Shown here: in pieces, positions 1 through 64,000 of the stretch
Layout of the letters: each line of letters starts with the position of its first letter
Numbering within the stretch: the first letter of the stretch is position 1
NCBI GenBank assembly: GCA_001464455.1
Contig: LNEI01000017.1
Coordinates: 62,001-126,000 of the forward strand
Reading direction: 5' to 3'
DNA from: Acidobacteria bacterium Ga0077534
GTDB taxonomy: Bacteria > Acidobacteriota > Blastocatellia > Pyrinomonadales > Pyrinomonadaceae
Length of the DNA: 64,000 nucleotides
Translations under genes and position numbers: made by a program
Notes under the pieces: generated by a model
What the model was told of the DNA's origin: nothing
Seen by the model: only the letters and a program-made list of their open reading frames with translations
Database searches by the model: none

Positions 1-1
1 G

Positions 2-703
2 ATCGCTCCGATCTCACCTTTTTTGCTGCTTCAGGGCCAGATCGTCAGGTGGAAAGTCGGCATTTTGCCGGATGCCGAGGGCGACAGATCTGGCAGATAT
101 GGCGAAGGTGACGATGCCGCAAAGCTCTTTATCATCGGCGAATCGACCGTCGCCGGACTCGGAGCGCGCAATCACGAACTCGCTCTCGCCGGCCAGTTTG
201 CAAGATTTCTAGGTGAACACATCGGGCGGCCCGTCGACTGGAAAGTGGTCGGGAAAAACGGAGTCACGGCGAGGCGAACGATGGACGAACTACTGCCTCA
301 GATGCCTGACGAGAAATTTGACTACATCCTCGTCGGCCTTGGCGGCAACGACGTGATGAAGCTCTCGAGCCCGGTAAAATGGCGACGCGATATGACCGAA
401 CTGCTCGGAATCCTGCGGGAAAAGAGCCCGGACGCGGTTATTTTTATTACGAACTGCCCGATGATAGTCCATTCCCCGATCATGCCGCCGCCGATCAAGA
501 CCATCCTGTGGAACCTCTCAAAGATGCACAACGAGAATATCAAGGAATTCACCCGCGACATGGATCGCGTCTTCTACTATCCGCAGCCGGTCGATGTTCC
601 GCTCGAGGGCTTTTTCGCGGACGGCCTGCATCCCTCCGAACAGGGCTATCGCGATTGGGCCGAGGCGATGATCCGGCACTTCGCGGCAAACCATAAATGG
701 TAA
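2..703 (+). CDS. SGNH/GDSL-family hydrolase, 5' end outside window
   Basis: Probable esterase/lipase of the SGNH superfamily acting on an ester or acyl group; the substrate cannot be read from sequence. Seen: the block I nucleophile region reads GESTVAGLG (GES in place of GDS), block III is GLGGND, and block V is DGLHPSEQGY with the catalytic Asp-His pair. The frame is open to the first bases of the window and the first internal start is a TTG at 23, so the true N-terminus, perhaps with a membrane anchor, lies upstream. The stop overlaps the ATG of the next gene by 7 nt, suggesting translational coupling. Confidence 0.8.
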   Translation: MAPISPFLLLQGQIVRWKVGILPDAEGDRSGRYGEGDDAAKLFIIGESTVAGLGARNHELALAGQFARFLGEHIGRPVDWKVVGKNGVTARRTMDELLPQMPDEKFDYILVGLGGNDVMKLSSPVKWRRDMTELLGILREKSPDAVIFITNCPMIVHSPIMPPPIKTILWNLSKMHNENIKEFTRDMDRVFYYPQPVDVPLEGFFADGLHPSEQGYRDWAEAMIRHFAANHKW

Positions 704-2178
704 ATGCAAACGAGTTACTTGAGATCCTTGCGAGCCGTCACGAATGGCTGTTGGTTCGCGGTACAGGTCGTTCGTTTCCGCTTCTGCATCATGAACTCGA
801 GGTGATCGAAGACGGCGAAAAGGTCCATTTCGGATTTCTCGACGAAAATGGCTTTCACTCGTGGCGGCTCAACGGCTTTAAGCCGGATGCGAACGAGATC
901 GAGATCGATGTTGCAGGCTCGTTCGGAAAGAATCGCGAAACGCTGCGGCTGATCCCTAGGACACCAGCAGCCGAGTTGTCAGCAGAGATCGAGATCGCGC
1001 GTCTGAAGAGGGCGAACGAGATAGCCGGTCTTATCCCGCAAACTTTCCCAGCAGCTAAGCTCGTCCGCGTCACCCTCAACGAACCCGGCGGACGTCTCGC
1101 CCAGATCGTTTTCGACCGCGAAGACAAGGCTCCATGTGCCGCGATCGCGGACGTGACAAACGCAATGACGGTCGAGTCGCTCTTTACCGCGGCGATGCTT
1201 TGGCTCGAAAAACTTGGCGAGCGGAAGAAAAAGCCTATCCTCGACCTTTGGATCGTCTGCGAAAAACGGCCCGCCCGTTTGGCTCGAAAACTGCTCGCCC
1301 TTTTTAGCGATCGTTGGAAGGCAAAGATAACCATCGTCGAGATCGACCGGAAAAGCGATCCGCCGCGGCTGATCCTGCATCAGGCATGGCGGCTAAGCGA
1401 ACTTTGGCGGGAAAAAGCCCCGAAACTCGTGCTCCCAGTGAACCCATCGCCGAGCGTCGTCGCCGGGAACATCCTACAAATGTCGCCCGCAAATACCGAT
1501 CTCGTCTACTCGCGAAACGGCGAAACCATTCGCTTTTGCGGTCTGCCCTTTGCGAGGGTCAGAAGGATCATGGGGATCGACAAGGCCTGGCTTGGCGTTG
1601 GCCGTGAGCGGCGGCCCGCAAACAACGAAAACTGGCCCGAGTTAGAAACCCTTGTTGCCAGCCTCGAACAGCACCGCTGTCCCGCACCGGCCAACAAGCG
1701 ACACGAATACTATCGCACCGCGTCCGAAGCGTGGCTCGAATCGATCCTTCGCCGCGACATTACTCAGCTCGACGCCAACCTCGTCCTTTCGCCGATCTAC
1801 AACCAATTTCGCTCGTCAACCGACAAGATCGACCTGCTCGCCCTGCGCCGCGACGGCCGCCTCGTCATCATCGAACTAAAAACCCAACCCGACCGCGAAA
1901 TGGTCTTTCAGGCCGTCGATTACTGGCGAAAAATAGAACTCCAACGCCGCCGCGGCCTCCTCGCCGCCGCCAACCTTTTCGAAGGCCGTGAGATCTCAGA
2001 CAGACCTGCGATCCTCTACCTTTCCGCTCCTGCGTGGAGCTTTCATCGGGATTTTGAGTATTTTGCGAGAGCCGTATCACCGGAGATCGAGCTGTGGCGA
2101 TTTGAACTGCATGAAAACTGGCGGGAAAAGGTTAAAGTCGTTGCGAGACAGACATATGCAGAAGCCCTCACGAAGTAA
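697..2178 (+). CDS. PD-(D/E)XK nuclease-like domain protein, unknown role
   Basis: A 493-residue protein I cannot assign to a named family. The last third has a PD-(D/E)XK fold signature: Asp379 in KIDLLALRRDG, then Glu393-x-Lys395 in LVIIELKTQ, followed by a helix with a conserved-looking QAVDYW. This is the metal-binding core of many nucleases and DNA-repair proteins. The N-terminal 330 residues show no motif I recognise. It starts inside the end of the SGNH hydrolase gene (7-nt overlap), so the two are probably co-transcribed. Its last codons form the left arm of a long inverted repeat shared with the convergent response-regulator gene. Nuclease activity is inferred. Confidence 0.6.
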   Translation: MVNANELLEILASRHEWLLVRGTGRSFPLLHHELEVIEDGEKVHFGFLDENGFHSWRLNGFKPDANEIEIDVAGSFGKNRETLRLIPRTPAAELSAEIEIARLKRANEIAGLIPQTFPAAKLVRVTLNEPGGRLAQIVFDREDKAPCAAIADVTNAMTVESLFTAAMLWLEKLGERKKKPILDLWIVCEKRPARLARKLLALFSDRWKAKITIVEIDRKSDPPRLILHQAWRLSELWREKAPKLVLPVNPSPSVVAGNILQMSPANTDLVYSRNGETIRFCGLPFARVRRIMGIDKAWLGVGRERRPANNENWPELETLVASLEQHRCPAPANKRHEYYRTASEAWLESILRRDITQLDANLVLSPIYNQFRSSTDKIDLLALRRDGRLVIIELKTQPDREMVFQAVDYWRKIELQRRRGLLAAANLFEGREISDRPAILYLSAPAWSFHRDFEYFARAVSPEIELWRFELHENWREKVKVVARQTYAEALTK

Positions 2179-2246
2179 GGGCTCTTTCTTGTTAGAAAGC
2201 CCTTTCGATGGGCGTTGAGAGCCCTTACTTCGTGCGGGCTTCTGCA
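2157..2246. terminator. Long inverted repeat between convergent genes, probable bidirectional terminator
   Basis: Two 29-nt arms (2157-2185 and 2218-2246) are reverse complements with a single mismatch and a 32-nt spacer. The left arm contains the last codons and stop of the PD-(D/E)XK gene; the right arm ends 5 nt before the stop of the convergent response regulator. A hairpin this long would end transcription from both sides, although only short T runs follow it. Confidence 0.6.
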
Positions 2247-2250
2247 GTGG

Positions 2251-2952
2251 TCAGGCCGGATTCACATACCGATATCCGACGCCACGCACCGTCTGTACGA
2301 TCTTCGGATTGTTCGGTTCGTCTTCGAGGTGTTTGCGGAGGCGGACGATGAAGTTGTCGATGGCTCGGGTGTCGGTGTCTTCCTGTAGCTGCCAGACGTC
2401 TTCGAGGATCTCTTTGCGAGAGACGGCACGGCCTTCGTTGTCGATGAGGTATTGGAGCAGTTTGGTCTCCATCAGGGTAAGCGGGATCAGCTCGGTGCCA
2501 TTGCGGAGTTCGAGATTTTCGAAGTCTATGGTGCGGCTGTTGACGGATATCTGCCGGCCGGTTTTTGCGGCTTTGGCTTCGTGCCGCGTCCATCGACGGC
2601 GGCGGAGCAGGCCGTTGAGACGGGCAATAAATATGTTGAGGTCAAAAGGTTTGGGCAGATAATCGTCTGCTCCTGCTTCAAAGCCAAGCAGCACATCCTC
2701 GGGCCGCCCACGAGCGGTGAGCATCAGTATCGGCGTATAATCGAGCCGTTCACGCAAGGTTTTCGCAACCTCAAATCCGTCAACAGTCGGCAGCATCACG
2801 TCCAAGACGATCGCATCAAAGGTCTCGCTTTCGAGCACCTCAAGTGCCGGAGCTCCGTCCCCGACGACCTTGACCTCGTGCCCTTCGGCCTCAATGTTGA
2901 ACCGCAGACCATCAGCCAGGTGCTGTTCGTCTTCGACAATTAGAACTTTCAT
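2251..2952 (-). CDS. OmpR/PhoB-family response regulator
   Basis: DNA-binding response regulator of 233 residues. The N-terminal receiver domain shows the acidic pocket (VEDE), the phospho-acceptor Asp51 in DAIVLDVMLPTVDG, and the conserved Lys near residue 101 in YLPKPFD. The C-terminal winged helix (about 130-230) ends in the typical RGVGYRYVNPA. The partner histidine kinase lies immediately upstream on the same strand, separated by 53 nt filled with heptamer repeats. The target genes and the signal are unknown; no phosphate- or envelope-stress gene is adjacent to suggest one. Confidence 0.93.
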   Translation of the reverse strand: MKVLIVEDEQHLADGLRFNIEAEGHEVKVVGDGAPALEVLESETFDAIVLDVMLPTVDGFEVAKTLRERLDYTPILMLTARGRPEDVLLGFEAGADDYLPKPFDLNIFIARLNGLLRRRRWTRHEAKAAKTGRQISVNSRTIDFENLELRNGTELIPLTLMETKLLQYLIDNEGRAVSRKEILEDVWQLQEDTDTRAIDNFIVRLRKHLEDEPNNPKIVQTVRGVGYRYVNPA

Positions 2953-2961
2953 AAAATGGGT

Positions 2962-3010
2962 GATCGTTGACGGTAGTTCGTTGTTCGCTGTTCGTTTTTC
3001 GTTGATCAGC
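2962..3010. repeat. Heptamer tandem array (GTTCGTT type)
   Basis: Seven consecutive 7-mers: GATCGTT, GACGGTA, GTTCGTT, GTTCGCT, GTTCGTT, TTTCGTT, GATCAGC. They fill the gap between the kinase stop and the response-regulator start. One of seven such tracts in the window. Confidence 0.7.
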
Positions 3011-3890
3011 TTATCGGCAATTGGACAAAAAATGTCGTCCCTTTCCCCTCGCCTTTGCTTTGGGCTCGGACGCGGCCGCCGTGTTTGGCTATTACGGAAC
3101 GCACGATCGCGAGGCCGAGGCCGGTTCCTTTGACAGTTCCGGTGGCGTTATTTGGAACGCGGTAAAAGCGTTTAAATACGCGTTTTAGATCAGTTCTGGC
3201 CATTCCGATACCGTGATCGCGGATGTAAACTTCGGCCTTGTTCCCTCTCGACGTTTTCAGTCTGACCGAGACGCGTGGATCAGCGCCCGAATATTTCACC
3301 GCGTTGTCGAGCAAATTTGCGAAGGCGGTCTGCAGTTCGCTTCGGTCGCCGACTACTCTTATCGGGTCAGCCGGCTTTGAAAACTTGATCGCGCCCTCAT
3401 CGAGGTGTTTTCTTGAACGCACTATTCCGATAGTTTCCTTGAGCAGATCACCAATATCGATCTCGGCCAGATTCATTGCCCGCTGCTTCTCGCTCGTGCG
3501 GCTCGCCTGCAATATCTGCTCGACCGTGCTGAGCAGACGCTCGTTGTCGTCGAGCATGATGTCGTAAAACTCGAGCTGTTTTTCTCGCGTCAGATCTCTT
3601 GCTTTCAGTGTCTCAAGGTAAAGCTTGATCGAGGCGATCGGCGTTTTGAGTTCGTGCGTCACCGAGTTTAGGAATGCGTCGTGCTGTTCGTTTCGGCGGA
3701 TCTCGCGAACCAGAAAGACCGTATTGAGGATGATCCCGGTTATGATCAGCAAAAAGAAAAGAACGCCGAAGATCAGTAACGCGACCTGACGAAGGTTTAA
3801 GAAGATCCAGCTGATGTTCAGAGCGATCGCCAGCGCCGAAAGGCTGATGCCCAGAATGAGAAAAAATATCGCTGTGCCTCGGCGCCGCAT
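3006..3890 (-). CDS. Membrane sensor histidine kinase
   Basis: A 294-residue two-component kinase. Two hydrophobic segments (about 8-30 and 37-62) with almost no periplasmic loop suggest membrane-embedded or intracellular sensing. The HisKA box SVTHELKTP carries the phospho-acceptor His79. The ATPase domain has an N box (DNAVKYS), a G1 box (DHGIGM), an F box (FKRFYR) and a G2 box (GTGLGLAIV). It is transcribed first, with the OmpR-type regulator 53 nt downstream, so the two form one signalling operon. No separate sensor domain is visible. Confidence 0.93.
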   Translation of the reverse strand: MRRRGTAIFFLILGISLSALAIALNISWIFLNLRQVALLIFGVLFFLLIITGIILNTVFLVREIRRNEQHDAFLNSVTHELKTPIASIKLYLETLKARDLTREKQLEFYDIMLDDNERLLSTVEQILQASRTSEKQRAMNLAEIDIGDLLKETIGIVRSRKHLDEGAIKFSKPADPIRVVGDRSELQTAFANLLDNAVKYSGADPRVSVRLKTSRGNKAEVYIRDHGIGMARTDLKRVFKRFYRVPNNATGTVKGTGLGLAIVRSVIAKHGGRVRAQSKGEGKGTTFFVQLPIS

Positions 3891-3903
3891 ATACCACTGA
3901 AGT

Positions 3904-3989
3904 TAAAAGGTGAAAAGGCAAAAGGCAAAAGCGGTTCACGGTTTCCCGCTCAGCCATTTTCGCCTTTCGCCTTTTTCCTATTGCCTTTC
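3904..3989. repeat. Palindromic heptamer array between desaturase and kinase genes
   Basis: Left half: AAAAGG units at 3905, 3913, 3920 and 3927. Right half: TTCGCCT, TTCGCCT, TTTTCCT, ATTGCCT from 3959. The right units are the complement of the left units, so the tract can fold into a large imperfect hairpin. It lies downstream of the desaturase stop and upstream of the kinase start on the minus strand, and may act as a terminator for the desaturase. Confidence 0.6.
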
Positions 3990-3990
3990 T

Positions 3991-4872
3991 TTACGCTGCC
4001 TGCCGAATCTCTTGGGGCGCTTCCGACTCGGTCTCGAGATCGTACGCGTAAACATTGTCGATCAACCCAAGCTTCTTGAGGGCCAAAAGCTGGATCCAGT
4101 TGAGGTCGACCTCGCGCCACGTCAGACCATGTCGTGCCGAACGCGGGAAAGCGTGGTGATTATTGTGCCAGCCTTCGCCCCAGGTCACTGCGGCGACGAG
4201 AGCGTTGTTTCGCGAATCGTCACGCAGGTCGAAACGGCGGCTGCCCCACAGATGCGTTACAGAATCGACCATCCACGTGAAATGCCAGCTGACGACAATG
4301 CGAGCAACAACTGCCCAGATGACCATCGACCAACCGCCGATCGCGAACAAAGCTGCCGCGAGGACAACGGTCGAAACCCAGTACCATTTGTCGATGAACC
4401 GCAGAAATGGGTCTTTCATCAGATCCGGCGAATATCGCTGGCGAACCGCCTGCGGCTGATTCTGTGCCGTTCCCTGGAATATCCATCCCATGTGCGACCA
4501 AAAAATGCCGTTACGCGGGCTGTGCGGATCTTTGTCAGTATCGGTAAATGCGTGATGCAAACGGTGCGTCGTCACCCACGAGATCGGGCCGCTCTGCAGG
4601 CCGAGCGTTCCGCACACTGCGAGGAATCGCATCATCCATTTCGACGTGGTAAAACCACGATGGGTCAGCAAACGGTGATAACCGATGCCGATACCCCAGC
4701 TCGAGGCTATGACCCAGAGGACGAGCGTCGCCGCCAGATTCTGCCAGCTAAAAGTAAAAAGGGCCGCTAGCGCCACAATATGAAAGGCGGAAACGGCGAT
4801 GATCGTGTGCCAGTTGTATTTCCCGGCTCGCGAAGCCTCAAATTCGATAACGTTTTGCATTGTAGACAACAA
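3991..4872 (-). CDS. Acyl-CoA/acyl-lipid fatty-acid desaturase
   Basis: Integral membrane di-iron desaturase of 293 residues, probably introducing a cis double bond into membrane fatty acids (delta-9 type by family). The three histidine boxes are HRLLTH near 65, HRLHHAF near 105 and HNNHHAFP near 236. Hydrophobic segments lie at about 25-60 and 155-200 in the usual two-pair arrangement. The length matches bacterial stearoyl-CoA desaturase-like proteins. It is a single gene, with a heptamer hairpin region after its stop and 173 nt separating it from the divergent acyltransferase gene, which also acts on acyl chains. Confidence 0.92.
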   Translation of the reverse strand: MLSTMQNVIEFEASRAGKYNWHTIIAVSAFHIVALAALFTFSWQNLAATLVLWVIASSWGIGIGYHRLLTHRGFTTSKWMMRFLAVCGTLGLQSGPISWVTTHRLHHAFTDTDKDPHSPRNGIFWSHMGWIFQGTAQNQPQAVRQRYSPDLMKDPFLRFIDKWYWVSTVVLAAALFAIGGWSMVIWAVVARIVVSWHFTWMVDSVTHLWGSRRFDLRDDSRNNALVAAVTWGEGWHNNHHAFPRSARHGLTWREVDLNWIQLLALKKLGLIDNVYAYDLETESEAPQEIRQAA

Positions 4873-5045
4873 ACCTCTTTGACAGATTATTTATGGAAGC
4901 CGTGATGGGATCTCCCTACAACAATTAGCCTAACAGGTTTGTTTTGTATTGATTGTAAGACTTTTGTAATGCTTTATCCTGACCGTTCGGGCTTTGAAAA
5001 TGGAGGCGTTTGTCTCTAAAGTAGTGTTGCGTAATTGGGTGTCTA

Positions 5046-5984
5046 ATGGCGAGAAAAAGTAATGCTCAGATATGGGTCGAATATTCGTTTGCGCGTTCGA
5101 TCTGGGCGGTGGTCGGATGGCTGCCCGGGAGTGCGGCGATAGGCTTTGGCCGGGCTGTCGCTTGGCTCGGTTATCACCTGTTCGGGAAGCTCCGGCGGGT
5201 CGGGCATCGAAGCCTTAGATTCGCCTATCCTGACAAACCGGAAGCCGAGCGAGAGCAGATCCTAAAAGATTCGTTTGCCAGCCTTGGACGAACGTTGGGA
5301 GTGGTCGGCGGGTTTGGGCGGGTGACTCAGGCGAATATTCGTGACCTGATCGATCTTGAACTTGACCCTGAATTTACCGAGCGATTCGAAAAGGCGAGGG
5401 CCGAGAAACGCGGAATGATCGTGCTCACGGGTCATGTCGGGAATTGGGAATTGTTTGCTCTCGCGTTTTCGATGTTCTTCGGGCCGGCAAATCTGCTGTC
5501 GCGAAAGATGGACAATCCTAAGATCGATGCGATGGTCGAACGGATGAGATCGAGCTTTGGGAACCGCCAGATCGATAAAACAAATGCGGCCGCTCCGATC
5601 CTCAAGGCCCTGCGAAACGGAGAGTGTGTCGGCATTCTCGCAGATGTTAACACGCACCCGAAAGAGGGCGTTTTCGTGCCATTTTTTGGCGTCGATGCCT
5701 GCACTACCGCTGGCGTAGCGATGCTTGCACTCAGGGCGAATGCACTGATCGTTCCGATGTTCGCAGTTTGGGATAAAACTGCGGGGCGGTACAAGATGAT
5801 CAACGAAACGATAATCGACCCGCAAGAAACCGGCGACCGAAAAGCTGACATCTTAAGAATAACCGCCGAATTCACCACCGCCATCGAGCGAGTCGTTCGC
5901 AAGTATCCTGAGCAATGGATATGGATCCATCGACGTTGGAAAACCCGGCCGCCGGGCGAGACGGAACTATATGACAACATCTGA
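5046..5984 (+). CDS. LpxL/HtrB-like lipid A biosynthesis acyltransferase
   Basis: Inner-membrane acyltransferase of 312 residues. It has the HX4E catalytic motif at His130-Glu135 (LTGHVGNWELFA), an N-terminal amphipathic/hydrophobic start (WAVVGWLPGSAAIGFG) and a C-terminal PEQWIWIHRRWKTRPP, which is diagnostic of the LpxL/LpxM family. Expected role: secondary acylation of lipid A or a related glycolipid. It overlaps the following CWC gene by 14 nt, which in turn overlaps the cyanophycinase-like gene, so the three are one transcript. The acyl chain used cannot be told. Confidence 0.9.
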   Translation: MARKSNAQIWVEYSFARSIWAVVGWLPGSAAIGFGRAVAWLGYHLFGKLRRVGHRSLRFAYPDKPEAEREQILKDSFASLGRTLGVVGGFGRVTQANIRDLIDLELDPEFTERFEKARAEKRGMIVLTGHVGNWELFALAFSMFFGPANLLSRKMDNPKIDAMVERMRSSFGNRQIDKTNAAAPILKALRNGECVGILADVNTHPKEGVFVPFFGVDACTTAGVAMLALRANALIVPMFAVWDKTAGRYKMINETIIDPQETGDRKADILRITAEFTTAIERVVRKYPEQWIWIHRRWKTRPPGETELYDNI

Positions 5985-6177
5985 CGCAAAAGTCTGCGAG
6001 TCGTGCGGAGAACCTTTTGGCTGCGGTGCGAAACTTGACGGATGCTGGTGTGCCGAAGTGGAACTGGACCCAGTTGTGTTAGACAAATTGAAGACCATTT
6101 ACAACGACTGCCTTTGTCCGCGGTGCCTCGAAGCTCTGGCAAAGGCCGATAAAACTGAACCTAATGAGATCCTGTAA
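5971..6177 (+). CDS. Cysteine-rich CWC-type small protein
   Basis: A 68-residue protein with the CWC signature: CESCGEPFGCGAKLDGCWC, then a second pair CLCPRC. The eight cysteines suggest bound zinc or another metal. The family has no assigned biochemical function. It starts 14 nt inside the acyltransferase gene and ends 14 nt inside the next, so translation is coupled on both sides. Confidence 0.8.
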   Translation: MTTSDAKVCESCGEPFGCGAKLDGCWCAEVELDPVVLDKLKTIYNDCLCPRCLEALAKADKTEPNEIL

Positions 6178-6970
6178 ACGCAACTTTCTTCTGTTTCTGG
6201 TTGTTCTGATCCTTCCGGTTGTCGTATTCGGACAGCAGCGACTTTTTGTCGTTGGCGGCGGAACGCGGCCGCCTGAGGGTGTCAAGAAGTTTGTCGAATG
6301 GTCAGGTGCGGGAAAAGCGAAAATACTCGCTATCACCTGGGCCAGCGGGGTTCCGGAGGAGAGTTTTGCGGCCCTTAAAAAGAACTTTACCGAAGCCGGA
6401 GCCGGTTCGGTCGAACACGCTGCGACGCGTCCACTCGACTCGACAGAGCGTTCGCAGTTCATCGAACAGCTTCGAACCGCGACGGCCGTCTTCTTTTCAG
6501 GCGGCGACCAGAACCGCATCATGGACGTGCTAGCCGATGCAGAGTTGCTGAAGCTCATTCGCGAAAAATACGCCAAGGGAGCGCCTTTCGGCGGTACCAG
6601 TGCCGGTGCGGCCGTCATTTCGGACCCGATGATGACGGGCGAAGCGGACCTCAAGATCCTCGACGGAAAAAAGGTTGGTGTGCGAAAAGGCCTCGGGCTG
6701 CTGCCTTTCGTCATGTTCGACCAGCATTTTTTGGTACGGCAGAGACACAACCGGCTTTTTGGATTTGTGATCGAGAATCCAAACTACTTAGGTGTTGGGA
6801 TAGACGAGGACAACGCCGTCTTAGTCAGCGATAACCGAAACATCGAGGTAGTTGGCCCGACACAGGTTATGTTCGTAGACGCGAAGGAGCGGAAAGGAGC
6901 AATGATGGTCAATTTTCTCAAGGCCGGAGAGCGATTTGACCTCAGGAAACGAAAAGCGATAAATAAATAA
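6164..6970 (+). CDS. Cyanophycinase-like peptidase (S51 family), exported
   Basis: A 268-residue protein with a signal peptide (hydrophobic stretch at 7-21, ending VFGQQ). The mature part follows the class I glutamine-amidotransferase-like fold of peptidase family S51: VVGGGTRPP, FFSGGDQNR and the nucleophile elbow GGTSAGAAV with its Ser near residue 146, then DQHF(L) and RHNRLFGFV in the conserved C-terminal half. Cyanophycinases cleave the beta-Asp-Arg polymer cyanophycin. No cyanophycin synthetase is in the window, so another beta-aspartyl peptide is possible. It belongs to the acyltransferase-CWC transcript by overlap. Confidence 0.85.
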   Translation: MRSCKRNFLLFLVVLILPVVVFGQQRLFVVGGGTRPPEGVKKFVEWSGAGKAKILAITWASGVPEESFAALKKNFTEAGAGSVEHAATRPLDSTERSQFIEQLRTATAVFFSGGDQNRIMDVLADAELLKLIREKYAKGAPFGGTSAGAAVISDPMMTGEADLKILDGKKVGVRKGLGLLPFVMFDQHFLVRQRHNRLFGFVIENPNYLGVGIDEDNAVLVSDNRNIEVVGPTQVMFVDAKERKGAMMVNFLKAGERFDLRKRKAINK

Positions 6971-7047
6971 AAAAATATAAAGATACCGCGAATAATGTTC
7001 TCTCGCCTTAACTGTTTGGAGACTTTATCTAAATTTAGAGGTTTGGA

Positions 7048-8022
7048 ATGAAAAGAGCTTTTATTTTCGTTTTTGTATTGTCCTTTCTCGTCGGTCATGT
7101 CGCAGTCGCTCAACAGCCCGCACCTCCGCAGAAAACGCTAAATAGCGATCCAAACCTGGCCCAGATCGTCTCGTCGGACATCGACCTTTTCTGGAAGGCG
7201 TATGACAAGGCAAAGCCCGAGAACAATATAAATATTTTCCGTGATGAATACCTGCGAAAGGGCAGCCTTGGGCTCAAGGATTTTACGTTAACCAGGATCG
7301 AGTCCGCGTGTAACCTTGTCGCAACTATCGAGGCAAGGCCGAAATACTACGCTTCCTTGCGTGAGGTTTCTCAAAAGGCGGGTGCATTCAAAGAGCCGAT
7401 GAGGGCGGCATTTCGCAAGCTCAAGAGCATTTATCCCGACGCGGTCTTCCCGGATGTATATCTGCTAATAGGCCGAATGAACTCGGGCGGAACATTCACC
7501 CAAAATGCGTTACTCATCGGCGTCGAAATGTACGGCATGACGCCTACGACGCCAAAAGATGAGTTAACTGATTGGCACAAGCAGGTGCTCAAGCCGATCG
7601 ACGAGATCCCGTACATCGTCGCTCACGAACTAATCCACTATCAGCAGAAGTATCCTGCGGGCGAAAGATCACTTCTCGGGGCCGCGATCGGCGAGGGAAG
7701 CGCAGATTTTATCGCTGAGTTGATCGCAGGAAATCATATAAATAAACACCTTCACTCATTCGGTGACCCGAAAGAACGTGAATTGTGGCAGGAATTTAAG
7801 CAGTCGATGGCGGCAAACGACACGTCTCTGTGGCTATACAACGGGAATAAAGTGAAAGATCGCCCCGCCGATCTGGGCTATTATATAGGCTACAAGATCG
7901 CGGAGGCGTATTACAAAAATGCCTCGGATAAGCATCAAGCGGTTCGCGACATTCTCGAGATCAAGGACTTCAACGCGTTTCTCGCGGCCAGCAAATATGA
8001 GACAAAATTCGCCGCGAACTAG
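7048..8022 (+). CDS. Secreted putative Zn-dependent protease, DUF2268-like
   Basis: A 324-residue protein with a clear signal peptide (hydrophobic at 4-20, ending VAVAQQ). HELIH at 193-197 is a zincin HExxH motif, and the downstream IGEGSADFIAE near 215-225 supplies a likely third ligand glutamate, as in the DUF2268 and gluzincin groups. No substrate can be inferred. It stands alone, and its stop overlaps the stop of the convergent NRAMP-like gene by 4 nt. Confidence 0.7.
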   Translation: MKRAFIFVFVLSFLVGHVAVAQQPAPPQKTLNSDPNLAQIVSSDIDLFWKAYDKAKPENNINIFRDEYLRKGSLGLKDFTLTRIESACNLVATIEARPKYYASLREVSQKAGAFKEPMRAAFRKLKSIYPDAVFPDVYLLIGRMNSGGTFTQNALLIGVEMYGMTPTTPKDELTDWHKQVLKPIDEIPYIVAHELIHYQQKYPAGERSLLGAAIGEGSADFIAELIAGNHINKHLHSFGDPKERELWQEFKQSMAANDTSLWLYNGNKVKDRPADLGYYIGYKIAEAYYKNASDKHQAVRDILEIKDFNAFLAASKYETKFAAN

Positions 8023-9287
8023 CTTCCCCAGGTAACGAACATCGCGATAGCCGCCGCGAACATTACCGCGGCGGCGAGCCATCCGACGATATTAGTGAAA
8101 ATGCCGTTGGTTCGCTTACCCATCACCCTTTTGTTGTTGGCAACAAGCATAACAACGACCAGCAGCGGCGGGGCGACCACGCCATTTATCACGGCCGTCC
8201 AAAACAAAGCGCTTATCGGGTTGATCCCGGCAAAATCGATGAGCACGCCAACGAGGGTTGAGGCCGCGATAACGCCGTAAAATTTCTTGGCATGACGAGG
8301 CTTTTCGTCGAGTCCTGAAGGCCAGCCAAATGTTTCAGCGACAGCGTACGCCGCCGAACCAGTCAAAACCGGGATCGCCAGCAAACCCGCTCCGATGAGT
8401 CCAATTCCGAACAGAACCGTGGCGAAATTCCCGGCAAGCGGACGCAGGGCTTGAGCCGCCTCGGTCGCGGATTGAATGTTTGTCTGCCCCGTAACATGAA
8501 GCGTCGCTCCAGCCGAGACTATCACGAAGTAGAATACGACATTACAAAAGAGCATTCCGACGACGGTATCAATTTTCTCTTTTTTTATTTCGACATCGGT
8601 GGCACCACGACGGGCATTAACATCCTTACGTCCTTCGCTTTTTTCTTCCTCGACCTCTTCGCTTGCCTCCCAAAAGAATAGGTAAGGCGAGATCGTCGTG
8701 CCGAGGATGGCGACGATGGTTGTTATGTATTCGCTGGTAAATGAGATCTGCGGCAGGAATGTAGCCTTGGCAACGGCGTACCAATCCGGTTTGGCAAGAA
8801 AAGCGGCGATCACATACGCAAAAAGCGAAAGCGTCAGCCACTTAAAGATCTTCATGATCAGCCGATACGAGCCCCAGATCTGAAGCACCACTATCGCGAT
8901 CGCGATAGGAATCACCATCGCCGCGATCGGAATGGGCACAAACATATTGATCGCCGCTGCGATCGCCGCAATGTCGGCCCCCGCGTTGATCGTATTCGCA
9001 ATTACGAGGCCGATCACGACCGGATAAAGCAGATTTTTCGAATAGTATCGCTTTAAGACCCCCGCAAGCCCCCGCCCGCTGCACATCCCGATCTTCGCGC
9101 AGATATGCTGGACCACGATCATCAAGGGCAGGGTCATGATCGCAGTCCAAAGCGTCGCATACCCCAAGGCCGCTCCCGCCTGAGAATACGTCCCGATCCC
9201 GGACGGATCATCATCCGAAGCACCAGTGATCAAGCCCGGGCCGAGCCGGTTTAGAAAGTTCTTTATCGGGTTGTTCTTGGAACGCAT
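8019..9287 (-). CDS. NRAMP-family transporter, atypical metal site
   Basis: A polytopic membrane protein of 422 residues with about 11 hydrophobic segments. It is recognised by the N-terminal SDDDPSGIGTYSQAG and by the TM5 region FFWEASEEVEEE followed by a charged cytosolic loop. Canonical NRAMPs coordinate Mn/Fe with DPGN in TM1 and a methionine in TM6. Here TM1 reads DPSG and TM6 reads IVSAGATLH with no methionine, so the transported ion may differ (Mg-type NRAMP relatives also lack these ligands). Single gene, convergent with the protease gene. Confidence 0.85.
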   Translation of the reverse strand: MRSKNNPIKNFLNRLGPGLITGASDDDPSGIGTYSQAGAALGYATLWTAIMTLPLMIVVQHICAKIGMCSGRGLAGVLKRYYSKNLLYPVVIGLVIANTINAGADIAAIAAAINMFVPIPIAAMVIPIAIAIVVLQIWGSYRLIMKIFKWLTLSLFAYVIAAFLAKPDWYAVAKATFLPQISFTSEYITTIVAILGTTISPYLFFWEASEEVEEEKSEGRKDVNARRGATDVEIKKEKIDTVVGMLFCNVVFYFVIVSAGATLHVTGQTNIQSATEAAQALRPLAGNFATVLFGIGLIGAGLLAIPVLTGSAAYAVAETFGWPSGLDEKPRHAKKFYGVIAASTLVGVLIDFAGINPISALFWTAVINGVVAPPLLVVVMLVANNKRVMGKRTNGIFTNIVGWLAAAVMFAAAIAMFVTWGS

Positions 9288-9291
9288 CTAC

Positions 9292-9314
9292 CTTGCTAGG
9301 ATAGCAGGAGCAAG
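9292..9314. promoter_or_regulatory. Small inverted repeat upstream of the NRAMP-like gene
   Basis: CTTGCT (9292-9297) and AGCAAG (9309-9314) form a 6-bp inverted repeat around an 11-nt centre, 5 to 27 nt before the transporter start on the minus strand. It could be an operator or a small RNA hairpin; I cannot assign a regulator. Confidence 0.3.
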
Positions 9315-9380
9315 CAATATTAGACTTACAACAGACGGAGCGAGCGTTTAATCGAGCTAAAGATCTCAACTTTGCGGCGA

Positions 9381-10313
9381 TCAACTGCTCGCCGCCGCGA
9401 TCTTGCCAGTAACAGCAAATTCTCCGCCTGTTAAGCTTTCTGACACTTCCCACAATCGGGCTGCGATCTCGGTATCGTGCGATAGCGCGTTCGAAGACAC
9501 TTTGACAGGGTAGCCGCAGATCTCCATTAGCCCACTTGGACCAAAATAATCAGAACCTTGTGTGTGAGGGTCGATGGCTGCCCGTAGGGTTGGCAAAGCA
9601 CCCATCGAAACATCCTGGGCGAAAATGTAGTTTCCCAAACGTGCAAGGAGCGTGTTTCGCTGTAATTCGGTCGCGGTCCAACCCGGATGAGCGGCGTTTG
9701 CTATAAGCGACATTCCGGCAGCCTTCGCCCGACGGTCGAGTTCGTACGTGAAGTAGAGATTGGCGATCTTACTCATTCCATAAGCCCCCCAGGCTGAATA
9801 GCCGCGTTTTGACCAATCCAGGTCATCGAATGCGATCTTTCCGATCCTGTGAGCACCGCTCGATACGTTCACAACACGTGCCTCTACCGTTTGAGCCAGA
9901 AGGGCGAACAATTGACTTGTAAGAGCAAAATGTCCCAAGTGGTTTGTTCCGAATTGCAGTTCAAAACCGTCTACCGTTTTTGAGTATGGCGGGATCATCA
10001 CGCCGGCGTTATTTATCAACCTGTCGAGTCGCGAAAACCGGCCCTTGAATTCGTCGGCAAAACTTTTGACCGATGCGAGATCCGCAAGGTCCAGCTTCAT
10101 CACCTTTATAATGGCATTTTTGTTTTGGGCGACTATTTTTGCCTCAGCTGCGTTACCCTTATCGAGATCACGCACGGCAATGATCACTTCCGCATTTTTG
10201 TTCGCCAAAACGCGGGCAGCCTCATACCCGATCCCGCTGCTCGAACCCGTTACTATAACAACCTTTCCTTTCTGGTCGGCGATATCCTTGTCATTCCAGT
10301 TTTCGTGTTTCAT
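9381..10313 (-). CDS. Short-chain dehydrogenase/reductase
   Basis: NAD(P)-dependent oxidoreductase of 310 residues. Cofactor motif TGSSSGIG near 22-29, NNAG near 107, the catalytic Ser in VNVSSGAH and the YxxxK pair in YGMSK. The length and the post-catalytic region (AHPGWTATEL) are like retinol-dehydrogenase/WW-domain-oxidoreductase type SDRs. The substrate is unknown. It lies 56 nt downstream of the TetR gene on the same strand, with an operator-like palindrome in the gap matching the one in front of tetR, so the TetR protein probably represses it. Confidence 0.9.
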   Translation of the reverse strand: MKHENWNDKDIADQKGKVVIVTGSSSGIGYEAARVLANKNAEVIIAVRDLDKGNAAEAKIVAQNKNAIIKVMKLDLADLASVKSFADEFKGRFSRLDRLINNAGVMIPPYSKTVDGFELQFGTNHLGHFALTSQLFALLAQTVEARVVNVSSGAHRIGKIAFDDLDWSKRGYSAWGAYGMSKIANLYFTYELDRRAKAAGMSLIANAAHPGWTATELQRNTLLARLGNYIFAQDVSMGALPTLRAAIDPHTQGSDYFGPSGLMEICGYPVKVSSNALSHDTEIAARLWEVSESLTGGEFAVTGKIAAASS

Positions 10314-10334
10314 TTCTATTGCTCCTTATTTATA

Positions 10335-10350
10335 ATTGAATGTTCATTTA
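10335..10350. promoter_or_regulatory. Putative TetR operator in front of the SDR gene
   Basis: ATTGAATGTTCATTTA is a near palindrome (TGAA/TTCA half sites) and agrees at 13 of 16 positions with the site ahead of the TetR gene. It lies 22 nt upstream of the SDR start. Confidence 0.55.
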
Positions 10351-10369
10351 TTTATACGATCCAAAAAGA

Positions 10370-10942
10370 TCACCGGGTTATTGCTGACCAGGTAACGTCA
10401 AAGGCAGTCTTGAGCGTTTTCTCATCTAACACTACCTCGCCGCAATTGTGCTGCTTTGCCAAAGCCATGACCGGGGCAAACGCAAAGGCCGCGAAGAGTT
10501 CCATAGAAATATTCCTAAAGACCTTTTCCCGGATACCGCGTTCGAACCATGCTAAGAGCGGCAGAAAGTAACTCATGCCTTCCTCTTTGCGCACACGATC
10601 GACGATCGGCGAATTGGCAAATTGTTCGGTAAACGAGAATTTGACCGAGTTATCGAGCGTGTAATTGAAAAAGTTGTACCAGATCACTTTGAACGCCTCG
10701 GCGACCGAAAGCTCCGGGCTCAGCCCGTTCGCAAGAGCAGAGGCCATTTCGCGTTTGACGTGCGAATAGGTCTTATTCAGCATGTCTTCCTTGTTCTCGA
10801 AGTAGACGTAGATCGTCGCTGGTGAGACCCCGGCAGCCTTTGCGATCTTCGACATAGACGTATCGGCAAACCCATTGGCTGTGATCAGCCTGATAGCCGC
10901 ATCGAAGATCGCCTGTTCTTTTTTACCGTCTCTTCTTCTCAC
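10370..10942 (-). CDS. TetR/AcrR-family transcriptional regulator
   Basis: A 190-residue regulator. The N-terminal helix-turn-helix is typical (AAIRLITANGFADTSMSKIA, then GVSPATIYVYFENKEDML). The C-terminal ligand domain is not assignable. It is followed by the SDR gene after 56 nt. Near-identical palindromes lie in front of both genes, which supports autoregulation plus control of the SDR. The usual reading is a repressor released by a small molecule that the SDR may modify; that is inference. Confidence 0.92.
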   Translation of the reverse strand: MRRRDGKKEQAIFDAAIRLITANGFADTSMSKIAKAAGVSPATIYVYFENKEDMLNKTYSHVKREMASALANGLSPELSVAEAFKVIWYNFFNYTLDNSVKFSFTEQFANSPIVDRVRKEEGMSYFLPLLAWFERGIREKVFRNISMELFAAFAFAPVMALAKQHNCGEVVLDEKTLKTAFDVTWSAITR

Positions 10943-10954
10943 ATTTCTATACTG

Positions 10955-10970
10955 AATGAACGTTCGTTTA
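10955..10970. promoter_or_regulatory. Putative TetR operator, autoregulatory
   Basis: AATGAACGTTCGTTTA has a perfect GAACGTTC core and extended near-symmetry. It lies 12 nt upstream of the TetR start on the minus strand. Confidence 0.6.
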
Positions 10971-11057
10971 TTGTCAAGAGAATTTCTTCACGTCAGAGTC
11001 TGAAATGTGTTACCTTTTGACGATCTATCAAATCCAAGTAGAAGAGAGATTACCGAA

Positions 11058-11848
11058 ATGCGAAGGATTGCATTGTTGACTATCGCGGTTTCTGTCCTTA
11101 TTGGTTGTTCCCAACCGGCGTCGTTTCCGAGCGGTACATGGATCGACCTTTCGCACGATTTTTCTGAGGACACCATTTACTGGGTAACGGCCGAACCGTT
11201 CAAGCGGACGACCGTTGCCGAGGGCAAGACCGATAAGGGCTTTTACTACTCCGCCACAATTTTTCAGGGGCTGAACATGGGGGAACGCATCTAGATGCTC
11301 CTATCCACTTTGCCGAGGGCAAGAAGACCGTAGATCAGATCGACGTGGAAAACCTCATCGGCGAAGGCGTAAAGATCGACGTCTCGGCGAAAGCGTCTGC
11401 CGACCGCGACTACCTGATCACTGTCGACGATATTAGGGCCTGGGAAACTGCCAACGGCAAAATGCCCGAATGGTGCATCATTCTGTTTCAAACCGGCTTC
11501 GCATTGCGTTGGCCCAATAAGAAAACGTATCTCGGTACCGATCAGAAAGGTCCCGACGCGGTCAAGGACCTGCACTTCCCCGGCCTTCACCCCGACGCCG
11601 CAAAATGGCTGGTCGAGAATCGAAAGATCAAAGCCGTCGGCATCGATACGGCAAGTATCGACTACGGCCAATCAACTGATTTTGCTGCACACGTCGCATT
11701 AATGACCAATAATATTCCTGCGCTCGAAAATGTCGCAGATATGAGCAAACTGCCTGCAAAGGGCTTTCATGTCTTCGCTATGCCTATGAAGATTAAAGGC
11801 GGCAGCGGAGGGCCGCTCAGGATCGCCGCTATAATTCCTAGTCAGTAA
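11058..11848 (+). pseudogene. Cyclase/kynurenine-formamidase-like lipoprotein, frameshifted
   Basis: Two adjacent frames together encode one protein of the cyclase (kynurenine formamidase-like) family, a metal-dependent hydrolase. The first frame (from ATG 11058, after a purine-rich AGAAGAGAG) has a lipoprotein signal with lipobox LIGC and the family's WIDLSHDFSEDT; it stops at 11294. The second frame resumes at once with HLDAPIHFAEG, the core of the GTHxDAPxHF metal motif, and runs to 11848. The break is at a GGGG run near 11279-11283, where two extra bases or one missing base would restore NMGTHLDAP. It may be a true mutation or a sequence error in the G run. Confidence 0.8.
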
Positions 11849-11975
11849 TAAAATATTGCTTTCCTTCGAGGCTTGATGTATAAAGTTACGCTATCCGATA
11901 TACCTTTGTGCATGATGTACTCACAACGGGTGGGAGCAGCGGTCGATGCTGCTCAACTTGATAGGGAGAAATATT

Positions 11976-14054
11976 ATGGCTCGACGCCTACGTCTGCTTT
12001 CTACGGTAATCGCAACTGTTGCGATCTCGCTTGCACTCTCGGCCTCCTCGAATAGCCAAACACCTGAACCAGGCTGGTATTCCAACAAACTTCTTGAACC
12101 TGAGATCGAGAGAGCAGTCTCAGCAGCCATACCGCGAATGCCATTTAGGCAGGAAACTGCTGCAAATGCCATCGTCGCTCCTCTGAGATACCGCTACACA
12201 AATCAGAACGCTCCCGCCGGTACCCCCTTTGTGCCGGGATCGCGTACTATATTTACCGCCGAGTGGACGATCAATGTACACACCAGTAACGGACGCCAGT
12301 ACGTTATTCCGCCCGACCGGCTGGAGAGCGTGTTCAAGCAGAAATCGAACCCTTGCGGGATCTTAAAGATCGTACCGGGCTTGCCCCCGTTTGGGCCCGC
12401 GTCGTGCGCGGCGATGAAGGGTGAGGGCTTCGCCAGGCCCGGCGAACTTGGCTCGACTGCGATCTGGCGGCTTAAGCCTGGATACCCGATCTCGGATGAG
12501 AATTTCGATTATCTTAGCAAGGGGAATCCAAAGACCCGAGCATTCCCGGGTGGATTTAGCATTGTGGGCGACCGAGGTGTTGTTACCACCTTCTCCTATG
12601 TCCCTCCGCCGCCGACAATGGAAACGGGCAGGACCTACGAGATAAGTCTAACTGGCGATAGTGTAACCCCGGATGATGATCCCGCCTGTGCTCCCGCTGG
12701 AATGATATTTTTGGATGCTCCGACCAAGAGTGTTCATGACGGCAAGCTTATCGGGTCAAAACGCGAAAACAGCAGCTTCTACGTCATACCGCGATGCAAG
12801 AACCCACAATGGGTAAATGGTAATCCCGCCGGACCCCAAAGCTGGGCGCATTATGATCGATTGACATTTGTATTTAAGCCATCCAGTGGCAGCAAGAAGT
12901 TTTCTGTGTTTTTTATCCCGATGATCGGCGTTCGGGCAGTTGCCGCAGAATTTCAATACGAACCGGAGGATCGTGTCGGTGATAGTGAAACCGGAGGTGA
13001 GTTCACGGGAAAAGGAACGGTCTACAAACTCGGCGGCTGCGCTGATATATCCGTCAACGTCGAGCTCAGTACAAGAACACCTAAGGGAGCTGTTGTTTCG
13101 TCAACCAGCGACGCGATCAAGGCGAGCGGTGAAACGGCTAAGAAGTATGCGGTCGACATAATGGCCGAACTGATCTCGGCGATCGAACCCCTATGCAAAA
13201 GAACGTCTGTGACCCCGCCCTATCCGTTCGAGGAACCTGCCGCCATCATTCGAACGAAGTGGCCACCGGACGAGGTGATCATTGAGCCTCGATGGCCGCC
13301 CACGCCCGTCGGAATGCGCAGGTTAGTTGAGTATTACAATTATGCCCACGACGACAGTGTTACGATCTCATCGCCGGGTGCAATTGGAAGCGCAGTTTCC
13401 GCTGGGTACAAATTTGTCGGAGACGCTGGTGGTTACGTCTATTCAAACCAGATTCCAGGGACCATTCCGCTCAAGCTCTTCCACGGTGCGGGCCGGAACG
13501 ATTACTTTACGACGTCAACTACCGAAGGTGAGCGCACTGCCATCGCAGCGGGCTATCGCCTGATCGGTATCGAGGGTTACGTCTTCGCATCGTCGCAGCC
13601 GATGACCGTGCCGCTTAAGCTCTTTTGGAGCAACGCCCGGGTTGACAACTACACGACGGCCACGCCGGACGGCGAAAAGGCCGCATTGCAAAGCGGGTAT
13701 TTATTCGGCCGCGTCGAAGGGTATATTCCCAAGGCACTGCCGACAGCTCCGCAGGGTTGCGGGCTCGGGCGAATTTGGGAGATCAAGGACAGTGTCTCAG
13801 TAAGCCGCTGGGAGCGGCGCGGAACGCAGAACATTTTTGATTCAAGGAGCGCGTTGAATTCTGGGTTAAAAATTGACGGTGTTGTGACTGTCAACCTGGC
13901 CGGTAGCCAGGTAAACGCTCAGCGAAGCCACGCAAATTGGGGCACTTGCAACTACACAGGCACCCTTGGGGCTGACGGTTCGTCAGTTTCTGGTACTTAC
14001 TATTGTCCGGACGGGGTTCGTCACAACTGGACCGGCACGATCATGTGTAACTGA
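11976..14054 (+). CDS. Secreted protein with DUF5648-like repeats
   Basis: ATG 11976 follows AGGGAGA at 6 nt and begins a signal peptide (RLLSTVIATVAISLALSASS), so it is preferred over the in-frame start at 11946. The mature part (to about residue 440) is unassigned, with scattered cysteines. Around 445-595 there are three copies of a 45-residue unit (GYKFVGDAGGYVY / GYRLIGIEGYVF / GYLFGRVEGYI, each with PLKLF and a Y-Tyr-Thr-Thr type segment), resembling DUF5648 repeats of surface proteins. The last 95 residues hold a Trp/Cys-rich domain (NWGTCNYTG, VSGTYYC). Probably exported and disulfide-bonded; function unknown. Confidence 0.7.
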   Translation: MARRLRLLSTVIATVAISLALSASSNSQTPEPGWYSNKLLEPEIERAVSAAIPRMPFRQETAANAIVAPLRYRYTNQNAPAGTPFVPGSRTIFTAEWTINVHTSNGRQYVIPPDRLESVFKQKSNPCGILKIVPGLPPFGPASCAAMKGEGFARPGELGSTAIWRLKPGYPISDENFDYLSKGNPKTRAFPGGFSIVGDRGVVTTFSYVPPPPTMETGRTYEISLTGDSVTPDDDPACAPAGMIFLDAPTKSVHDGKLIGSKRENSSFYVIPRCKNPQWVNGNPAGPQSWAHYDRLTFVFKPSSGSKKFSVFFIPMIGVRAVAAEFQYEPEDRVGDSETGGEFTGKGTVYKLGGCADISVNVELSTRTPKGAVVSSTSDAIKASGETAKKYAVDIMAELISAIEPLCKRTSVTPPYPFEEPAAIIRTKWPPDEVIIEPRWPPTPVGMRRLVEYYNYAHDDSVTISSPGAIGSAVSAGYKFVGDAGGYVYSNQIPGTIPLKLFHGAGRNDYFTTSTTEGERTAIAAGYRLIGIEGYVFASSQPMTVPLKLFWSNARVDNYTTATPDGEKAALQSGYLFGRVEGYIPKALPTAPQGCGLGRIWEIKDSVSVSRWERRGTQNIFDSRSALNSGLKIDGVVTVNLAGSQVNAQRSHANWGTCNYTGTLGADGSSVSGTYYCPDGVRHNWTGTIMCN

Positions 14055-14063
14055 GGGACGTTC

Positions 14064-15068
14064 CTATCTCGCTTTTCGGGCCTGCGACTGCACCGCCGTG
14101 ATCGCTACGGCGTCGACGATGTCTTCGGCTTTGCAGCCACGTGATAGGTCATTGCAAGGGCGGTCGAGGCCTTGGAGGATGGGGCCGATGGCTGTGCCGC
14201 CGGTTAGGCGTTCGGTTAGTTTGTAGGCGATGTTGCCGGCGTTTAGATCGGGGAAGATGAGGACGTTTGCTCGGCCGGCGACGGGTGAACCGGGAGATTT
14301 CGATTCGCCGACTGACGGGACCAGAGCGGCATCGGCCTGGAGTTCGCCGTCGATGGCGAGTTCCGGCATTCGAGCCTTTACGGTCTTTGTCGCTTCGACG
14401 ACCTTGTCGATCAGGGCGTGTTTCGCGCTTCCTTTTGTAGAGAATGACAGCATCGCCACGCGCGGTTCTACTTCGAGCAAGGCTCGGCATGAATCGGCGG
14501 ACGCCATCGCTATTTCAGCAAGTTCATTAACATCCGGATTGATCACCACGCCGCAGTCCGAATAGATCATTGCCCCTTTTGCCCCAAAATTCTTCTCCGG
14601 GACGACCATCAGAAAGAAGCTGGAAACCGTTCGGAATCCGGGCCTCACGCCAATACACCGCAGAGCCGCAGCGACCGTATGGGCGGTCGTGTTCGTTGCT
14701 CCGGCAACCGAACCATCAGCTTTTCCTTCCCTAACCATTATGTTTCCGAAATAAAGCGGGTACTTAACCGTCTGCTCGGCTTCCTCGAGAGTCACTCCTT
14801 TTGCACGACGAAGCTGGTGATAGAGCGTGGCGTACTTGCCAAAGTCATTTGAGCGACGATGATCGACGATCGAGACGCCGTTAAGGTTCGAACCGGTTTC
14901 GGCGGCGACCGAACGGATCTTTTCCTCATTTCCAAGCAGGATGATCTTCGCGATGCCCTCGGCGGCACAGATCGAGGCGGCTTTGACCGTGCGAGGATCT
15001 TCGCCTTCGGGGAGAACGATGTGTTGAATATCGGCGGCGGCTCTTTGGCGAATTCGTTGAAGGATCAT
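14064..15068 (-). CDS. pta: Phosphate acetyltransferase
   Basis: A 334-residue enzyme of the short Pta class (no N-terminal DRTGG/P-loop part), interconverting acetyl-CoA and acetyl phosphate. Seen: [15 protein letters not shown] at the start, the [17 protein letters not shown] segment, the [10 protein letters not shown] loop, and the C-terminal [19 protein letters not shown] and [22 protein letters not shown], which are family-diagnostic. Acetate kinase is not adjacent. It converges with the DUF5648-like gene, with 9 nt between the stops, and has the 56-bp inverted-repeat element just upstream. Confidence 0.93.
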
Positions 15069-15078
15069 TTGGATTTAG

Positions 15079-15287
15079 GTCGCCAACGGCGACAAATATT
15101 AAAGCCTAGGGTGTAGCCTTGCGAAACCCTAGGTTATCGATGCGCTTCCCGAACCGACGCTGAAGGCGTCGAACCAATCGGGCCGCGTATATTCGTCCCC
15201 TTCAGGGACAGAACCAGCTCTGAGCGATTCTACCTAGGGTTCCGCAAGGCTCCACCCTAGGCTTTAATATTGGTCGCCGTTGGCGAC
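15079..15287. repeat. Element with 56-bp terminal inverted repeats and internal hairpins
   Basis: Arms at 15079-15134 and 15232-15287 are reverse complements with 3 mismatches in 56. Each arm is itself palindromic (GTCGCC-aac-GGCGAC; ACCCTAGG-type inverted boxes). The 97-nt centre adds GACGC-tgaag-GCGTC and GTCCC-cttca-GGGAC hairpins. No coding potential. It fills most of the gap between pta and the DUF1232 gene and looks like a REP cluster or a MITE. Confidence 0.7.
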
Positions 15288-15412
15288 GATGAGTATGCGC
15301 CACTTGAACCACTGTACAAACACCAACGATACGCGCTCAAACACCCAAATTTACCATACAACCAAACGTCGCCAAACTTGCTCAAAGATGGTCGATTCTC
15401 TAGACTTTGGAA

Positions 15413-15946
15413 ATGCCGAAAGAAATGGAAAAAACGGACAGAAGAAAAATGCGTCGCGAAAAATCGGAACTAAAGAGCCGCATGCACGGTTTCCTGATGT
15501 TTTTGCCGAATATGGTGATGCTGCTCGGCAGGCTTTTGAAGGATGCTCGGGTTCCGACGGCGGAGAAGGCCCTGTTTGTTGCGGCCATCGTCTATGTCAT
15601 CTCGCCGCTTGATTTCATCCCGGACGTTCTTCCATTTATCGGGCAGGTCGACGACATGTATGTCGTTGCACTGACGCTGCTTAGGCTGTTGAATCGGACC
15701 GATGCCTCGGTCGTTCGCGAGCATTGGTCTGGCGGCGGAGATATCGTCGCCCTAGCCGATTCGATCGCGAACATCGCTCCGAAATTCCTCCCGAAACGAG
15801 TTTCCCGCGTGCTGACTTCTCGCGTTGAACTCGCCCCGGCGGGTAAGATCCTTCGCGGCATTTCGAAGAAAGACCAGGCCCTCGTACGGGAAATTGCGGC
15901 TGACGAAATTCCCGGAGTTGACGCCCGTTCGCGGATGGCGAATTAG
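15413..15946 (+). CDS. DUF1232 (YkvA-like) protein
   Basis: A 177-residue protein with the DUF1232 core at about 50-90: KALFVAAIVYVISPLDFIPD followed by IGQVDDMYVVAL. The family has two hydrophobic helices around the conserved SPxDxIPD turn and probably sits at the membrane; its function is unknown. A charged N-terminus (KTDRRKMRREK) precedes it. ATG 15413 is chosen over the TTG at 15407. Its promoter must lie in or just after the inverted-repeat element. Confidence 0.8.
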   Translation: MPKEMEKTDRRKMRREKSELKSRMHGFLMFLPNMVMLLGRLLKDARVPTAEKALFVAAIVYVISPLDFIPDVLPFIGQVDDMYVVALTLLRLLNRTDASVVREHWSGGGDIVALADSIANIAPKFLPKRVSRVLTSRVELAPAGKILRGISKKDQALVREIAADEIPGVDARSRMAN

Positions 15947-16125
15947 CTCACGAAAATAATTTCGCCTCCGGCCGCAAATAGTTGATTTTTATCTGGATAA
16001 CGGCACGCTTTGTAACTGTATTCTCCCAAAGCTCGTAGTACACACTTACTTGATATAAAGTGTCGCCATTAACCGGTTCTTCGTTATGATATCTTTATCT
16101 TACGAGGGATCGGCAGAAGAATTCT

Positions 16126-18519
16126 ATGTTTGAACGCTACACGGAGAGGTCTCGCAGGGTGATCTTTTTCGCCCGATACGAAGCTCTCCAATACGGTTCG
16201 CAGGTTATCGCACCTGAGCACATTCTGCTCGGGCTGATGCGCGAGGACAAAACTCTCTCGGCACGCTTCTTCCCGTTCAGGCATGTGCTCACGGTCGATT
16301 CGATCAGACGCGATGTCGAGGAACGCATCGTCCTGCGTGACCGCATCCCGCAATCGTCCGAACTCCACCTCTCGGCCGCTACAAAGCAGATTCTTTTTTA
16401 CGCAAACGACGAGAGCCGTCAACTTAGGAATCGACACATCGGCCCCGAGCATTTGCTCCTTGGCATTGTTCGCGAAGAAAAGAGCATCGCTGCCGAGATA
16501 CTTTTTGGTTACGGGCTGCGGCTGAGTGACGTTCGCGACGAGATGTCGCGGCAGAGCGGAGTTCCGGGCGTGCTGACGACCAGCAAGGAAAACAGTAAAA
16601 CACCGAGCCTCGCCGAATTCACTAGAGATCTCACAGTCGATGCCGCCGAGGGTCGTCTCGATCCGCTGATCGGCCGTGAGGACGAACTTGAAAGGATAAT
16701 TGAGATACTTTGCCGCCGAACAAAAAATAATCCAGTCCTGATCGGTGAGTCTGGCGTGGGCAAGACCGCCATCGTCGAAGGGCTGGCCCAGCGGATCGTC
16801 GACCGAAATGTGCCGACCTTTCTCGAGAACAAACGCATCCTCTCGCTCGACCTTTCGCTTATAGTCGCCGGGACAAAATACCGCGGCCAGTTCGAGGAAC
16901 GCCTTAAAAAGGTGATGGCAGAACTGCGAGAGAGCGACGAGAATATTGTTTTTATCGATGAGCTGCACACGCTTGTCGGAGCGGGTTCGGCCGAGGGAAC
17001 GCTGGATGCCGCAAACATTCTCAAGCCGGCACTCTCGCGAGGCGAGATACAGTGTATCGGCGCAACAACGCCGGCTGAATACCGCAAGACCATCGAGCGC
17101 GACCGTGCCCTTGAGCGGCGTTTCCAGTCCGTCAAGATAGAACCGCCAAACGAAGCGGACGCGATCAAGATCATCCAGGGTGTGGTCGAACGCTACGAGG
17201 CTTTTCACCAGTTGCGTTACGCGAAAGATGCCCTCACCGCGGCCGTTACTCAATCAAATCGCTACATCCCCGACCGGTTTTTGCCAGATAAAGCTATTGA
17301 TGTACTGGACGAAGCCGGTGCTCGGGCAAAGCTTCGGTATCAGAACGAGAATCGCAGCGAGCCTTCTTGGAAAGAGACAGTTGAGAATTGGAAACGTGCC
17401 GCCGCGAACGAAGATCAGTTGATCTCGCTCGAATTGCGGTCGCTCGAAGATTCATTTTTTGCTGTCGAGGTGACAAAGGACGATGTTGACGAGGTGATCG
17501 CCCGCTGGACCGGTGTTCCGGTAACATCAGTCAAGCAAAAAGAGGCGGAAAAGCTGCTCTCGATCGAGACCGCACTCCACGAACGCATCGTTTCGCAGCG
17601 TCCGGCGATCTCGGCTCTGGCGAGAGCGATCCGCAGATCGCGTGCCGGCCTCAAGAATCCCGCACGGCCGGTTGGTTCGTTCCTGTTCCTTGGCCCGACC
17701 GGCGTGGGTAAAACCGAGGTTGCACGCTCTATAGCCGAGTATCTTTTCGGGACCGAACGTTCGCTGATCCGCTTTGATATGAGCGAATTCATGGAGAAGC
17801 ACTCAGTTTCGAAGTTCATCGGTTCGCCTCCGGGCTACGTCGGCCATGAGGAAGGTGGGCAGCTTACCGAAAAACTTCGCCGCTCGCCATATTCGGTCGT
17901 TTTGTTTGACGAGGTCGAAAAGGCACACCCTGACCTGTTTAATATTTTGCTGCAGGTTTTTGAGGACGGTATTTTGACTGATGCTCTCGGCCAGACGGTC
18001 GATTGCAAGCAGGCGATCTTTATCATGACCTCGAATCTCGGTGCCCGGACCATCCAGAAACGTGCGTCGCTCGGCTTTCAGGCAAACGCGGCAGCGACGC
18101 GGGCACAGATCGAGGAGCAGGTGATGTCGCAGGTCAAGCAAACCTTTGCTCCCGAATTCATCAACCGGCTTGACGAAATAATCCTCTTCGATGAGCTCAA
18201 TGATGAAGATCTTTTCCAGATACTCGACCTGCAAATGGCCCGGCTCAACAAGATCGTCGAGGGCCGTAAACTAAACATCATCCTCTTGCCTGAAGCCAGA
18301 AAGTGGCTTATCGAAAAAACCTGTGCCGACCGCAGTTACGGAGCTCGCCCGCTAAAACGCGCTTTGCAAAAATACGTCGAGGACGAACTGTCAGAGGCAC
18401 TGATCCAGGGCAGCGTTCTAGAGGAAAGCACCGTTGAAGTTTATCCGAGCGGCGACTCTCTGGCATTTCGTGAAGTTCGAGCGAAGAAGGTGCAGAAAGA
18501 ACTTACTCAGAAAGCCTAA
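16126..18519 (+). CDS. ClpC-type AAA+ unfoldase (Clp protease ATP-binding subunit)
   Basis: A 797-residue Hsp100 protein. The N domain begins MFERYTERSRRVIFFAR as in ClpC and contains two repeats (HILLGLMRED, HLLLGIVREE). Walker A1 GESGVGKT is at 207-214 and Walker A2 GPTGVGKT near 524-531, with Walker B VVLFDEVEKAHPD. A short middle region rules out ClpB. A SLGF tripeptide loop at 648-651 occupies the place of the ClpP-docking IGF/LGF loop, so it probably feeds ClpP; clpP is not in the window. 179 nt of upstream sequence show no recognisable heat-shock element. Confidence 0.92.
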   Translation: MFERYTERSRRVIFFARYEALQYGSQVIAPEHILLGLMREDKTLSARFFPFRHVLTVDSIRRDVEERIVLRDRIPQSSELHLSAATKQILFYANDESRQLRNRHIGPEHLLLGIVREEKSIAAEILFGYGLRLSDVRDEMSRQSGVPGVLTTSKENSKTPSLAEFTRDLTVDAAEGRLDPLIGREDELERIIEILCRRTKNNPVLIGESGVGKTAIVEGLAQRIVDRNVPTFLENKRILSLDLSLIVAGTKYRGQFEERLKKVMAELRESDENIVFIDELHTLVGAGSAEGTLDAANILKPALSRGEIQCIGATTPAEYRKTIERDRALERRFQSVKIEPPNEADAIKIIQGVVERYEAFHQLRYAKDALTAAVTQSNRYIPDRFLPDKAIDVLDEAGARAKLRYQNENRSEPSWKETVENWKRAAANEDQLISLELRSLEDSFFAVEVTKDDVDEVIARWTGVPVTSVKQKEAEKLLSIETALHERIVSQRPAISALARAIRRSRAGLKNPARPVGSFLFLGPTGVGKTEVARSIAEYLFGTERSLIRFDMSEFMEKHSVSKFIGSPPGYVGHEEGGQLTEKLRRSPYSVVLFDEVEKAHPDLFNILLQVFEDGILTDALGQTVDCKQAIFIMTSNLGARTIQKRASLGFQANAAATRAQIEEQVMSQVKQTFAPEFINRLDEIILFDELNDEDLFQILDLQMARLNKIVEGRKLNIILLPEARKWLIEKTCADRSYGARPLKRALQKYVEDELSEALIQGSVLEESTVEVYPSGDSLAFREVRAKKVQKELTQKA

Positions 18520-18520
18520 C

Positions 18521-19262
18521 TGGACCGCGGGCATCCTGCCCGCCCGTAACCAGCCCCAGTCTTGACATAGACCAATAGTCGCGGTTATAAAAACACGCGG
18601 GCAGGATGCCCGCGCTCCAATTGTTATGAGAGGTTGGCATTCTAGAGGCTATCTGCCGCACTATGACGGTGGCGAGATAACTCAGTTCATTACTGTTCAC
18701 CTCGGCGATGCTCTTCCCAAAATGGTCGTGGATGCCTGGAAAGCGGAACTCGCTCATGAGACTGACGAGGAGAGAAAAAAGCAGCTATATTGGCGAGCCG
18801 AAAAATACATCGATCGTGGTTACGGAGAGTGCTATCTGCGACTGGCCTCGGTCGCTAATATTGTTCGTGACGCTTTAAGACATTTCGACGGAGTAAGGTA
18901 TAAGCTGATTGCGTGGGTTATCATGCCCAACCACATCCACTTCCTCCTTCGGCCAATGGCCGAAGTTGAACTTGAGGATATTATTCACTCGATAAAGTCC
19001 TATACAGCATTGAGAGCAAATCGGATCTTAGGCCGTACTGGAAAATTCTGGCAGGAAGAGTACTTCGACCGGTACATCCGCGATCTCGATCATTTTGAGA
19101 ATGTGGTGAGTTACATTGAGTGGAATCCCGTCAAGGCCGGGCTTTGTACCAAGCCAGAAGATTGGCCTTTCAGCAGCCGGACCGCAGGTACCCTTCCCGC
19201 GAGTCACTGAACCTCTAACGGCTTTTCGAAGCGATAAATGCGGGCAGGATGCCCGCGCTCCA
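18521..19262. mobile_element. REP-RAYT element
   Basis: A REP palindrome (GCGGGCA-gga-TGCCCGC with a GCTCCA-like tail) occurs three times: inverted at 18527-18543, forward at 18597-18613 and forward at 19240-19256. The RAYT gene lies between copies two and three. The opposed pair at 18527-18613 forms a BIME-like unit. This is the standard layout of a transposase with the repeats it mobilises. Confidence 0.8.
18626..19210 (+). CDS. REP-associated tyrosine transposase (RAYT, Y1 HUH family)
   Basis: A 194-residue single-strand DNA transposase. HUH motif HIH at 103-105 within IAWVIMPNHIHFLL; the Tyr-bearing segment GKFWQEEYFDRYIRD near 139-153; the family tail YIEWNPVKAGL. The N-terminus WHSRGYLPHYDG is typical of RAYTs. 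RAYTs are domesticated IS200/IS605 relatives that act on REP palindromes, and such palindromes lie 7 nt before the start and 30 nt after the stop. The frame is intact, so it may be active. Confidence 0.93.
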   Translation: MRGWHSRGYLPHYDGGEITQFITVHLGDALPKMVVDAWKAELAHETDEERKKQLYWRAEKYIDRGYGECYLRLASVANIVRDALRHFDGVRYKLIAWVIMPNHIHFLLRPMAEVELEDIIHSIKSYTALRANRILGRTGKFWQEEYFDRYIRDLDHFENVVSYIEWNPVKAGLCTKPEDWPFSSRTAGTLPASH

Positions 19263-19482
19263 GTTTTGCTTTCACACTTTTCCTTGTATAATTCGAAAGT
19301 TTGCAGATGAGCTTCGTTTGGGCAACCTGCGGTAGTCGGCACGAATCAAAAGACGTGAGCAATTTCCGACTTTGAAATGCCATAGATGAGCACATAACCT
19401 CTGTTTTTGCAGAGCTTTACATGGCATGAGCGGGCTCGCTGGCGGGCTTTTGATTTTGCATTATTAGGGAAGTTTCGCATTT
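19211..19482. other. Intergenic region upstream of bamA
   Basis: Contains the third REP copy (19240-19262) and then about 220 nt without coding potential. There is a short inverted pair ATGCCAT (near 19377) / ATGGCAT (near 19421), and a GGGAAG tract before the bamA ATG. I cannot point to a convincing promoter. Confidence 0.4.
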
Positions 19483-22400
19483 ATGAATACTCTTCGCGCA
19501 CTCGGATCGTTGGTCCTGGTGACGGCATTGTTGGCGTTTACCGCCATCGCCGGCACTGATGGAAGTGCGAAAAAGGACGTCGTCTCGACGAGCAAAACGC
19601 AGCAGATCGTTGAGAGCGTCGATATCCAGGGGAACCGCCGTCTTCGTGACGACGACCTTCTTTATTTTACGAAAGTTCGTGCCGGAGACGTTTACGATCC
19701 GGCTGCTCTCGAGCGTGACCTTCAGGAACTGCTCGCTTTGAACTTCTTTGATAAAACGAAGACCCGCGTGCTCGTCGAGGACGGCATCCGCGGCGGCGTC
19801 AACGTGATATTCGAGGTGAGCGAGCTTCCGATCATCCGCGACCTACAGTTCAAGGGCGCCAAAGCGATCACCGAGGCCGACATTCTTAAGGAATTCCGCG
19901 AAAAACGCGTCGGCATCTCGAAAGAAGCCATCTACGACCCTGTAAAATCTCGCGGTGCCATCCGAACGCTACGCGAAATGCTCGCTTCGAAAGGCTATCC
20001 GAATGCGACCGTCAATGTTCAGGAAGAGGTAGTTTCAGCCACATCGGTCGCTATTATCTTCGACATCGTTCAGGGCGCTCGCTCACGTATCGTTGACATC
20101 GACTTCGACGGAAACCAGAAATTCTCGGATGGGGAACTGCGCGATGCTTTGACGCTCGTTAAAGAGACTGGCATCGTCTCCCGTTTCAAGAGCATGGACA
20201 TACTCGACCTGCGTAAGCTCGAGTATGACCTGCAGAAAAACGTTAGGGCATACATGTGGTCGAAAGGGTATTTCCAGGCCCGCATCGGTGACCCTGAGGT
20301 CGAAGGCCTCGGCTATAAACGTACAGGTTTTCCCATCGTCAAAGCATTTCCGATCCCGCTTTTGACCTCGATGGACGATACGCTCCGCATCAAGATCCCT
20401 GTGACCGAGGGCAAGGTCTTTCGCGTCGGCGAACTCAAAGTCGAGGGCAACTCGATCTTCTCCGAACAGCTCATTCTTGCTTTTGTCGGTCTAAAAAAAG
20501 GTGAGATCGCTGACGGTAAACGTCTGCAGGATGCGGTCTACGAAGATCTAAAAAAGGAATACGGAAAACAAGGTTTTGTTCAGTACACTGCGGAATTTGA
20601 TCCTCAGTTCAAGGACAATCCGGCTATTCCGGAAGAAGGCATCGTTGATATTACGATCACGATCGAAGAAGGAAAACAGTTCACGCTTCGCCGGCTGGAG
20701 TTTACCGGCAATACCTTTACCCGGGACAAGGTGATGCGTCGTGAATTCCTCATCAACGAGGGCGACATCTATAACCAGCAGTATCTAGAGATCTCGACTG
20801 CCAGACTCAATCAGACACAGTATTTTGACCCAATCGACAAGGATCAGGACGTCGAGATCCGTACGGACGAAGAAAAAGGTGACGTCGACCTGATCGTCAA
20901 GGTCAAGGAAAAAGGCCGTCAGCAGATCTCGTTCAACGGTGGATTGTCGGGTATCGGTGGTTCGTTCTTCGGCCTCGAATACTCGACCAATAACCTCGCC
21001 GGAACCGGTGAGATCCTGTCGTTCAACGTCGGCGCGGGTAACCGTCAGCAGAGCCTACAATTCACCTATCAGCAGCCGTATTTCCGCGAACGACCGGTTT
21101 CGGTCGGGTTCTCGGTATTTGCGAGCCGTTACCGATTCTTCGGTGAAGGGACTTTCCTGACGCAGAATCAGGACATTCTAAACGACCTATTTGACCCATT
21201 CGGCACCGTCACGACGGACGAAAGCAACCTGTTCACGCAGACGACCTACGGTGCAAACGTTTTCGCGACGGCACCGCTGTCGGAGTTATTTTTCAAGAAA
21301 CGGCGGTTCACGCAGTTTTCACGTGTCGGTCTGACCTATCAGTTCTCGGCGACCAGCATTGAAGACCCTGAGGTCAATCAGAATGCCGACCCGGCTGCAC
21401 GGATCCCGGTCATCTATCGCCAGCCAAATATCATCACCAGCCGCATAACGGGCACTTTTGTTTACGATACGCGTCAGCCGTCGGCCAACGGCATCGATAC
21501 GGTCGGCGGATCATCGCTTTCGTTCTCAGTTGCTTTTGCGGGCCTAGGCGGCGATGTTCGAACCTATCAGCCGAACATCACTTATTCGCAGTTTATTCCG
21601 GTAAGGAACCGTGCTTCGAAGAATCCGCACGTCCTCGCGTTCCGCCTGCAAGCTGGAACGATCGGAACCTGGTCCATAAAAGACACGATCCGCAACGCCA
21701 ACTCGATCTCATTCGTCGGCGGTGTTCCGGCCTATGAGCGATATTATCTCGGCAGCGAGAACGATATCCGCGGCTACAATTCGCGTTCGATCGGGCCGGT
21801 TGCTCCGTTCGATACGTACGTTACCAGCCGCAACGTGCAGTTGACCACGAATGCCACTGGCACAGCCGAGACAGATACAGGCATCATCAATCCGCAGATC
21901 GTCGAAGAGATCAGACAGCTCGGCCTGGTTACGGGGATCGGCGGCGCCAACCCCGCTTTGTTCTCGCGTAACTTCCGCTTTATCGGCGGTGATACGCAGT
22001 TGCTGGCTAACGTCGAATATCGCCTGCCGATCTTTGGCCCCGCGACGATGGCCATTTTCGCTGATGTTGGCTCGGTCTTTAACCTTAGAAAATCTGGCCA
22101 GCAGGTCATCAATAGTGAATTCCTGCCGGACGAATCGTTCATCGGAGCAGGCCGTCTGACGGCCCTCGGCCTTATCAATACGCCGGTGCTCGAAAGCAGC
22201 TTCGGCAGTATCTTGTACTATCGCGGCCGCGTAATGACAAAGACGGATTACATCAACGAATTCTGCCGCGGCAACCGTTTCGGCTGTCCGACCGCCCTTT
22301 CGCCGCAGGTACAGCAGCTTTATCTTCGCGGCGAGGTTCAGCAGAATTCGCTTCTGGACGTCGACGCCGCCAAGTTCAACAAGCTTAAGGATTTCAAAGC

Positions 22401-22569
22401 AAGTCTCGGTGTTGAGCTCCGGGTTCAGGTGCCGATCGTCAACGTTCCGTTCCGCCTGATCTATTATTACAACCCTAACGCCAAGATCGGCTTTACCGAA
22501 GAGCTTCCGGGCATCTTCCTGCCGGGCAAGCGAAATGGGTTCAGATTTACTGTCGGACGTACGTTCTAA
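19483..22569 (+). CDS. bamA: BamA/Omp85 outer-membrane assembly protein
   Basis: A 1,028-residue outer-membrane protein with an N-terminal signal (LVLVTALLAFTAIAG). Successive POTRA domains span about 40-450, e.g. VESVDIQGNRRLRDDDL, IRDLQFKGAKAITEADIL, IVDIDFDGNQKFSDGEL, VGELKVEGNSIFSEQLI and LRRLEFTGNTFTRDKVM, so five POTRAs. The C-terminal barrel starts near 480 (NGGLSGIGGSFFGLEYSTNN) and contains the RGYNSR loop motif near 760. It ends in FTVGRTF with the terminal Phe used for barrel insertion. Skp-like chaperone genes follow, consistent with the classical bamA-skp-lpx arrangement. Confidence 0.92.
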   Translation: MNTLRALGSLVLVTALLAFTAIAGTDGSAKKDVVSTSKTQQIVESVDIQGNRRLRDDDLLYFTKVRAGDVYDPAALERDLQELLALNFFDKTKTRVLVEDGIRGGVNVIFEVSELPIIRDLQFKGAKAITEADILKEFREKRVGISKEAIYDPVKSRGAIRTLREMLASKGYPNATVNVQEEVVSATSVAIIFDIVQGARSRIVDIDFDGNQKFSDGELRDALTLVKETGIVSRFKSMDILDLRKLEYDLQKNVRAYMWSKGYFQARIGDPEVEGLGYKRTGFPIVKAFPIPLLTSMDDTLRIKIPVTEGKVFRVGELKVEGNSIFSEQLILAFVGLKKGEIADGKRLQDAVYEDLKKEYGKQGFVQYTAEFDPQFKDNPAIPEEGIVDITITIEEGKQFTLRRLEFTGNTFTRDKVMRREFLINEGDIYNQQYLEISTARLNQTQYFDPIDKDQDVEIRTDEEKGDVDLIVKVKEKGRQQISFNGGLSGIGGSFFGLEYSTNNLAGTGEILSFNVGAGNRQQSLQFTYQQPYFRERPVSVGFSVFASRYRFFGEGTFLTQNQDILNDLFDPFGTVTTDESNLFTQTTYGANVFATAPLSELFFKKRRFTQFSRVGLTYQFSATSIEDPEVNQNADPAARIPVIYRQPNIITSRITGTFVYDTRQPSANGIDTVGGSSLSFSVAFAGLGGDVRTYQPNITYSQFIPVRNRASKNPHVLAFRLQAGTIGTWSIKDTIRNANSISFVGGVPAYERYYLGSENDIRGYNSRSIGPVAPFDTYVTSRNVQLTTNATGTAETDTGIINPQIVEEIRQLGLVTGIGGANPALFSRNFRFIGGDTQLLANVEYRLPIFGPATMAIFADVGSVFNLRKSGQQVINSEFLPDESFIGAGRLTALGLINTPVLESSFGSILYYRGRVMTKTDYINEFCRGNRFGCPTALSPQVQQLYLRGEVQQNSLLDVDAAKFNKLKDFKASLGVELRVQVPIVNVPFRLIYYYNPNAKIGFTEELPGIFLPGKRNGFRFTVGRTF

Positions 22570-22575
22570 AGTTGA

Positions 22576-22604
22576 TTGACATCATTTCGATGTTTAATTA
22601 CTAT
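22576..22604 (+). promoter_or_regulatory. Probable sigma70-type promoter for the first skp-like gene
   Basis: TTGACA at 22576-22581, 17-nt spacer, TACTAT at 22599-22604, then about 116 nt of leader before the start codon. Confidence 0.6.
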
Positions 22605-22720
22605 TCTCGTTTCTTTTTTGAAACCGGAAGCAACAGTTTTGGTAGAATTTGTTTCAAAGAAATATAAGATTAGAGGGGCGATTAGGTCTTTCTGTCAGAA
22701 ATAAGGAGTTCCATAGGATA

Positions 22721-23311
22721 ATGAAAAGATTTTATACGTTTGCCCTCACGCTAGTTTTCACAGCAGTTTTTGCTGTCTCGGCGTTTGCTCAGGCCGGTGC
22801 GCAGCCGACCAAGATCGGCTGGATCGACACCGGTGCTTTTGCTGATGAAAAAGAAGGCGTAACCAAGTACATCAATGCTCTCAAGGCACTCGATACTGAA
22901 ATGAAGCCGAGCCAGACTGCTCTTCAGACGCTTCAGTCGAGGATCCAGACCATTGCTGCCGATCTCAACAAGCCAGTTCCGGCAAATGTCCCTGTCGACC
23001 AGCGTGCTCTTCTTGCAAAGCAGGAAGAGGGCCAGAGCCTTCAGCGTGAGTTTGAATTCAAGAAAAAAGAATACGATGCCAAGGTCGAGAAACGCAGTTC
23101 CGAGGTTCTCGGCCCGGTATCCGCTGACATCAGCCGGGCTATCCAGGATTTTGCTAAGACCAAAGGCTACGCAGTCGTGCTCGACATAGCTGCTCTTGCT
23201 CAGGCTAATGCTATTCTGGCTCTCGACCCTGGCTCGAACATCACGAAGGAATTTATCACCTTCTACAATGCTCGTCCGGCCACGGCCGCGACCGCCGCAA
23301 CCCCTAAATAG
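22721..23311 (+). CDS. OmpH/Skp-family periplasmic chaperone (copy 1)
   Basis: ATG 22721 begins a clean signal peptide (FYTFALTLVFTAVFAVSAFAQA), so it replaces the longer in-frame start at 22649. The 196-residue product follows the Skp/OmpH pattern: a short beta start (KIGWIDTGAFAD), a long charged coiled coil about 70-135 (LQSRIQTIAADLN, LQREFEFKKKEYDAKVEKRSSEV), and the C-terminal AIQDFAKTKGYAVVLDIAAL. Skp carries outer-membrane proteins across the periplasm to BamA, encoded immediately upstream. A second paralogue follows after a strong hairpin. Confidence 0.85.
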   Translation: MKRFYTFALTLVFTAVFAVSAFAQAGAQPTKIGWIDTGAFADEKEGVTKYINALKALDTEMKPSQTALQTLQSRIQTIAADLNKPVPANVPVDQRALLAKQEEGQSLQREFEFKKKEYDAKVEKRSSEVLGPVSADISRAIQDFAKTKGYAVVLDIAALAQANAILALDPGSNITKEFITFYNARPATAATAATPK

Positions 23312-23342
23312 TTTGCGGATCAAAGTTGGGTAAACTACCGGA

Positions 23343-23376
23343 AAGGCCAGAAGACGTCGAGTCTTTCTGGCCTTCT
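23343..23376 (+). terminator. Hairpin between the two skp-like genes
   Basis: AAGGCCAGAAGAC and GTCTTTCTGGCCTT pair over 13 bp with one bulge and a GTCGA loop, followed by TTCTC. Probable partial terminator or RNA-stabilising hairpin. Confidence 0.55.
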
Positions 23377-23402
23377 CGATCTAAAGTTGGAGATCAGTCT
23401 TT

Positions 23403-23990
23403 ATGAATTTGAGGATCAATCTATTCGCGTTAATAATTGTTTTCGCTGCTGTCGCAGGAGTTCAGGCACAGGCCGCCGCGTCGAAGATAGTCGTCGTAGA
23501 CACCGCCGCGTTCTTTAATGAACAAGGGGGTATTACGAAGATCATCGCCGCGTCAAAAACCCTCAACACAGATCTTGCAACGGAACGCTCGAAGGTTCAG
23601 GCGATCGTTCAGCGGATCGAGGCGTTGACAAAGGAACTCGAAACTATCCGCGGTAATGCCGGGCGCGGCGTGCCCGTTGACGAGCGATCATTTCAAAACA
23701 AAGTAGCCGAGCTTGAGAGCTTGAAGCGTGAAGGAAAGTACGAGGAAGACAAATTCAATGCCCTTGCGCGAAAACGCCAGAGCGAGATCGTCGGACCGGT
23801 CTATTCGGATGTTCTGCGAGTTTTGAGCGAATACGTCAAAACAAAGGACTACGGCATAATCTTTGACGTTGCCAAGGACCAGGGCGGGATGGTGTTATTC
23901 GCCTCTGAAAAATTTGATATCACTAAGGATTTCATCACTTTTTATAACACCAGGCCCGTTACAACGATAACCTCGGTCCCAAAACCGTAG
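23403..23990 (+). CDS. OmpH/Skp-family periplasmic chaperone (copy 2)
   Basis: A 195-residue paralogue of the preceding gene: signal peptide (NLFALIIVFAAVAGVQAQA), KIVVVDTAAFFNEQGG, a coiled coil about 55-125, and YVKTKDYGIIFDVAK near the C-terminus, ending in the same FYNTRPVTT style tail as copy 1 (FYNARPATA). The shared tail and fold show tandem duplication with marked divergence. It lies 91 nt after copy 1, with an intrinsic terminator after its stop. Confidence 0.85.
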   Translation: MNLRINLFALIIVFAAVAGVQAQAAASKIVVVDTAAFFNEQGGITKIIAASKTLNTDLATERSKVQAIVQRIEALTKELETIRGNAGRGVPVDERSFQNKVAELESLKREGKYEEDKFNALARKRQSEIVGPVYSDVLRVLSEYVKTKDYGIIFDVAKDQGGMVLFASEKFDITKDFITFYNTRPVTTITSVPKP

Positions 23991-24011
23991 CGCCTGACCT
24001 CAACCCTTATC

Positions 24012-24043
24012 AGCCGGCGAAATTGCGTTTTGTCGGCTTTTTT
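24012..24043 (+). terminator. Intrinsic terminator in the fabZ leader
   Basis: AGCCG...CGGCT stem extended by GC/GU and A-T pairs to about 11 bp around TTGCG, followed directly by six T. It ends 15 nt before the fabZ ATG. Confidence 0.7.
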
Positions 24044-24058
24044 GTTCTCATTTCGTGT

Positions 24059-24514
24059 ATGATCACACTCGATTCGGTAGCTATACAAAAGATACTTCCT
24101 CATCGCTACCCATTTCTGCTGGTTGACCGCATCATCGAACTCGAGCCGCGCGTTCGGATCGTCGGCATTAAGCAGGTAACTGTTAACGAAAACTTTTTTC
24201 AGGGACATTTCCCAGGGGCTCCGGTCATGCCGGGCGTATTGCAGATCGAAGCTCTTGCTCAGACAGGTGCGATACTCGGCCTGCGGGAATTTGAGAATCT
24301 TGAGGACAAGATCCCTTTCTTTGGCGGCCTGGACAATTGCAGATTTCGCCGTCCGGTCTTCCCGGGCGACACGCTGCGGCTCGAGGTGACCACGATCCGA
24401 ACGGGCAGTCGTGTACAAAAGATGCACGGTGTCGCTTCGGTAGATGGGCAAGTAACTGCCGAGGCTGATATTCTGTCGATATTCGCGGACCGCTCGGAGG
24501 CAGGGCAAGGGTAA
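24059..24514 (+). CDS. fabZ: 3-hydroxyacyl-[ACP] dehydratase FabZ
   Basis: Hot-dog fold dehydratase of 151 residues from ATG 24059, where the protein starts MITLDSVAIQKILPHRYPFL as in other FabZ proteins; the in-frame TTG 36 nt upstream would lie inside the terminator hairpin. The active-site segment is HFPGAPVMPGVLQIEALAQ with the catalytic His and Glu. It removes water from beta-hydroxyacyl-ACP in fatty-acid synthesis and so competes for the precursor used by LpxA, encoded two genes downstream. Confidence 0.93.
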   Translation: MITLDSVAIQKILPHRYPFLLVDRIIELEPRVRIVGIKQVTVNENFFQGHFPGAPVMPGVLQIEALAQTGAILGLREFENLEDKIPFFGGLDNCRFRRPVFPGDTLRLEVTTIRTGSRVQKMHGVASVDGQVTAEADILSIFADRSEAGQG

Positions 24515-24520
24515 AAAACT

Positions 24521-24769
24521 ATGGATCCTTCACAGATGACATTTATGAACTGGGTCCTGCTCGGGGCCGGGCTGGGTTTCGTCGTTGGACTGGCTCCGCT
24601 GATCTCAGGATTTGTAAAAAGCAACGTCAAGACCGGAGCCATCGGTTTTGTCGCGTCTATCGCGGCCGGTGCCATTCTCGGGCTTCTCCTGGCCATACCG
24701 GTTGCCGCTGTTTTCACGTGGCTGATCTTTCGCAAACCTCAGCAGCCGTCCGAACCTACCGCTCTTTGA
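24521..24769 (+). CDS. Small two-TM membrane protein, unknown
   Basis: An 82-residue protein with two strongly hydrophobic stretches, about 11-29 (WVLLGAGLGFVVGLAPLISG) and 39-70, joined by a short KSNVKTG loop. I recognise no family. It lies 6 nt after fabZ and 4 nt before lpxA, so it is translated from the same mRNA and probably serves the envelope. Conservation of this position in relatives would be the best clue to its role. Confidence 0.65.
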   Translation: MDPSQMTFMNWVLLGAGLGFVVGLAPLISGFVKSNVKTGAIGFVASIAAGAILGLLLAIPVAAVFTWLIFRKPQQPSEPTAL

Positions 24770-24773
24770 TCAA

Positions 24774-25550
24774 ATGACCTTTGTTCACGAAACCGCTATT
24801 ATCAGCTCAAAGGCCACGATCGGAAACGGCTGCCATATCGGGCCATTTTGCACTATCGGCGATGACGTCGTTCTGGGCGATGGTGTCCGGCTGGAATCTC
24901 ATGTGGTCGTCGACGGGGTGACCACTGTCGGCGACGAAACTCGCGTTTTCCCGTTTGTCTCTATCGGCCTTGGCCCACAGGACCTAAAATACGCCGGCGA
25001 ACCAACGCGAACGGAGATCGGTAAGCGGAATCAGATCCGTGAATTTGTCACCATTCACCGTGGCACCGAGGGCGGTGGTGGCGTGACCCGAGTTGGCGAC
25101 GACAACCTTTTGATGGCTCAGGCTCATGTAGCTCACGATTGTCAGCTAGGCAGCGAGATCATCATGGCTAATGCCGCAACGCTTGCCGGCCACGTTGAGA
25201 TCGCGGACCGAGCCAGTGTCGGGGCATATTCGGGCGTTCACCAGTTCTGCCGTGTCGGCGTCGAGGCTTTTATTGGCGGCTACTCGGTGGTGGTCAAGGA
25301 TGCGATGCCATACGCCACGATACAGGGCAACCACGCCAAATGCTACGGCCTGAATCGCGTCGGAGCAAAACGCCGCGGCTACTCGAAAGAAACCATCGAT
25401 CATCTCAACCACGCGTTCCATCTGCTGCTTTCCGCAAAACTCAACACGACCCAGGCCGTCGAAAAGATCCGCGAAGAGATAATCGGCTGTCGCGAGGTCG
25501 ATCTGCTCGTCGATTTTATCGAAACCTCCAAACGCGGCGTCGTCAAGTGA
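24774..25550 (+). CDS. lpxA: Acyl-[ACP]-UDP-N-acetylglucosamine O-acyltransferase LpxA
   Basis: A 258-residue left-handed beta-helix enzyme that starts lipid A synthesis by acylating UDP-GlcNAc at O-3. Hexapeptide repeats run from the start (IGNGCHIGPFCTIGDDVVLG). HVAHDCQLG near 121-129 carries the catalytic His, and the family-specific GLGPQDLKYAGE and GLNRVGAKRRG follow. The C-terminal helical region (about 195-255) completes the expected length. lpxD is not in this cluster, unlike the proteobacterial order. The stop is 6 nt from the stop of the convergent giant gene. Confidence 0.95.
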   Translation: MTFVHETAIISSKATIGNGCHIGPFCTIGDDVVLGDGVRLESHVVVDGVTTVGDETRVFPFVSIGLGPQDLKYAGEPTRTEIGKRNQIREFVTIHRGTEGGGGVTRVGDDNLLMAQAHVAHDCQLGSEIIMANAATLAGHVEIADRASVGAYSGVHQFCRVGVEAFIGGYSVVVKDAMPYATIQGNHAKCYGLNRVGAKRRGYSKETIDHLNHAFHLLLSAKLNTTQAVEKIREEIIGCREVDLLVDFIETSKRGVVK

Positions 25551-25556
25551 GCATTA

Positions 25557-28500
25557 TCATTCCAGCCCGACAAAATCAATTCCGGTCAGGTTCCCATTGA
25601 TCTCTAACGATCTTGGAGTAAAGCGATATCGTTTAGTACTCACGGTCATCGTGTACGTCCGGCCTGCCGGGACGTTGCTAAAGGTATAAACTCCGAATGA
25701 GCTTGTCGTCGCGACCGTTCGAACGCCCTCAGGACTGATCATCGCAACTGAAGCGTTTCGTAATGCCGAACCTGTCGGCGTGAAAACGCGACCGGTGACC
25801 GTTGCAAATGTCTGCTGTACTGTCGCAGTAAGTTCCACGTCGTCAAGAAGGAAACTGTCGCTGCCAGCCGCTCCGCCTGGCCGACTGTAGTTAAAGCTCA
25901 ACATTCTCGGCTGGCCGTTGGCAAACGCAGATAGGTTGACCGTCTTGAGCGAGTAAACCGCTTCTGCGGCTGCCGGCTCGGTGAACGTTTGAACGACGGT
26001 TCCGTCGATCGTTACCGTCATTGTGGAACTCGAAGGGGCAGCGACCGAAGCCGCCCGCATATAAAACGTAAGCGTCGCCGTACTGCCTGCCGGAATTGTC
26101 ACGGTCTGCGATGCAGTGCCCGCTTCTGCGTTAGCTCCGCTGCCGGTCCCGTCGAACCACACCCAGCCGCTTCCTGATCTCGGAGCGGTTCCCGACCCGC
26201 AAATGCTTGTTCCAAAGCAGAGCGAACTGCCGAAGGCCGTCGATGTGGAGGTCCAATGCGGATTGGCCCCGGTCGCTGCTGCCGTAAGCTCATAACCTCC
26301 GTCGCGAACGATCGGCGTCGGACTCGGTGTAGCTGTTGGCGTGGGCGAGGCAGTCGGCGTTGGCGTTGGCGTTGGCGTGGGTGTCGGCGTCGGTGTTGGT
26401 GTCGGCGTTGGCGTTGGTGTTGGTGTTGGTGTTGGCGTTGGCGTTGGCGTCGGCGTCGGTGTTGGGGTCGGTGTCGGTGTTGCGGCAGGGCATGTAAAGA
26501 TAAGCGTAAACGCCCTGACGGAACCCGTATCGCTGCCCGCGTTATCGCTGACGTTTAGCGTCCAGTTCCCTACCGTGCTTTGGCCATCAAATGCCGAAAA
26601 TGGATTATTTGGCGAAAAGTTCCCGGACGGAAACGCCGCATTGTCCCCAGCACCACACTGGCTCTCGATCGATGGAAAGCCCCCGTCATCGTCTAGCAGA
26701 ACGGCCGCGAGGTTATTGCTGTTACAGCCGTTCGCCGAGGCCGGAACTCCCGGACGGTCGATCATCGTCACCGACGTTCCCGCGGGCGACGTGAGCTTTA
26801 TGAGCAGATCACCGATCCATGAATGGTTCAGCCCGACGGTCGTCGAGACGGGATCAGCACTCGGTGTCCCGTCAAACCGGAAGTTCATGTCTGTGATCGT
26901 GCAGGCTGTCGATACGTTCGTGACAATATTGACCCCGGCGGCCGCGTTGTCGGGTATAGTCACCGCCGGCCCCGTGTAGTTAATTATCACGCTGCCCCCC
27001 GGCGATGGCGTTGGTGTCGGTGTCGGCCCGACTGTGGGAGTGGGCGAAGGTGTCGGGGTTGCGTTGCCAGATTGCTGCGTGATCGTGTGCGTTGCCGATC
27101 CGGCGACTCCGGCGACGTCGATAGTTCCGGTACGCGGCGCCCCCGTTGTGTTCGCGGCTATGCTGTAGTTTATCGTTCCGTTCCCACTTCCCGAGGAGCC
27201 CGAGGTTACGGTGATCCAGTCGGGGAAAGCCGATGACGTCCAGTCGCAGCCATTGCCTGCGATGACATTCACAGTGCTCGTTGCTGCCGCTGATGAGAAT
27301 GTCCGATCGGTCGGATTCACCGCAAATGAACAACCTGGCGTAAAGCCGTTGTAAAGCCTCGCAATGTAGTCCGCCCCGACACGATTGATGGATCTAAAGT
27401 CGCCACCCAACAACACGCGGCCATCGGTCTGTAAATGTACATCATGGATCTGGCCCGAGTCTCCCCACTCAATATTCGACAGCGGCTTGAACGTCGGATC
27501 GAGCGTGCCGTCAGTGTTAAGGCGCGCGATACCTTTATACGCCTGGCCATTCAGGCGGAGAAAGATTCCGCCGATGATAACTTTTCCGTTTGTTTGGACC
27601 GCAGCATCGGCGATAAGGCTTCCTTGCCCGCTTTGAAAGGCTAGTTCCTGGAATGATGTGTCGAGCGTTCCGTTCGAATTTAGCCGAGCAATGCTCTGCC
27701 TCGGAGCACCGGCGACCATGCCGAAACTACCAATTATTATTATCTTTCCGTCAGGGTCGCGGAATGATTTTGTCAGCGTCGAGTTCGCATTGGCTATTGT
27801 AAATGTCGGATCGATGGTGCCATTACTGTTGTAGCGAACCAGTCCGCTATTGCCGCCTGAGCTTCCGCACGCCAGCATTTGCCCCCCTGGCAAAAGGTCT
27901 ATCGTCCCGGGCGAGCAGAACTGTACTCCGCGGTTGAAGCTCGCATCGAGCGTACCGTTAGCATTGAGGCGGGCCATATTGTTCCGCTCCTGGCCGTCCA
28001 CCAACGAAAAGTGGCCACCTATCATTATCTGATTGTCGGCTTGAACTGAGATCGCCGACACATGGCTGACGCTGCTGCCGCCGACGGTGGCATTAAATGA
28101 TGTATCAAGGGCTCCGTTCGGATGGAGCCGAGCAATAAGACGGCGGGGATTACCGCCAACTAGCTGAAAGTCGCCGCCTATCAGGATCTTGCCATCGGCG
28201 GGCTGAATGGCGAGAGCTGTCACACCGAGGAAGTTAATATTAGAGATTGCGGGATCGTTGAAGGTCGGGTCGATCTTCCCGTCCTGATTTATCCGTACCA
28301 AATGGCCTCGCGTGACACCGCCGGCCGAAGTGATCTGACGCATGCCGACAAGTATCTTGCCGTCCGGCTGCGTAATTACTACCCTGACACCGGCTCCACT
28401 TATCGCGGGTCCGAGTGAAATATCCTCGGGGAACAGATCCAGCGACGAGTCAGTGTTCAGTCGAACGAGGCTGTTGCGCGTTTGCCCGCGTACGCTAGCA

Positions 28501-31500
28501 AAATTGCCCCCGGCAAAAACTTTATCGTTCGGCTGGATCGCGAGGGCGTCTATATTTCCGTTAGGAATATTTGGAACATAGGTCGGGTCAAATGCGCCGT
28601 TCTGGCTCAGCCGCACTAGTCCTCCGCTGCTGGCACCGACCACAACTCTGCCATCGGTCTGAACGACAATATCGTTTACCGAACCAAACGTAGTTCCGGA
28701 GACGAGGAATGATGTATCATCGCTTCCGTTTTCGTTGATCCTTTTGATCCAACCCGATATCACGCCGCCGACCAGGAATTGGCCGTTGGGAAGTCTAATG
28801 GCGTGGTTCAGTCCGGAGCCGATATCAGCGGTAAACGTTGGGTCGATCGTGCCGTTGTCATTGAGTCGCACGAAACCCGAGCCCTGAGGGCCGAGCTGAA
28901 AGGAGCCGCCGATGTACAAGCGGCCGAGTGGGTCAACGACGAGGGTGCCGATCGTCTCGGTTATGAAGAGAGGTGACGTAAAGGTTGTATCGCGAGCACC
29001 AGTAGCCGTCAGACGGCCCATGTTACGGCTGGGCGTATTGTTGATGTTCGCAAACGGGCCGCCGATAACGATCCTATCTCCCTGTATCGCCACCTCGTTC
29101 ACCGTCGCACTTACGATCGGGTCCTGGAAGGATGTGTCGAGATTTCCATCCGGATTGAGACGGGCCACTCGGCTGCGCGTTTGCCCTCCGACCTCGGTAA
29201 AGGAACCGACAATTACGATCTTCCCGTCCTGCTGAAGAGCGACGCCGTAGACATCGCCATTCACGCTGGGATGAAATGCGTAGTCGGGCGAGCCATCGGC
29301 ATTAAGTCGTGCGATGCCGCGCTGCAGTCGGCTGGCGAATGAAATAAATTCTCCGACAACGACTGCCTTTCCATCAGGTTGGAGCACTATGTCCTTGACG
29401 TAAGAATATTGGCCGCCAGTTCCATCTGCTACGCCGCCGATCAGGCGACTGACAAGATCCGGATCGAGATCGCCATCAGCTGGAGTTGGTGTCGGAGTTG
29501 GCGTTACCGTAGGGGCGGCATCGTCATTTGTGATCGTTCCGAGACCCTGATTGTCAGCGATCGTCGCTCCGCCGGTCGGATTTGCAAGATTGACGAAAAA
29601 CGTTTCGCTCGGTTCGAACGTCGTATCGCCGCTGACGTTGACCGTGATCTGTTTGGTTGTCTCGTTCGGATTAAAAGTTATCGTGCCGTTGGCAGCCGCG
29701 TAGTCGATCCCGGCGGTTGCGGTTCCGTCTGCGGTCGCGAATGTCGCGGTTACGGCCTGTGGATTTGCCTGTGAGAGCGTGGCGGTGAAGTTGAAGGCTG
29801 TTGTGCCGGTATTTCCTTCGCTCAAGGTAACGTCATTGATCGAGATGGACGGAGCACCGGCGGCGGGCATTGATATCTGATACAGGCCGCGCCCGTGCGT
29901 TGCTATACGCAGCTTGCGGCCAGGGGCGACCGCCATGTCGAAGACCGCTACTCGCGGCAGATCGGTTCCAAATGGTGTCCAGGTGGCTCCACTATTGGTA
30001 GACATGAAAACACCTATATCCGTACCGGCGAATATTGAACTCGAATTCGTCGGATCGATCGCAAAGGCATTTACCGGGACCTGTGGAAGCGATCCCGATG
30101 CCGGAACCCAGGTGGGTGATCCACTGTTGAGATTGGCCGTTCGCCAGACACTGTTTACGCCAAAAGCAGATAATGTGACGTAGGCAATATTCGCGTTATT
30201 CGGGTCGATTACGGCTCTTCCGATAAAGGCATTTGGGACTGCATTCGACGGATCGAGGTTGGTTAAGGTCGCTGACCCGGTGGTCGTACCCCAAATAGCT
30301 CCGTTACTCAGGCCGACGATGCGTACGTTATCATTCTGCCGCGATATACCGATAGCACTTATCGGGTCGCCTGCCGAAATGGGGGCTTGGCTAACGATCG
30401 TGTGCGTAAGCCCTGTGTCCGATGAACGATAGAGACGGTCCGTTCCATAGTAGACCGTGTTCGGGTTACCGGGCCCGCGAGCTAGCGGGGCATAAAACAA
30501 AGTCGATCCGCCGCACGTTATGCCATTTCCCGCGTTGCCTTCACCCTGGCATCCACGAAAACTCCAGTTCCCGTCGCTCGCCGCTAAAGTCGACGAAACC
30601 GTTCCATACCCCTGCAGGCCTTCGACATTGAAATACGTGTGGTACATCCGCACATTGGTCGTATCGGTCGCATTTTGATCGATGAGGGAATAGCCGCCGT
30701 CGCCGAAATCGATCCGCCTCCATGTACCGTCCGGACGGTAATGGTTGGTTCCATTGTCTTGGGTGCCGCCGATAGTAAAATTCGGATCGGTAGGATGGAC
30801 GGCGAGCCCCATGAACTGCGTCGCGCTAAACTGCGAATTGTTCAGGATCGTCCATGAATTACCAGCGTTGATCGATTTATAGATGCCGCCGTCAGTTCCG
30901 AAATAGAGAGTTGATGGCTGGGACCGAGCGACCGCGATCACGTGGGAATCAGCATGCAGGCCGACCTCACTCCGCGTGAAGCTCTCTCCGCCGTCCGAAG
31001 AATGTGCGAAAATGAGTGTTGGATCTCCTCCGAGATAAACCCTGTTCGGGTCGTTCGGGTCAACTGCGATCGCGATGTCGTAAAAACACTGTCCGCCACA
31101 AAAGTTGTTATCGATCTGCTGCGTCCACGTCACGCCTTCGTCCGTTGACCGCAAGACGCGGCCGCCGCCATTTCCTGTCGCGGCATAGATCGTAGGGTTT
31201 GGAGCTCCAGCCGACCGCTGAATCGCAAACTCAGTATTCGTCGTAGTTACACCGCCGGAGAAGGTCTGACGATTCGTGAAGGTCGGATTGGCCGAAAGTG
31301 CATTCGACGAGACGATTATTCCGCCTCCGTTCGTGTTTAGATTTGCGACCAGCAGATTCGGATTCTGCGGATCGAGCACCATATCGTGCACGCTGAATTG
31401 CGGACCGATCGGGGCAAACGTCGGGTTGGGTGATGTGGCGTTCGAAGAGCGATAGATACCCGGATTGGGGATCGTGCCGAAACTCGTATAGTAACCACCG

Positions 31501-32279
31501 AGGCCGGCGACACCATCAGTAGAAGCAACAAAAATGGTCGCCGGATCTGTCGGATGAACGAGGATCTGTCCTACGGCGTTTCCGCTGAATATATCCGCAC
31601 CCGCAGCATTCCTATTGAGAGGGCCGGAAACAACCGGCGAAACCCCGCTCGCGCTATCTATCCGGTATACGCCAACTCCAAAAAACCCGTGGCCATTGTT
31701 ATTACCTTCGCCAGTTCCGACATAGATCGTGTCCGGCTGTGACGGAGCTATTGCGATGGCCCCGACAGCCAGGCTGAGCGCGCTGTCGAGCAGCGGCGTC
31801 CAGTTCGCGCCTCCATTAGTTGACCGATACAGCCCGCCTTGAGCCGTGCCGACGTACACTATGTCCGCGTTCGTCGGGTGGACGGCAATGGAGATGACCC
31901 GTCCGCTCACAGGGGTCGAGATGCCTGTTGTCTGGCCGTTAGGGATCGGTGCCGGGCCGATCGCTTGCCAGGCTTCGAGCAGCGCGTCCGATTCGGGGCT
32001 AAGGAGTCGTGAACGCTCCAGCATCTCCATTTCGGCCAAAGCCCGCTGCCGAGCCGCCGGATCCACCGGCTTATCTTTTTCTACGCCGCGCTTCAGAGCG
32101 AAATATCGAGCCCGTCTGCTTTTGAACTCCTCTTTGCTTAGCCCCGAGCTAAACTTTCGCGGCATATCCGGATCGTCTTCATCGCTCTGAGCGAAAGACG
32201 TTGCGTATGGAAATGAAAATGCCAGTATCAATCCCAGCAAAGCGAAGATGATCGCGCCGACCAAGAATTTTGATCTCAT
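25557..32279 (-). CDS. Giant secreted multidomain protein (propeller, Calx-beta, delta-60, BACON, P domain)
   Basis: About 2,240 residues from ATG 32279, which opens a signal peptide ([20 protein letters not shown]...). Domains in order, rough residues: sortilin/BNR-type beta-propeller 80-800 (repeated SxDGGxxW-like units); Calx-beta 810-920 ([15 protein letters not shown]); about 13 delta-60 repeats 940-1645 (e.g. [10 protein letters not shown]...[13 protein letters not shown]); BACON-like 1650-1725; proprotein-convertase P domain 1760-1925; a (TP)n linker 1930-1980; a carbohydrate-binding-like domain 1990-2150; a C-terminal carboxypeptidase-regulatory-like domain 2158-2240. It probably acts at the cell surface in adhesion or polymer binding. 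It is divergent from the ECF sigma/kinase pair. Confidence 0.85.
26338..26483. repeat. Low-complexity (TP)n-coding hexamer repeat
   Basis: A near-perfect run of GTTGGC/GTCGGC/GTTGGT hexamers, encoding alternating Thr-Pro on the minus strand as a linker between the P domain and the next domain. Expected to vary in length between strains. Confidence 0.85.
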
Positions 32280-32413
32280 AAATTTAGGCTCGCAGACGAA
32301 GTTTTTGGATTCCGTCACATATGCGATTTCTACTCGAAAAGTGGCTCATAATAATTTTCCAGCATCCAAGATCGGCGGTGCGTATCGCTTGCGAAAAAGG
32401 ATAAAGCCGCCTA

Positions 32414-32436
32414 TTCTGGTTGTTCTCTTCCCAGAA
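32414..32436. promoter_or_regulatory. Inverted repeat in the divergent giant protein/ECF spacer
   Basis: TTCTGG (32414-32419) and CCAGAA (32431-32436) lie in the 193-nt spacer, 37 nt before the sigma-factor start. Possible operator or hairpin; unassigned. Confidence 0.3.
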
Positions 32437-32472
32437 CAGAAAGTTCCACCTTGGAGCAATGCTCTGAGCTAA

Positions 32473-33036
32473 ATGTCTACAGCGATCACAAAACTACTTA
32501 ACGAGTCGCGCACCGATGAGGAATCGGCCTTAGATGAGGTGCTGCCGCTTGTCTATGCAGAGATGCGGCGGCTTGCGGGCGCGTATCTTAGCCGCGAACG
32601 TGTTGGGCACACATTACAACCAACGGCTCTCGTACATGAGGTGTATCTCAAGCTCGCCGGACAGGGACCGGTCGCATGGCAAAACAGGGCACATTTCTTT
32701 GGCGCGGCATCGACGTTGATGCGCGAGATACTGATAGACCACGCACGTTCAAAGAAAAGGAAGAAACGAGGCAGTGGAATGCGCACGTATATTGAGATCG
32801 ATGCAGCCATCGGCGTGAACGATGATAACCAACTCGACGTACTGGCCGTAGACGAAGCATTGAACGAACTCGAACGCCTCGACGAACGCCAGGCCAAGAT
32901 AGTCGAAATGAAATTTTTTGCGGGAATGACGATCGAAGAGATCGCAGAGGTTCTGGACATTTCGCCGGCGACTATAAAGCGCGACTGGACATCCGCAAAG
33001 CTTTTGCTTACTCGCATGCTCGATCCGTCAAGTTAG
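32473..33036 (+). CDS. ECF-like RNA polymerase sigma factor (TIGR02999 type)
   Basis: A 187-residue sigma factor. Region 2 reads VYAEMRRLAGAYLSRER, followed by the group hallmark LQPTALVHEVYLKLAG and the ARAHFFGAAS-like WQNRAHFFGAASTLMREIL with IDHARSKKR. Region 4 is AKIVEMKFFAGMTIEEIAEV with the HTH ISPATIKRDW. These sigma factors are abundant in Acidobacteriota and Planctomycetes and are typically paired with protein kinases rather than classical anti-sigma factors. The kinase gene starts 1 nt after the stop, so regulation by phosphorylation is the likely model. Confidence 0.92.
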   Translation: MSTAITKLLNESRTDEESALDEVLPLVYAEMRRLAGAYLSRERVGHTLQPTALVHEVYLKLAGQGPVAWQNRAHFFGAASTLMREILIDHARSKKRKKRGSGMRTYIEIDAAIGVNDDNQLDVLAVDEALNELERLDERQAKIVEMKFFAGMTIEEIAEVLDISPATIKRDWTSAKLLLTRMLDPSS

Positions 33037-33037
33037 T

Positions 33038-35737
33038 ATGACCCCTGAAAGATGGAAGCAGATCAGGGAGATCCTGGAACCAGCGGCAGAAATGCCGACT
33101 GGGCCTCGTTTGTCATTTGTAAAGCAAAAATGCGGACAAGACGTAGAACTGCGTACCGAGATCGAAGGCCTGCTCAGCGCCTCTGAACGTGCCGACGCTT
33201 TCGAGAAACAGCCGATCGCGGCGGTCACGAATGACACAGCCTCGTCGCTCCTAGGCGAAACGATCGGCAATTATCGGATCACCGGTGAACTCGGAAGCGG
33301 CGGCATGGGCTCGGTCTTTCTCGCTGTTCGGTCTGACGGCTCGTTTGAGCAGAAGGTAGCTCTCAAATTGATCAAACGTGGAATGGATTCGGATGCGATC
33401 CTTAAGCGATTTTCAACTGAGCGGCAGATCCTCGCTTCACTGGACCATCCCAACATCGCACATCTTATCGATGGCGGAACCACGAGCGACGGCCGGCCAT
33501 ATTTCGTGATGGAATACGTTTCCGGCAAGACCATCATCGATTACATCCGCGATCATTCGCTTGGGCTTTCAGAGCGGCTCGACCTCTTCCGCGAGGTCTG
33601 CTCCGCCGTGGCATACGCACATCAGAACCTGGTTATCCATCGCGACCTTAAACCCTCGAATATTCTGGTGAACACGGCGGGCGTTCCGAAGCTGCTTGAT
33701 TTTGGCATCGCAAAACTGCTTAGGTCGGACACAGTAGCCGAGACCGCTACACGCCATGCCGTTTTTACGCCAGAATACGCGTCGCCCGAACAGATCCGCG
33801 GAGAAAACCTAACGACTGCGACCGATATTTACTCGTTAGGAGCAATTCTTTACGAAGCTCTGACCGGCGTTCGTCCCTTCGCATTCGAAGACAAGAATCT
33901 GGGTCAAATAGTTCAAACCGCGACCAGTGCAGCGGCCGTCCGGCCTTCTGACAATCGTACCCCAGGAAACGAGACTGAGGCGCACCCCTTTCCCCTTACT
34001 CATCTGCGAGGTGATCTCGATAACATCGTCCTCAAAGCTCTCAGTAAAGAGCCTGAGCGTCGTTATTCATCGGTTGAGCAGTTTGCCGAGGATATTCGTC
34101 GCCATCTTCGCGGCTTGCCGGTGGTTGCCCGTCAGGCCACCTGGCGATACAGAGCTCACACATTTACACGACGAAATCCCGTTCTGGTCGGAGCGGTTGC
34201 TTTAGTTTTTTTGACACTGATCGCTGGCATCACCGCCACAACTATCCTCGCGCACCGAGCCGAAGCGGAGCGGCAAAAGGCAGAACGCCGATTCAATGAT
34301 GTCCGGGCGATCACCAACTCGCTCATTTTTGAGGTAAACGAAAAGATCGACGAGAGTCCTATCAAAGCAAGAGAGCTGCTCGTTACGCGCACCATCGAAT
34401 ACCTCGACAAACTAGCGTCGGAAGCAGGGGAGGATACCGGTCTGCAGGCGGAGCTTGCAGCAGCATACGAAAAGATCGGAGACGTTCAGGCATTTCATTA
34501 CGGTTCAGGGATCGGGGACACAGCGGGATCCATCGAGAATCATCAAAAGGCTCTCGCGATGAGGGCGGCCCTGGACCTTAAGGAGCCTGAAAACCTGCAG
34601 CATAAGCTTGCCTTCGCAAGCAGCCTTCTGAAGATCGCCGATCTGTCGACTACCGCCGGACGAACGAGCGCGGCTCTCGAAAAGTATGAACTTGCTGTCG
34701 CTACGATGGAGGGTGCTAAAGCTCTGGCCCCTGCCGACACTCAGGTCAAACGTGAGCTTGCTAAAGCGTACGCAAAATTCGGTCAGGGTATCTTGCGATC
34801 GGGCTCGATATCTAAAGCACTGGCGAACTACGAAAAGGCTGTCGACCTAATGGTCGGCCTGACGGCTTCCGGAACCGCCGACGCTCGCCTGCTACACAGC
34901 GTTTCGGTCTACAAAAGCTATGCGGGCTACGCAAAACTTGAAATGGGATCGGTCGATGACGCCTTGATCGATTTTAATGAATCACTGCAGATCGATAAGC
35001 AAATATGGGAAACCGACCGTGAAAGCCGTGAGCATATGCGAAATCTGGCAAGTGCCGAGCAGTGGGTAGGATACGCTCTAAGATCCTCGCAGCGGTTCGA
35101 CGAGAGTCGTGAGCACCTTCTACAATCAATGAACTTACAACAACGGCTTCACGAGCTAGATAGATCTAACGTCGGCGACATGAACTCGCTCGCAGATGCT
35201 CATTTGGAGTTGGGCTGGACGGCCTCAGAAGCAGGAAAGACCCAAATCGCCGTCGAGCACTTCGAAACCGCGATCTCGCTATACGGTAAAGTTGCTGAAA
35301 ACGATCCAAATAACCTGAGCTCTCGCCGTCAGTTATCCTTTACCCGACGTCACCTCGGCGATGCTCTCGCAAAACGAGGCGAACGCGATTCGGCGGTCCA
35401 GAGATTTACCGCTGCTCTGCGGGAAACTGACGAGCTAATTCAAAGGGATCAACAAAACACCGAGTTTCGCTACGACAAGGCGATATGCCTCTCTCGCCTC
35501 GCCGAATACGGTTCGGGTTCACCGGAAGGTTTGAACGAAGCCAGGTCGATCCTAGAGGGTCTCGTAAAGGAATCGCCCGAACGGAAACGGCTCAGCGATG
35601 ACCTACTGCATATTCGCAGGCTGCTGGAAGGTCGGGTAGATCGCTCAACGGCACGTTATCAGGGATTGCGTCGTCGTTCGAGTTCGTCGAGAACATCCGC
35701 CAAAGAAAGGTCCTTCGCCCTTAGCAATATCATGTAA
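33038..35737 (+). CDS. Membrane Ser/Thr protein kinase with TPR repeats
   Basis: An 899-residue PknB-like kinase. The short N-terminal MTPERWKQIREILEPA segment is typical for kinases of these phyla. Glycine loop GELGSGGMGSVF (83-94), catalytic HRDLKPSNI near 200, DFGIAKLL near 220. A single TM follows near 385-410, then TPR-like helical repeats to about 870 that would lie on the other side of the membrane. It is coupled to the ECF sigma gene (1-nt gap). The last 26 codons ([15 protein letters not shown]...) run antisense through the end of hisIE and look like read-through rather than a conserved domain. Confidence 0.92.
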   Translation: MTPERWKQIREILEPAAEMPTGPRLSFVKQKCGQDVELRTEIEGLLSASERADAFEKQPIAAVTNDTASSLLGETIGNYRITGELGSGGMGSVFLAVRSDGSFEQKVALKLIKRGMDSDAILKRFSTERQILASLDHPNIAHLIDGGTTSDGRPYFVMEYVSGKTIIDYIRDHSLGLSERLDLFREVCSAVAYAHQNLVIHRDLKPSNILVNTAGVPKLLDFGIAKLLRSDTVAETATRHAVFTPEYASPEQIRGENLTTATDIYSLGAILYEALTGVRPFAFEDKNLGQIVQTATSAAAVRPSDNRTPGNETEAHPFPLTHLRGDLDNIVLKALSKEPERRYSSVEQFAEDIRRHLRGLPVVARQATWRYRAHTFTRRNPVLVGAVALVFLTLIAGITATTILAHRAEAERQKAERRFNDVRAITNSLIFEVNEKIDESPIKARELLVTRTIEYLDKLASEAGEDTGLQAELAAAYEKIGDVQAFHYGSGIGDTAGSIENHQKALAMRAALDLKEPENLQHKLAFASSLLKIADLSTTAGRTSAALEKYELAVATMEGAKALAPADTQVKRELAKAYAKFGQGILRSGSISKALANYEKAVDLMVGLTASGTADARLLHSVSVYKSYAGYAKLEMGSVDDALIDFNESLQIDKQIWETDRESREHMRNLASAEQWVGYALRSSQRFDESREHLLQSMNLQQRLHELDRSNVGDMNSLADAHLELGWTASEAGKTQIAVEHFETAISLYGKVAENDPNNLSSRRQLSFTRRHLGDALAKRGERDSAVQRFTAALRETDELIQRDQQNTEFRYDKAICLSRLAEYGSGSPEGLNEARSILEGLVKESPERKRLSDDLLHIRRLLEGRVDRSTARYQGLRRRSSSSRTSAKERSFALSNIM

Positions 35738-36264
35738 TGAAAAAGAAGATCGGCGGCCTCGGACGTAAACCTTCCGCGATCGTCATCCTTCGCTTCGATC
35801 ACAAGTTCGACTGCTTCCTCACCGACCTTTTGCGCGATCTTGTTGATCCCTTTTTCGAACAGGCTAGCGATATAAGAACCTTCCGTTTTTTCACTCCGCC
35901 TTTTGTCGATCACATTCTGAAGCTCTATCAACTGGTCGGTCGTTTGCTGTTTTGGGTTAGTTTCAGCAAAACAAGTAGCCGAACCGGTGTGACAAACCGG
36001 GCCCGCCGGCCGAGCAGCTATGAGCAGAGTATCTTCATCACAGTCGGCTTCGATAGATACGACGTCGAGAAAATTCCCGCTCGTCTCGCCCTTGGTCCAA
36101 AGCTGCTGCCGCGAACGTGAGTAAAATGTCACGCGGCCCGTATCTCGGGTTTGGCTGAACGCCTCTTCGCTCATAAAACCAAGCATCAAGACAGCCCGCG
36201 TATCCGCATCCTGAACGATCGCCGGGATCAATCCATCTGCGTATTTTTGGTAATTCAAATTCAT
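35659..36264 (-). CDS. hisIE: Bifunctional phosphoribosyl-AMP cyclohydrolase/phosphoribosyl-ATP pyrophosphatase
   Basis: A 201-residue fusion. HisI half (1-105): [22 protein letters not shown] and the zinc ligands in CHTGSATC. HisE half (110-200): [22 protein letters not shown] with the Glu-rich metal site and [11 protein letters not shown]. These are steps 2 and 3 of histidine synthesis. It is last in the his operon: its start overlaps the end of hisF by 4 nt. Its final 79 nt overlap the 3' end of the convergent kinase gene. Confidence 0.96.
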
Positions 36265-37016
36265 ATCCGCACCTCGATCCCGCGCATTTCGAGGAATGCC
36301 TTTAATTCCGGAATGGCGATCTCGCCGTAGTGAAACACGCTCGCCGCCAGAGCCGCGTCGGCATTGCCGATCGCGAAAACATCCGCAAAATCGTCCATCG
36401 TCCCCGCTCCGCCCGAGGCGATCACAGGAACACGAACTGCGTTTGAGATATCACGCGTCAGCCCGATCTCAAAACCATCTTTTGTTCCGTCAGCATTCAT
36501 CGAGGTGAGCAGAATCTCGCCAGCGCCGAGTTCAACGCCACGCATTGCCCATTCAACCGCATCAAGATCGGTCGCAACTCTACCGCCATTTAGAAAGACC
36601 TTCCAGCCATCGTCTGTCTCTTTCGCATCTATAGCGAGAACCACACATTGCGAACCAAAATTTGTCGCCGCGTGACTCAAGATCGTCGAATCTTTCACGG
36701 CCGCCGTGTTTATCGAAACTTTGTCTGCTCCGCAATCCAGCAACGCCCCAATGTCTTCGACCGTCGAGATGCCGCCGCCGACCGTGAACGGAATATTTAT
36801 CTCGGCCGCGACCCGCCGGACGATCTCGGCAAACGTCTTTCGCCGCTCGTTCGTCGCCGAGATATCGAGCAGAACAAGTTCGTCGGCACCTTCAGTCGAA
36901 TATCTCGCTGCTAACTCCACCGGATCACCGGCGTCCCTAAGCCCGAGGAAATTTGTACCTTTGACAGTTCGTCCGTCCTTTACGTCAAGGCATGGAACGA
37001 TGCGTTTAGCCAGCAT
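36261..37016 (-). CDS. hisF: Imidazole glycerol phosphate synthase, cyclase subunit HisF
   Basis: A 251-residue TIM barrel: [18 protein letters not shown] with the catalytic Asp11, FTVGGGIST at the first phosphate site, and [11 protein letters not shown] at the second. It works as a heterodimer with HisH, which supplies ammonia. The start overlaps the end of hisA by 11 nt. Confidence 0.97.
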
Positions 37017-37728
37017 ATTTGGCGAGATCCTCCAATTTTATATTCTGCTCGTAAAGGGCCTTTCCGACGATCACGCCTGAGCAGCCGATTCGGTCGAGTT
37101 CGTCGATATCAGCGATAGACGTGACGCCGCCGCTCGCGATCAGATCGATCTCTTGGATCGCCGCCCTGATCTGCCGATAAAGCTTAAACGCGGGCCCTTT
37201 CATCGCTCCGTCGCTCGCTATGTCGGTTACGAAAGCATTGGTCACGCCCCTTTCGCCGAAGTTACGCAGAAATGCGAGAACAGGTATCGAGGTGTCCGTC
37301 TGCCAACCATCAACCGCAACTCTACCGCCCCGTGAATCCGCACCTAGCAGGAGCTTTTCGCCGCCGAATTTGTCGACCCATGAAAGAAAAAGCTCCGGCT
37401 GTTTTACCGCAACGCTTCCAACAGTCGCGATCGCCGCTCCGGTCTCAAAAACCGCCGCGACATCAGATTCCGTTTTCAAACCACCGCTAAAATCGATATT
37501 GAGTTTCGTTCCGCTCGCGACCTTTTTCAACACGTGCAGATTCGCCGGTGCTCCTGTTCGGGCACCGTCAAGGTCGACCATGTGCAGCCGCCGCAAACCC
37601 GCATCTTCGAAACGTTTAGCAGTCTCGAGCGGGTCGTCGGAATAGATAGTTTTTCGCGCAAAATCACCCTGGGTAAGCCGCACGCACTTTCCGCCGATCA
37701 GATCCATCGCTGGAATTATTTCGATCAT
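37006..37728 (-). CDS. hisA: ProFAR isomerase HisA
   Basis: A 240-residue TIM barrel related to His[21 protein letters not shown] with the catalytic Asp8, DFSGGLKTE, and [13 protein letters not shown] at the phosphate sites. It catalyses the Amadori rearrangement in step 4 of histidine synthesis. It is separated from the upstream hisH by a heptamer-repeat tract, the only sizeable gap besides hisB-hisC in the operon. Confidence 0.97.
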
Positions 37729-37731
37729 ATT

Positions 37732-37766
37732 TAGTTAGTGAATAGTTAACAGTGAATAGTTGATTT
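37732..37766. repeat. Heptamer tandem array in the hisH-hisA gap
   Basis: Five 7-mers: TAGTTAG, TGAATAG, TTAACAG, TGAATAG, TTGATTT. They exactly fill the space between the hisH stop and the hisA start. Confidence 0.7.
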
Positions 37767-38349
37767 AGATCTTTAGAAAATTCGTTAAGATCCTTTCTCC
37801 GACCGCTCCCGATTTTTCGGGGTGAAACTGAATCGCATGAAAATTATCCCGCCCGATCGCAGCACTGAATTTTTGCCCGTATTCGCACGTCGCAGTCGTG
37901 CTATCGCCCGTTTCAACATAGTAGCCGTGGACGAAATAAACGCGTTCGCCATCGGCGACGCCCTCAAATAGTGGTGAATTGAGTTCAGTGATCCGATTCC
38001 ATCCCGTGTGCGGTATTTTCAATGTGTCGAACTCAAATCGACAAACGCGATATGGCACGATGCCTAGGCATTCCGTATCATTTTCCTGGGAGGTTTCGCA
38101 CATTAGCTGCATCCCAAGGCAAATGCCCAAAACCGGCTGCGTGAGCGAAAGGATAACCTCATCGAGACCGCGTTCCCGCAGGTATTTCATCGCCGTCGAA
38201 GCCTCGCCGACACCGGGGAAGATAACCTTGTCCGCTGCTCGTAGATCGTCCGCGTCGTCAGTCACCACTGGCTCAACACCGAGGCGGACCAATGCGTTCG
38301 CGACAGAAGCCGTATTTCCGGCATTGTATTTAACTATTGCAACTCTCAC
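37765..38349 (-). CDS. hisH: Imidazole glycerol phosphate synthase, glutaminase subunit HisH
   Basis: A 194-residue class I glutamine amidotransferase. Starts at GTG 38349 ([12 protein letters not shown]) after AAAGGAG; the longer in-frame extension upstream lies inside hisB and is not homologous. Catalytic Cys in [10 protein letters not shown]; His and Glu in [10 protein letters not shown] near the C-terminus. The start overlaps the hisB stop by 4 nt (GTGA). Confidence 0.95.
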
Positions 38350-39440
38350 AAAACTCCTTTGGTCGTCGGCAACGTAGTTCCCTCGCGGCGAACCGCCATT
38401 TTGATCGCTTTCGCAAAGGCCTTGAATATCGCCTCGATCTTGTGGTGCTCGATCATGCCTGTCGCGACGATATTCAGATTGCACAAAGCCTTGTCCGAGA
38501 ATGACTTAAAGAAATGAAAGAACATCTCGGTCGGCATCTCGCCGATCATCTCGCGTTTGAATTCTGCATCCCAGACGATCCAATTCCGCCCACCAAAATC
38601 GATCGCCACCTGTGCCATACAATCATCCATCGGCAAACAAAACCCGTAACGCCCCATCCCGCGTTTATCTGCAAGGGCCAGCGAAAATGCCTCGCCCAGC
38701 GTGATCGCAACGTCCTCGATCGTGTGATGCTCGTCAATATGCAGATCGCCGTTCGCGGAAATATTCAGATCAAGCTCACCGTGCCGGGCAAGCTGTTCGA
38801 GCATGTGATCGAAAAAGCAAATTCCCGTCGAGATCGACGAATTCCCGCTGCCATCGAGGTTCAATTCGACGGTAATATCGGTCTCTTTTGTTTTGCGAGT
38901 ATGAGTGACGCTCCGTTGTGGTGTTCGCAGCAGATCATAGATCTCGCGCCAGTCGTCGACCGCAAATGCATCATCACCTTCGAGCGGAAACGATGGGTTC
39001 CGGATATAGATCGCCTTTGACCCAAGATTTCTCGCAAGTTGGACATCCGTTGGCCGGTCACCGATCACGTACGAATTTGCGAGATCGTAATCGCCCGTCA
39101 AATACTTCGTTAGCATCGCGGTTCCTGGTTTCCGCGTTGGTGCATTTTCGTGAGGAAAAGTACGGTCGACGAATACATCCGCAAATTCGATCCCCTCGTC
39201 AGCCAACGTCTGAATAACAAAATTCTGTGCCGGGTGAAAAGCCGTCTCCGGAAAACTCTCAGTCCCAAGCCCGTCCTGATTCGTCACCATCACGAGTACA
39301 TAATCGGTCTCATGAGCGATCTTCCCAAGATTCGTGATCACACCTGGTAGAAACCGCAGTTTCTCCAACAAATCGACCTGAAAGTCATCCGGCTCACGTA
39401 TCAACGTCCCATCTCGGTCGATGAAAAGTACTTTTTTCAT
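38346..39440 (-). CDS. hisB: Bifunctional histidinol-phosphatase/imidazoleglycerol-phosphate dehydratase
   Basis: A 364-residue fusion as in enterobacteria. The N-terminal HAD phosphatase (1-165) has FIDRDGTLI with the nucleophile Asp and a zinc-loop-like [13 protein letters not shown]. The C-terminal dehydratase (170-364) has the metal-binding [25 protein letters not shown] and [10 protein letters not shown]. It performs steps 6 and 8 of the pathway. 42 nt of heptamer repeats separate it from hisC upstream. Confidence 0.96.
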
Positions 39441-39450
39441 AAGTTTGATA

Positions 39451-39493
39451 AATCTAGCTAATAGCTAGTTGGCTAACAGCTATTAGCTATTCT
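39451..39493. repeat. Heptamer tandem array in the hisB-hisC gap
   Basis: AATCTAG, CTAATAG, CTAGTTG, (G), CTAACAG, CTATTAG, CTATTCT. The last units run into the hisC stop codon and penultimate codons. Confidence 0.7.
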
Positions 39494-40556
39494 TCTTGCG
39501 GCCCATGCTGCCAAATCGGCTCAATGCCGAGATCAACCGGACGTTTTCCTCACTGGTGCCCACGGTTATCCGCAAGCATCCCTCACAAAGTTCGACATTA
39601 CTCCGGTCGCGAACCACGATCTTTTCCTCGATAAGATAGCGGTAGGTCGCCTTGGCATCATCGACCTTAACGAGAAGAAAATTTGCGTCAGATGGGTATA
39701 TCTTTTGTACGAAGTTGAGAGCCGATAACGATGCTTCGAGACTCTTCCTTTCTAGTTTCGCAGAAGTTATCCATCTAGTTACGGTCGATTCACTTTCCAG
39801 AGCGTCGATCACCGCCCGCTGAGCCAGGCCGCTGACGTTGTACGGCGGCTTTACGCGGTTCATCAGATCGATGATCTCGCTACTCGCAAACGCGAGCCCG
39901 ACACGAACACCTGCCATTCCCCAAGCCTTAGAGAACGTCTGCAAGACGACGAGATTCGGGAAAGAGCCGAGTTCTGCGATCATCGATGGTTCATCGGCAA
40001 AATCGATATACGCCTCGTCAACAACGACGATTCCCGTGAATTGTCGAGCGATCTCAAGGATTGATTCGCGGCTCATCAGATTGCCAGTCGGATTGTTTGG
40101 CGAGCAGATGAAGATCAGTTTTGTGGCGTCAGAAATGCCCGCTAGGGTCGCCGGTACATCGAGCCGAAAGTCATCCGTTAACCGAACCTCACGCACGGCC
40201 ACGTCATTTATATCCGCAGAAACCCGATACATCCCGTAAGTCGGCGGACAAGTTATCACTTCATCTTGTCCCGGTTCGCAGAAAATTCGGAACAGCAGGT
40301 CGATCGCCTCGTCGCTGCCGTTTCCGACAAATATCTGCGGCGGCGAAACGCCCTTTATCGCCGCGATCCGATCTTTTAGCTCACGTTGCAACGGATCGGG
40401 ATAGCGATTCAAACCAAACCCCGCAGGCGAGCCAAATGCGTTCTCGTTGGCGTCGAGAAACACCTCCGCCGAGCCTTCGAATTCTGACCTAGCCGACGAA
40501 TATGGTTTTAGATTCCTAATGTTCTTACGCACCAGGCTTTGCAGATCAAAAGTCAT
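39483..40556 (-). CDS. hisC: Histidinol-phosphate aminotransferase
   Basis: A 357-residue PLP enzyme. The start is ATG 40556, 11 nt inside the hisD end, with GGAGG 6 nt ahead; the longer frame from 40607 is antisense-like extension. Motifs: GNGSDEAIDL, CSPNNPTGNL, VVDEAYIDF, and the Schiff-base Lys in QTFSKAWGMAGVRVG. Step 7 of histidine synthesis. Confidence 0.95.
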   Translation of the reverse strand: MTFDLQSLVRKNIRNLKPYSSARSEFEGSAEVFLDANENAFGSPAGFGLNRYPDPLQRELKDRIAAIKGVSPPQIFVGNGSDEAIDLLFRIFCEPGQDEVITCPPTYGMYRVSADINDVAVREVRLTDDFRLDVPATLAGISDATKLIFICSPNNPTGNLMSRESILEIARQFTGIVVVDEAYIDFADEPSMIAELGSFPNLVVLQTFSKAWGMAGVRVGLAFASSEIIDLMNRVKPPYNVSGLAQRAVIDALESESTVTRWITSAKLERKSLEASLSALNFVQKIYPSDANFLLVKVDDAKATYRYLIEEKIVVRDRSNVELCEGCLRITVGTSEENVRLISALSRFGSMGRKKNS

Positions 40557-41844
40557 CGCGGCCTCCGCCCCATTCTCGTCTGATCGCGACGGCGTTTTTG
40601 TGGGCATCCAGACCTTCCGCTGCTGCCATTGTCTCGATCGTCGGGCCGAGGTTTTGAATGCCTTCGGCGGTCAAACGCTGAAACGTGATGCTTTTAGTAA
40701 AACTCGCGACCGACACGCCGCTGTACGCCCGAGCCGCACCACCGGTGGGCAGCGTGTGATTCGTCCCCGAAGCGTAATCACCCGCACTCTCGCACGAGTA
40801 GTTTCCGATGAATACGGAACCCGCGTTGATGATGGATTCGGCGACCTCGTCCGCATCTTGCGTGGCGATTATAAGGTGCTCGGCCGCATATTCGTTAAGA
40901 AGTTCTATTCCGTCTTCGATCGTTGCCACCAAGATCGCTTTCGAATTCTGAATAGCAGCTGCAGCCGTCGACTTGCGCGGTAGCAATTCGATCTGCCGAT
41001 CAACCTCGGCGAGCGCTTCATTGATCACGGTTTCCGACGTCGAAACAAGAACAACCTGACTGTCCGGCCCATGCTCAGCCTGCGAAAGCAAATCAGCGGC
41101 AACGAAAGCAGGAATGCAGCTTTCATCAGCCAAAACAGCAACTTCCGAAGGCCCGGCCGGCATGTCGATGGCGACGCCTGCACGCAAAACCTGAAGCTTC
41201 GCCTCCGTCACAAACTGATTCCCCGGCCCAAATATCTTATAAACCGAAGGCACCGTCTCCGTCCCATACGCCAAAGCCCCGATCGCCTGTGCGCCACCGA
41301 TCTTGAAAACTTTGGTTGCGCCGCAAAGCCTCGCGGCGTAGAGCGTTGTCGCGTCGATCTTCCCCTCACTGTTAGGCGGCGATGTGACAACAATCTCCCG
41401 GCAACCCGCGAGTTTTGCCGGGATCACGAGCATGAGCACAGTCGAAAAAAGCGGAGCACTGCCGGCGGGAACATAAAGCCCGACCTTTTCGATCGCAACA
41501 TTCTTTTTCCAGCAAAAAACGCCCGGCGTTGTCTCGATGACGGTTCGTTCGGTAGTACCTACGACGTGAAACTTCTCGATATTAGCTTTCGCGACCGCAA
41601 TGGCATCCTTGAGTTCCTGCGAAACAAGTGATTCTGCCTCGAGAAATTCGTCATCGGTGACCAAAAAATCGTCAAGCTCAACCTTGTCAAAATGCCTCGC
41701 ACAATGACGCAAAGCCGAATCGCCGTGTTGACGAACATCTTTCAGAATATTTGCGACCGTGCGCTCGAGAAAAACGGTGTCGATCGTCGGGCGTTTGAGC
41801 ATCGCGGACCACGTTTCTTTTGATGGATATTTGATAATTTGCAT
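40546..41844 (-). CDS. hisD: Histidinol dehydrogenase
   Basis: A 432-residue NAD- and zinc-dependent enzyme for the last two steps. Seen: YVPAGSAPLFSTVLMLVIPAK, FGPGNQFVTEAK, IDMPAGPSEV, the LSQAEHGPDSQ segment and the C-terminal NHTLPTGGAARAYSGVS. Zinc ligands are expected in QAEHGPD and near the C-terminus. It starts 5 nt after the hisG stop. Confidence 0.97.
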   Translation of the reverse strand: MQIIKYPSKETWSAMLKRPTIDTVFLERTVANILKDVRQHGDSALRHCARHFDKVELDDFLVTDDEFLEAESLVSQELKDAIAVAKANIEKFHVVGTTERTVIETTPGVFCWKKNVAIEKVGLYVPAGSAPLFSTVLMLVIPAKLAGCREIVVTSPPNSEGKIDATTLYAARLCGATKVFKIGGAQAIGALAYGTETVPSVYKIFGPGNQFVTEAKLQVLRAGVAIDMPAGPSEVAVLADESCIPAFVAADLLSQAEHGPDSQVVLVSTSETVINEALAEVDRQIELLPRKSTAAAAIQNSKAILVATIEDGIELLNEYAAEHLIIATQDADEVAESIINAGSVFIGNYSCESAGDYASGTNHTLPTGGAARAYSGVSVASFTKSITFQRLTAEGIQNLGPTIETMAAAEGLDAHKNAVAIRREWGGGRDDF

Positions 41845-41849
41845 ATTCG

Positions 41850-42704
41850 TTACCTGATCATCTGATCGATAGAGAGCACCAGAATTCCCTCAGCTCCCGC
41901 TCCTTTCAAAGCGTCAACGACCTCCCAAAAGTCCGTTTCGCTCACAACCGAATGCAGCGAAACCCAGCCTTCATCAGCAAGCGGAACCATCGACGGGCTT
42001 CGCATTCCGGGCAGAAGGCGTTTGATGTCGTCGACTTTTTCAACCGGAGCGTTTAGCAGGATGTATTTGTTTTGAGCCGCAGCCTTTACACTGCGGATGC
42101 GGAATAGAAGTTTGTCGAGAATTGCCTGTTGTTCAGAGCCGAGATCACGCCGCTTGATCAGAACCGCCTCGGACAGCATTACCGTTTCGACTTCACGCAA
42201 GCCGTTGGAGAACAAGGTGCTTCCCGAACTCACCAGATCGCAAACCGCATCCGCCAAACCGATCGACGGAGCGATCTCGACCGAGCCGCTGATCTCGTGA
42301 ATGTCTGCAGAAACACCGCGTGATGTGAAATATTCGCGGAGAATGTTTGGATAGCTCGTCGCGATCTTCATGCCCGCGAGTTGTGACAGTTCGGAGTATT
42401 CAAAGCCTTTCGGCACAGCAAGCGACAAACGGCAGCGGCCAAAGCCCAGCTTTTCGATAGTCTCAACGGCTTTTGGGTTTTCAGCGATCACGTTCTCGCC
42501 GACAATGCCTATATCGGCGACGCCATCCGCGACGTAATCCGGAATATCGTCATCCCGCAGAAAAAATATCTCGAGCGGAAAATCCGCCGCCTCAGCCCGT
42601 AGCTTTCCCAGCCCGTTCGAAAAGCCTATGCCGCATTTTCTAAGCAGCTCGGTTGAGCCATCCGACAATCTTCCTGATTTTTGTAAAGCTATCTTTAATT
42701 TCAT
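41850..42704 (-). CDS. hisG: ATP phosphoribosyltransferase, long form
   Basis: A 284-residue HisG of the long (HisZ-independent) class. The catalytic part starts MKLKIALQKSGRLSDGS and includes VADIGIVGEN and the PRPP site EISGSVEIAPSIGLADAV. The last 75 residues form the ACT-like regulatory domain that binds histidine. ATG 42704 matches family starts; an in-frame ATG at 42731 would add 9 residues. Neither has a good Shine-Dalgarno. It is the first structural gene of the operon, behind the His-rich leader, so it is subject to both feedback inhibition and probable attenuation. Confidence 0.95.
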   Translation of the reverse strand: MKLKIALQKSGRLSDGSTELLRKCGIGFSNGLGKLRAEAADFPLEIFFLRDDDIPDYVADGVADIGIVGENVIAENPKAVETIEKLGFGRCRLSLAVPKGFEYSELSQLAGMKIATSYPNILREYFTSRGVSADIHEISGSVEIAPSIGLADAVCDLVSSGSTLFSNGLREVETVMLSEAVLIKRRDLGSEQQAILDKLLFRIRSVKAAAQNKYILLNAPVEKVDDIKRLLPGMRSPSMVPLADEGWVSLHSVVSETDFWEVVDALKGAGAEGILVLSIDQMIR

Positions 42705-42798
42705 ATCTAAAAACGACAAAGCGACGCCCATCGAGACTTGTTTCGAAGTTTCGCGGCGTTTGGATTAAAACTAATTTACGATTTTGTTAGAACGAAGA

Positions 42799-42864
42799 TC
42801 AGTTCACGCGGCGATGTGTCGCGTGATGATGGTGGAGATGGAAATGTGAACTAGCAGTAAACAT
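42799..42864 (-). CDS. hisL: Histidine operon leader peptide (hisL-like)
   Basis: A 21-codon frame, ATG 42864 to TGA 42799. Seven of 21 residues are His: positions 7, 9, 11-14 (HHHH) and 17. It lies 68 to 95 nt upstream of the hisG starts, on the same strand, with GAGAAG before the ATG. A CACGCG/CGCGTG inverted pair lies within the codons after the His run. This is the classic design of a his attenuator. I could not identify a clear U-tailed terminator before hisG, so the exact mechanism (terminator versus hisG start masking) is open. Confidence 0.8.
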   Translation of the reverse strand: MFTASSHFHLHHHHATHRRVN

Positions 42865-42874
42865 CTTCTCTACT

Positions 42875-42904
42875 ATTAGAAACACAGTCGAAATTCTTTT
42901 GCAA
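42875..42904 (-). promoter_or_regulatory. Putative his operon promoter
   Basis: On the minus strand TTGCAA (42904-42899), 18-nt spacer, TCTAAT (42880-42875). The start of transcription would be only a few nt before the leader ATG. A TTGACG lies slightly upstream as an alternative -35. Confidence 0.4.
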
Positions 42905-42915
42905 GCGTTCGTCAA

Positions 42916-43707
42916 TTAAGTCGCCTCGATGAACCGCAGCTCAGTAAATGGTCCTTTCGCTTCGACCACCTGAGGGGTAAATGAGTAACTGCGGCTATTT
43001 ACGACGATCGTGTACGATCCTTCCGCCAGATCCTCAAACAAAAATGTTCCAAAAGTTCCGGTCAGATATACCTTTTCTGTCCCGTCCGGCTTCTTCAGCA
43101 CAACCTTGGCGTGTCGTAAACCTCGCCAATCCATGTCCAGAACTCTGCCAACGATCGCACTTTTACGTTCACCGATGTTGATCACTGCAGTTTGATAGTC
43201 CGTCTTTAACATTCGCCCATCCGTCGCAGCGGTTCCCTGTTGCGTGGGCGTGGGGCTGAAGGTAAAAGAGTGCGACCCTGGCCGCGCATCATCCGCCACT
43301 CGGAAAACAGCCGTCACGACCTGCCTCGTCCCCTTTTCAAAAGGCTTGATCGCATCTACCAGCAGCCCGAATTTCCCTTTGGCAGTCTGTTCGGCGTTGA
43401 CCGCGAGATTAGCCGCTTCCGGCTTATCGATGCCTAGAGTTGACGAAACATACTTAAAGACGGTCGGGTCAAAATTTATCGTAAACGAGACAGCGTTGAC
43501 ATTTCCATCCGAAACGAGCTCGAATGCGAGCGTCATGTCGCGTCCGGGCACAACCGGCGTCAAGGCCCTCGCTCGCATCGTCGCCTCGGCCTTCTCAATG
43601 GCCGCCTTCGGCGCATTATTCTGAAATGCCGCCCGGATGTGGTAAGCATCGACGTTAAAAAAAATGCTGATGACCAGCAGCGAAAGTGCGATCTTTTTCT
43701 GTCTCAT
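42916..43707 (-). CDS. Secreted cohesin-like protein with carboxypeptidase-regulatory-like C-terminus
   Basis: A 263-residue protein from ATG 43707 (CGGAG 5 nt ahead), which opens a signal peptide (KIALSLLVISIFFNVDAYH). Residues about 50-170 resemble a cohesin-type beta-sandwich (VVPGRDMTLAFELVSDGNVNAVSF style start, FDPTVFKYVSS, GKFGLLVDA). Residues 180-263 form a carboxypeptidase-regulatory/CnaB-like domain (VGRVLDMDWRGLRHAKV, YSFTPQVVE) that matches the end of the giant protein in pattern. A role at the cell surface is inferred. It stops 52 nt before the his leader. Confidence 0.7.
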   Translation of the reverse strand: MRQKKIALSLLVISIFFNVDAYHIRAAFQNNAPKAAIEKAEATMRARALTPVVPGRDMTLAFELVSDGNVNAVSFTINFDPTVFKYVSSTLGIDKPEAANLAVNAEQTAKGKFGLLVDAIKPFEKGTRQVVTAVFRVADDARPGSHSFTFSPTPTQQGTAATDGRMLKTDYQTAVINIGERKSAIVGRVLDMDWRGLRHAKVVLKKPDGTEKVYLTGTFGTFLFEDLAEGSYTIVVNSRSYSFTPQVVEAKGPFTELRFIEAT

Positions 43708-43824
43708 ACTCCGATCCGCCTTTGTCTGGGCTAAATTATATTCGCGACTCGTCCAAATACCAAGATAGACCGGATGGGCATCGAGGTCGAAGGACTCGCG
43801 TCGAACGTGATAAAATATAAGCTT

Positions 43825-44049
43825 ATGCAAGAGCACTCCGAGGAGGAGATCCTTCACGATTTTGGCCGCCGCATCCAGAGATGCTACGGCTGTTTTATCG
43901 CCTATCACCTAAAAGACATGTATCTCGGCGAAGACGTAACCTTCTTTTGCGAACACTGCAAAGACGAGATGATGTTCCATTTTGACGAGTTTTCAAAACT
44001 TCTCGATCTTAGCAAACTAAACGAAGTAACCGGCGAGCATCACCATTGA
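43825..44049 (+). CDS. Small zinc-ribbon-like protein, unknown
   Basis: A 74-residue acidic protein (91 if the start at 43774 is used). Two CxxC pairs, CYGC and CEHC, spaced by about 21 residues suggest a zinc ribbon. The C-terminus ends GEHHH. No family recognised. It lies 12 nt upstream of the NorD-like gene and is divergent from the cohesin-like gene. Start choice is uncertain because neither ATG has a clear ribosome site. Confidence 0.6.
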   Translation: MQEHSEEEILHDFGRRIQRCYGCFIAYHLKDMYLGEDVTFFCEHCKDEMMFHFDEFSKLLDLSKLNEVTGEHHH

Positions 44050-44061
44050 CCCGCAAACGAA

Positions 44062-47000
44062 GTGTCAGAATCCAGTAACAGCAAACCTACCCTGACAGGC
44101 CTCGCTCGTCGCCTCGGCCAGTTGCCGACCGACAAAAAGCGGGCGGCTCTTGAGACTAGCGCGGCTCTGGCTGGTGTTTCGCTGAGGGTTTCTCGCGAGT
44201 TTGTCGAGGCTGTTCCGAGGGCGGCAAAGATCTTGTCGGCGGAGGATATTCGCCTGTGGGGCGAGCTCGGGCGGCGGTTAGCGATGGGAAATGCCGAAAC
44301 GGGGGCTAAGTTCTTTGCAAGCGGCGTGAAAGAGGTCGCGACGATCCCGGCCGATGTTCGCCCGTTGGTTTTTGAGATCTGCACGCGTCAGTTGGTCCTA
44401 TCCAGCTCGATCGCCCTGGAAACATTTGACCTGATCCCGCAGATCGCGGCAAAGATCGGCGACGATGCCTTGCTTTCGGCCGTTTTGAAATTGGCAGCCG
44501 AAATTTCGCAGCGTTCGGCACGGCACAGTTCCGAATTTCTCGAAAAAACACCACCGCTCGCCGATGTGCTGGCCCGTTTTGATACTGACAAGACCGCAGT
44601 CGCTGAAAGCGTCATCGCACTTGCCGCCCAGTTTGCCACCCGCACGGGCGGAATGACCGCCGACCTCTGGGCAAATCTGCCTGAGGCCCTCGCGAATCTC
44701 GATGCCGATAAAGCTCGGCTGCTGATGCAGCGATCGGCCGAGTTTCTCGAGTTCGGCGGCAGCGTCACGCTGCATTTCGTCTCGTCGGGTTCAGACGTCC
44801 TGGCGTCGTCCCCAACGACGTTTGAAGATTGGGTCACGCTCGCCCGCTCGATAGCGGTTCACGGAAATGCGGTGTTGATATCGTTTCTGCGAGCGACCCC
44901 GAAGTTTTTTGCCGCATTCGCAAAACGCCGCGGCACGCTGCCCGCGGATATAAACCTCGTCATTCAACTGACGAAACGCATCGCCGAAACCGACGCTGAA
45001 AGCGCTTTGGCTGCGTTCAAATCGAGTTCTGCGGCACTCTCGAAAGTTTCGATCAAACAATTCGAAGAGTGGGTCGAGCAGGGCATCGCCGCAGGCGAAC
45101 ACGAGTCGTCAAAATCTCGACGCAGCTATTTCGCCCTCGAAACTCGAGCCTCGAACGAACGCCTGCAGCAGACCCGCCTCGGCCTGCCGCTCGAACGTGT
45201 GCAGTCGATCCTTCGGATGTATGTCGAAGCGTTGACGGGAAAGGAGATCGAGATCGCTCCGCTCACGGCGATGCCGCAGGAATCGCGCATCGGCGACGGA
45301 AAAGCCATTTACCTGCCCTCAACAGTCGCCGAATTCGATAACGACGAAGCCGATTTCCGTCTATACAAAGTCCTCGCCGCCCACGGTGCGGGCCAGATCG
45401 AGTTTGGCACCTTCGACCAGGACACCAAGGCTCTAAAGGCCGCCTACGCTGAGATCACTGAGCTATTCTCCGCCACCGCCGACCAGCTCGACGCGTTCTC
45501 GCTAGCCGGCTATATCGAGGACGTCCAGAAAGGCGAATCGGCCAATGGAAGCGACAGCAAAGATCAAAGGCCAAAGATCAAAGCCTTACCAAAAGGCTCC
45601 GACTACCGCGCCGTCCTAAAATCGTTCCCCGAACCCTCGCTCGCCCGAAAGATCTTCGGCACGATGGAGAACGCCCGGATCGATGCTTGCCTGCGACAGA
45701 CCTATCGCGGCCTAGTAAAAGACCTCGACCTGATGCGTTCGACCATGCGGGCGAATAGGCCATACATCTTTGACCTTCCGATGTATCAGGTGCCATTCGA
45801 ACTGCTCTTCCAGATCACCCTCTGCGGCGGTGCCACCGACGACGCACGACGATTTTATGGGCAAGTTGTCTCTGAGATCGAGACGGTGTTGGAGAGGTTT
45901 CTTAGTCCCAGGCCCCAAGTCCCAGGCCGACATGGGGCTTTGGACATGGGACTTCCGTCTGTAGCCGATTCCCTAATGGCGACGAGCCGTGTTTACACGC
46001 TATTTCAAAACATCTCGCCCGAGCAGGATCAGCAGACAGAGTCGGAGAACACCGAGGAGAACAGCGAATTCGCCTACGACGACAAGGATGCCTCCGAGTC
46101 AGTGACCGAGGACAAGGTCAAACGCGAGCAACAGGCTCAGGATATTCGCGACCTCTTCAACGCCTGGAACAGCCTCGACGACGAGGACGAACCCGACGAT
46201 CTACAAGGCTCCGAGTCGTGGTCGCAAAACGAAATGCCCGAGCAGGCTCTCGAAGCCGACGACGTCGCCTTTGCATACGACGAATGGGACCGCGAGCTGA
46301 ACGATTACCGCGTCGGCTGGAGCCGCGTGATCGAAAAAAAGGTCAAGCAGGGCGACCGCACGTTTGTCGAACTGACGCGTTCGCGTTATCGCGGCGTCAT
46401 TTCGTCGATCCGCCATCAGTTTCAGCTAATGAAACCGGAAAATCTGACCCGCATCAACCGCGAGATCGATGGCGAAGACTACGACCTCAACGCCCTCGTC
46501 GATTTCGTGGTCGACCGCAAAGCTGACGGCCTGCAAGCCGAGAACATATACACAAAACGGTTGCGCAAACAACGCGATGTGGCGGTTTCGTTGCTCCTCG
46601 ATCAATCGTCCTCGACCGCTCGAACGATCACCCGAAATCCTCTGCAGCCGTACACACATCCCGGCCGCCGCATCATCGAGATCGAAAAAGAAGGCCTCGT
46701 CCTGATGAGCGAAGCCCTCGAAGCCGTCGGCGATGTCTATTCGATCTACGGCTTCACGAGCGAAGGCCGGCGGAACGTTAAATTCTATGTCGTAAAGGAC
46801 TTCGGTGAAAAATACTCCGACGAGACCGAACGCCGCATCGGCGGCATCACATTTCAAAACAACACCCGCCTCGGCGCCGCGATCCGCCACGCCGCGCACA
46901 AACTGCTGCGCCAGGAAAGCCGTACAAAGCTCCTCATCATCCTCACCGACGGCCGCCCCTACGACCACGACTACGGCGACGCCCGCTACGCCCGCGAAGA

Positions 47001-47181
47001 CGTCCGCGAAGCCCTAACCGAAACCAAAATGATGGGCATCACCCCATTCTGCATAACCATCGACCGCGAATCCGAATCCGAACTAAAAGACCTCTACGGC
47101 AACGTCGGCTACACGATCATCGACGACGTCCTCTCATTGCCCGAGCGGATGCCGAATATTTATCGGAGATTGACCAGTTGA
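44062..47181 (+). CDS. NorD-like von Willebrand factor A protein
   Basis: A 1,039-residue protein from a GTG start. Residues 1-400 are predicted helical repeats, unlike short NorD proteins. From about 450 the sequence follows the NorD/CobT-like pattern, including an acidic middle ([10 protein letters not shown]) and a C-terminal vWA domain from about 840 with the MIDAS motif DQSSS, then [11 protein letters not shown]. NorD proteins partner a MoxR-type AAA ATPase to activate metalloenzymes; none is adjacent here. Two heptamer-repeat insertions lie in the coding sequence (45558-45585 and 45904-45954), both without breaking the frame, in low-complexity linkers. Confidence 0.8.
45558..45585. repeat. 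Heptamer array inside the NorD-like gene (1)
   Basis: CAAAGAT, CAAAGGC, CAAAGAT, CAAAGCC: four 7-mers in the coding sequence, encoding part of the linker [15 protein letters not shown]. Confidence 0.65.
45904..45954. repeat. Palindromic heptamer array inside the NorD-like gene (2)
   Basis: TCCCAGG, CCCCAAG, TCCCAGG, CCGACAT, GGGGCTT, TGGACAT, GGGACTT. The ends AGTCCCA and TGGGACT are complementary. 51 nt, encoding a linker about [19 protein letters not shown]; the frame is kept. Confidence 0.65.
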
Positions 47182-47265
47182 TAACTTGCCCCAGCAGAAC
47201 GGTTGACTGATAACTTGACTTATACTTGACCTACGACGAGCAGAATCATCCGCTTTTCAATTTAT

Positions 47266-49188
47266 ATGAACATCGTCTCGCTCGAAAATGTCTCTAAAAA
47301 CTATGGCTTCAAGCCGCTTTTTGAGAATGTAACGCTTGGTCTTGAGGACCGTGACAAGATCGGCATCATCGGGGCGAACGGCTCGGGGAAAAGTACGCTT
47401 CTGCGGATAATTGCGGGTGTCGAGGTGCCCGATACGGGCCGTGTGGTCACGGCTAAAGGCCAGACGCTCGCATTCCTGTCGCAAAATCCGCCATACGACG
47501 AAAACCTGACGGTGCTTGAGACGATCTTCGCGTCGAGCAGCGGCGTGATGCAGACGATCAGGGATTATGAGGCGGTTTGTCACGATGTGGCGGCAGGTGC
47601 TCATGACGACGCTACGATGGAGCGGATGTCCGACCTCCAGCACGAACTCGAGATGAACGGCGGTTGGGACATCGAGGCAAACGCCCGTGCTGTCCTGACC
47701 AAACTCGAGATCACCGACACCGCCGCCAAGATGGGCACGCTCTCCGGCGGCCAGCGAAAACGCGTCGCTCTCGCTCACGAACTGATCTTCAAACCCGACA
47801 TCCTGATTCTCGACGAGCCGACCAATCACCTCGATGCCGACACGATCGAATGGCTCGAGAATTACCTCGCCCGTTATACCGGAGCCCTTTTGCTGGTCAC
47901 GCACGACCGCTATTTTCTCGATCGCGTGACGGACCGCATCTTTGAGGTAGATCGCGGGACGGTGCAGAGTTTTGCGGGCAATTACGCTTATTATCTTGAG
48001 AAAAAAGCCGAGCAGGACACGCTTCGCGAGGTCGAGGGGCACAAGCGCGAGCAGCTGATCAAAAAAGAACTCGCCTGGCTCCGCCGCGGTGCCAAAGCCC
48101 GCACACGCAAATCAAAACACCGCATCGAAGCCGCACACACGCTTATGGCCGTTCCAAAAGAACAGGCAAAAGGCGAGGTGGATATCGCAATCGGTTCAAA
48201 ACGCTTGGGTTCGAAGGTAGTCGAGATCAACGACATCTCGAAATCGTACGGCGAAAACCGCTTGATCGATCATTTCACGTACCTGCTAAAACGCGACGAC
48301 CGCATCGGCATTATCGGTGCAAATGGTTCCGGCAAAACGACTTTGCTCGATATGCTCACCCGCCGCATCGAGCCGGACAGCGGCGAGATCGAGATTGGCC
48401 AGACGGTACACATCGGCTATTACGACCAGGAAAGCCGCGAGCTGAACGACGACCAGCGTGTCATCGACTACATTCGCGACGTCGCAGAATACGTCACCAC
48501 CAACGAGGGCATTCAGATCACCGCCGGCAAAATGCTTGAGCGTTTCCTCTTCGCTCCCGCCGCACAGTACGCTGTGATCGGCAATCTCTCGGGCGGCGAA
48601 CGCCGTCGACTTTACCTGCTGCGGATCCTGATGGGCTCGCCCAACGTCCTGCTCCTCGACGAGCCGACCAACGACCTAGACATCCCGACGCTCATCGCTC
48701 TCGAACAGTACCTAGACGAATTCGCCGGTGCCCTGATCGTCGTCAGCCACGACCGTTATTTCCTCGACCGCACGGTTGAAAATATCTTCAAATTCGAACC
48801 CGGCGGCCACGTCCGCGAATACGCTGGTGACTACTCCGCGTATCTCGAAGCCCTCGAACGCCAGGAATCCGAACGCAAGGCGGAAGCCTCAGCCCCTGTC
48901 AGAACCGGGAACGATAGTGACCGGGGCCCTAAGACGACGTTTACGACCCCGACCGAAAAAGAAAAGCCCAAAAAACTCACCTTCAACGAAAAACGCGAGT
49001 TCGAAACCCTCGAAAAACGCATCGCCCAAACCGAATCCCGCCTCCCCGAGATCGAACGCGAAATGGTCACCGCCGCCAGCGACGCAGGCCGCGTCCACGA
49101 GCTTTTCACCGAACAGCAGCAGCTAGACACCCAGCTCGAAACCGACATGGAACGCTGGGCTCAGCTAGCGGAACGATCAGAGTATTAG
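47266..49188 (+). CDS. ABC-F family ATPase, Uup-like
   Basis: A 640-residue soluble protein with two ABC cassettes and no membrane segments. Walker A GANGSGKST (about 36-44) and GANGSGKTT (about 350); signatures LSGGQRKRVAL and LSGGERRRLYL; Walker B LILDEPTNHLD and LLLDEPTNDLD. The inter-domain linker (about 240-290) is charged and helical. The C-terminus (590-640) is a coiled coil as in Uup (FETLEKRIAQTESRLPEIE), which binds branched DNA or ribosomes. It is expected to act in translation or DNA-structure maintenance, not transport. Confidence 0.9.
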   Translation: MNIVSLENVSKNYGFKPLFENVTLGLEDRDKIGIIGANGSGKSTLLRIIAGVEVPDTGRVVTAKGQTLAFLSQNPPYDENLTVLETIFASSSGVMQTIRDYEAVCHDVAAGAHDDATMERMSDLQHELEMNGGWDIEANARAVLTKLEITDTAAKMGTLSGGQRKRVALAHELIFKPDILILDEPTNHLDADTIEWLENYLARYTGALLLVTHDRYFLDRVTDRIFEVDRGTVQSFAGNYAYYLEKKAEQDTLREVEGHKREQLIKKELAWLRRGAKARTRKSKHRIEAAHTLMAVPKEQAKGEVDIAIGSKRLGSKVVEINDISKSYGENRLIDHFTYLLKRDDRIGIIGANGSGKTTLLDMLTRRIEPDSGEIEIGQTVHIGYYDQESRELNDDQRVIDYIRDVAEYVTTNEGIQITAGKMLERFLFAPAAQYAVIGNLSGGERRRLYLLRILMGSPNVLLLDEPTNDLDIPTLIALEQYLDEFAGALIVVSHDRYFLDRTVENIFKFEPGGHVREYAGDYSAYLEALERQESERKAEASAPVRTGNDSDRGPKTTFTTPTEKEKPKKLTFNEKREFETLEKRIAQTESRLPEIEREMVTAASDAGRVHELFTEQQQLDTQLETDMERWAQLAERSEY

Positions 49189-49217
49189 GCAAGGATTTAC
49201 GCTTCTCAATTTCAGGA

Positions 49218-49246
49218 TTGACACTGCAGATCTTAAAGCCTATCCT
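49218..49246 (+). promoter_or_regulatory. Sigma70-like promoter for the small secreted protein
   Basis: TTGACA (49218-49223), 17-nt spacer, TATCCT (49241-49246), about 90 nt before the start at 49338. Confidence 0.6.
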
Positions 49247-49337
49247 CTCCAAGACATTGACGAATTAAAGCACGGCCAGCCATCACACTCCGAGAGAGCT
49301 TCGCGTCATTGGCCCGTCCTGATTAGGAGAAAACAAA

Positions 49338-49778
49338 ATGAAACAAGTCGTCAATATTCGACTAACACTGGCGCTGCTTTTCGCGGCATTACTTTTCACC
49401 TCGGCACCTATGTCCGCTGATGCGGCACCCGTTCCGATGCAGTTCATGACAACGAATACCGTTGATTCGACGTTCGTGCCGATCTTCGGCGAATACGATT
49501 TTGACCTCTACAATCGCACAAGCGGCTGGGTGCTCAATGGCTTCTACACGCAGGAAGACGGCAAATGGAGCAAGAACTGGCTGACGTACAAGCTGCCCGT
49601 TGGCAAATCCTTCCGAATGCTGTGGTCTACCGCCAGCGACAAAGGCGATTGCGTAGTGCCCTTCAAAGTAACTTGGGACGATTATGACAAGCCCGAGGTC
49701 TACCGTCTCGACTGGTGCAAAGGCATCAAAAGCGTCTACCTGAAGGATGATACCTTCACCGTGGATTACAAAAAGTAA
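49338..49778 (+). CDS. Small secreted protein, unknown
   Basis: A 146-residue protein after AGGAG, with a signal peptide (LTLALLFAALLFTSAPMSADA). The mature part looks like a small beta-sandwich (DFDLYNRTSGWVLNGFY, LPVGKSFRMLW) with two Cys (DCVVPFKV, DWCKGIK) placed for a disulfide. Similar short exported proteins with an N-x-T-G strand and an aromatic motif are common in bacteria but carry no assigned function. It has its own promoter and an intrinsic terminator, so it is a monocistronic unit. Confidence 0.7.
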   Translation: MKQVVNIRLTLALLFAALLFTSAPMSADAAPVPMQFMTTNTVDSTFVPIFGEYDFDLYNRTSGWVLNGFYTQEDGKWSKNWLTYKLPVGKSFRMLWSTASDKGDCVVPFKVTWDDYDKPEVYRLDWCKGIKSVYLKDDTFTVDYKK

Positions 49779-49803
49779 GTCTCGCAACATGTCACGAGAA
49801 CGC

Positions 49804-49840
49804 GGCTGCTTCCTCTTTATGAAGAAGCAGCCTATTTTAT
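49804..49840 (+). terminator. Intrinsic terminator
   Basis: GGCTGCTTC (49804-49812) pairs with GAAGCAGCC (49824-49832), 11-nt loop, followed by TATTTTAT. Confidence 0.85.
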
Positions 49841-49888
49841 GTCCCGGTCATGACGTACACTTGAAACCTTGATTGGTCAGGAGCGAAA

Positions 49889-50593
49889 TTGAAGATTGAA
49901 GAACTTGGTTATCAGCAGACGCCGCTTGGCGATCTTACACTTCGGCGTCGGCCTGAGCCGCTTGCGGATAACCGCGAGGTCTTTGAGGTCAAACTGGGTA
50001 ACGAATATCTGATGTCGAGCCTCTTTACCGAAGCCGAACAGCAGCTCGCCACCCTCGGCCTCGCTCCTCTTGCGGGAGAACTCGATGTGGTGATCGGCGG
50101 CCTAGGCCTCGGCTACACCGCAGCCGAAGCACTGAAAAATAAGAATCTCGCGAGCCTGCTCGTCATCGACCTTTTCCAAGCCGTGATCGATTGGCATCGC
50201 GAAGGCTTAGTTCCGCTAGGTGCAGATCTCCGCGATGACCCGCGATGTGAGCTCCGCCAAGGCGATTTCTTCGCTCTCGCCCACACCGGCTTCGATACCG
50301 CTAACCCCGGCCGCAAGTTCGACGCCGTGCTCCTTGACATCGATCATTCACCAAACCGCTTCCTCGACGCCACCAACGAAACCTTCTACACAACCAAAGG
50401 CCTGACCGCCGTCCGCGACCAGCTAAAGCCCAAGGGCACCTTCGCCCTCTGGTCTGACGACCCGGCAAACCCTGACTTCACCGCCCATCTGAAAGCAATC
50501 TTCGGCGAGGCCTCCGCCCAAAACATCGAGTTCCCAAATCCATACTCGGGTTCGATATCGGTCAATTCCGTATATGTCGCACAAAGCAGGTAG
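49889..50593 (+). CDS. Spermidine-synthase-like SAM/dcSAM-binding protein
   Basis: A 234-residue Rossmann-fold protein from TTG 49889 (AGGAG 6 nt ahead). The nucleotide-binding loop is VVIGGLGLGYTAAEAL near 70-85, with the acidic strand VIDLFQAVIDW and LRDDPRCELRQGDFF; LDIDHSPNRFL replaces the DxxD/PxG motif of true polyamine synthases. It therefore belongs to the spermidine-synthase-like methyltransferase group, substrate unknown. Last chromosomal-type gene before the tRNA fragment that opens the island. Confidence 0.75.
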   Translation: MKIEELGYQQTPLGDLTLRRRPEPLADNREVFEVKLGNEYLMSSLFTEAEQQLATLGLAPLAGELDVVIGGLGLGYTAAEALKNKNLASLLVIDLFQAVIDWHREGLVPLGADLRDDPRCELRQGDFFALAHTGFDTANPGRKFDAVLLDIDHSPNRFLDATNETFYTTKGLTAVRDQLKPKGTFALWSDDPANPDFTAHLKAIFGEASAQNIEFPNPYSGSISVNSVYVAQSR

Positions 50594-50649
50594 AAATGAA
50601 CTCACAATTGACCGCCGGCTTCCAGCCGACTGACAACGCCTAGAAACCA

Positions 50650-50679
50650 AAAAAAGGGCTGCTGCTGCCGACAACCCTT
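50650..50679 (-). terminator. Terminator downstream of the tRNA-Met fragment
   Basis: On the minus strand GGGTTGT...GCAGCCC forms a 7-bp stem (with GU pairs) followed by seven T. It lies about 17 nt past the CCA end and fits the natural terminator of the original tRNA gene. Confidence 0.55.
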
Positions 50680-50695
50680 GTGATCCTAGAGATTA

Positions 50696-50740
50696 TGGTG
50701 GCTGGAGAGTGACTTGAACACTCGACCTCGGGGTTATGAA
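50696..50740 (-). tRNA. tRNA-Met(CAU) 3' fragment, probable attachment site remnant
   Basis: On the minus strand: anticodon loop TTCATAA, 3' anticodon stem CCCCG, T-arm GAGTG-TTCAAGT-CACTC, 3' acceptor strand TCCAGCC, discriminator A and encoded CCA. The 5' side of the anticodon stem should read CGGGG but is ACGGA, and no D-arm follows, so homology stops right after the anticodon loop. This is the usual footprint of a tyrosine recombinase attachment site. Confidence 0.8.
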
Positions 50741-50765
50741 TCCGTTGAAATCAAGTTTGGAAATC

Positions 50766-50837
50766 AGTTGGATAGTTGAAATTTCCTAATCAAATCAACC
50801 ATTTACGCCGTGTGTAAGAGCTTTCAACTATTCAACT
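50766..50837. repeat. Inverted heptamer repeat beside the tRNA fragment
   Basis: AGTTGGATAGTTGAA (50766-50780) and TTCAACTATTCAACT (50823-50837) are reverse complements with one mismatch; each consists of AGTTGAA/TAGTTGAA-like 7-8-mers. Confidence 0.6.
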
Positions 50838-51492
50838 TTATCTTCTTCCTATCGACTTTTGGTAACGTATTGGCGACGGCTTTATTATTCTGACGAATCA
50901 CGTCAAGAGTGGAAGTCGATTACCATCTTCAAAATCAGAACGGACACTGCTGTATCCCGATGCCTTGGCAAAGTCTTCGGTATCTCGCCGTCGTCGCACC
51001 AACCCTTTTACCCTCTGCCGTCGTCGTCCGAATAACTGTACCAATACGACACTTTGCCTGACTTCGCATTCGTCAGCGGGATCGAACACCCGAATACACC
51101 GTCATACATTCTTCCACCTGCTGGCCACATCTCACGCCCCCACGCTCCGCATGCCCGGCGTCCATCAACCGTTTCCGTTCCTTGAACCGCTCGTCCAAAA
51201 CGCCTCGACAAAGGCGCCGCCGCCTCATCCGAATACGCATCCACATCCGACAGCCACGACGCCCGCCTAAGTTCGGGAACGTTCTTTTCCCCAAAAAACT
51301 CCGCTAGCTACTCGTAGGTTATTTGGTTGTTGAAGCGGATTAAGAAGATACTCTTTTCATTTGACATACTATTTGCACTTGTAATTGGTGTTTGCGCTAA
51401 TAGCAAAGCAACCTAGCTATGCAACGCCGATAGCCCACGAAAGCTCTAAAAATGCTACCTACTGATCTACGATACTGGATCTGACTGGTAAC

Positions 51493-52107
51493 CTAATCCG
51501 AATCGAAGAAAGTCGGTGACTTCAATGAGGTTGTTGGTCTAGCAACCAAGCGCGGTTCTTGTTTGTACAGGTCGGTGTGCCGACTCCATCTTAGTGCACT
51601 AAATCCGTGGATCAAGGAGTGTCCAACCCAGCGAGAATCAACAACCTCCCTCTCGTACATTGTCGGTAAATTACAAAGTAATATTTTACCTAGGAACTTA
51701 TACCAATTGTGCTCCGGTATTAACTGATAATAGTATCCGTGAAACGAGTTCCCACTTCGATAGAGCGAGACGGATTCCGAAAACTCATTATCGACAGTAG
51801 AAAGTCGGTCTATGATTCTTGCAGCTGACTTCGTGTTAATGAAGTCGATCATTGGGATATGATAGACGGATTTCTCTCCTTTCAGTCGAACCCTGGAGTG
51901 CAGGGCCAATTCTTGATCATCCAATAGCAAGTCTTTTTGGTAGTCTAACCATGCGGGCGATAGCTCATGAGATGGGACCTGAAAGACCTCTCTCGAAAGT
52001 GTCTCTCCGTAAGCTTTGTAAACGTATCGACTAAATTCGAGCGTCATACCGGGTCGACGAGAGAGCAGGTGTGACTTCAATCTAATAATTGGATGACTCG
52101 GCTTCAT
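51493..52107 (-). CDS. Unknown protein, last gene of the defence-like operon (weak primase-like motifs)
   Basis: A 204-residue protein I cannot assign with confidence. Its centre reads SLYRSGNSFHGYYYQLI, followed by W..FLGKILLCN and DSRWVGHSLIHGFSALRWS. The SxNSFHGYY and LRWS segments recall motifs II and III of archaeo-eukaryotic primase-polymerases, and PMIDFINTK could be a poor motif I, but the normal acidic pair is not obvious. Its ATG overlaps the dGTPase stop by 4 nt (ATGA), so the two are translationally coupled and very likely work together. Confidence 0.65.
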   Translation of the reverse strand: MKPSHPIIRLKSHLLSRRPGMTLEFSRYVYKAYGETLSREVFQVPSHELSPAWLDYQKDLLLDDQELALHSRVRLKGEKSVYHIPMIDFINTKSAARIIDRLSTVDNEFSESVSLYRSGNSFHGYYYQLIPEHNWYKFLGKILLCNLPTMYEREVVDSRWVGHSLIHGFSALRWSRHTDLYKQEPRLVARPTTSLKSPTFFDSD

Positions 52108-53537
52108 TTGTTTTGAACCAGACGAATTCCACTCAAAAGCTGGAACTGTTCCAAAGCATATCGATCAGTCATACCCGAAATGTAATCAACAACTAGATGG
52201 GTCCGAAAATACCATTCGGGCCATTCGGAACGATTGGAAAATTCTTCCAATTGATCCAGATAAACAAGAACATGCTTGTCGGGTAATCGATTAAACAGCC
52301 GCCATTCAACGTCCAAATTCATCCCATTAAGAATTTTGGGGTCGTCTTCACTTTTGACTATCCTTTCAAAATTCTCCGTTGAGCAGTTCAGCAAAGGACG
52401 AAACCTTTCCAGCAATCCCCGCACAATCTGGTTCCCAGCCAACTCCATATTCTCGGATTCGGGGGACCGAAACAATTTCTTTCTGGCGACAGTCTTTAGA
52501 GAATCAAACGCTTTTGATTCGAGGCTATCCTTCTTAAAAAGTGATGCTTTCTCTCCCTTCAATAGGTCGTCTAGGTTCTCAACAGCCAGTTTGGCCGCCG
52601 ATTTTATCGCCTCTTGAGTGTATTTGATCTTAAAAAAGAAAAAATCGCTTTCGTTACAGAAATCGCCCACAGGAATTCTACCAAATGGGAAGTCAACTCC
52701 CGAGCCCGCTTCTTTCTCCCATTCGATTCTCAAATCTCTGAAAAATTCATCCTCACGGATGACTCCCTTCTCGATACCATCCTCAATATCGCTGATGCAA
52801 TAAGCAATATCGTCAGCCGCTTCCATAATGTATGCGAGGATGTAGCGAGACCGAACGGGTATACCAATGGAGCCCTTGATCTGGTCAATAATATGCCGTT
52901 CACACTCGAAATAGCCCGCCTTCTTCGTCAGACCCGACCCCTTCAATTCACTTGGGGATCTGACATATTTAATAAATGAGAGAATAGTTGTGTAGGTGAG
53001 ATTGCACCCATATTCATCACGATCACGTTTAAGTCGCAACAATATTCGAAGACCTTGTGGATTCCCATCAAATTCAAGAAAGTCCTGAGCCAGGGACCGC
53101 ATTCTGCTCGAAGGAGTCGTAGTCTGGGATGCCCTAAATACGGTCTCCCAGTTTTCATTGAACCAGTTCTTAATTGCGCTTTCACCAAAGTGTCCGAAAG
53201 GCGGATTACCGATGTCATGAGCGAGGCAGGCGCATTCAACAGCATAAATAATTGGCAGTTGAAGTGTGTGTTCGATCACTTCAGAATCAATTAATTCCTG
53301 CGTCATTTCATAGGCGATGAGCCTGCCAACGTTCGACACTTCAATGGAGTGGCTTATTCGGTTGCGCACCGCTGCGTTACTCTCAAGTGAAAATACTTGA
53401 GCTTTCTGGGCAAGCCTTCGAAATGCGGGCGAATATACGATCCTCGAACGATCGCTCGCTAGTTCCCTTGCTAGATTCCGCCCGCTTTCCGTAGTTGCTT
53501 TTCGGCGAGTTGAAACAACTATCTCCTCAAGATTCAT
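52104..53537 (-). CDS. dgt: dGTP triphosphohydrolase (HD domain)
   Basis: A 477-residue HD phosphohydrolase close to Escherichia coli Dgt in key motifs: YSPAFRRLAQKAQVF, RNRISHSIEVSNVGR with His63, and CLAHDIGNPPFGHFGE with His107-Asp108; EAADDIAYCISDIEDG supplies the last metal Asp. It converts dGTP to deoxyguanosine and triphosphate, and stand-alone dGTPases are known to block phage by draining dGTP. Here it is the third gene of a four-gene operon with a DNA methylase and a PD-(D/E)XK nuclease, which points to defence rather than housekeeping. It overlaps the 204-aa gene by 4 nt. Confidence 0.92.
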   Translation of the reverse strand: MNLEEIVVSTRRKATTESGRNLARELASDRSRIVYSPAFRRLAQKAQVFSLESNAAVRNRISHSIEVSNVGRLIAYEMTQELIDSEVIEHTLQLPIIYAVECACLAHDIGNPPFGHFGESAIKNWFNENWETVFRASQTTTPSSRMRSLAQDFLEFDGNPQGLRILLRLKRDRDEYGCNLTYTTILSFIKYVRSPSELKGSGLTKKAGYFECERHIIDQIKGSIGIPVRSRYILAYIMEAADDIAYCISDIEDGIEKGVIREDEFFRDLRIEWEKEAGSGVDFPFGRIPVGDFCNESDFFFFKIKYTQEAIKSAAKLAVENLDDLLKGEKASLFKKDSLESKAFDSLKTVARKKLFRSPESENMELAGNQIVRGLLERFRPLLNCSTENFERIVKSEDDPKILNGMNLDVEWRLFNRLPDKHVLVYLDQLEEFSNRSEWPEWYFRTHLVVDYISGMTDRYALEQFQLLSGIRLVQNK

Positions 53538-53559
53538 ATCCTAACTCCATAATTCTCGT

Positions 53560-54219
53560 TTACCCAGTCGCAGAATCGCACTCCTGATCCAGTTTCGCTA
53601 CTTTAAGAACGCTACAAGGCAGAAGGATGTGAAAGATCGTAATGGGCGAGTTTAAGTTCCTAGTGTGTTGACTCGTCCATTCGTGAGGCAGTTCTTCCAA
53701 AACGGAAATCTCGGACAATCCTACCGTAATGTTTAGTTCCGCATCCTCGGCAAACCTTGTTTCAATTTGTTTCTGCCAATATGGTATGTCGTTAGTCTGC
53801 ACATATCCCAACATTCCAGCTTCGGTGCAATCACGGGCGTATTTCCCCCCGTCGTCAATGAAACAACGGAGCCCGCCCTTTCCGCAATAGACACTTGCCG
53901 GATGTGAAGTACTGTTTAGTCGTTTCGCCTCACATGCAAAAAGTGACGATTTAGGACGCTCTCTCCTCTGGAAGACTAAATCGATATACAAAAACCCATT
54001 CTCTACTGTGTAAGGGTCATCTTCATGAACAGCGTAAATGTCAAAACGAGATGGAGTTGCGATATCCTCTAGCCTGTTTTGGATGGCTACGCGAATTTCG
54101 TGGGTTATTTCACGTTCAAGCGCTGGGCTGCCAGAACACACGCTAGAATCATGGTATCCCCATGCGATGAGTCGGTGAACATCGGTCAGGAAATCATACT
54201 GTTCAAACGTGTGGGACAT
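53560..54219 (-). CDS. PD-(D/E)XK nuclease-like protein
   Basis: A 219-residue protein. FLYIDLVFQRRERPKSSLFA followed by CEAKRL gives Asp80 and Glu97-x-Lys99, the PD-(D/E)XK core; an upstream Glu in ALEREITHEI (about 35-41) may be a further ligand. YGKGGLRCFIDDGGKYA follows and has a nuclease-like Gly/Lys pattern. It lies 2 nt after the methylase stop, which suggests that it is the restriction subunit acting with that methylase. No family name recognised; catalytic activity is inferred. Confidence 0.7.
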   Translation of the reverse strand: MSHTFEQYDFLTDVHRLIAWGYHDSSVCSGSPALEREITHEIRVAIQNRLEDIATPSRFDIYAVHEDDPYTVENGFLYIDLVFQRRERPKSSLFACEAKRLNSTSHPASVYCGKGGLRCFIDDGGKYARDCTEAGMLGYVQTNDIPYWQKQIETRFAEDAELNITVGLSEISVLEELPHEWTSQHTRNLNSPITIFHILLPCSVLKVAKLDQECDSATG

Positions 54220-54221
54220 TT

Positions 54222-57134
54222 CTAGCTCCGATGGGAATCTTGACTATTAAGATACGGCTTCTCCATTACTACCTCCGAGAAAATCTCCCCCGCGTCGATA
54301 ACAGCCTGCCGAGGTGTCCAGTCTACTAGCCTGGGTCCTTTACAAACATGAACTCGAGACATCTCGTAGATTCGTAGTCCTTTTTGTACGTAAATCCACT
54401 GATTCCATTCGCTCCTGAGCCTATCGCGTAATCTCATAAACGGCTGGTCGAACTCACGTTGCGAAATCACCTCGACACCCTGCGTTTCATCAGATCCTAC
54501 AAGACTTACAGTGCATATAGCGAGATCATCGCTATGACGCAACTTCACGGTATGACGCACCGTGCTATCGTGATTAAACTGATCCAACTCAAATTTCAAA
54601 CAGAGACCGTATTGACGATACTCTTCGTGTGTCGGTTTTCGTAAAGCTTTCCGCGCAACTTTGCCTTTTGCAAGTTCGAGCTTAATTTTTACGAAGTCCT
54701 CAACGAGCTCTTTCAGATAATGAGGAAGTTGGAACACATGGCCGATCTTCTTATCAATATACTCCCTTATCACGTCCAAAGAATGAACACGATCACGTTC
54801 CCAAGCGGCTACGGTCTTGTGAACTTGTGCCAATGCCTTAATCTGCCTTGTCGTAAATTTCGGCACAGGGACGTCAAGTAAATCGCTTAGGGTTAGAGTA
54901 TTTCTGTCGATGCCCCATGATGCACTAAGAAAAAAGAGCGAATAGCGACATACACTGCTGTTGAGATAAACCGATAAGGCACGAAGATGGTCGGAATCGC
55001 GCTCCGGAGCAGCCAACCCAACCGGTTTGTTCGTAACTACGAAGTCCAAGTCGCTGAAGGCTGCATATGATATCCCAAGCACAAGATGAGGCGCATGAAT
55101 GAGCGCAAGCCCTTTCTTTCCGCCTCGCCTTCTTAGATTAAGCAACTCATCCGGGATAGGTTCTAAATCATCAACTGAAACCTGGAAACGAGCGTCTTGG
55201 TCAATAAGGTGTTGAGGGTTGAATCTCGGAAGCCCTCGCAAGTACGGAGCTTCCTCTGTCTTCTTCTTCAACTGATCTGGCTCATTATCCGCAAGCTTTA
55301 ATTCGACGCCCCGACTTAAACTCCAACCCATATCCTCGGACAATTTACTTAAGCTAATAGGAAAAACTCTCTTAAGTCGTGCCAACGTTCTTTTGTCTCG
55401 CTGGTTGCCCCACATCGCAAGTTTCCAAGTCAAGGTGTTTGACAGCGAAGATGCCTCACTTTCAATACGGCTTATTTCGTCTTCGTTTATCGTAATCATC
55501 CATGCCTTCTTTTTTTCAGGATATTGGCCAAAGGATGAACGAATAAAGGCTTGATTTGCCACTAAAGGGGCATAGTGAACAATCGTTTGGTTTGAATCTC
55601 GTTGTTCAGACAATGTGTAGATGATTGAATAGGCAGGTGCCTCTGCTCTTCGTTCGAACAAGATATACGCAAGATTACAGAAATTAGTAATTCGAAAAAC
55701 CTCGTTGCTTTCAAAAAAGGCTTTGCGATACTTTTCAGAATCGTGATTCGTCAGACTAGTAGCATGCAAAATCAAACCTATAACACCGTCAGGTTTGCAG
55801 AAATCCCTGACTTTCCAACTAAACGCTTCTCCGGCTCGAAAATGAGCCACGGGTTTATCGCTGTTTTCTCTTATCCATTCGAGGATATGGGGTTGATCAG
55901 GCGAATCTCTTTCGATCTTCGTCCAAGGTGGATTACCAATAATCCAGTCAAAATCTAGATTCCTTTGAGCAAACAGTGATTCTTTATCGAAAAAATCGCA
56001 GTGAAAGATTTGCTGGTTATGCAGGGTTGGAAACTCGAAGTCCTTGTGTTGGTTAAGTTCCTTTGGTTCAATATAATCCAGCATCGTCAGAACCAGACTT
56101 AACTCGGCAACGTAACAAGCATCAAGATCTTTCTCGACCCCGAAAACACTCTCTCTTAATATATTCCGAAGTCGTGTGCGAGAAATCTTGCCTCCGGCCG
56201 CTAATAACTCCTTTTCGATCAAGAAGCGATACGCCTGGACCAGAAAAATTCCCGAACCACAGCTGGAATCTAGCACTCTCATGCCTTTTTCCAAGGGCTT
56301 AACAAACTCAACTTCTCGTAAAAGGTAGTCCGCCAAAGGCTCGGGTGTATATACAGCCCCCGTCGCCTCTCCAGTTCCCTTGGCCTTCAAAAACTGCTCG
56401 TAAATTGCAGATAGCGTCTCTACCGGAATGAACGAGAAATCATAGGCCTTAAAATCGAGGTGTAGCTGATCCGTTTCAATATCGTCGCCGCCAAAAACAG
56501 AGGCTACCGTGCTAACGATTTCATCTGAAATAAGACTTATTGAGTTGGCTGGAAGTGGGAATATATCCCCTTTAAAGTAGTCCTCGATGGCGCGGCTTAA
56601 GAGAAGGAGGCCCTCCTTTGTTGCCTCACGCCCAAGGACCTGGGAAATACTAAGGTTCTGTCCTTTGAGCCAACGATCATCAAGAATATTTCGATCCCGA
56701 AGATATCGTATATAAATATACTTTCCAATCAGAGAATGAACCAGCGGTAACGAAACCTCATCTGAAAGGTTCAGACGATGAATAAGACCCTTCTCTAAGG
56801 CCGATAAGTTCTTGAGCAAACGCCGGTCAACACGTCGGCTCGAATCAATCGCACCAGAACGTTCGCGCCAAATTCGCCCGCTATCAATTGATTCAGCATT
56901 GAATGGAGTCAGTCGGGTCGCTGAGCTTGGATCAAGATCCTCAAAAAGATTCGATATTAGGTCAATTGTATCAAGCAAACCAACAGATTTGTCGTCATCG
57001 TCGAAATCAAATCCCGTATAAACATGGACCCTGCTTTGTAACAGAACCATCAAGAACGGAGCATTGCCTAAATTCCATATCTTTTTGTGAATCGCATGTG
57101 CTTCGTCGCTATTATTTGCGTCCGCTACGTACAC
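54222..57134 (-). CDS. Eco57I-type N6-adenine DNA methyltransferase
   Basis: 970 residues from the first usable start (GTG 57134), but homology-like sequence continues in frame upstream to 57341. Helical N-terminal part, then the SAM motif VLDSSCGSGIFLVQ (288-301) and the catalytic NPPW (401-404), preceded by AVYTPEPLADYLLRE, as in gamma-class adenine methylases of type IIG/Eco57I enzymes. The C-terminal half (about 560-970) should hold target recognition. No nuclease motif is visible inside it; the separate PD-(D/E)XK gene follows after 2 nt. Expected role: host-DNA marking in a restriction-type defence operon with the dGTPase. Confidence 0.88.
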   Translation of the reverse strand: MYVADANNSDEAHAIHKKIWNLGNAPFLMVLLQSRVHVYTGFDFDDDDKSVGLLDTIDLISNLFEDLDPSSATRLTPFNAESIDSGRIWRERSGAIDSSRRVDRRLLKNLSALEKGLIHRLNLSDEVSLPLVHSLIGKYIYIRYLRDRNILDDRWLKGQNLSISQVLGREATKEGLLLLSRAIEDYFKGDIFPLPANSISLISDEIVSTVASVFGGDDIETDQLHLDFKAYDFSFIPVETLSAIYEQFLKAKGTGEATGAVYTPEPLADYLLREVEFVKPLEKGMRVLDSSCGSGIFLVQAYRFLIEKELLAAGGKISRTRLRNILRESVFGVEKDLDACYVAELSLVLTMLDYIEPKELNQHKDFEFPTLHNQQIFHCDFFDKESLFAQRNLDFDWIIGNPPWTKIERDSPDQPHILEWIRENSDKPVAHFRAGEAFSWKVRDFCKPDGVIGLILHATSLTNHDSEKYRKAFFESNEVFRITNFCNLAYILFERRAEAPAYSIIYTLSEQRDSNQTIVHYAPLVANQAFIRSSFGQYPEKKKAWMITINEDEISRIESEASSLSNTLTWKLAMWGNQRDKRTLARLKRVFPISLSKLSEDMGWSLSRGVELKLADNEPDQLKKKTEEAPYLRGLPRFNPQHLIDQDARFQVSVDDLEPIPDELLNLRRRGGKKGLALIHAPHLVLGISYAAFSDLDFVVTNKPVGLAAPERDSDHLRALSVYLNSSVCRYSLFFLSASWGIDRNTLTLSDLLDVPVPKFTTRQIKALAQVHKTVAAWERDRVHSLDVIREYIDKKIGHVFQLPHYLKELVEDFVKIKLELAKGKVARKALRKPTHEEYRQYGLCLKFELDQFNHDSTVRHTVKLRHSDDLAICTVSLVGSDETQGVEVISQREFDQPFMRLRDRLRSEWNQWIYVQKGLRIYEMSRVHVCKGPRLVDWTPRQAVIDAGEIFSEVVMEKPYLNSQDSHRS

Positions 57135-57297
57135 AACTACGTCGGGAGGTAGAACGTTCTGAGTTTCGGGACTGCGACGAAAGGTATATAAACCTTTTAT
57201 TTGAGCTTGCGATGCCGATCGAAGCAGATGCGATTCGATATGTTGAGGGTGAACGTGTTGCGTAGCATCTTGACTGATCGCAAAATAATTTTCACTT

Positions 57298-57759
57298 TCA
57301 GTATAGCTTAGCGTCGTTAGTAGGTTCTCTAAATCTATTATTTACGACTAGATAAGATGCAAAATAGTATTTTTTTCTGTACCTTTCTGACGTGACAAGA
57401 TTGACTTCAAATCCGTCGTGCAACTCTGCGAAGGCAGGATAAAAACGTGAACTAAAAAGAGAGTTTAAAACAAGCTTTCGGCGGCACCTAATGGTGGAAA
57501 TCGGATTGTTAGTCAAGGTATAGTTTGCTAAAAACGCCAAGACTATATTCTCCTTCATCCCGATCATCTGGACGGCCAGGCTGAAAGCGTCGACCGGGTC
57601 GTCGTGTGGGGCGTTTGGGAAGTGGCAGACTTCGTCGACGAAATCGTTTATCCACGCTCCCGCAACCAGGACGCCCTTTCCAGCCTCACCACGGTTGGCC
57701 CAGGCGAGGAAATCTCTCGACACTTCGTCATCCCCCGGGCGGCTACCACTGGACCTCAA
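57298..57759 (-). pseudogene. Phage terminase large subunit C-terminal remnant
   Basis: The first half (57554-57759) matches the C-terminal RNase H-like nuclease end of terminase large subunits: AGAWINDFVDEVCHFPNAPHDDPVDAFSLAVQ, given here as WINDFVDE, FPNAPHDD and VDAFSLA, with the catalytic-site Asp residues. The rest of the terminase is missing upstream (stop at about 57810), and downstream the frame runs into unrelated sequence ending in DAKLY. So this is a prophage scar adjoining the defence operon, not a functional gene. Confidence 0.6.
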
Positions 57760-57854
57760 GCAGGAGAAAGTTAGACGAACGTCCTCAGTCTGAGGTGGTT
57801 TGGTTCCAAGTCACAAACTTGAAAACGGTTCTTTTTTGACGGTCACGCTCGAAT

Positions 57855-58132
57855 ACCGCCCTTGCCTAAGCCAGTGGTAAACGATAGCGCAGGCTACCCT
57901 TGTCGCAGGTTGAGGAAGCGTTTAGCAACCGAAACCCGAAGCGGCCGGAAAAGCTGGTTTAGCTTTTCCGGGTTGCCCAAAGGCGGCTGCCTGGGCAAAA
58001 GCAGAGTCGCCTCGTCTCGCCCTCATCAAATTACTTTGATGAGGTATCGGTAAGGTGAGAATTAGTGGCTACTAATTCTTGGCGAGACGGCGAGGCGACA
58101 AGGGTAGCCTGCGGTAAGCTGGCAAGGGCGGT
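57855..58132. ncRNA. Highly structured 278-nt element, candidate noncoding RNA
   Basis: Outer stem: ACCGCCCTTGCC (57855-57866) with GGCAAGGGCGGT (58121-58132), 12 bp perfect. Second stem 57889-57906 with 58095-58112, 18 bp perfect. Inside: GGTTG/CAACC (57908-57930); an 11-bp hairpin with GGTTT loop (57945-57971); TTGCCCA/TGGGCAA (57973-57998); a 9+7-bp helix 58006-58021 / 58081-58099 that competes with the second stem; a 10-bp hairpin with TTAC loop (58021-58044); a 9-bp hairpin with GGCT loop (58058-58079). A known RNA family is not recognised. Strand unknown; a MITE or DNA cruciform is the alternative. Confidence 0.6.
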
Positions 58133-58227
58133 GCCGGTAAATAAAGGGTAATGTGAGTTCTAGTTACACATACTATAAGGTCGTATCGTATGTGCGAGTT
58201 CGGGTTAGTAACTGGTTTTCTGGTAAC

Positions 58228-58257
58228 AAAAAAGAGCGGGGTTTCCTGCTCTTTTTT
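58228..58257. terminator. Bidirectional intrinsic terminator
   Basis: AAAAAAGAGC pairs with GCTCTTTTTT, extended inward by GGG/CCT pairing to about 13 bp with a GTTT loop; T runs on both strands. It would end rep transcription (minus) and any RNA made from the structured element (plus). Confidence 0.85.
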
Positions 58258-58277
58258 CGGTTGGGTTCAGATGGTTT

Positions 58278-59915
58278 TTATGAAATCAAGTTCGGTTCCT
58301 GCCAATCCTCAAGCTTAGCTTCGATCTCTGGGTCATGGCTACATGGGTGGACCACTCTATAATTCCCGTCTTCGGGATGTTTGATGTTCCGTCTGCCGTT
58401 CTCATTGCAGAGCTGACAGCTAGCTATTCGTATTTCGTCTTTCCGACGACGGTCGTCGTCCTCGGCCTTCTTTCTAGCTCGTCGGTTTTCGAGGTCGAGG
58501 TCTCTGAGGTGGTTCTGGAAGCTGTCGGGTAACCCGTAATTCTGTTCGATCGCATTTATTAAAAAGCCTGCCTTGTTTTTTATGTCGTCTCCTCGCCACT
58601 CGAAGGCTTGAATCTGGAGATCCACGTGGTTGGTTGGGAACTTTTTCAGGAGCGAGTACGCTTTCGATTCTGTGATCGTGAAATCGCTGGTCATTTGGTT
58701 TAGCAGTACTCTCTGTTCCCCTACCAAATGAGTGACTAGCGTTGTCAGGGCTGTTTCAGTCCTTGCACTGCTTTCCAGATTCGCTCTAGCATCAAAATTC
58801 GGGGTCTCTTTAACGACTTTTACCTCTAAGTGGGGGTTGGTAGCGGTCGGGGTTGAAACGTCGCTTGTAGGGGCAAATTTCGCGAATTCGGATTCCTTCA
58901 CAGAAACGTAGTCGTTGCTTTTCAACTTCTTGCGGTTCGCGATGTGACTTTGTACCCGGTCGATCGATGCTTTGGCAGAGACGCCAACGAAATATCGAAT
59001 CGAAAAATCTAGTTCCTGATCAGGCTCCTTCACTTTTCGATATTCAACCTTTTTGAGAAAACCGGATTGAAGATGATCGTGGACAACTCGGTTCATCTGA
59101 GCGGTCACACGCTTCAAGTTGTTGAATCGTTTGAGGGTGTGATGGTGTTTTACGTACCACGAATATCTGATCTCAAAAAACGGTGCTTTGTATTTTAGAG
59201 TTCCGTAGATCTTTCCGGCGAGCAATTCGTACCAACGCCGTGCAATCGGTTTAACGGAAAACATATATTCGTTGTCAATCAATCGGTGTTGCTGTGCTTG
59301 AAGTTGTTGCATCTGAACTTCGATCGGATCGAGACGAATATAAACTTGATCTTCAAGATCGAATTCAAACTTTTGATTTTTAAGTTCGTCTTCGGTTAGG
59401 TGCTGCTCCCCTATTGCGTAAACTGACATGCGAGAAAACCGAGCTTTGATCTGTAAGAATTTTTCTTTGCCTTCATCATCGATCTCGCCGGTTGGAAACC
59501 AAAGATCGGCAACGCATCCGGCGAATGCGATTTGTGTTAGACACTTGATCAGCTCTCTTGCTTGATGACCGCCGACACTCCAACCAACCATTCTCAAACA
59601 GTGACGCATACCACCGAGCGGAATGATCTGCGGTATCGATCCGTTTTCTTTTCGGCTTGCATCGATCGCGGGTTTGATAAGCATATACCAGACTTCGTGC
59701 GCTTCTACTCCGGCGTGACCGACTTCATCGTTCGTGTTGTGATAAACTTGCCAGCTTATTGGATGACCCGCCTGATCGACGCCTTCAAACTTTACTGACT
59801 TGGGAATATCTTTTCGTCGATATGTCAGATTGAAAAACGGCAAGTCGGTTGTCGTCTTGGGTACGAAAGTTACCTTGTGCTGTTCTGGTTTTAGTGGGAT
59901 TAATTCGACGGACAT
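58278..59915 (-). CDS. Plasmid-type replication initiator protein
   Basis: A 545-residue protein. The N-terminal half has a winged-helix-like block (MRHCLRMVGWSVGGHQAREL near 103-122) and a WYELLAGK segment as in RepA-type initiators. Residues about 415-470 read SKAYSLLKKFPTNHVDLQIQ, then KNKAGFLINAIEQNYGLP, a tail found in many plasmid initiators. A basic coiled-coil and a CQLC...HPCSH cluster end the protein. It should bind origin repeats; 23-bp tandem repeats lie 220 nt upstream. The presence of rep, origin-like DNA and a primase zinc finger suggests an integrated plasmid or plasmid-like ICE. Confidence 0.75.
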   Translation of the reverse strand: MSVELIPLKPEQHKVTFVPKTTTDLPFFNLTYRRKDIPKSVKFEGVDQAGHPISWQVYHNTNDEVGHAGVEAHEVWYMLIKPAIDASRKENGSIPQIIPLGGMRHCLRMVGWSVGGHQARELIKCLTQIAFAGCVADLWFPTGEIDDEGKEKFLQIKARFSRMSVYAIGEQHLTEDELKNQKFEFDLEDQVYIRLDPIEVQMQQLQAQQHRLIDNEYMFSVKPIARRWYELLAGKIYGTLKYKAPFFEIRYSWYVKHHHTLKRFNNLKRVTAQMNRVVHDHLQSGFLKKVEYRKVKEPDQELDFSIRYFVGVSAKASIDRVQSHIANRKKLKSNDYVSVKESEFAKFAPTSDVSTPTATNPHLEVKVVKETPNFDARANLESSARTETALTTLVTHLVGEQRVLLNQMTSDFTITESKAYSLLKKFPTNHVDLQIQAFEWRGDDIKNKAGFLINAIEQNYGLPDSFQNHLRDLDLENRRARKKAEDDDRRRKDEIRIASCQLCNENGRRNIKHPEDGNYRVVHPCSHDPEIEAKLEDWQEPNLIS

Positions 59916-60839
59916 TTTTATCTTCTTTGTCTTAAATTTGTTTCAAAAAAATCTTAAAGAAATTTTCGCAACAACATTTTTTTGGTTTCGGCTTCTCGCT
60001 CGGTCCGACGCCAGTCGATTCGAAGGCCGCCGCATTGCTCACCCTTACTTGTTGTTGTTCTCATTTTTATTCTTCTTAGTTCTGTACTCGCGTTTTGCCT
60101 TTGTTTACGGTGTCGATAGTAGCTTTTGGACACAACTGACTACACAGCCGGGCACTACTCACTACACGCTCAGGACACGGCTCGCTACACAGCAAGGACA
60201 CTACTCACTACACAGCAAGAACCCGACTGGCTACACGGTTCAAAAGGGGATTTCTAGATCGATTTCTTGTCTTTATTTCGGAGTGTGGAAAACCTGATTG
60301 GTAAATTTATTATAACACGCCGCGAGCAAATTTCTTTTTCGTGTCGGAGCACGGGGGAGACGAAGCGATGTTACGAAGCAAGAAATTGTTTCAAGAAAAC
60401 TTCGTGAGCGGAACGGACTTTGTCGATTTATTTTTTTCATTTCTTGTCGGCTCGATCCGAGTTCTGTTTCGATTTTTTATTCTTCAAACTTCCATTTTTT
60501 GAAATAGGGGAGTCCAAAAAAAGTTTTGCCCAACGGCACAGCCTAAAAACTTTTTCGGCCACCCTCAGACAATCAAAAAATTATCCTAAACGCATCGCCA
60601 GCGAGTAGGGCGAAGACCGCTGATCGCGTCCGGTTCAATAGCGTGTTGGGCGAACGCTTTACCCAGAGGTTGTAGCCCTACCGTGAGCCTTTGGTTAGAA
60701 CCGGGGAAGGTTGTCGTCCGAGAGTGGTTACTTCAATTTTAGCATTCGGCCAAAACCAACCCGGCAAAACTCTTCACACGATCTCGCATTCTTGCTACGC
60801 TGAACTCACTCACAAAAACAGATAGGAGGAATTTGATCT
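59916..60839. other. Origin-like region between rep and the CHC2 gene
   Basis: 924 nt without a credible gene. Contents: A/T-rich leader of rep, five-copy 23-bp repeat (60140-60236), an A/T-rich stretch after it (TAAATTTATTATAA near 60302), and a 10-bp inverted pair AAAAAGTTTT/AAAACTTTTT (60518-60555). A further GCCCAAC (60528-60534) / GTTGGGC (60645-60651) pair follows. This resembles an iteron origin; the far part may be a folded leader of the CHC2 gene. Confidence 0.5.
60140..60236. repeat. 23-bp tandem repeats, iteron-like
   Basis: CTACAC starts repeat units at 60140, 60162, 60185, 60208 and 60231, i.e. spacings of 22, 23, 23 and 23. Units follow CTACACAGC-aaggacact-actCA with some variation. 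Direct repeats of about two helical turns next to a Rep gene are typical iterons. Confidence 0.7.
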
Positions 60840-61478
60840 ATGAAAAAACTAGACGTCGCGGAGCTGCGCTCAAAAATCGATTTGGATAATTTGTACGTCG
60901 ACTTTAGCATTCTTCGATCCGCGATCAGCGTGTCGACGGTTGCAAAAGATTCGGGTGTTGAACTGTCAGTGCCGACGTTCGAAGGCGACTGTCGAGGAAC
61001 GTGTCCGAAATGCAAAAAAGAAAAAAGCTTTACGCTCAACCTCAACACGAATCGTTTCAATTGTTTTGGTAAGGGCTGCAAACTTCGCGGCGGGGGAGCG
61101 ATCGATTTCTTTGCGAAACTTCATGAAGTCTCGGCAAAAGAGACGTCGCATCTGCTCGCATGCGCGTATGGCATTCAGCCATACAGTTCGGAGCAAGTAG
61201 CTAAACAAGATAAACCTTCAACCTTAGCCGCAACCCCAAACTCGACGGCAAATGGCGCTGAGGCTAATCAGAAATCGGCTAACCCAAGAACAACGAGTAG
61301 GGGAGTCGTCACACGCGGAGAGTTCGAAGATCTGAAAGCAAGATTCGAACGCCTTAGCGATTACGTCTGGGATCAAATGGCTCAAAGCGATCCGCGTGAA
61401 AGCGTGGATGGGAGCATCTGCCCGGACATTGCCGACGAGTACGACCCGCCTTTGACCAATCAACACATCACACAGTAG
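60840..61478 (+). CDS. CHC2-type primase zinc-finger protein
   Basis: A 212-residue protein after a strong AGGAGGAA. Residues 50-95 match the DnaG-type zinc-binding domain: CPKC (55-58), KSFTLNLNTNRFNCFGKGC (ligands Cys75 and Cys80) and GGGAIDFFAKLH. The usual His ligand is replaced by Cys. No TOPRIM or helicase domain follows; the rest is low-complexity (120-160) and a charged tail. It is probably an accessory protein of element replication or a primase partner. The next gene starts 15 nt after its stop. Confidence 0.8.
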   Translation: MKKLDVAELRSKIDLDNLYVDFSILRSAISVSTVAKDSGVELSVPTFEGDCRGTCPKCKKEKSFTLNLNTNRFNCFGKGCKLRGGGAIDFFAKLHEVSAKETSHLLACAYGIQPYSSEQVAKQDKPSTLAATPNSTANGAEANQKSANPRTTSRGVVTRGEFEDLKARFERLSDYVWDQMAQSDPRESVDGSICPDIADEYDPPLTNQHITQ

Positions 61479-61492
61479 AGGAGGAAAACGAG

Positions 61493-61978
61493 ATGCATAT
61501 GGACGAGGCTGTCGAAGCTTCACAAGTCGACGAGCAAGTTGTTCGAGATGAAGACGAGACCGAATACACTAACTACTACCGTCATGCCGAGTGCCCGGTA
61601 CATCCGGCGATCGAGTGGGAAGACATCTGGACGGCCACTTGCGATGATGAATGCCCAGCTTGCGGGGGAGCCATCAGTCCGTACAGATCGGAAGTCGTTC
61701 ACCGGTTTGAAATCAATAATCACAAAGAACCCGAATGTGGCTGGCACGACAAGGACATTTTTAGCGTGAGCTACGAAGACATTGAAGTTCTGATCGATCG
61801 CCAGATCGGGGGAGAAGTTGAAATTCGGGTTTGGCGTAACGGAATACCAGAAACCGTTCCGTACGCGAAAGTGGTTTTTCATCTCGACACGTTTGTTTCT
61901 AGCCATTGTGCTCGCGACGACGTTGCGAGCGCCGAATGCGACAAATGTGAGTTCTGCACTATTTGTTGTTCCCACTAG
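61493..61978 (+). CDS. Acidic cysteine-rich protein, unknown
   Basis: A 161-residue protein translated from ATG 61493 behind AGGAGG, 15 nt after the CHC2 gene, so same operon. It contains CPVHP, then CDDECPACGGAISPYRSE, a probable zinc ribbon, and a C-terminal CDKCEFCTICCSH cluster. It has a marked excess of Asp/Glu. No family recognised. Likely an accessory protein of the integrated element; a terminator follows 52 nt later. Confidence 0.65.
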   Translation: MHMDEAVEASQVDEQVVRDEDETEYTNYYRHAECPVHPAIEWEDIWTATCDDECPACGGAISPYRSEVVHRFEINNHKEPECGWHDKDIFSVSYEDIEVLIDRQIGGEVEIRVWRNGIPETVPYAKVVFHLDTFVSSHCARDDVASAECDKCEFCTICCSH

Positions 61979-62030
61979 GAATGGCAGCGAGTGAAAGATC
62001 ACTTCGATGTCGATTATTGCGACAAACAAA

Positions 62031-62066
62031 AAGAGGCCGCCCTTTCGGGGACTGCCTCTTCTTTTA
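62031..62066. terminator. Bidirectional intrinsic terminator
   Basis: AAGAGGC (62031-62037) pairs with GCCTCTT (62054-62060), with an inner CCC/GGGG extension. Followed by CTTTTATTC on plus and TTTGTTTGTC on minus, it ends both the CHC2 operon and the small minus-strand gene. Confidence 0.8.
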
Positions 62067-62111
62067 TTCTTACCTCTTTACTCTATCTACTTTTCCTCTC
62101 TATATAGTGAG

Positions 62112-62264
62112 TTACTGGTCCTGGATTTGAATCACTCGTTCCGGCTCGGCGGATTCTTCCCGCTCAAAGATCGGTCGTAACCTCAGATAGACCTTTCGAA
62201 GATCTTCGACGGTGTAAGCGAAAGGGAATGAATCGATAATTGGTTCGTAGGTTATTTTGTTCAT
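62112..62264 (-). CDS. Small acidic protein (50 residues), hypothetical
   Basis: ATG 62264 to TAA 62112. The product starts MNKITYEPIIDSFPFAY, continues TVEDLRKVYLRLRPIF and ends in an acidic, Gln-rich tail. Codon use is balanced and the sequence is protein-like, unlike the overlapping frames. No good ribosome site precedes it. It is followed by the bidirectional terminator and lies 83 nt downstream of the NYN gene on the same strand, so the two may be co-transcribed. Confidence 0.5.
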   Translation of the reverse strand: MNKITYEPIIDSFPFAYTVEDLRKVYLRLRPIFEREESAEPERVIQIQDQ

Positions 62265-62347
62265 TGATCGGGAGTTTAATTATCTTGCAGCTTAGCAGGG
62301 TATAGAAACGCGTCAATGCGCCATGGCCTGCGGCTCCGCATCTGGAT

Positions 62348-62965
62348 TCACCAACCCTGCGGTTTGTGAAACGTGCCATTGGCGTCGGTTAGCGGAGTTG
62401 AAAACTGGCTCGCCGCGAGTACGCCGGGCCTGATCTTCTTGATTGGAACGCCGGCCCTCTGGAGATGAAAACTCGGATTCTTCTGGGGATTGGCTAGAGC
62501 GATGGGGAAACCTAGTTCGTCGCGAACGATTAAGATCGCTTCGAGTAGATCGGAATCGTTAGATATTACGACGGCTCCTTCGTAGGCTTTCTTGTAAGCG
62601 TCGTGCAGTAAATGCACGGCCAGGTTCACGTCAGAGCCTTTTTCTTCGGTTTTTATGACGTTAGCGTATTGTTGGGGAACAGTGCCCGCGACTAGCATCC
62701 GAACAGGTTTTGTCAGGAAGCGGCCTTCAATAATTTCAGCCTCCGGTCTTGTACCTAAGGCACGGAAGTAAGTTTGCTGGCGGATTGGTTGATCGGGGTC
62801 GCTCGGTCTTGCGGATACCCTGGCTGTAAAATATTTGACCTTCTCAACCTGATACTGGGGATAAAGTAGCTGGCACATCTTTACGATATCGAGCCACTTG
62901 TACTGCGTGTTCTTCAGTGCCCCGTAGTAGAGATTAAAGCCGTCGATATAGCAGAATATTTTCAT
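62348..62965 (-). CDS. NYN-domain (LabA/PIN-like) ribonuclease
   Basis: A 205-residue protein starting MKIFCYIDGFNLYYGAL. NYN/DUF88 acidic residues are all present: YIDGFN (Asp8), KGSDVNLAVHLL near 115 and ISNDSDLLEAI near 140. The fold is that of PIN-like metal-dependent RNases. ATG 62965 is chosen because family members begin at this point; the in-frame extension to 63031 crosses the hairpin at 62990-63019. Such genes are frequent cargo of mobile elements; the target RNA is unknown. Confidence 0.85.
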   Translation of the reverse strand: MKIFCYIDGFNLYYGALKNTQYKWLDIVKMCQLLYPQYQVEKVKYFTARVSARPSDPDQPIRQQTYFRALGTRPEAEIIEGRFLTKPVRMLVAGTVPQQYANVIKTEEKGSDVNLAVHLLHDAYKKAYEGAVVISNDSDLLEAILIVRDELGFPIALANPQKNPSFHLQRAGVPIKKIRPGVLAASQFSTPLTDANGTFHKPQGW

Positions 62966-62989
62966 GGGATTGAGAAAAGCTAAAAAGCA

Positions 62990-63019
62990 GAGGGCGAAGC
63001 AATTTCTCACTTCGCCCTC
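62990..63019 (-). terminator. Terminator-like hairpin just upstream of the NYN gene
   Basis: 10-bp perfect stem GAGGGCGAAG/CTTCGCCCTC with a 10-nt loop; on the minus strand it is followed by TGCTTTTTAGCTTTTC, 24 nt before the NYN ATG. Either an end for upstream transcription or an attenuator. Confidence 0.6.
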
Positions 63020-63137
63020 GCACCCACCCATCGAAACGAGTGGGGGAATATGCCCTAATACTAACGTACATCTAATTTTTGGTCAATACCTGGGCAATCG
63101 TACCGCAAAGCAACAAGGATAGCCCAGCAAATAAAAC

Positions 63138-63169
63138 AAGGCTGCCTGAGACGTAACTCAGAGAGCCTT
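63138..63169 (-). terminator. Intrinsic terminator of the DUF2958 gene
   Basis: Nested stems AAGGCT/AGCCTT and CTGAG/CTCAG with an ACGTAA loop; on the minus strand followed by GTTTTATTTG. Confidence 0.75.
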
Positions 63170-63202
63170 TTGATAGAATTCGAACCTGATCGGATAAGAT
63201 AA

Positions 63203-63529
63203 TTATGCCCCGTGCTCCTTTCGGAACCGGGCCAAGACCTCTTCAAATGAACCGGCCTCGAAGTAAATATCTCGTTCGATCCTAAAACCATTGACACAGA
63301 TGTCTTGAAGTTCGTTGAGCGAGAAGTAGCCCCACTCTTCTTCAAAGCCGATCACATATCCGAACATTCGAAAGTCTCCTTCACCGTCTTCACCTTCGGT
63401 TACAAACCAAGTCCAGTTGCCCGCCGGAAAGAAAAACTTTGCGTGGACAACTCGATCTCGTAACGGCACATTTTCCTGAGAATAGAGAGGCGGTATCGAA
63501 GCGCGCAGCTCCGCCGGAAGCAATTGCAT
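63203..63529 (-). CDS. DUF2958-containing protein
   Basis: A 108-residue protein behind AGGAGA. Motifs match DUF2958: LLPAELRASIPPLYSQE, AKFFFPAGNWTWFVTEG, FGYVIGFEEEWGYFSLNEL and IERDIYFE. The family is unassigned in function but is strongly linked to plasmids and conjugative elements, in agreement with the surrounding island. Monocistronic, with its own terminator. Confidence 0.88.
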   Translation of the reverse strand: MQLLPAELRASIPPLYSQENVPLRDRVVHAKFFFPAGNWTWFVTEGEDGEGDFRMFGYVIGFEEEWGYFSLNELQDICVNGFRIERDIYFEAGSFEEVLARFRKEHGA

Positions 63530-63991
63530 CGTATTATTTCTCCTTTGTTTTTTGTTTTGGGAAGCTCAGGAATCGTAGCAGACCGGGCGACTTTGTCAAC
63601 GACCGGACGATCAGCCATTTGGTCATCGCCACGCGATCTAAATGGCGAACCAAATATATGTAAGATTTGTCGCCGTTTCGTCAACTACAGATACGAAGCC
63701 GAGCTAGTTCTTGAAGAGAGTCAAAATAAATGCATATCCGCGAAGAAAGTGCTTGATTTTTTAGAAAACTAATGTATCATCGTGGCACGATCAAGCAGCA
63801 ATTATTATTGGGCGGTTAAGGAGATCCCGGTTCCCAGCATTACCCTTGACCTTGGCACTTAAATATTTCGGCTTGAAACTGAGAAAATCCCAGGTTACCC
63901 TTCGATTCCCACAGTTTCTAGAGTCCAAATTTTCTGAACTGTAGTTCGGCTTTTTTGTTGTTTTTCGATTTGAAGATAACAAGGAGGATTT
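63530..63991. other. Gene-poor stretch between DUF2958 gene and right-edge gene
   Basis: 462 nt with only short overlapping frames; none shows family motifs or a ribosome site. A terminator-like hairpin is at 63934-63956. It should contain divergent promoters for the two flanking genes, but I cannot place them. Confidence 0.4.
63934..63956 (+). terminator. Short terminator-like hairpin
   Basis: CTGAAC-TGTA-GTTCGG (with one GT pair) followed by CTTTTTTG, 36 nt before the last gene start. May end upstream transcription or be a leader attenuator. Confidence 0.45.
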
Positions 63992-64000
63992 ATGCAGGTT
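63992..64000 (+). CDS. Start of a gene cut by the window edge
   Basis: ATG at 63992 follows AAGGAGG at 5 nt, one of the best ribosome sites in the island. Only three codons (Met-Gln-Val) are visible, so no function can be given. Confidence 0.55.

What the first reader, a model, noticed from the sequence alone, without database searches (positions are those of the whole stretch)
51493..57341. Four-gene defence-like operon: adenine methylase, PD-(D/E)XK nuclease, dGTPase and a coupled unknown protein
Seen: four minus-strand genes with gaps of 2 nt and 22 nt and a 4-nt ATGA overlap, inside a tRNA-bounded island. Known: adenine methylases with partner nucleases act in restriction, and dGTPases deplete dGTP in phage defence. 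The combination of both strategies plus a conserved-looking 204-aa partner is not a system I recognise. Inference: host marking plus DNA cleavage, with nucleotide starvation as a second layer.
Basis: partly seen in the sequence, partly recalled or inferred. Interest (0 to 1): 0.88.

Follow-up and report, generated by a model that had tools for sequence, protein, structure and literature searches.

The report
dGTPase paired with a primase-like protein
The four-gene cluster is two neighbouring modules, a restriction-type DNA methylase plus nuclease-like pair and a rare recurring pair of a dGTP-destroying enzyme with a primase-like protein, which looks like a phage defence whose enzyme is controlled by a nucleotide-handling partner.

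Summary
Four minus-strand genes are there as described (gaps of 2 and 22 nt, a 4-nt overlap), but they are not one conserved four-part system. (1) The 204-aa "unknown" is an AEP-like protein (archaeo-eukaryotic primase fold, Pfam PF24387). A genome scan gave 8 further loci (Pantoea, Betaproteobacteria, Acinetobacter x2, Sedimenticola, Vibrio x2, Aliidiomarina); in 8 of 8 it directly follows a dGTPase, and none has a homologue of the methylase or 219-aa protein. (2) The methylase and an E-x-K protein form a separate pair, kept in 5 of 6 methylase relatives read. The dGTPase is not the genus's housekeeping gene: a full match in 1 of 41 genus genomes (its own), plus one weak hit. In 3 further PF24387 loci the setting differs: a patatin phospholipase, a SIR2/DprA/PRTase cluster, and a phage-like contig with neither. 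The family keeps one motif-I Asp, the motif-II His, an Asp and an Arg, but lacks the other motif-I acid. Best reading: an antiviral dGTPase controlled by a nucleotide-binding or nucleotide-making AEP-like partner, working like Clover but with an unrelated regulator fold. Defence, and the direction of control, are inferred.

The parts
51493..52107 (-). AEP-like protein (PF24387, archaeo-eukaryotic primase 1D-like), 204 aa; likely regulator of the dGTPase
   Evidence: PF24387 E=1e-30, 106.7 bits vs cut-off 27; AlphaFold2 model pLDDT 81 from 9 sequences; best structural matches are AEP primases, RepB' Z 9.9
52104..53537 (-). dGTPase (E. coli Dgt-like HD triphosphohydrolase), 477 aa; likely effector
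   Evidence: NF003429 424.4 bits; PADLOC dGTPase 234.7 bits; H63, H107, D108, H116, E119, D242 invariant in the 8 aligned AEP-linked dGTPases
53560..54219 (-). E-x-K (PD-(D/E)XK-like) candidate nuclease, 219 aa; partner of the methylase
   Evidence: homologous to the genes directly 3' of N-6 methylases in L016, L018, L019 (tblastn E 3e-9, 3e-4, 2e-9) and L058 (1e-6); E97-x-K99 invariant in 6 aligned; fold not established
54222..57341 (-). N6-adenine DNA methylase (type IIG-like); start codon uncertain: GTG at 57134 or a rarer codon near 57341
   Evidence: N6_Mtase, Eco57I; REase_MTase_IIG 202.5 bits over residues 8-528; open frame 1039 codons; homology to 57332
50696..50742 (-). 47-bp 3' half of tRNA-Met: near attachment site of the integrative element
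   Evidence: exact repeat at contig 150836-150882, inside an intact tRNA-Met at L005 4836-4912 next to a tyrosine integrase at L005 3718-4821

Best explanation
The locus is two modules placed head to tail, probably in one transcript, just inside one end of a tRNA-Met-integrated element of about 38 kb. Module A (54222-57341 and 53560-54219) is a restriction-type methylase plus a separate E-x-K nuclease candidate. Module B (52104-53537 and 51493-52107) is an effector, a dGTPase that would starve phage replication of dGTP, paired with an AEP-like protein that controls it. Proposed control: the AEP-like protein binds or makes a nucleotide or short-DNA ligand in its conserved pocket (H83, D88, H123, D157, R173) and so keeps the dGTPase off until infection changes the nucleotide pool or exposes replication intermediates. 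Shown by computation: the pairing, the predicted fold, the conserved residues, the accessory status of the dGTPase, and other partners (a patatin, a SIR2 cluster) in other loci. Inferred: one transcript, antiphage function, the direction of control (restraint rather than activation) and the ligand.
For: Pairing: dGTPase directly 5' of the AEP-like gene in 8 of 8 loci of the genome scan plus the window; overlaps of 4, 8 or 11 nt, or a 5-nt gap in Pantoea. Fold: PF24387; model with RepB', archaeal and human primases on top; first Foldseek hit 2ATZ/HP0184 (E 5e-3), listed in PMC8065100 among AEP structures with bound nucleotide (passage seen). Pocket: S71, H83, D88, F89, G119, S121, H123, D157, W160, L172, R173, S175 invariant in 6 members that share 25-37% identity with the window protein. 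Other partners: patatin and SIR2-DprA-PRTase. Setting: IetA, IetS and a helicase in L012, IetS and a type III-like enzyme in L011; integrase in L009 and, by similar translation, L010. Accessory dGTPase: full match in 1 of 41 genus genomes, its own; a second, distant copy in 6 of 7 other hosts. AEP-linked dGTPases on one side of one branch, support 82/75. Precedent: Clover, whose CloA dGTPase is restrained by a dinucleotide made by CloB (PMC12265719).
Against: No defence was measured. PF24387 members lack one of the two motif-I acids (M86, or L86 in Pantoea, where S-2L PrimPol has E85; D88 kept), so synthesis of a signal is doubtful. CloA's p3diT arginines R29 and R34 are not conserved (A/L/I and S); only R38 is, and that Arg also aligns in E. 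coli Dgt. The AEP-linked dGTPases are closest to E. coli Dgt, which per PMC12186491 (passage) needs no allosteric activation. Tree support for one origin is weak (82/75). The Pantoea dGTPase carries an in-frame stop, and neither the Pantoea locus nor L008 shows a defence gene nearby. All 8 other dGTPase-linked loci came from searches seeded with that subfamily, so 8 of 8 overstates the link for the family as a whole: over all 12 loci read it is 9 of 12. No Foldseek PDB hit of the model reaches E 0.001.
Confidence: 0.5

Rival explanations
1. The AEP-like protein is a catalytically silent sensor or scaffold: it binds dNTPs, primer ends or phage replication forks and acts on the dGTPase by direct contact, making no product. 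(One of two forms of the best explanation.)
For: Only one motif-I acid remains while H123, R173 and the Gly/Ser of motif II stay invariant; first Foldseek hit is 2ATZ/HP0184, named in PMC8065100 among AEP structures with bound nucleotide.
Against: D88, H123 and D157 are all kept down to 25% identity, more than simple binding may need; H83 is also invariant and might replace the lost acid; changing partners is easier with a diffusible signal than with direct contact.
Confidence: 0.4
2. The AEP-like protein makes a short nucleotide (such as a 5'-triphosphorylated dinucleotide, the first product expected of a primase) that switches the dGTPase, as CloB does in Clover. (The other form of the best explanation.)
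For: Clover precedent: p3diT is a DNA dinucleotide (PMC12265719); the family sits with different effectors, as expected of a signal system.
Against: Loss of one motif-I acid; the p3diT pocket of CloA is not conserved.
Confidence: 0.3
3. All four genes act as one system, as the first reader proposed (host marking, cleavage and nucleotide starvation).
For: Tight spacing of all four genes on one strand.
Against: None of 8 other dGTPase-AEP loci has a homologue of the methylase or 219-aa gene; none of 6 methylase relatives read has a dGTPase or AEP-like homologue nearby.
Confidence: 0.08
4. The dGTPase-AEP pair is a nucleotide-quality or mobile-element replication function, not defence.
For: AEPs commonly serve plasmid and phage replication (established knowledge); a distant member lies in a phage-like contig (L021).
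Against: The window protein matches no other Pfam domain such as a fused helicase; the 9 pairs lie in different settings, several beside defence genes or integrases.
Confidence: 0.15

Closest known systems
Clover (CloA dGTPase + CloB nucleotidyltransferase), PMC12265719
   Same: Two-gene operon of an HD-domain dGTPase and a small nucleotide-handling partner, associated with defence; the paper's figure legend also sorts CloB homologues by adjacent effector.
   Different: Partner is AEP-fold (PF24387), not Pol-beta; the dGTPases are nearer E. coli Dgt than the 9P8S-9P8V chains (401 vs 268 bits at best), which I take to be CloA (the preprint prints 8P9S-8P9V and 9P8W; residue numbering fits with an offset of 2); CloA R29 and R34 are not conserved.
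Anti-phage dGTPase (NF041026; S. putrefaciens dGTPase of Tal et al. 2022 as cited in PMC12265719; the link of the two is recalled)
   Same: dGTPase described as anti-phage.
   Different: Window protein scores 173.1 bits against a cut-off of 400; here there is a co-conserved partner.
E. coli Dgt
   Same: Best solved relative of the AEP-linked dGTPases (4x9e, E=7e-119); NF003429 over its cut-off.
   Different: Chromosomal gene between mtn and degP with no AEP-like neighbour (L040); branches outside the AEP-linked group.
PF24387 AEP-like family (Pfam: archaeo-eukaryotic primase 1D-like)
   Same: The 204-aa protein is a member, 106.7 bits vs 27.
   Different: Pfam names the fold; no function or dGTPase link was found in the papers searched.
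Type IIG / type II restriction methylases
   Same: N6_Mtase/Eco57I methylase followed by an E-x-K protein in 5 of 6 relatives read: 4 plasmids (best-ranked 4 of 97 matching records) and 1 of 2 genomes of the window's phylum.
   Different: The nuclease candidate is a separate gene and matches no Pfam, PADLOC or NCBIfam family; one relative (L059) has no such gene beside it.

Membership tests
Clover | HD-domain dGTPase with intact HD and HE residues | tested here: met
   H63, H107, D108, H116, E119, D242 invariant in 8 AEP-linked dGTPases
Clover | Partner is a Pol-beta superfamily nucleotidyltransferase (CloB) | tested here: not met
   Partner matches only PF24387 AEP-like; AEP structures on top
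Clover | p3diT pocket arginines R29, R34, R38 | tested here: not met
   Aligned positions are A/L/I, S and R: one of three kept; the chain taken as CloA is inferred from numbering and the preprint
Clover | dTTP-activated, p3diT-inhibited dGTPase | not testable with these tools
   needs enzyme assays
AEP-like PF24387 | Score over the curated cut-off | tested here: met
   106.7 bits vs 27
Archaeo-eukaryotic primase superfamily, canonical active site | Motif I with two acids, motif II His, motif III Asp (residues as given in PMC8065100) | tested here: not met
   One motif-I acid only (M/L86, D88); H123 and D157 kept; motif assignment is mine, by sequence; no residue-level superposition was available
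Anti-phage dGTPase NF041026 | Score over the curated cut-off | tested here: not met
   173.1 bits vs 400
dGTPase equivalog NF003429 | Score over the curated cut-off | tested here: met
   424.4 vs 405
PD-(D/E)XK nuclease (219-aa protein) | D...E-x-K in a PD-(D/E)XK fold | tested here: inconclusive
   E97-x-K99 invariant in 6; single-sequence model pLDDT 38; PDB profile search gave only designed 'pizza' proteins at E 0.04 or worse
Type IIG restriction-methylase | Methylase with fused nuclease domain | tested here: inconclusive
   PADLOC IIG match covers residues 8-528; no nuclease domain matched in the protein; a separate E-x-K gene follows

The most novel reading that the evidence does not exclude
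PF24387 AEP-like proteins are an unassigned class of immune regulator: primase-fold enzymes or sensors that, like the nucleotidyltransferases of CBASS, plug into different effectors (dGTPase, patatin phospholipase, SIR2/PRTase) and switch them through a nucleotide or short DNA: a further way, beside the Pol-beta enzyme CloB, of controlling bacterial immunity by nucleotides.
Probability: 0.3. Interest if true: 0.85.

Novelty: new variant of a known kind. Interest (0 to 1): 0.6.

Why it matters
Nucleotide depletion is an established antiviral strategy, and Clover showed that it can be held in check by a dedicated nucleotide signal. A second, unrelated regulator fold beside the same kind of effector would mean this logic arose more than once. 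Because AEP-fold proteins make or bind the very molecules that change during phage replication (dNTPs, primer ends), the pair makes the question of how a cell keeps a dNTPase off until infection testable in a two-gene system.

Tried and rejected
Four-gene system: rejected on synteny. Housekeeping dgt: rejected. p3diT signalling by a CloA orthologue: not supported. Relatives of the AEP-like protein among viruses: none in the phages collection for the window protein or for its phage-contig relative; none in viral contigs with the single sequence, one distant member with alignments. Single-sequence viral-contig scans with the 219-aa protein and the dGTPase found no relatives, though such scans reach close relatives only; tblastn does find dGTPase homologues in 14 phage records. 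The structure of the 219-aa protein was not obtained usefully. No library of predicted cellular structures was on hand; the BFVD search gave one match at E<=0.001, an uncharacterised protein of Sulfolobales Beppu filamentous phage 1. The structural tool warns that best Z of 7-8 is common for models without a clear match; the top row here is 9.9. Sub-threshold PF24387 hits in two Moraxellaceae genomes (22-23 bits, stops inside) were not counted; the surroundings of one (L054) were read and the hit lies inside a long unrelated open frame, the other (L052) was not read. The B. subtilis control rings below the cut-off in each family search; it was not followed. A distant DNA search of E. coli genomes with the patatin-AEP pair gave none. 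The promoter scan found fewer sites than shuffles (5 vs 9.1) and the terminator scan 12 vs 6.6, none placed as a clear operon end. Dropped rows: host second copies L035-L037 did not enter the dGTPase tree because the script picked no open frame for them; Pantoea is not in the dGTPase alignment A3 because of its in-frame stop, but is in the tree. Papers: PMC12265719 abstract, 12 of 37 found passages, the mechanism section and the data statement; PMC10853773 and PMC12839542 found passages only, no dGTPase and no AEP in either; PMC7824862, PMC8065100 and PMC12186491 found passages. Prior art that could not be read: Nicastro et al. 2023, cited in PMC12265719, tried under the DOI I recalled and not held; it may already mention such pairs.
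Full report
Observation. The window carries four minus-strand ORFs at 51493-52107, 52104-53537, 53560-54219 and 54222-57134 with a 4-nt overlap, a 22-nt gap and a 2-nt gap. Pfam, NCBIfam and PADLOC name the dGTPase and the methylase, and Pfam names the 204-aa protein as AEP-like, PF24387, E=1e-30; the 219-aa protein matches nothing there. The methylase open frame reaches 57341 (1039 codons) and homology reaches 57332, but the first standard start codon in the frame after the upstream stop is the GTG at 57134.

Setting. ARAGORN finds no tRNA in the window, but 50696-50742 is the 3' half of a tRNA-Met, repeated exactly at contig 150836-150882, where the full tRNA-Met(CAT) stands. A tyrosine integrase lies beside it, and next to that a gene with type IV coupling-protein domains.

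Two modules. A pattern scan of the genome collection (84,980 species, by its description) seeded with the window and Pantoea AEP-like proteins returned 8 loci, one of them the Pantoea record itself. In 8 of 8, and in the window, a dGTPase lies directly 5' of the AEP-like gene. In none of the 8 does tblastn (E<=1e-3) find the methylase or the 219-aa protein; L008 ends 0.5 kb past the AEP-like gene. The loci are not all independent: the two Vibrio proteins are 90% and the two Acinetobacter proteins 73% identical, so about seven lineages with the window. Conversely, of 97 plasmid records that match the methylase I read the four best-ranked; each methylase is followed by a 214-237-aa gene. Three of these four match the window's 219-aa protein by tblastn at E 3e-4 or better; the fourth, L017, matches through L019 (1e-81). 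Of two other genomes of the window's phylum with the methylase, one (L058) has the 219-aa homologue next to it and the other (L059) has none. So the pair is kept in 5 of 6 relatives read, and tblastn finds no dGTPase or AEP-like homologue in any of the 6 loci. E97-x-K99 is invariant in the 6 aligned 219-aa homologues.

The dGTPase is accessory. Of 41 genus genomes the window's own has the full match; one other has a 19-bit fragmentary hit. Of seven other host genomes six carry another, much more distant copy. In a tree of 18 dGTPases the nine AEP-linked ones lie on one side of a branch with support 82/75, next to the E. coli, Pseudomonas, Pseudoalteromonas and Aliarcobacter enzymes. The partner is the exception among dGTPases: 230 plasmid records match the dGTPase (E<=1e-10), while 1 of 72,556 plasmid records matches the window AEP-like protein (E<=1e-5), though a divergent partner would be missed by that search.

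The AEP-like protein. The AlphaFold2 model (9 sequences, pLDDT 81) matches AEP primases: RepB' Z 9.9, archaeal and human primases about 8-9. By Foldseek the first hit is 2ATZ/HP0184 (E 5e-3) and RepB' the second; none reaches E 0.001. In six members from four kinds of setting the invariant residues are S71, H83, M86, D88, F89, G119, S121, H123, D157, W160, L172, R173 and S175; Pantoea has Leu at 86. PMC8065100 (passages) lists the conserved AEP residues in S-2L PrimPol as Y63, E85, D87, T112, K115, H118, D146 and R157. By sequence I map E85/D87 to M86/D88, the T112-H118 stretch to S/T118-H123, D146 to D157 and R157 to R173. One motif-I acid is therefore missing. The mapping is mine and was not checked by superposition.

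Other partners. A family search in 296 Vibrionaceae found three members over the cut-off, two of them already known. The third (L053) lies directly 3' of a patatin-like phospholipase, with a 1-nt overlap, and no dGTPase homologue was found in that 11-kb locus. A tblastn with that protein found a Mycolicibacterium plasmid in which a PF24387 gene (161.7 bits) follows a same-strand SIR2-DprA-PRTase run, 162 nt after the PRTase. A distant member (33 bits) stands in a phage-like contig without a dGTPase homologue. Thus of 12 loci read, 9 have the dGTPase, 1 the patatin, 1 the SIR2 cluster and 1 neither; each of the last three settings rests on a single locus. The family is rare: 1 of 297 in the window's phylum, the window's own genome; over the cut-off 1 of 369, 3 of 296, 2 of 299, 1 of 197 and 1 of 190; the centre genome, already known, is among the hits of each, and apart from L053 no new locus turned up.

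Defence context. L012 holds IetA, IetS and a helicase; L011 holds IetS and a type III-like restriction enzyme. L009 has an integrase 5' and, 3', a QueC-like gene, a nucleoside deoxyribosyltransferase-PfkB protein and a type II-like methylase; L010 looks similar by translation. L014 has transposase-like genes 5' and L013 a helicase-like gene, both judged from translations only. The Pantoea pair lies among metabolic genes, and L008 beside a TSCPD-domain gene, with no defence gene seen.

Mechanism and known systems. Clover (PMC12265719; abstract, found passages and two sections read) is the closest analogue: CloA, a dTTP-activated dGTPase, is inhibited by p3diT made by CloB, a Pol-beta enzyme. 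Here the partner fold differs and CloA's p3diT arginines R29 and R34 are replaced, so this is not Clover, though it may work like it. I hold the regulator role at about 0.5, with a silent sensor or a signal synthase as its two forms, and the antiphage role as inferred. No paper describing a dGTPase-AEP pair turned up; the library lacks most subscription papers and one likely relevant 2023 survey.

Noticed in passing
L002 17421-19425 (contig 143421-145425, same element): A JAB-like gene (weak, 20.7 bits, under its cut-off of 25) overlapping a ThiF/E1-like gene (90.3 bits): a possible ubiquitin-like module on the same element.
   Followed up: partly
window 62348-63031: NYN-domain protein matching PADLOC candidate HEC-09 (134.7 bits) and phrog_7929 (207.6 bits), on the same element.
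   Followed up: no
window 57298-57759: Open frame with a weak match to the end of a phage terminase large subunit (phrog_12171, 34.4 bits; TIGR01630 21.9 bits, under its cut-off), just upstream of the methylase: possibly a remnant of a phage gene.
   Followed up: no
window 57855-58132: Nested inverted repeats: arms 57885-57906 and 58095-58116 (22 nt, 95% complementary) and 57855-57866 and 58121-58132 (12 nt, 100%), in the gap between the methylase side and the next gene.
   Followed up: partly
L007 10430-11959 (Pantoea sp. SOD02 plasmid): The AEP-linked dGTPase gene is interrupted by an in-frame TAA, so the pair is probably decaying there.
   Followed up: partly
L009 9094-11556 and L010 9054-11519 (Acinetobacter): A nucleoside deoxyribosyltransferase-PfkB protein, a QueC-like protein and a nitroreductase-like protein in a row 3' of the dGTPase-AEP pair (for L009; L010 by translation), a possible further defence locus.
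   Followed up: no
L008 5937-6635: TSCPD-domain gene 34 nt upstream of the dGTPase in a betaproteobacterial MAG; the domain is known from ribonucleotide reductases (recalled).
   Followed up: no
L016 3330-3794, L017 3297-3773, L019 3333-3809, L059 10461-11024: A gene of 154-187 aa, HTH-like by eye, overlaps the start of the methylase in these relatives; tblastn of the plasmid versions found no convincing counterpart in the window.
   Followed up: partly
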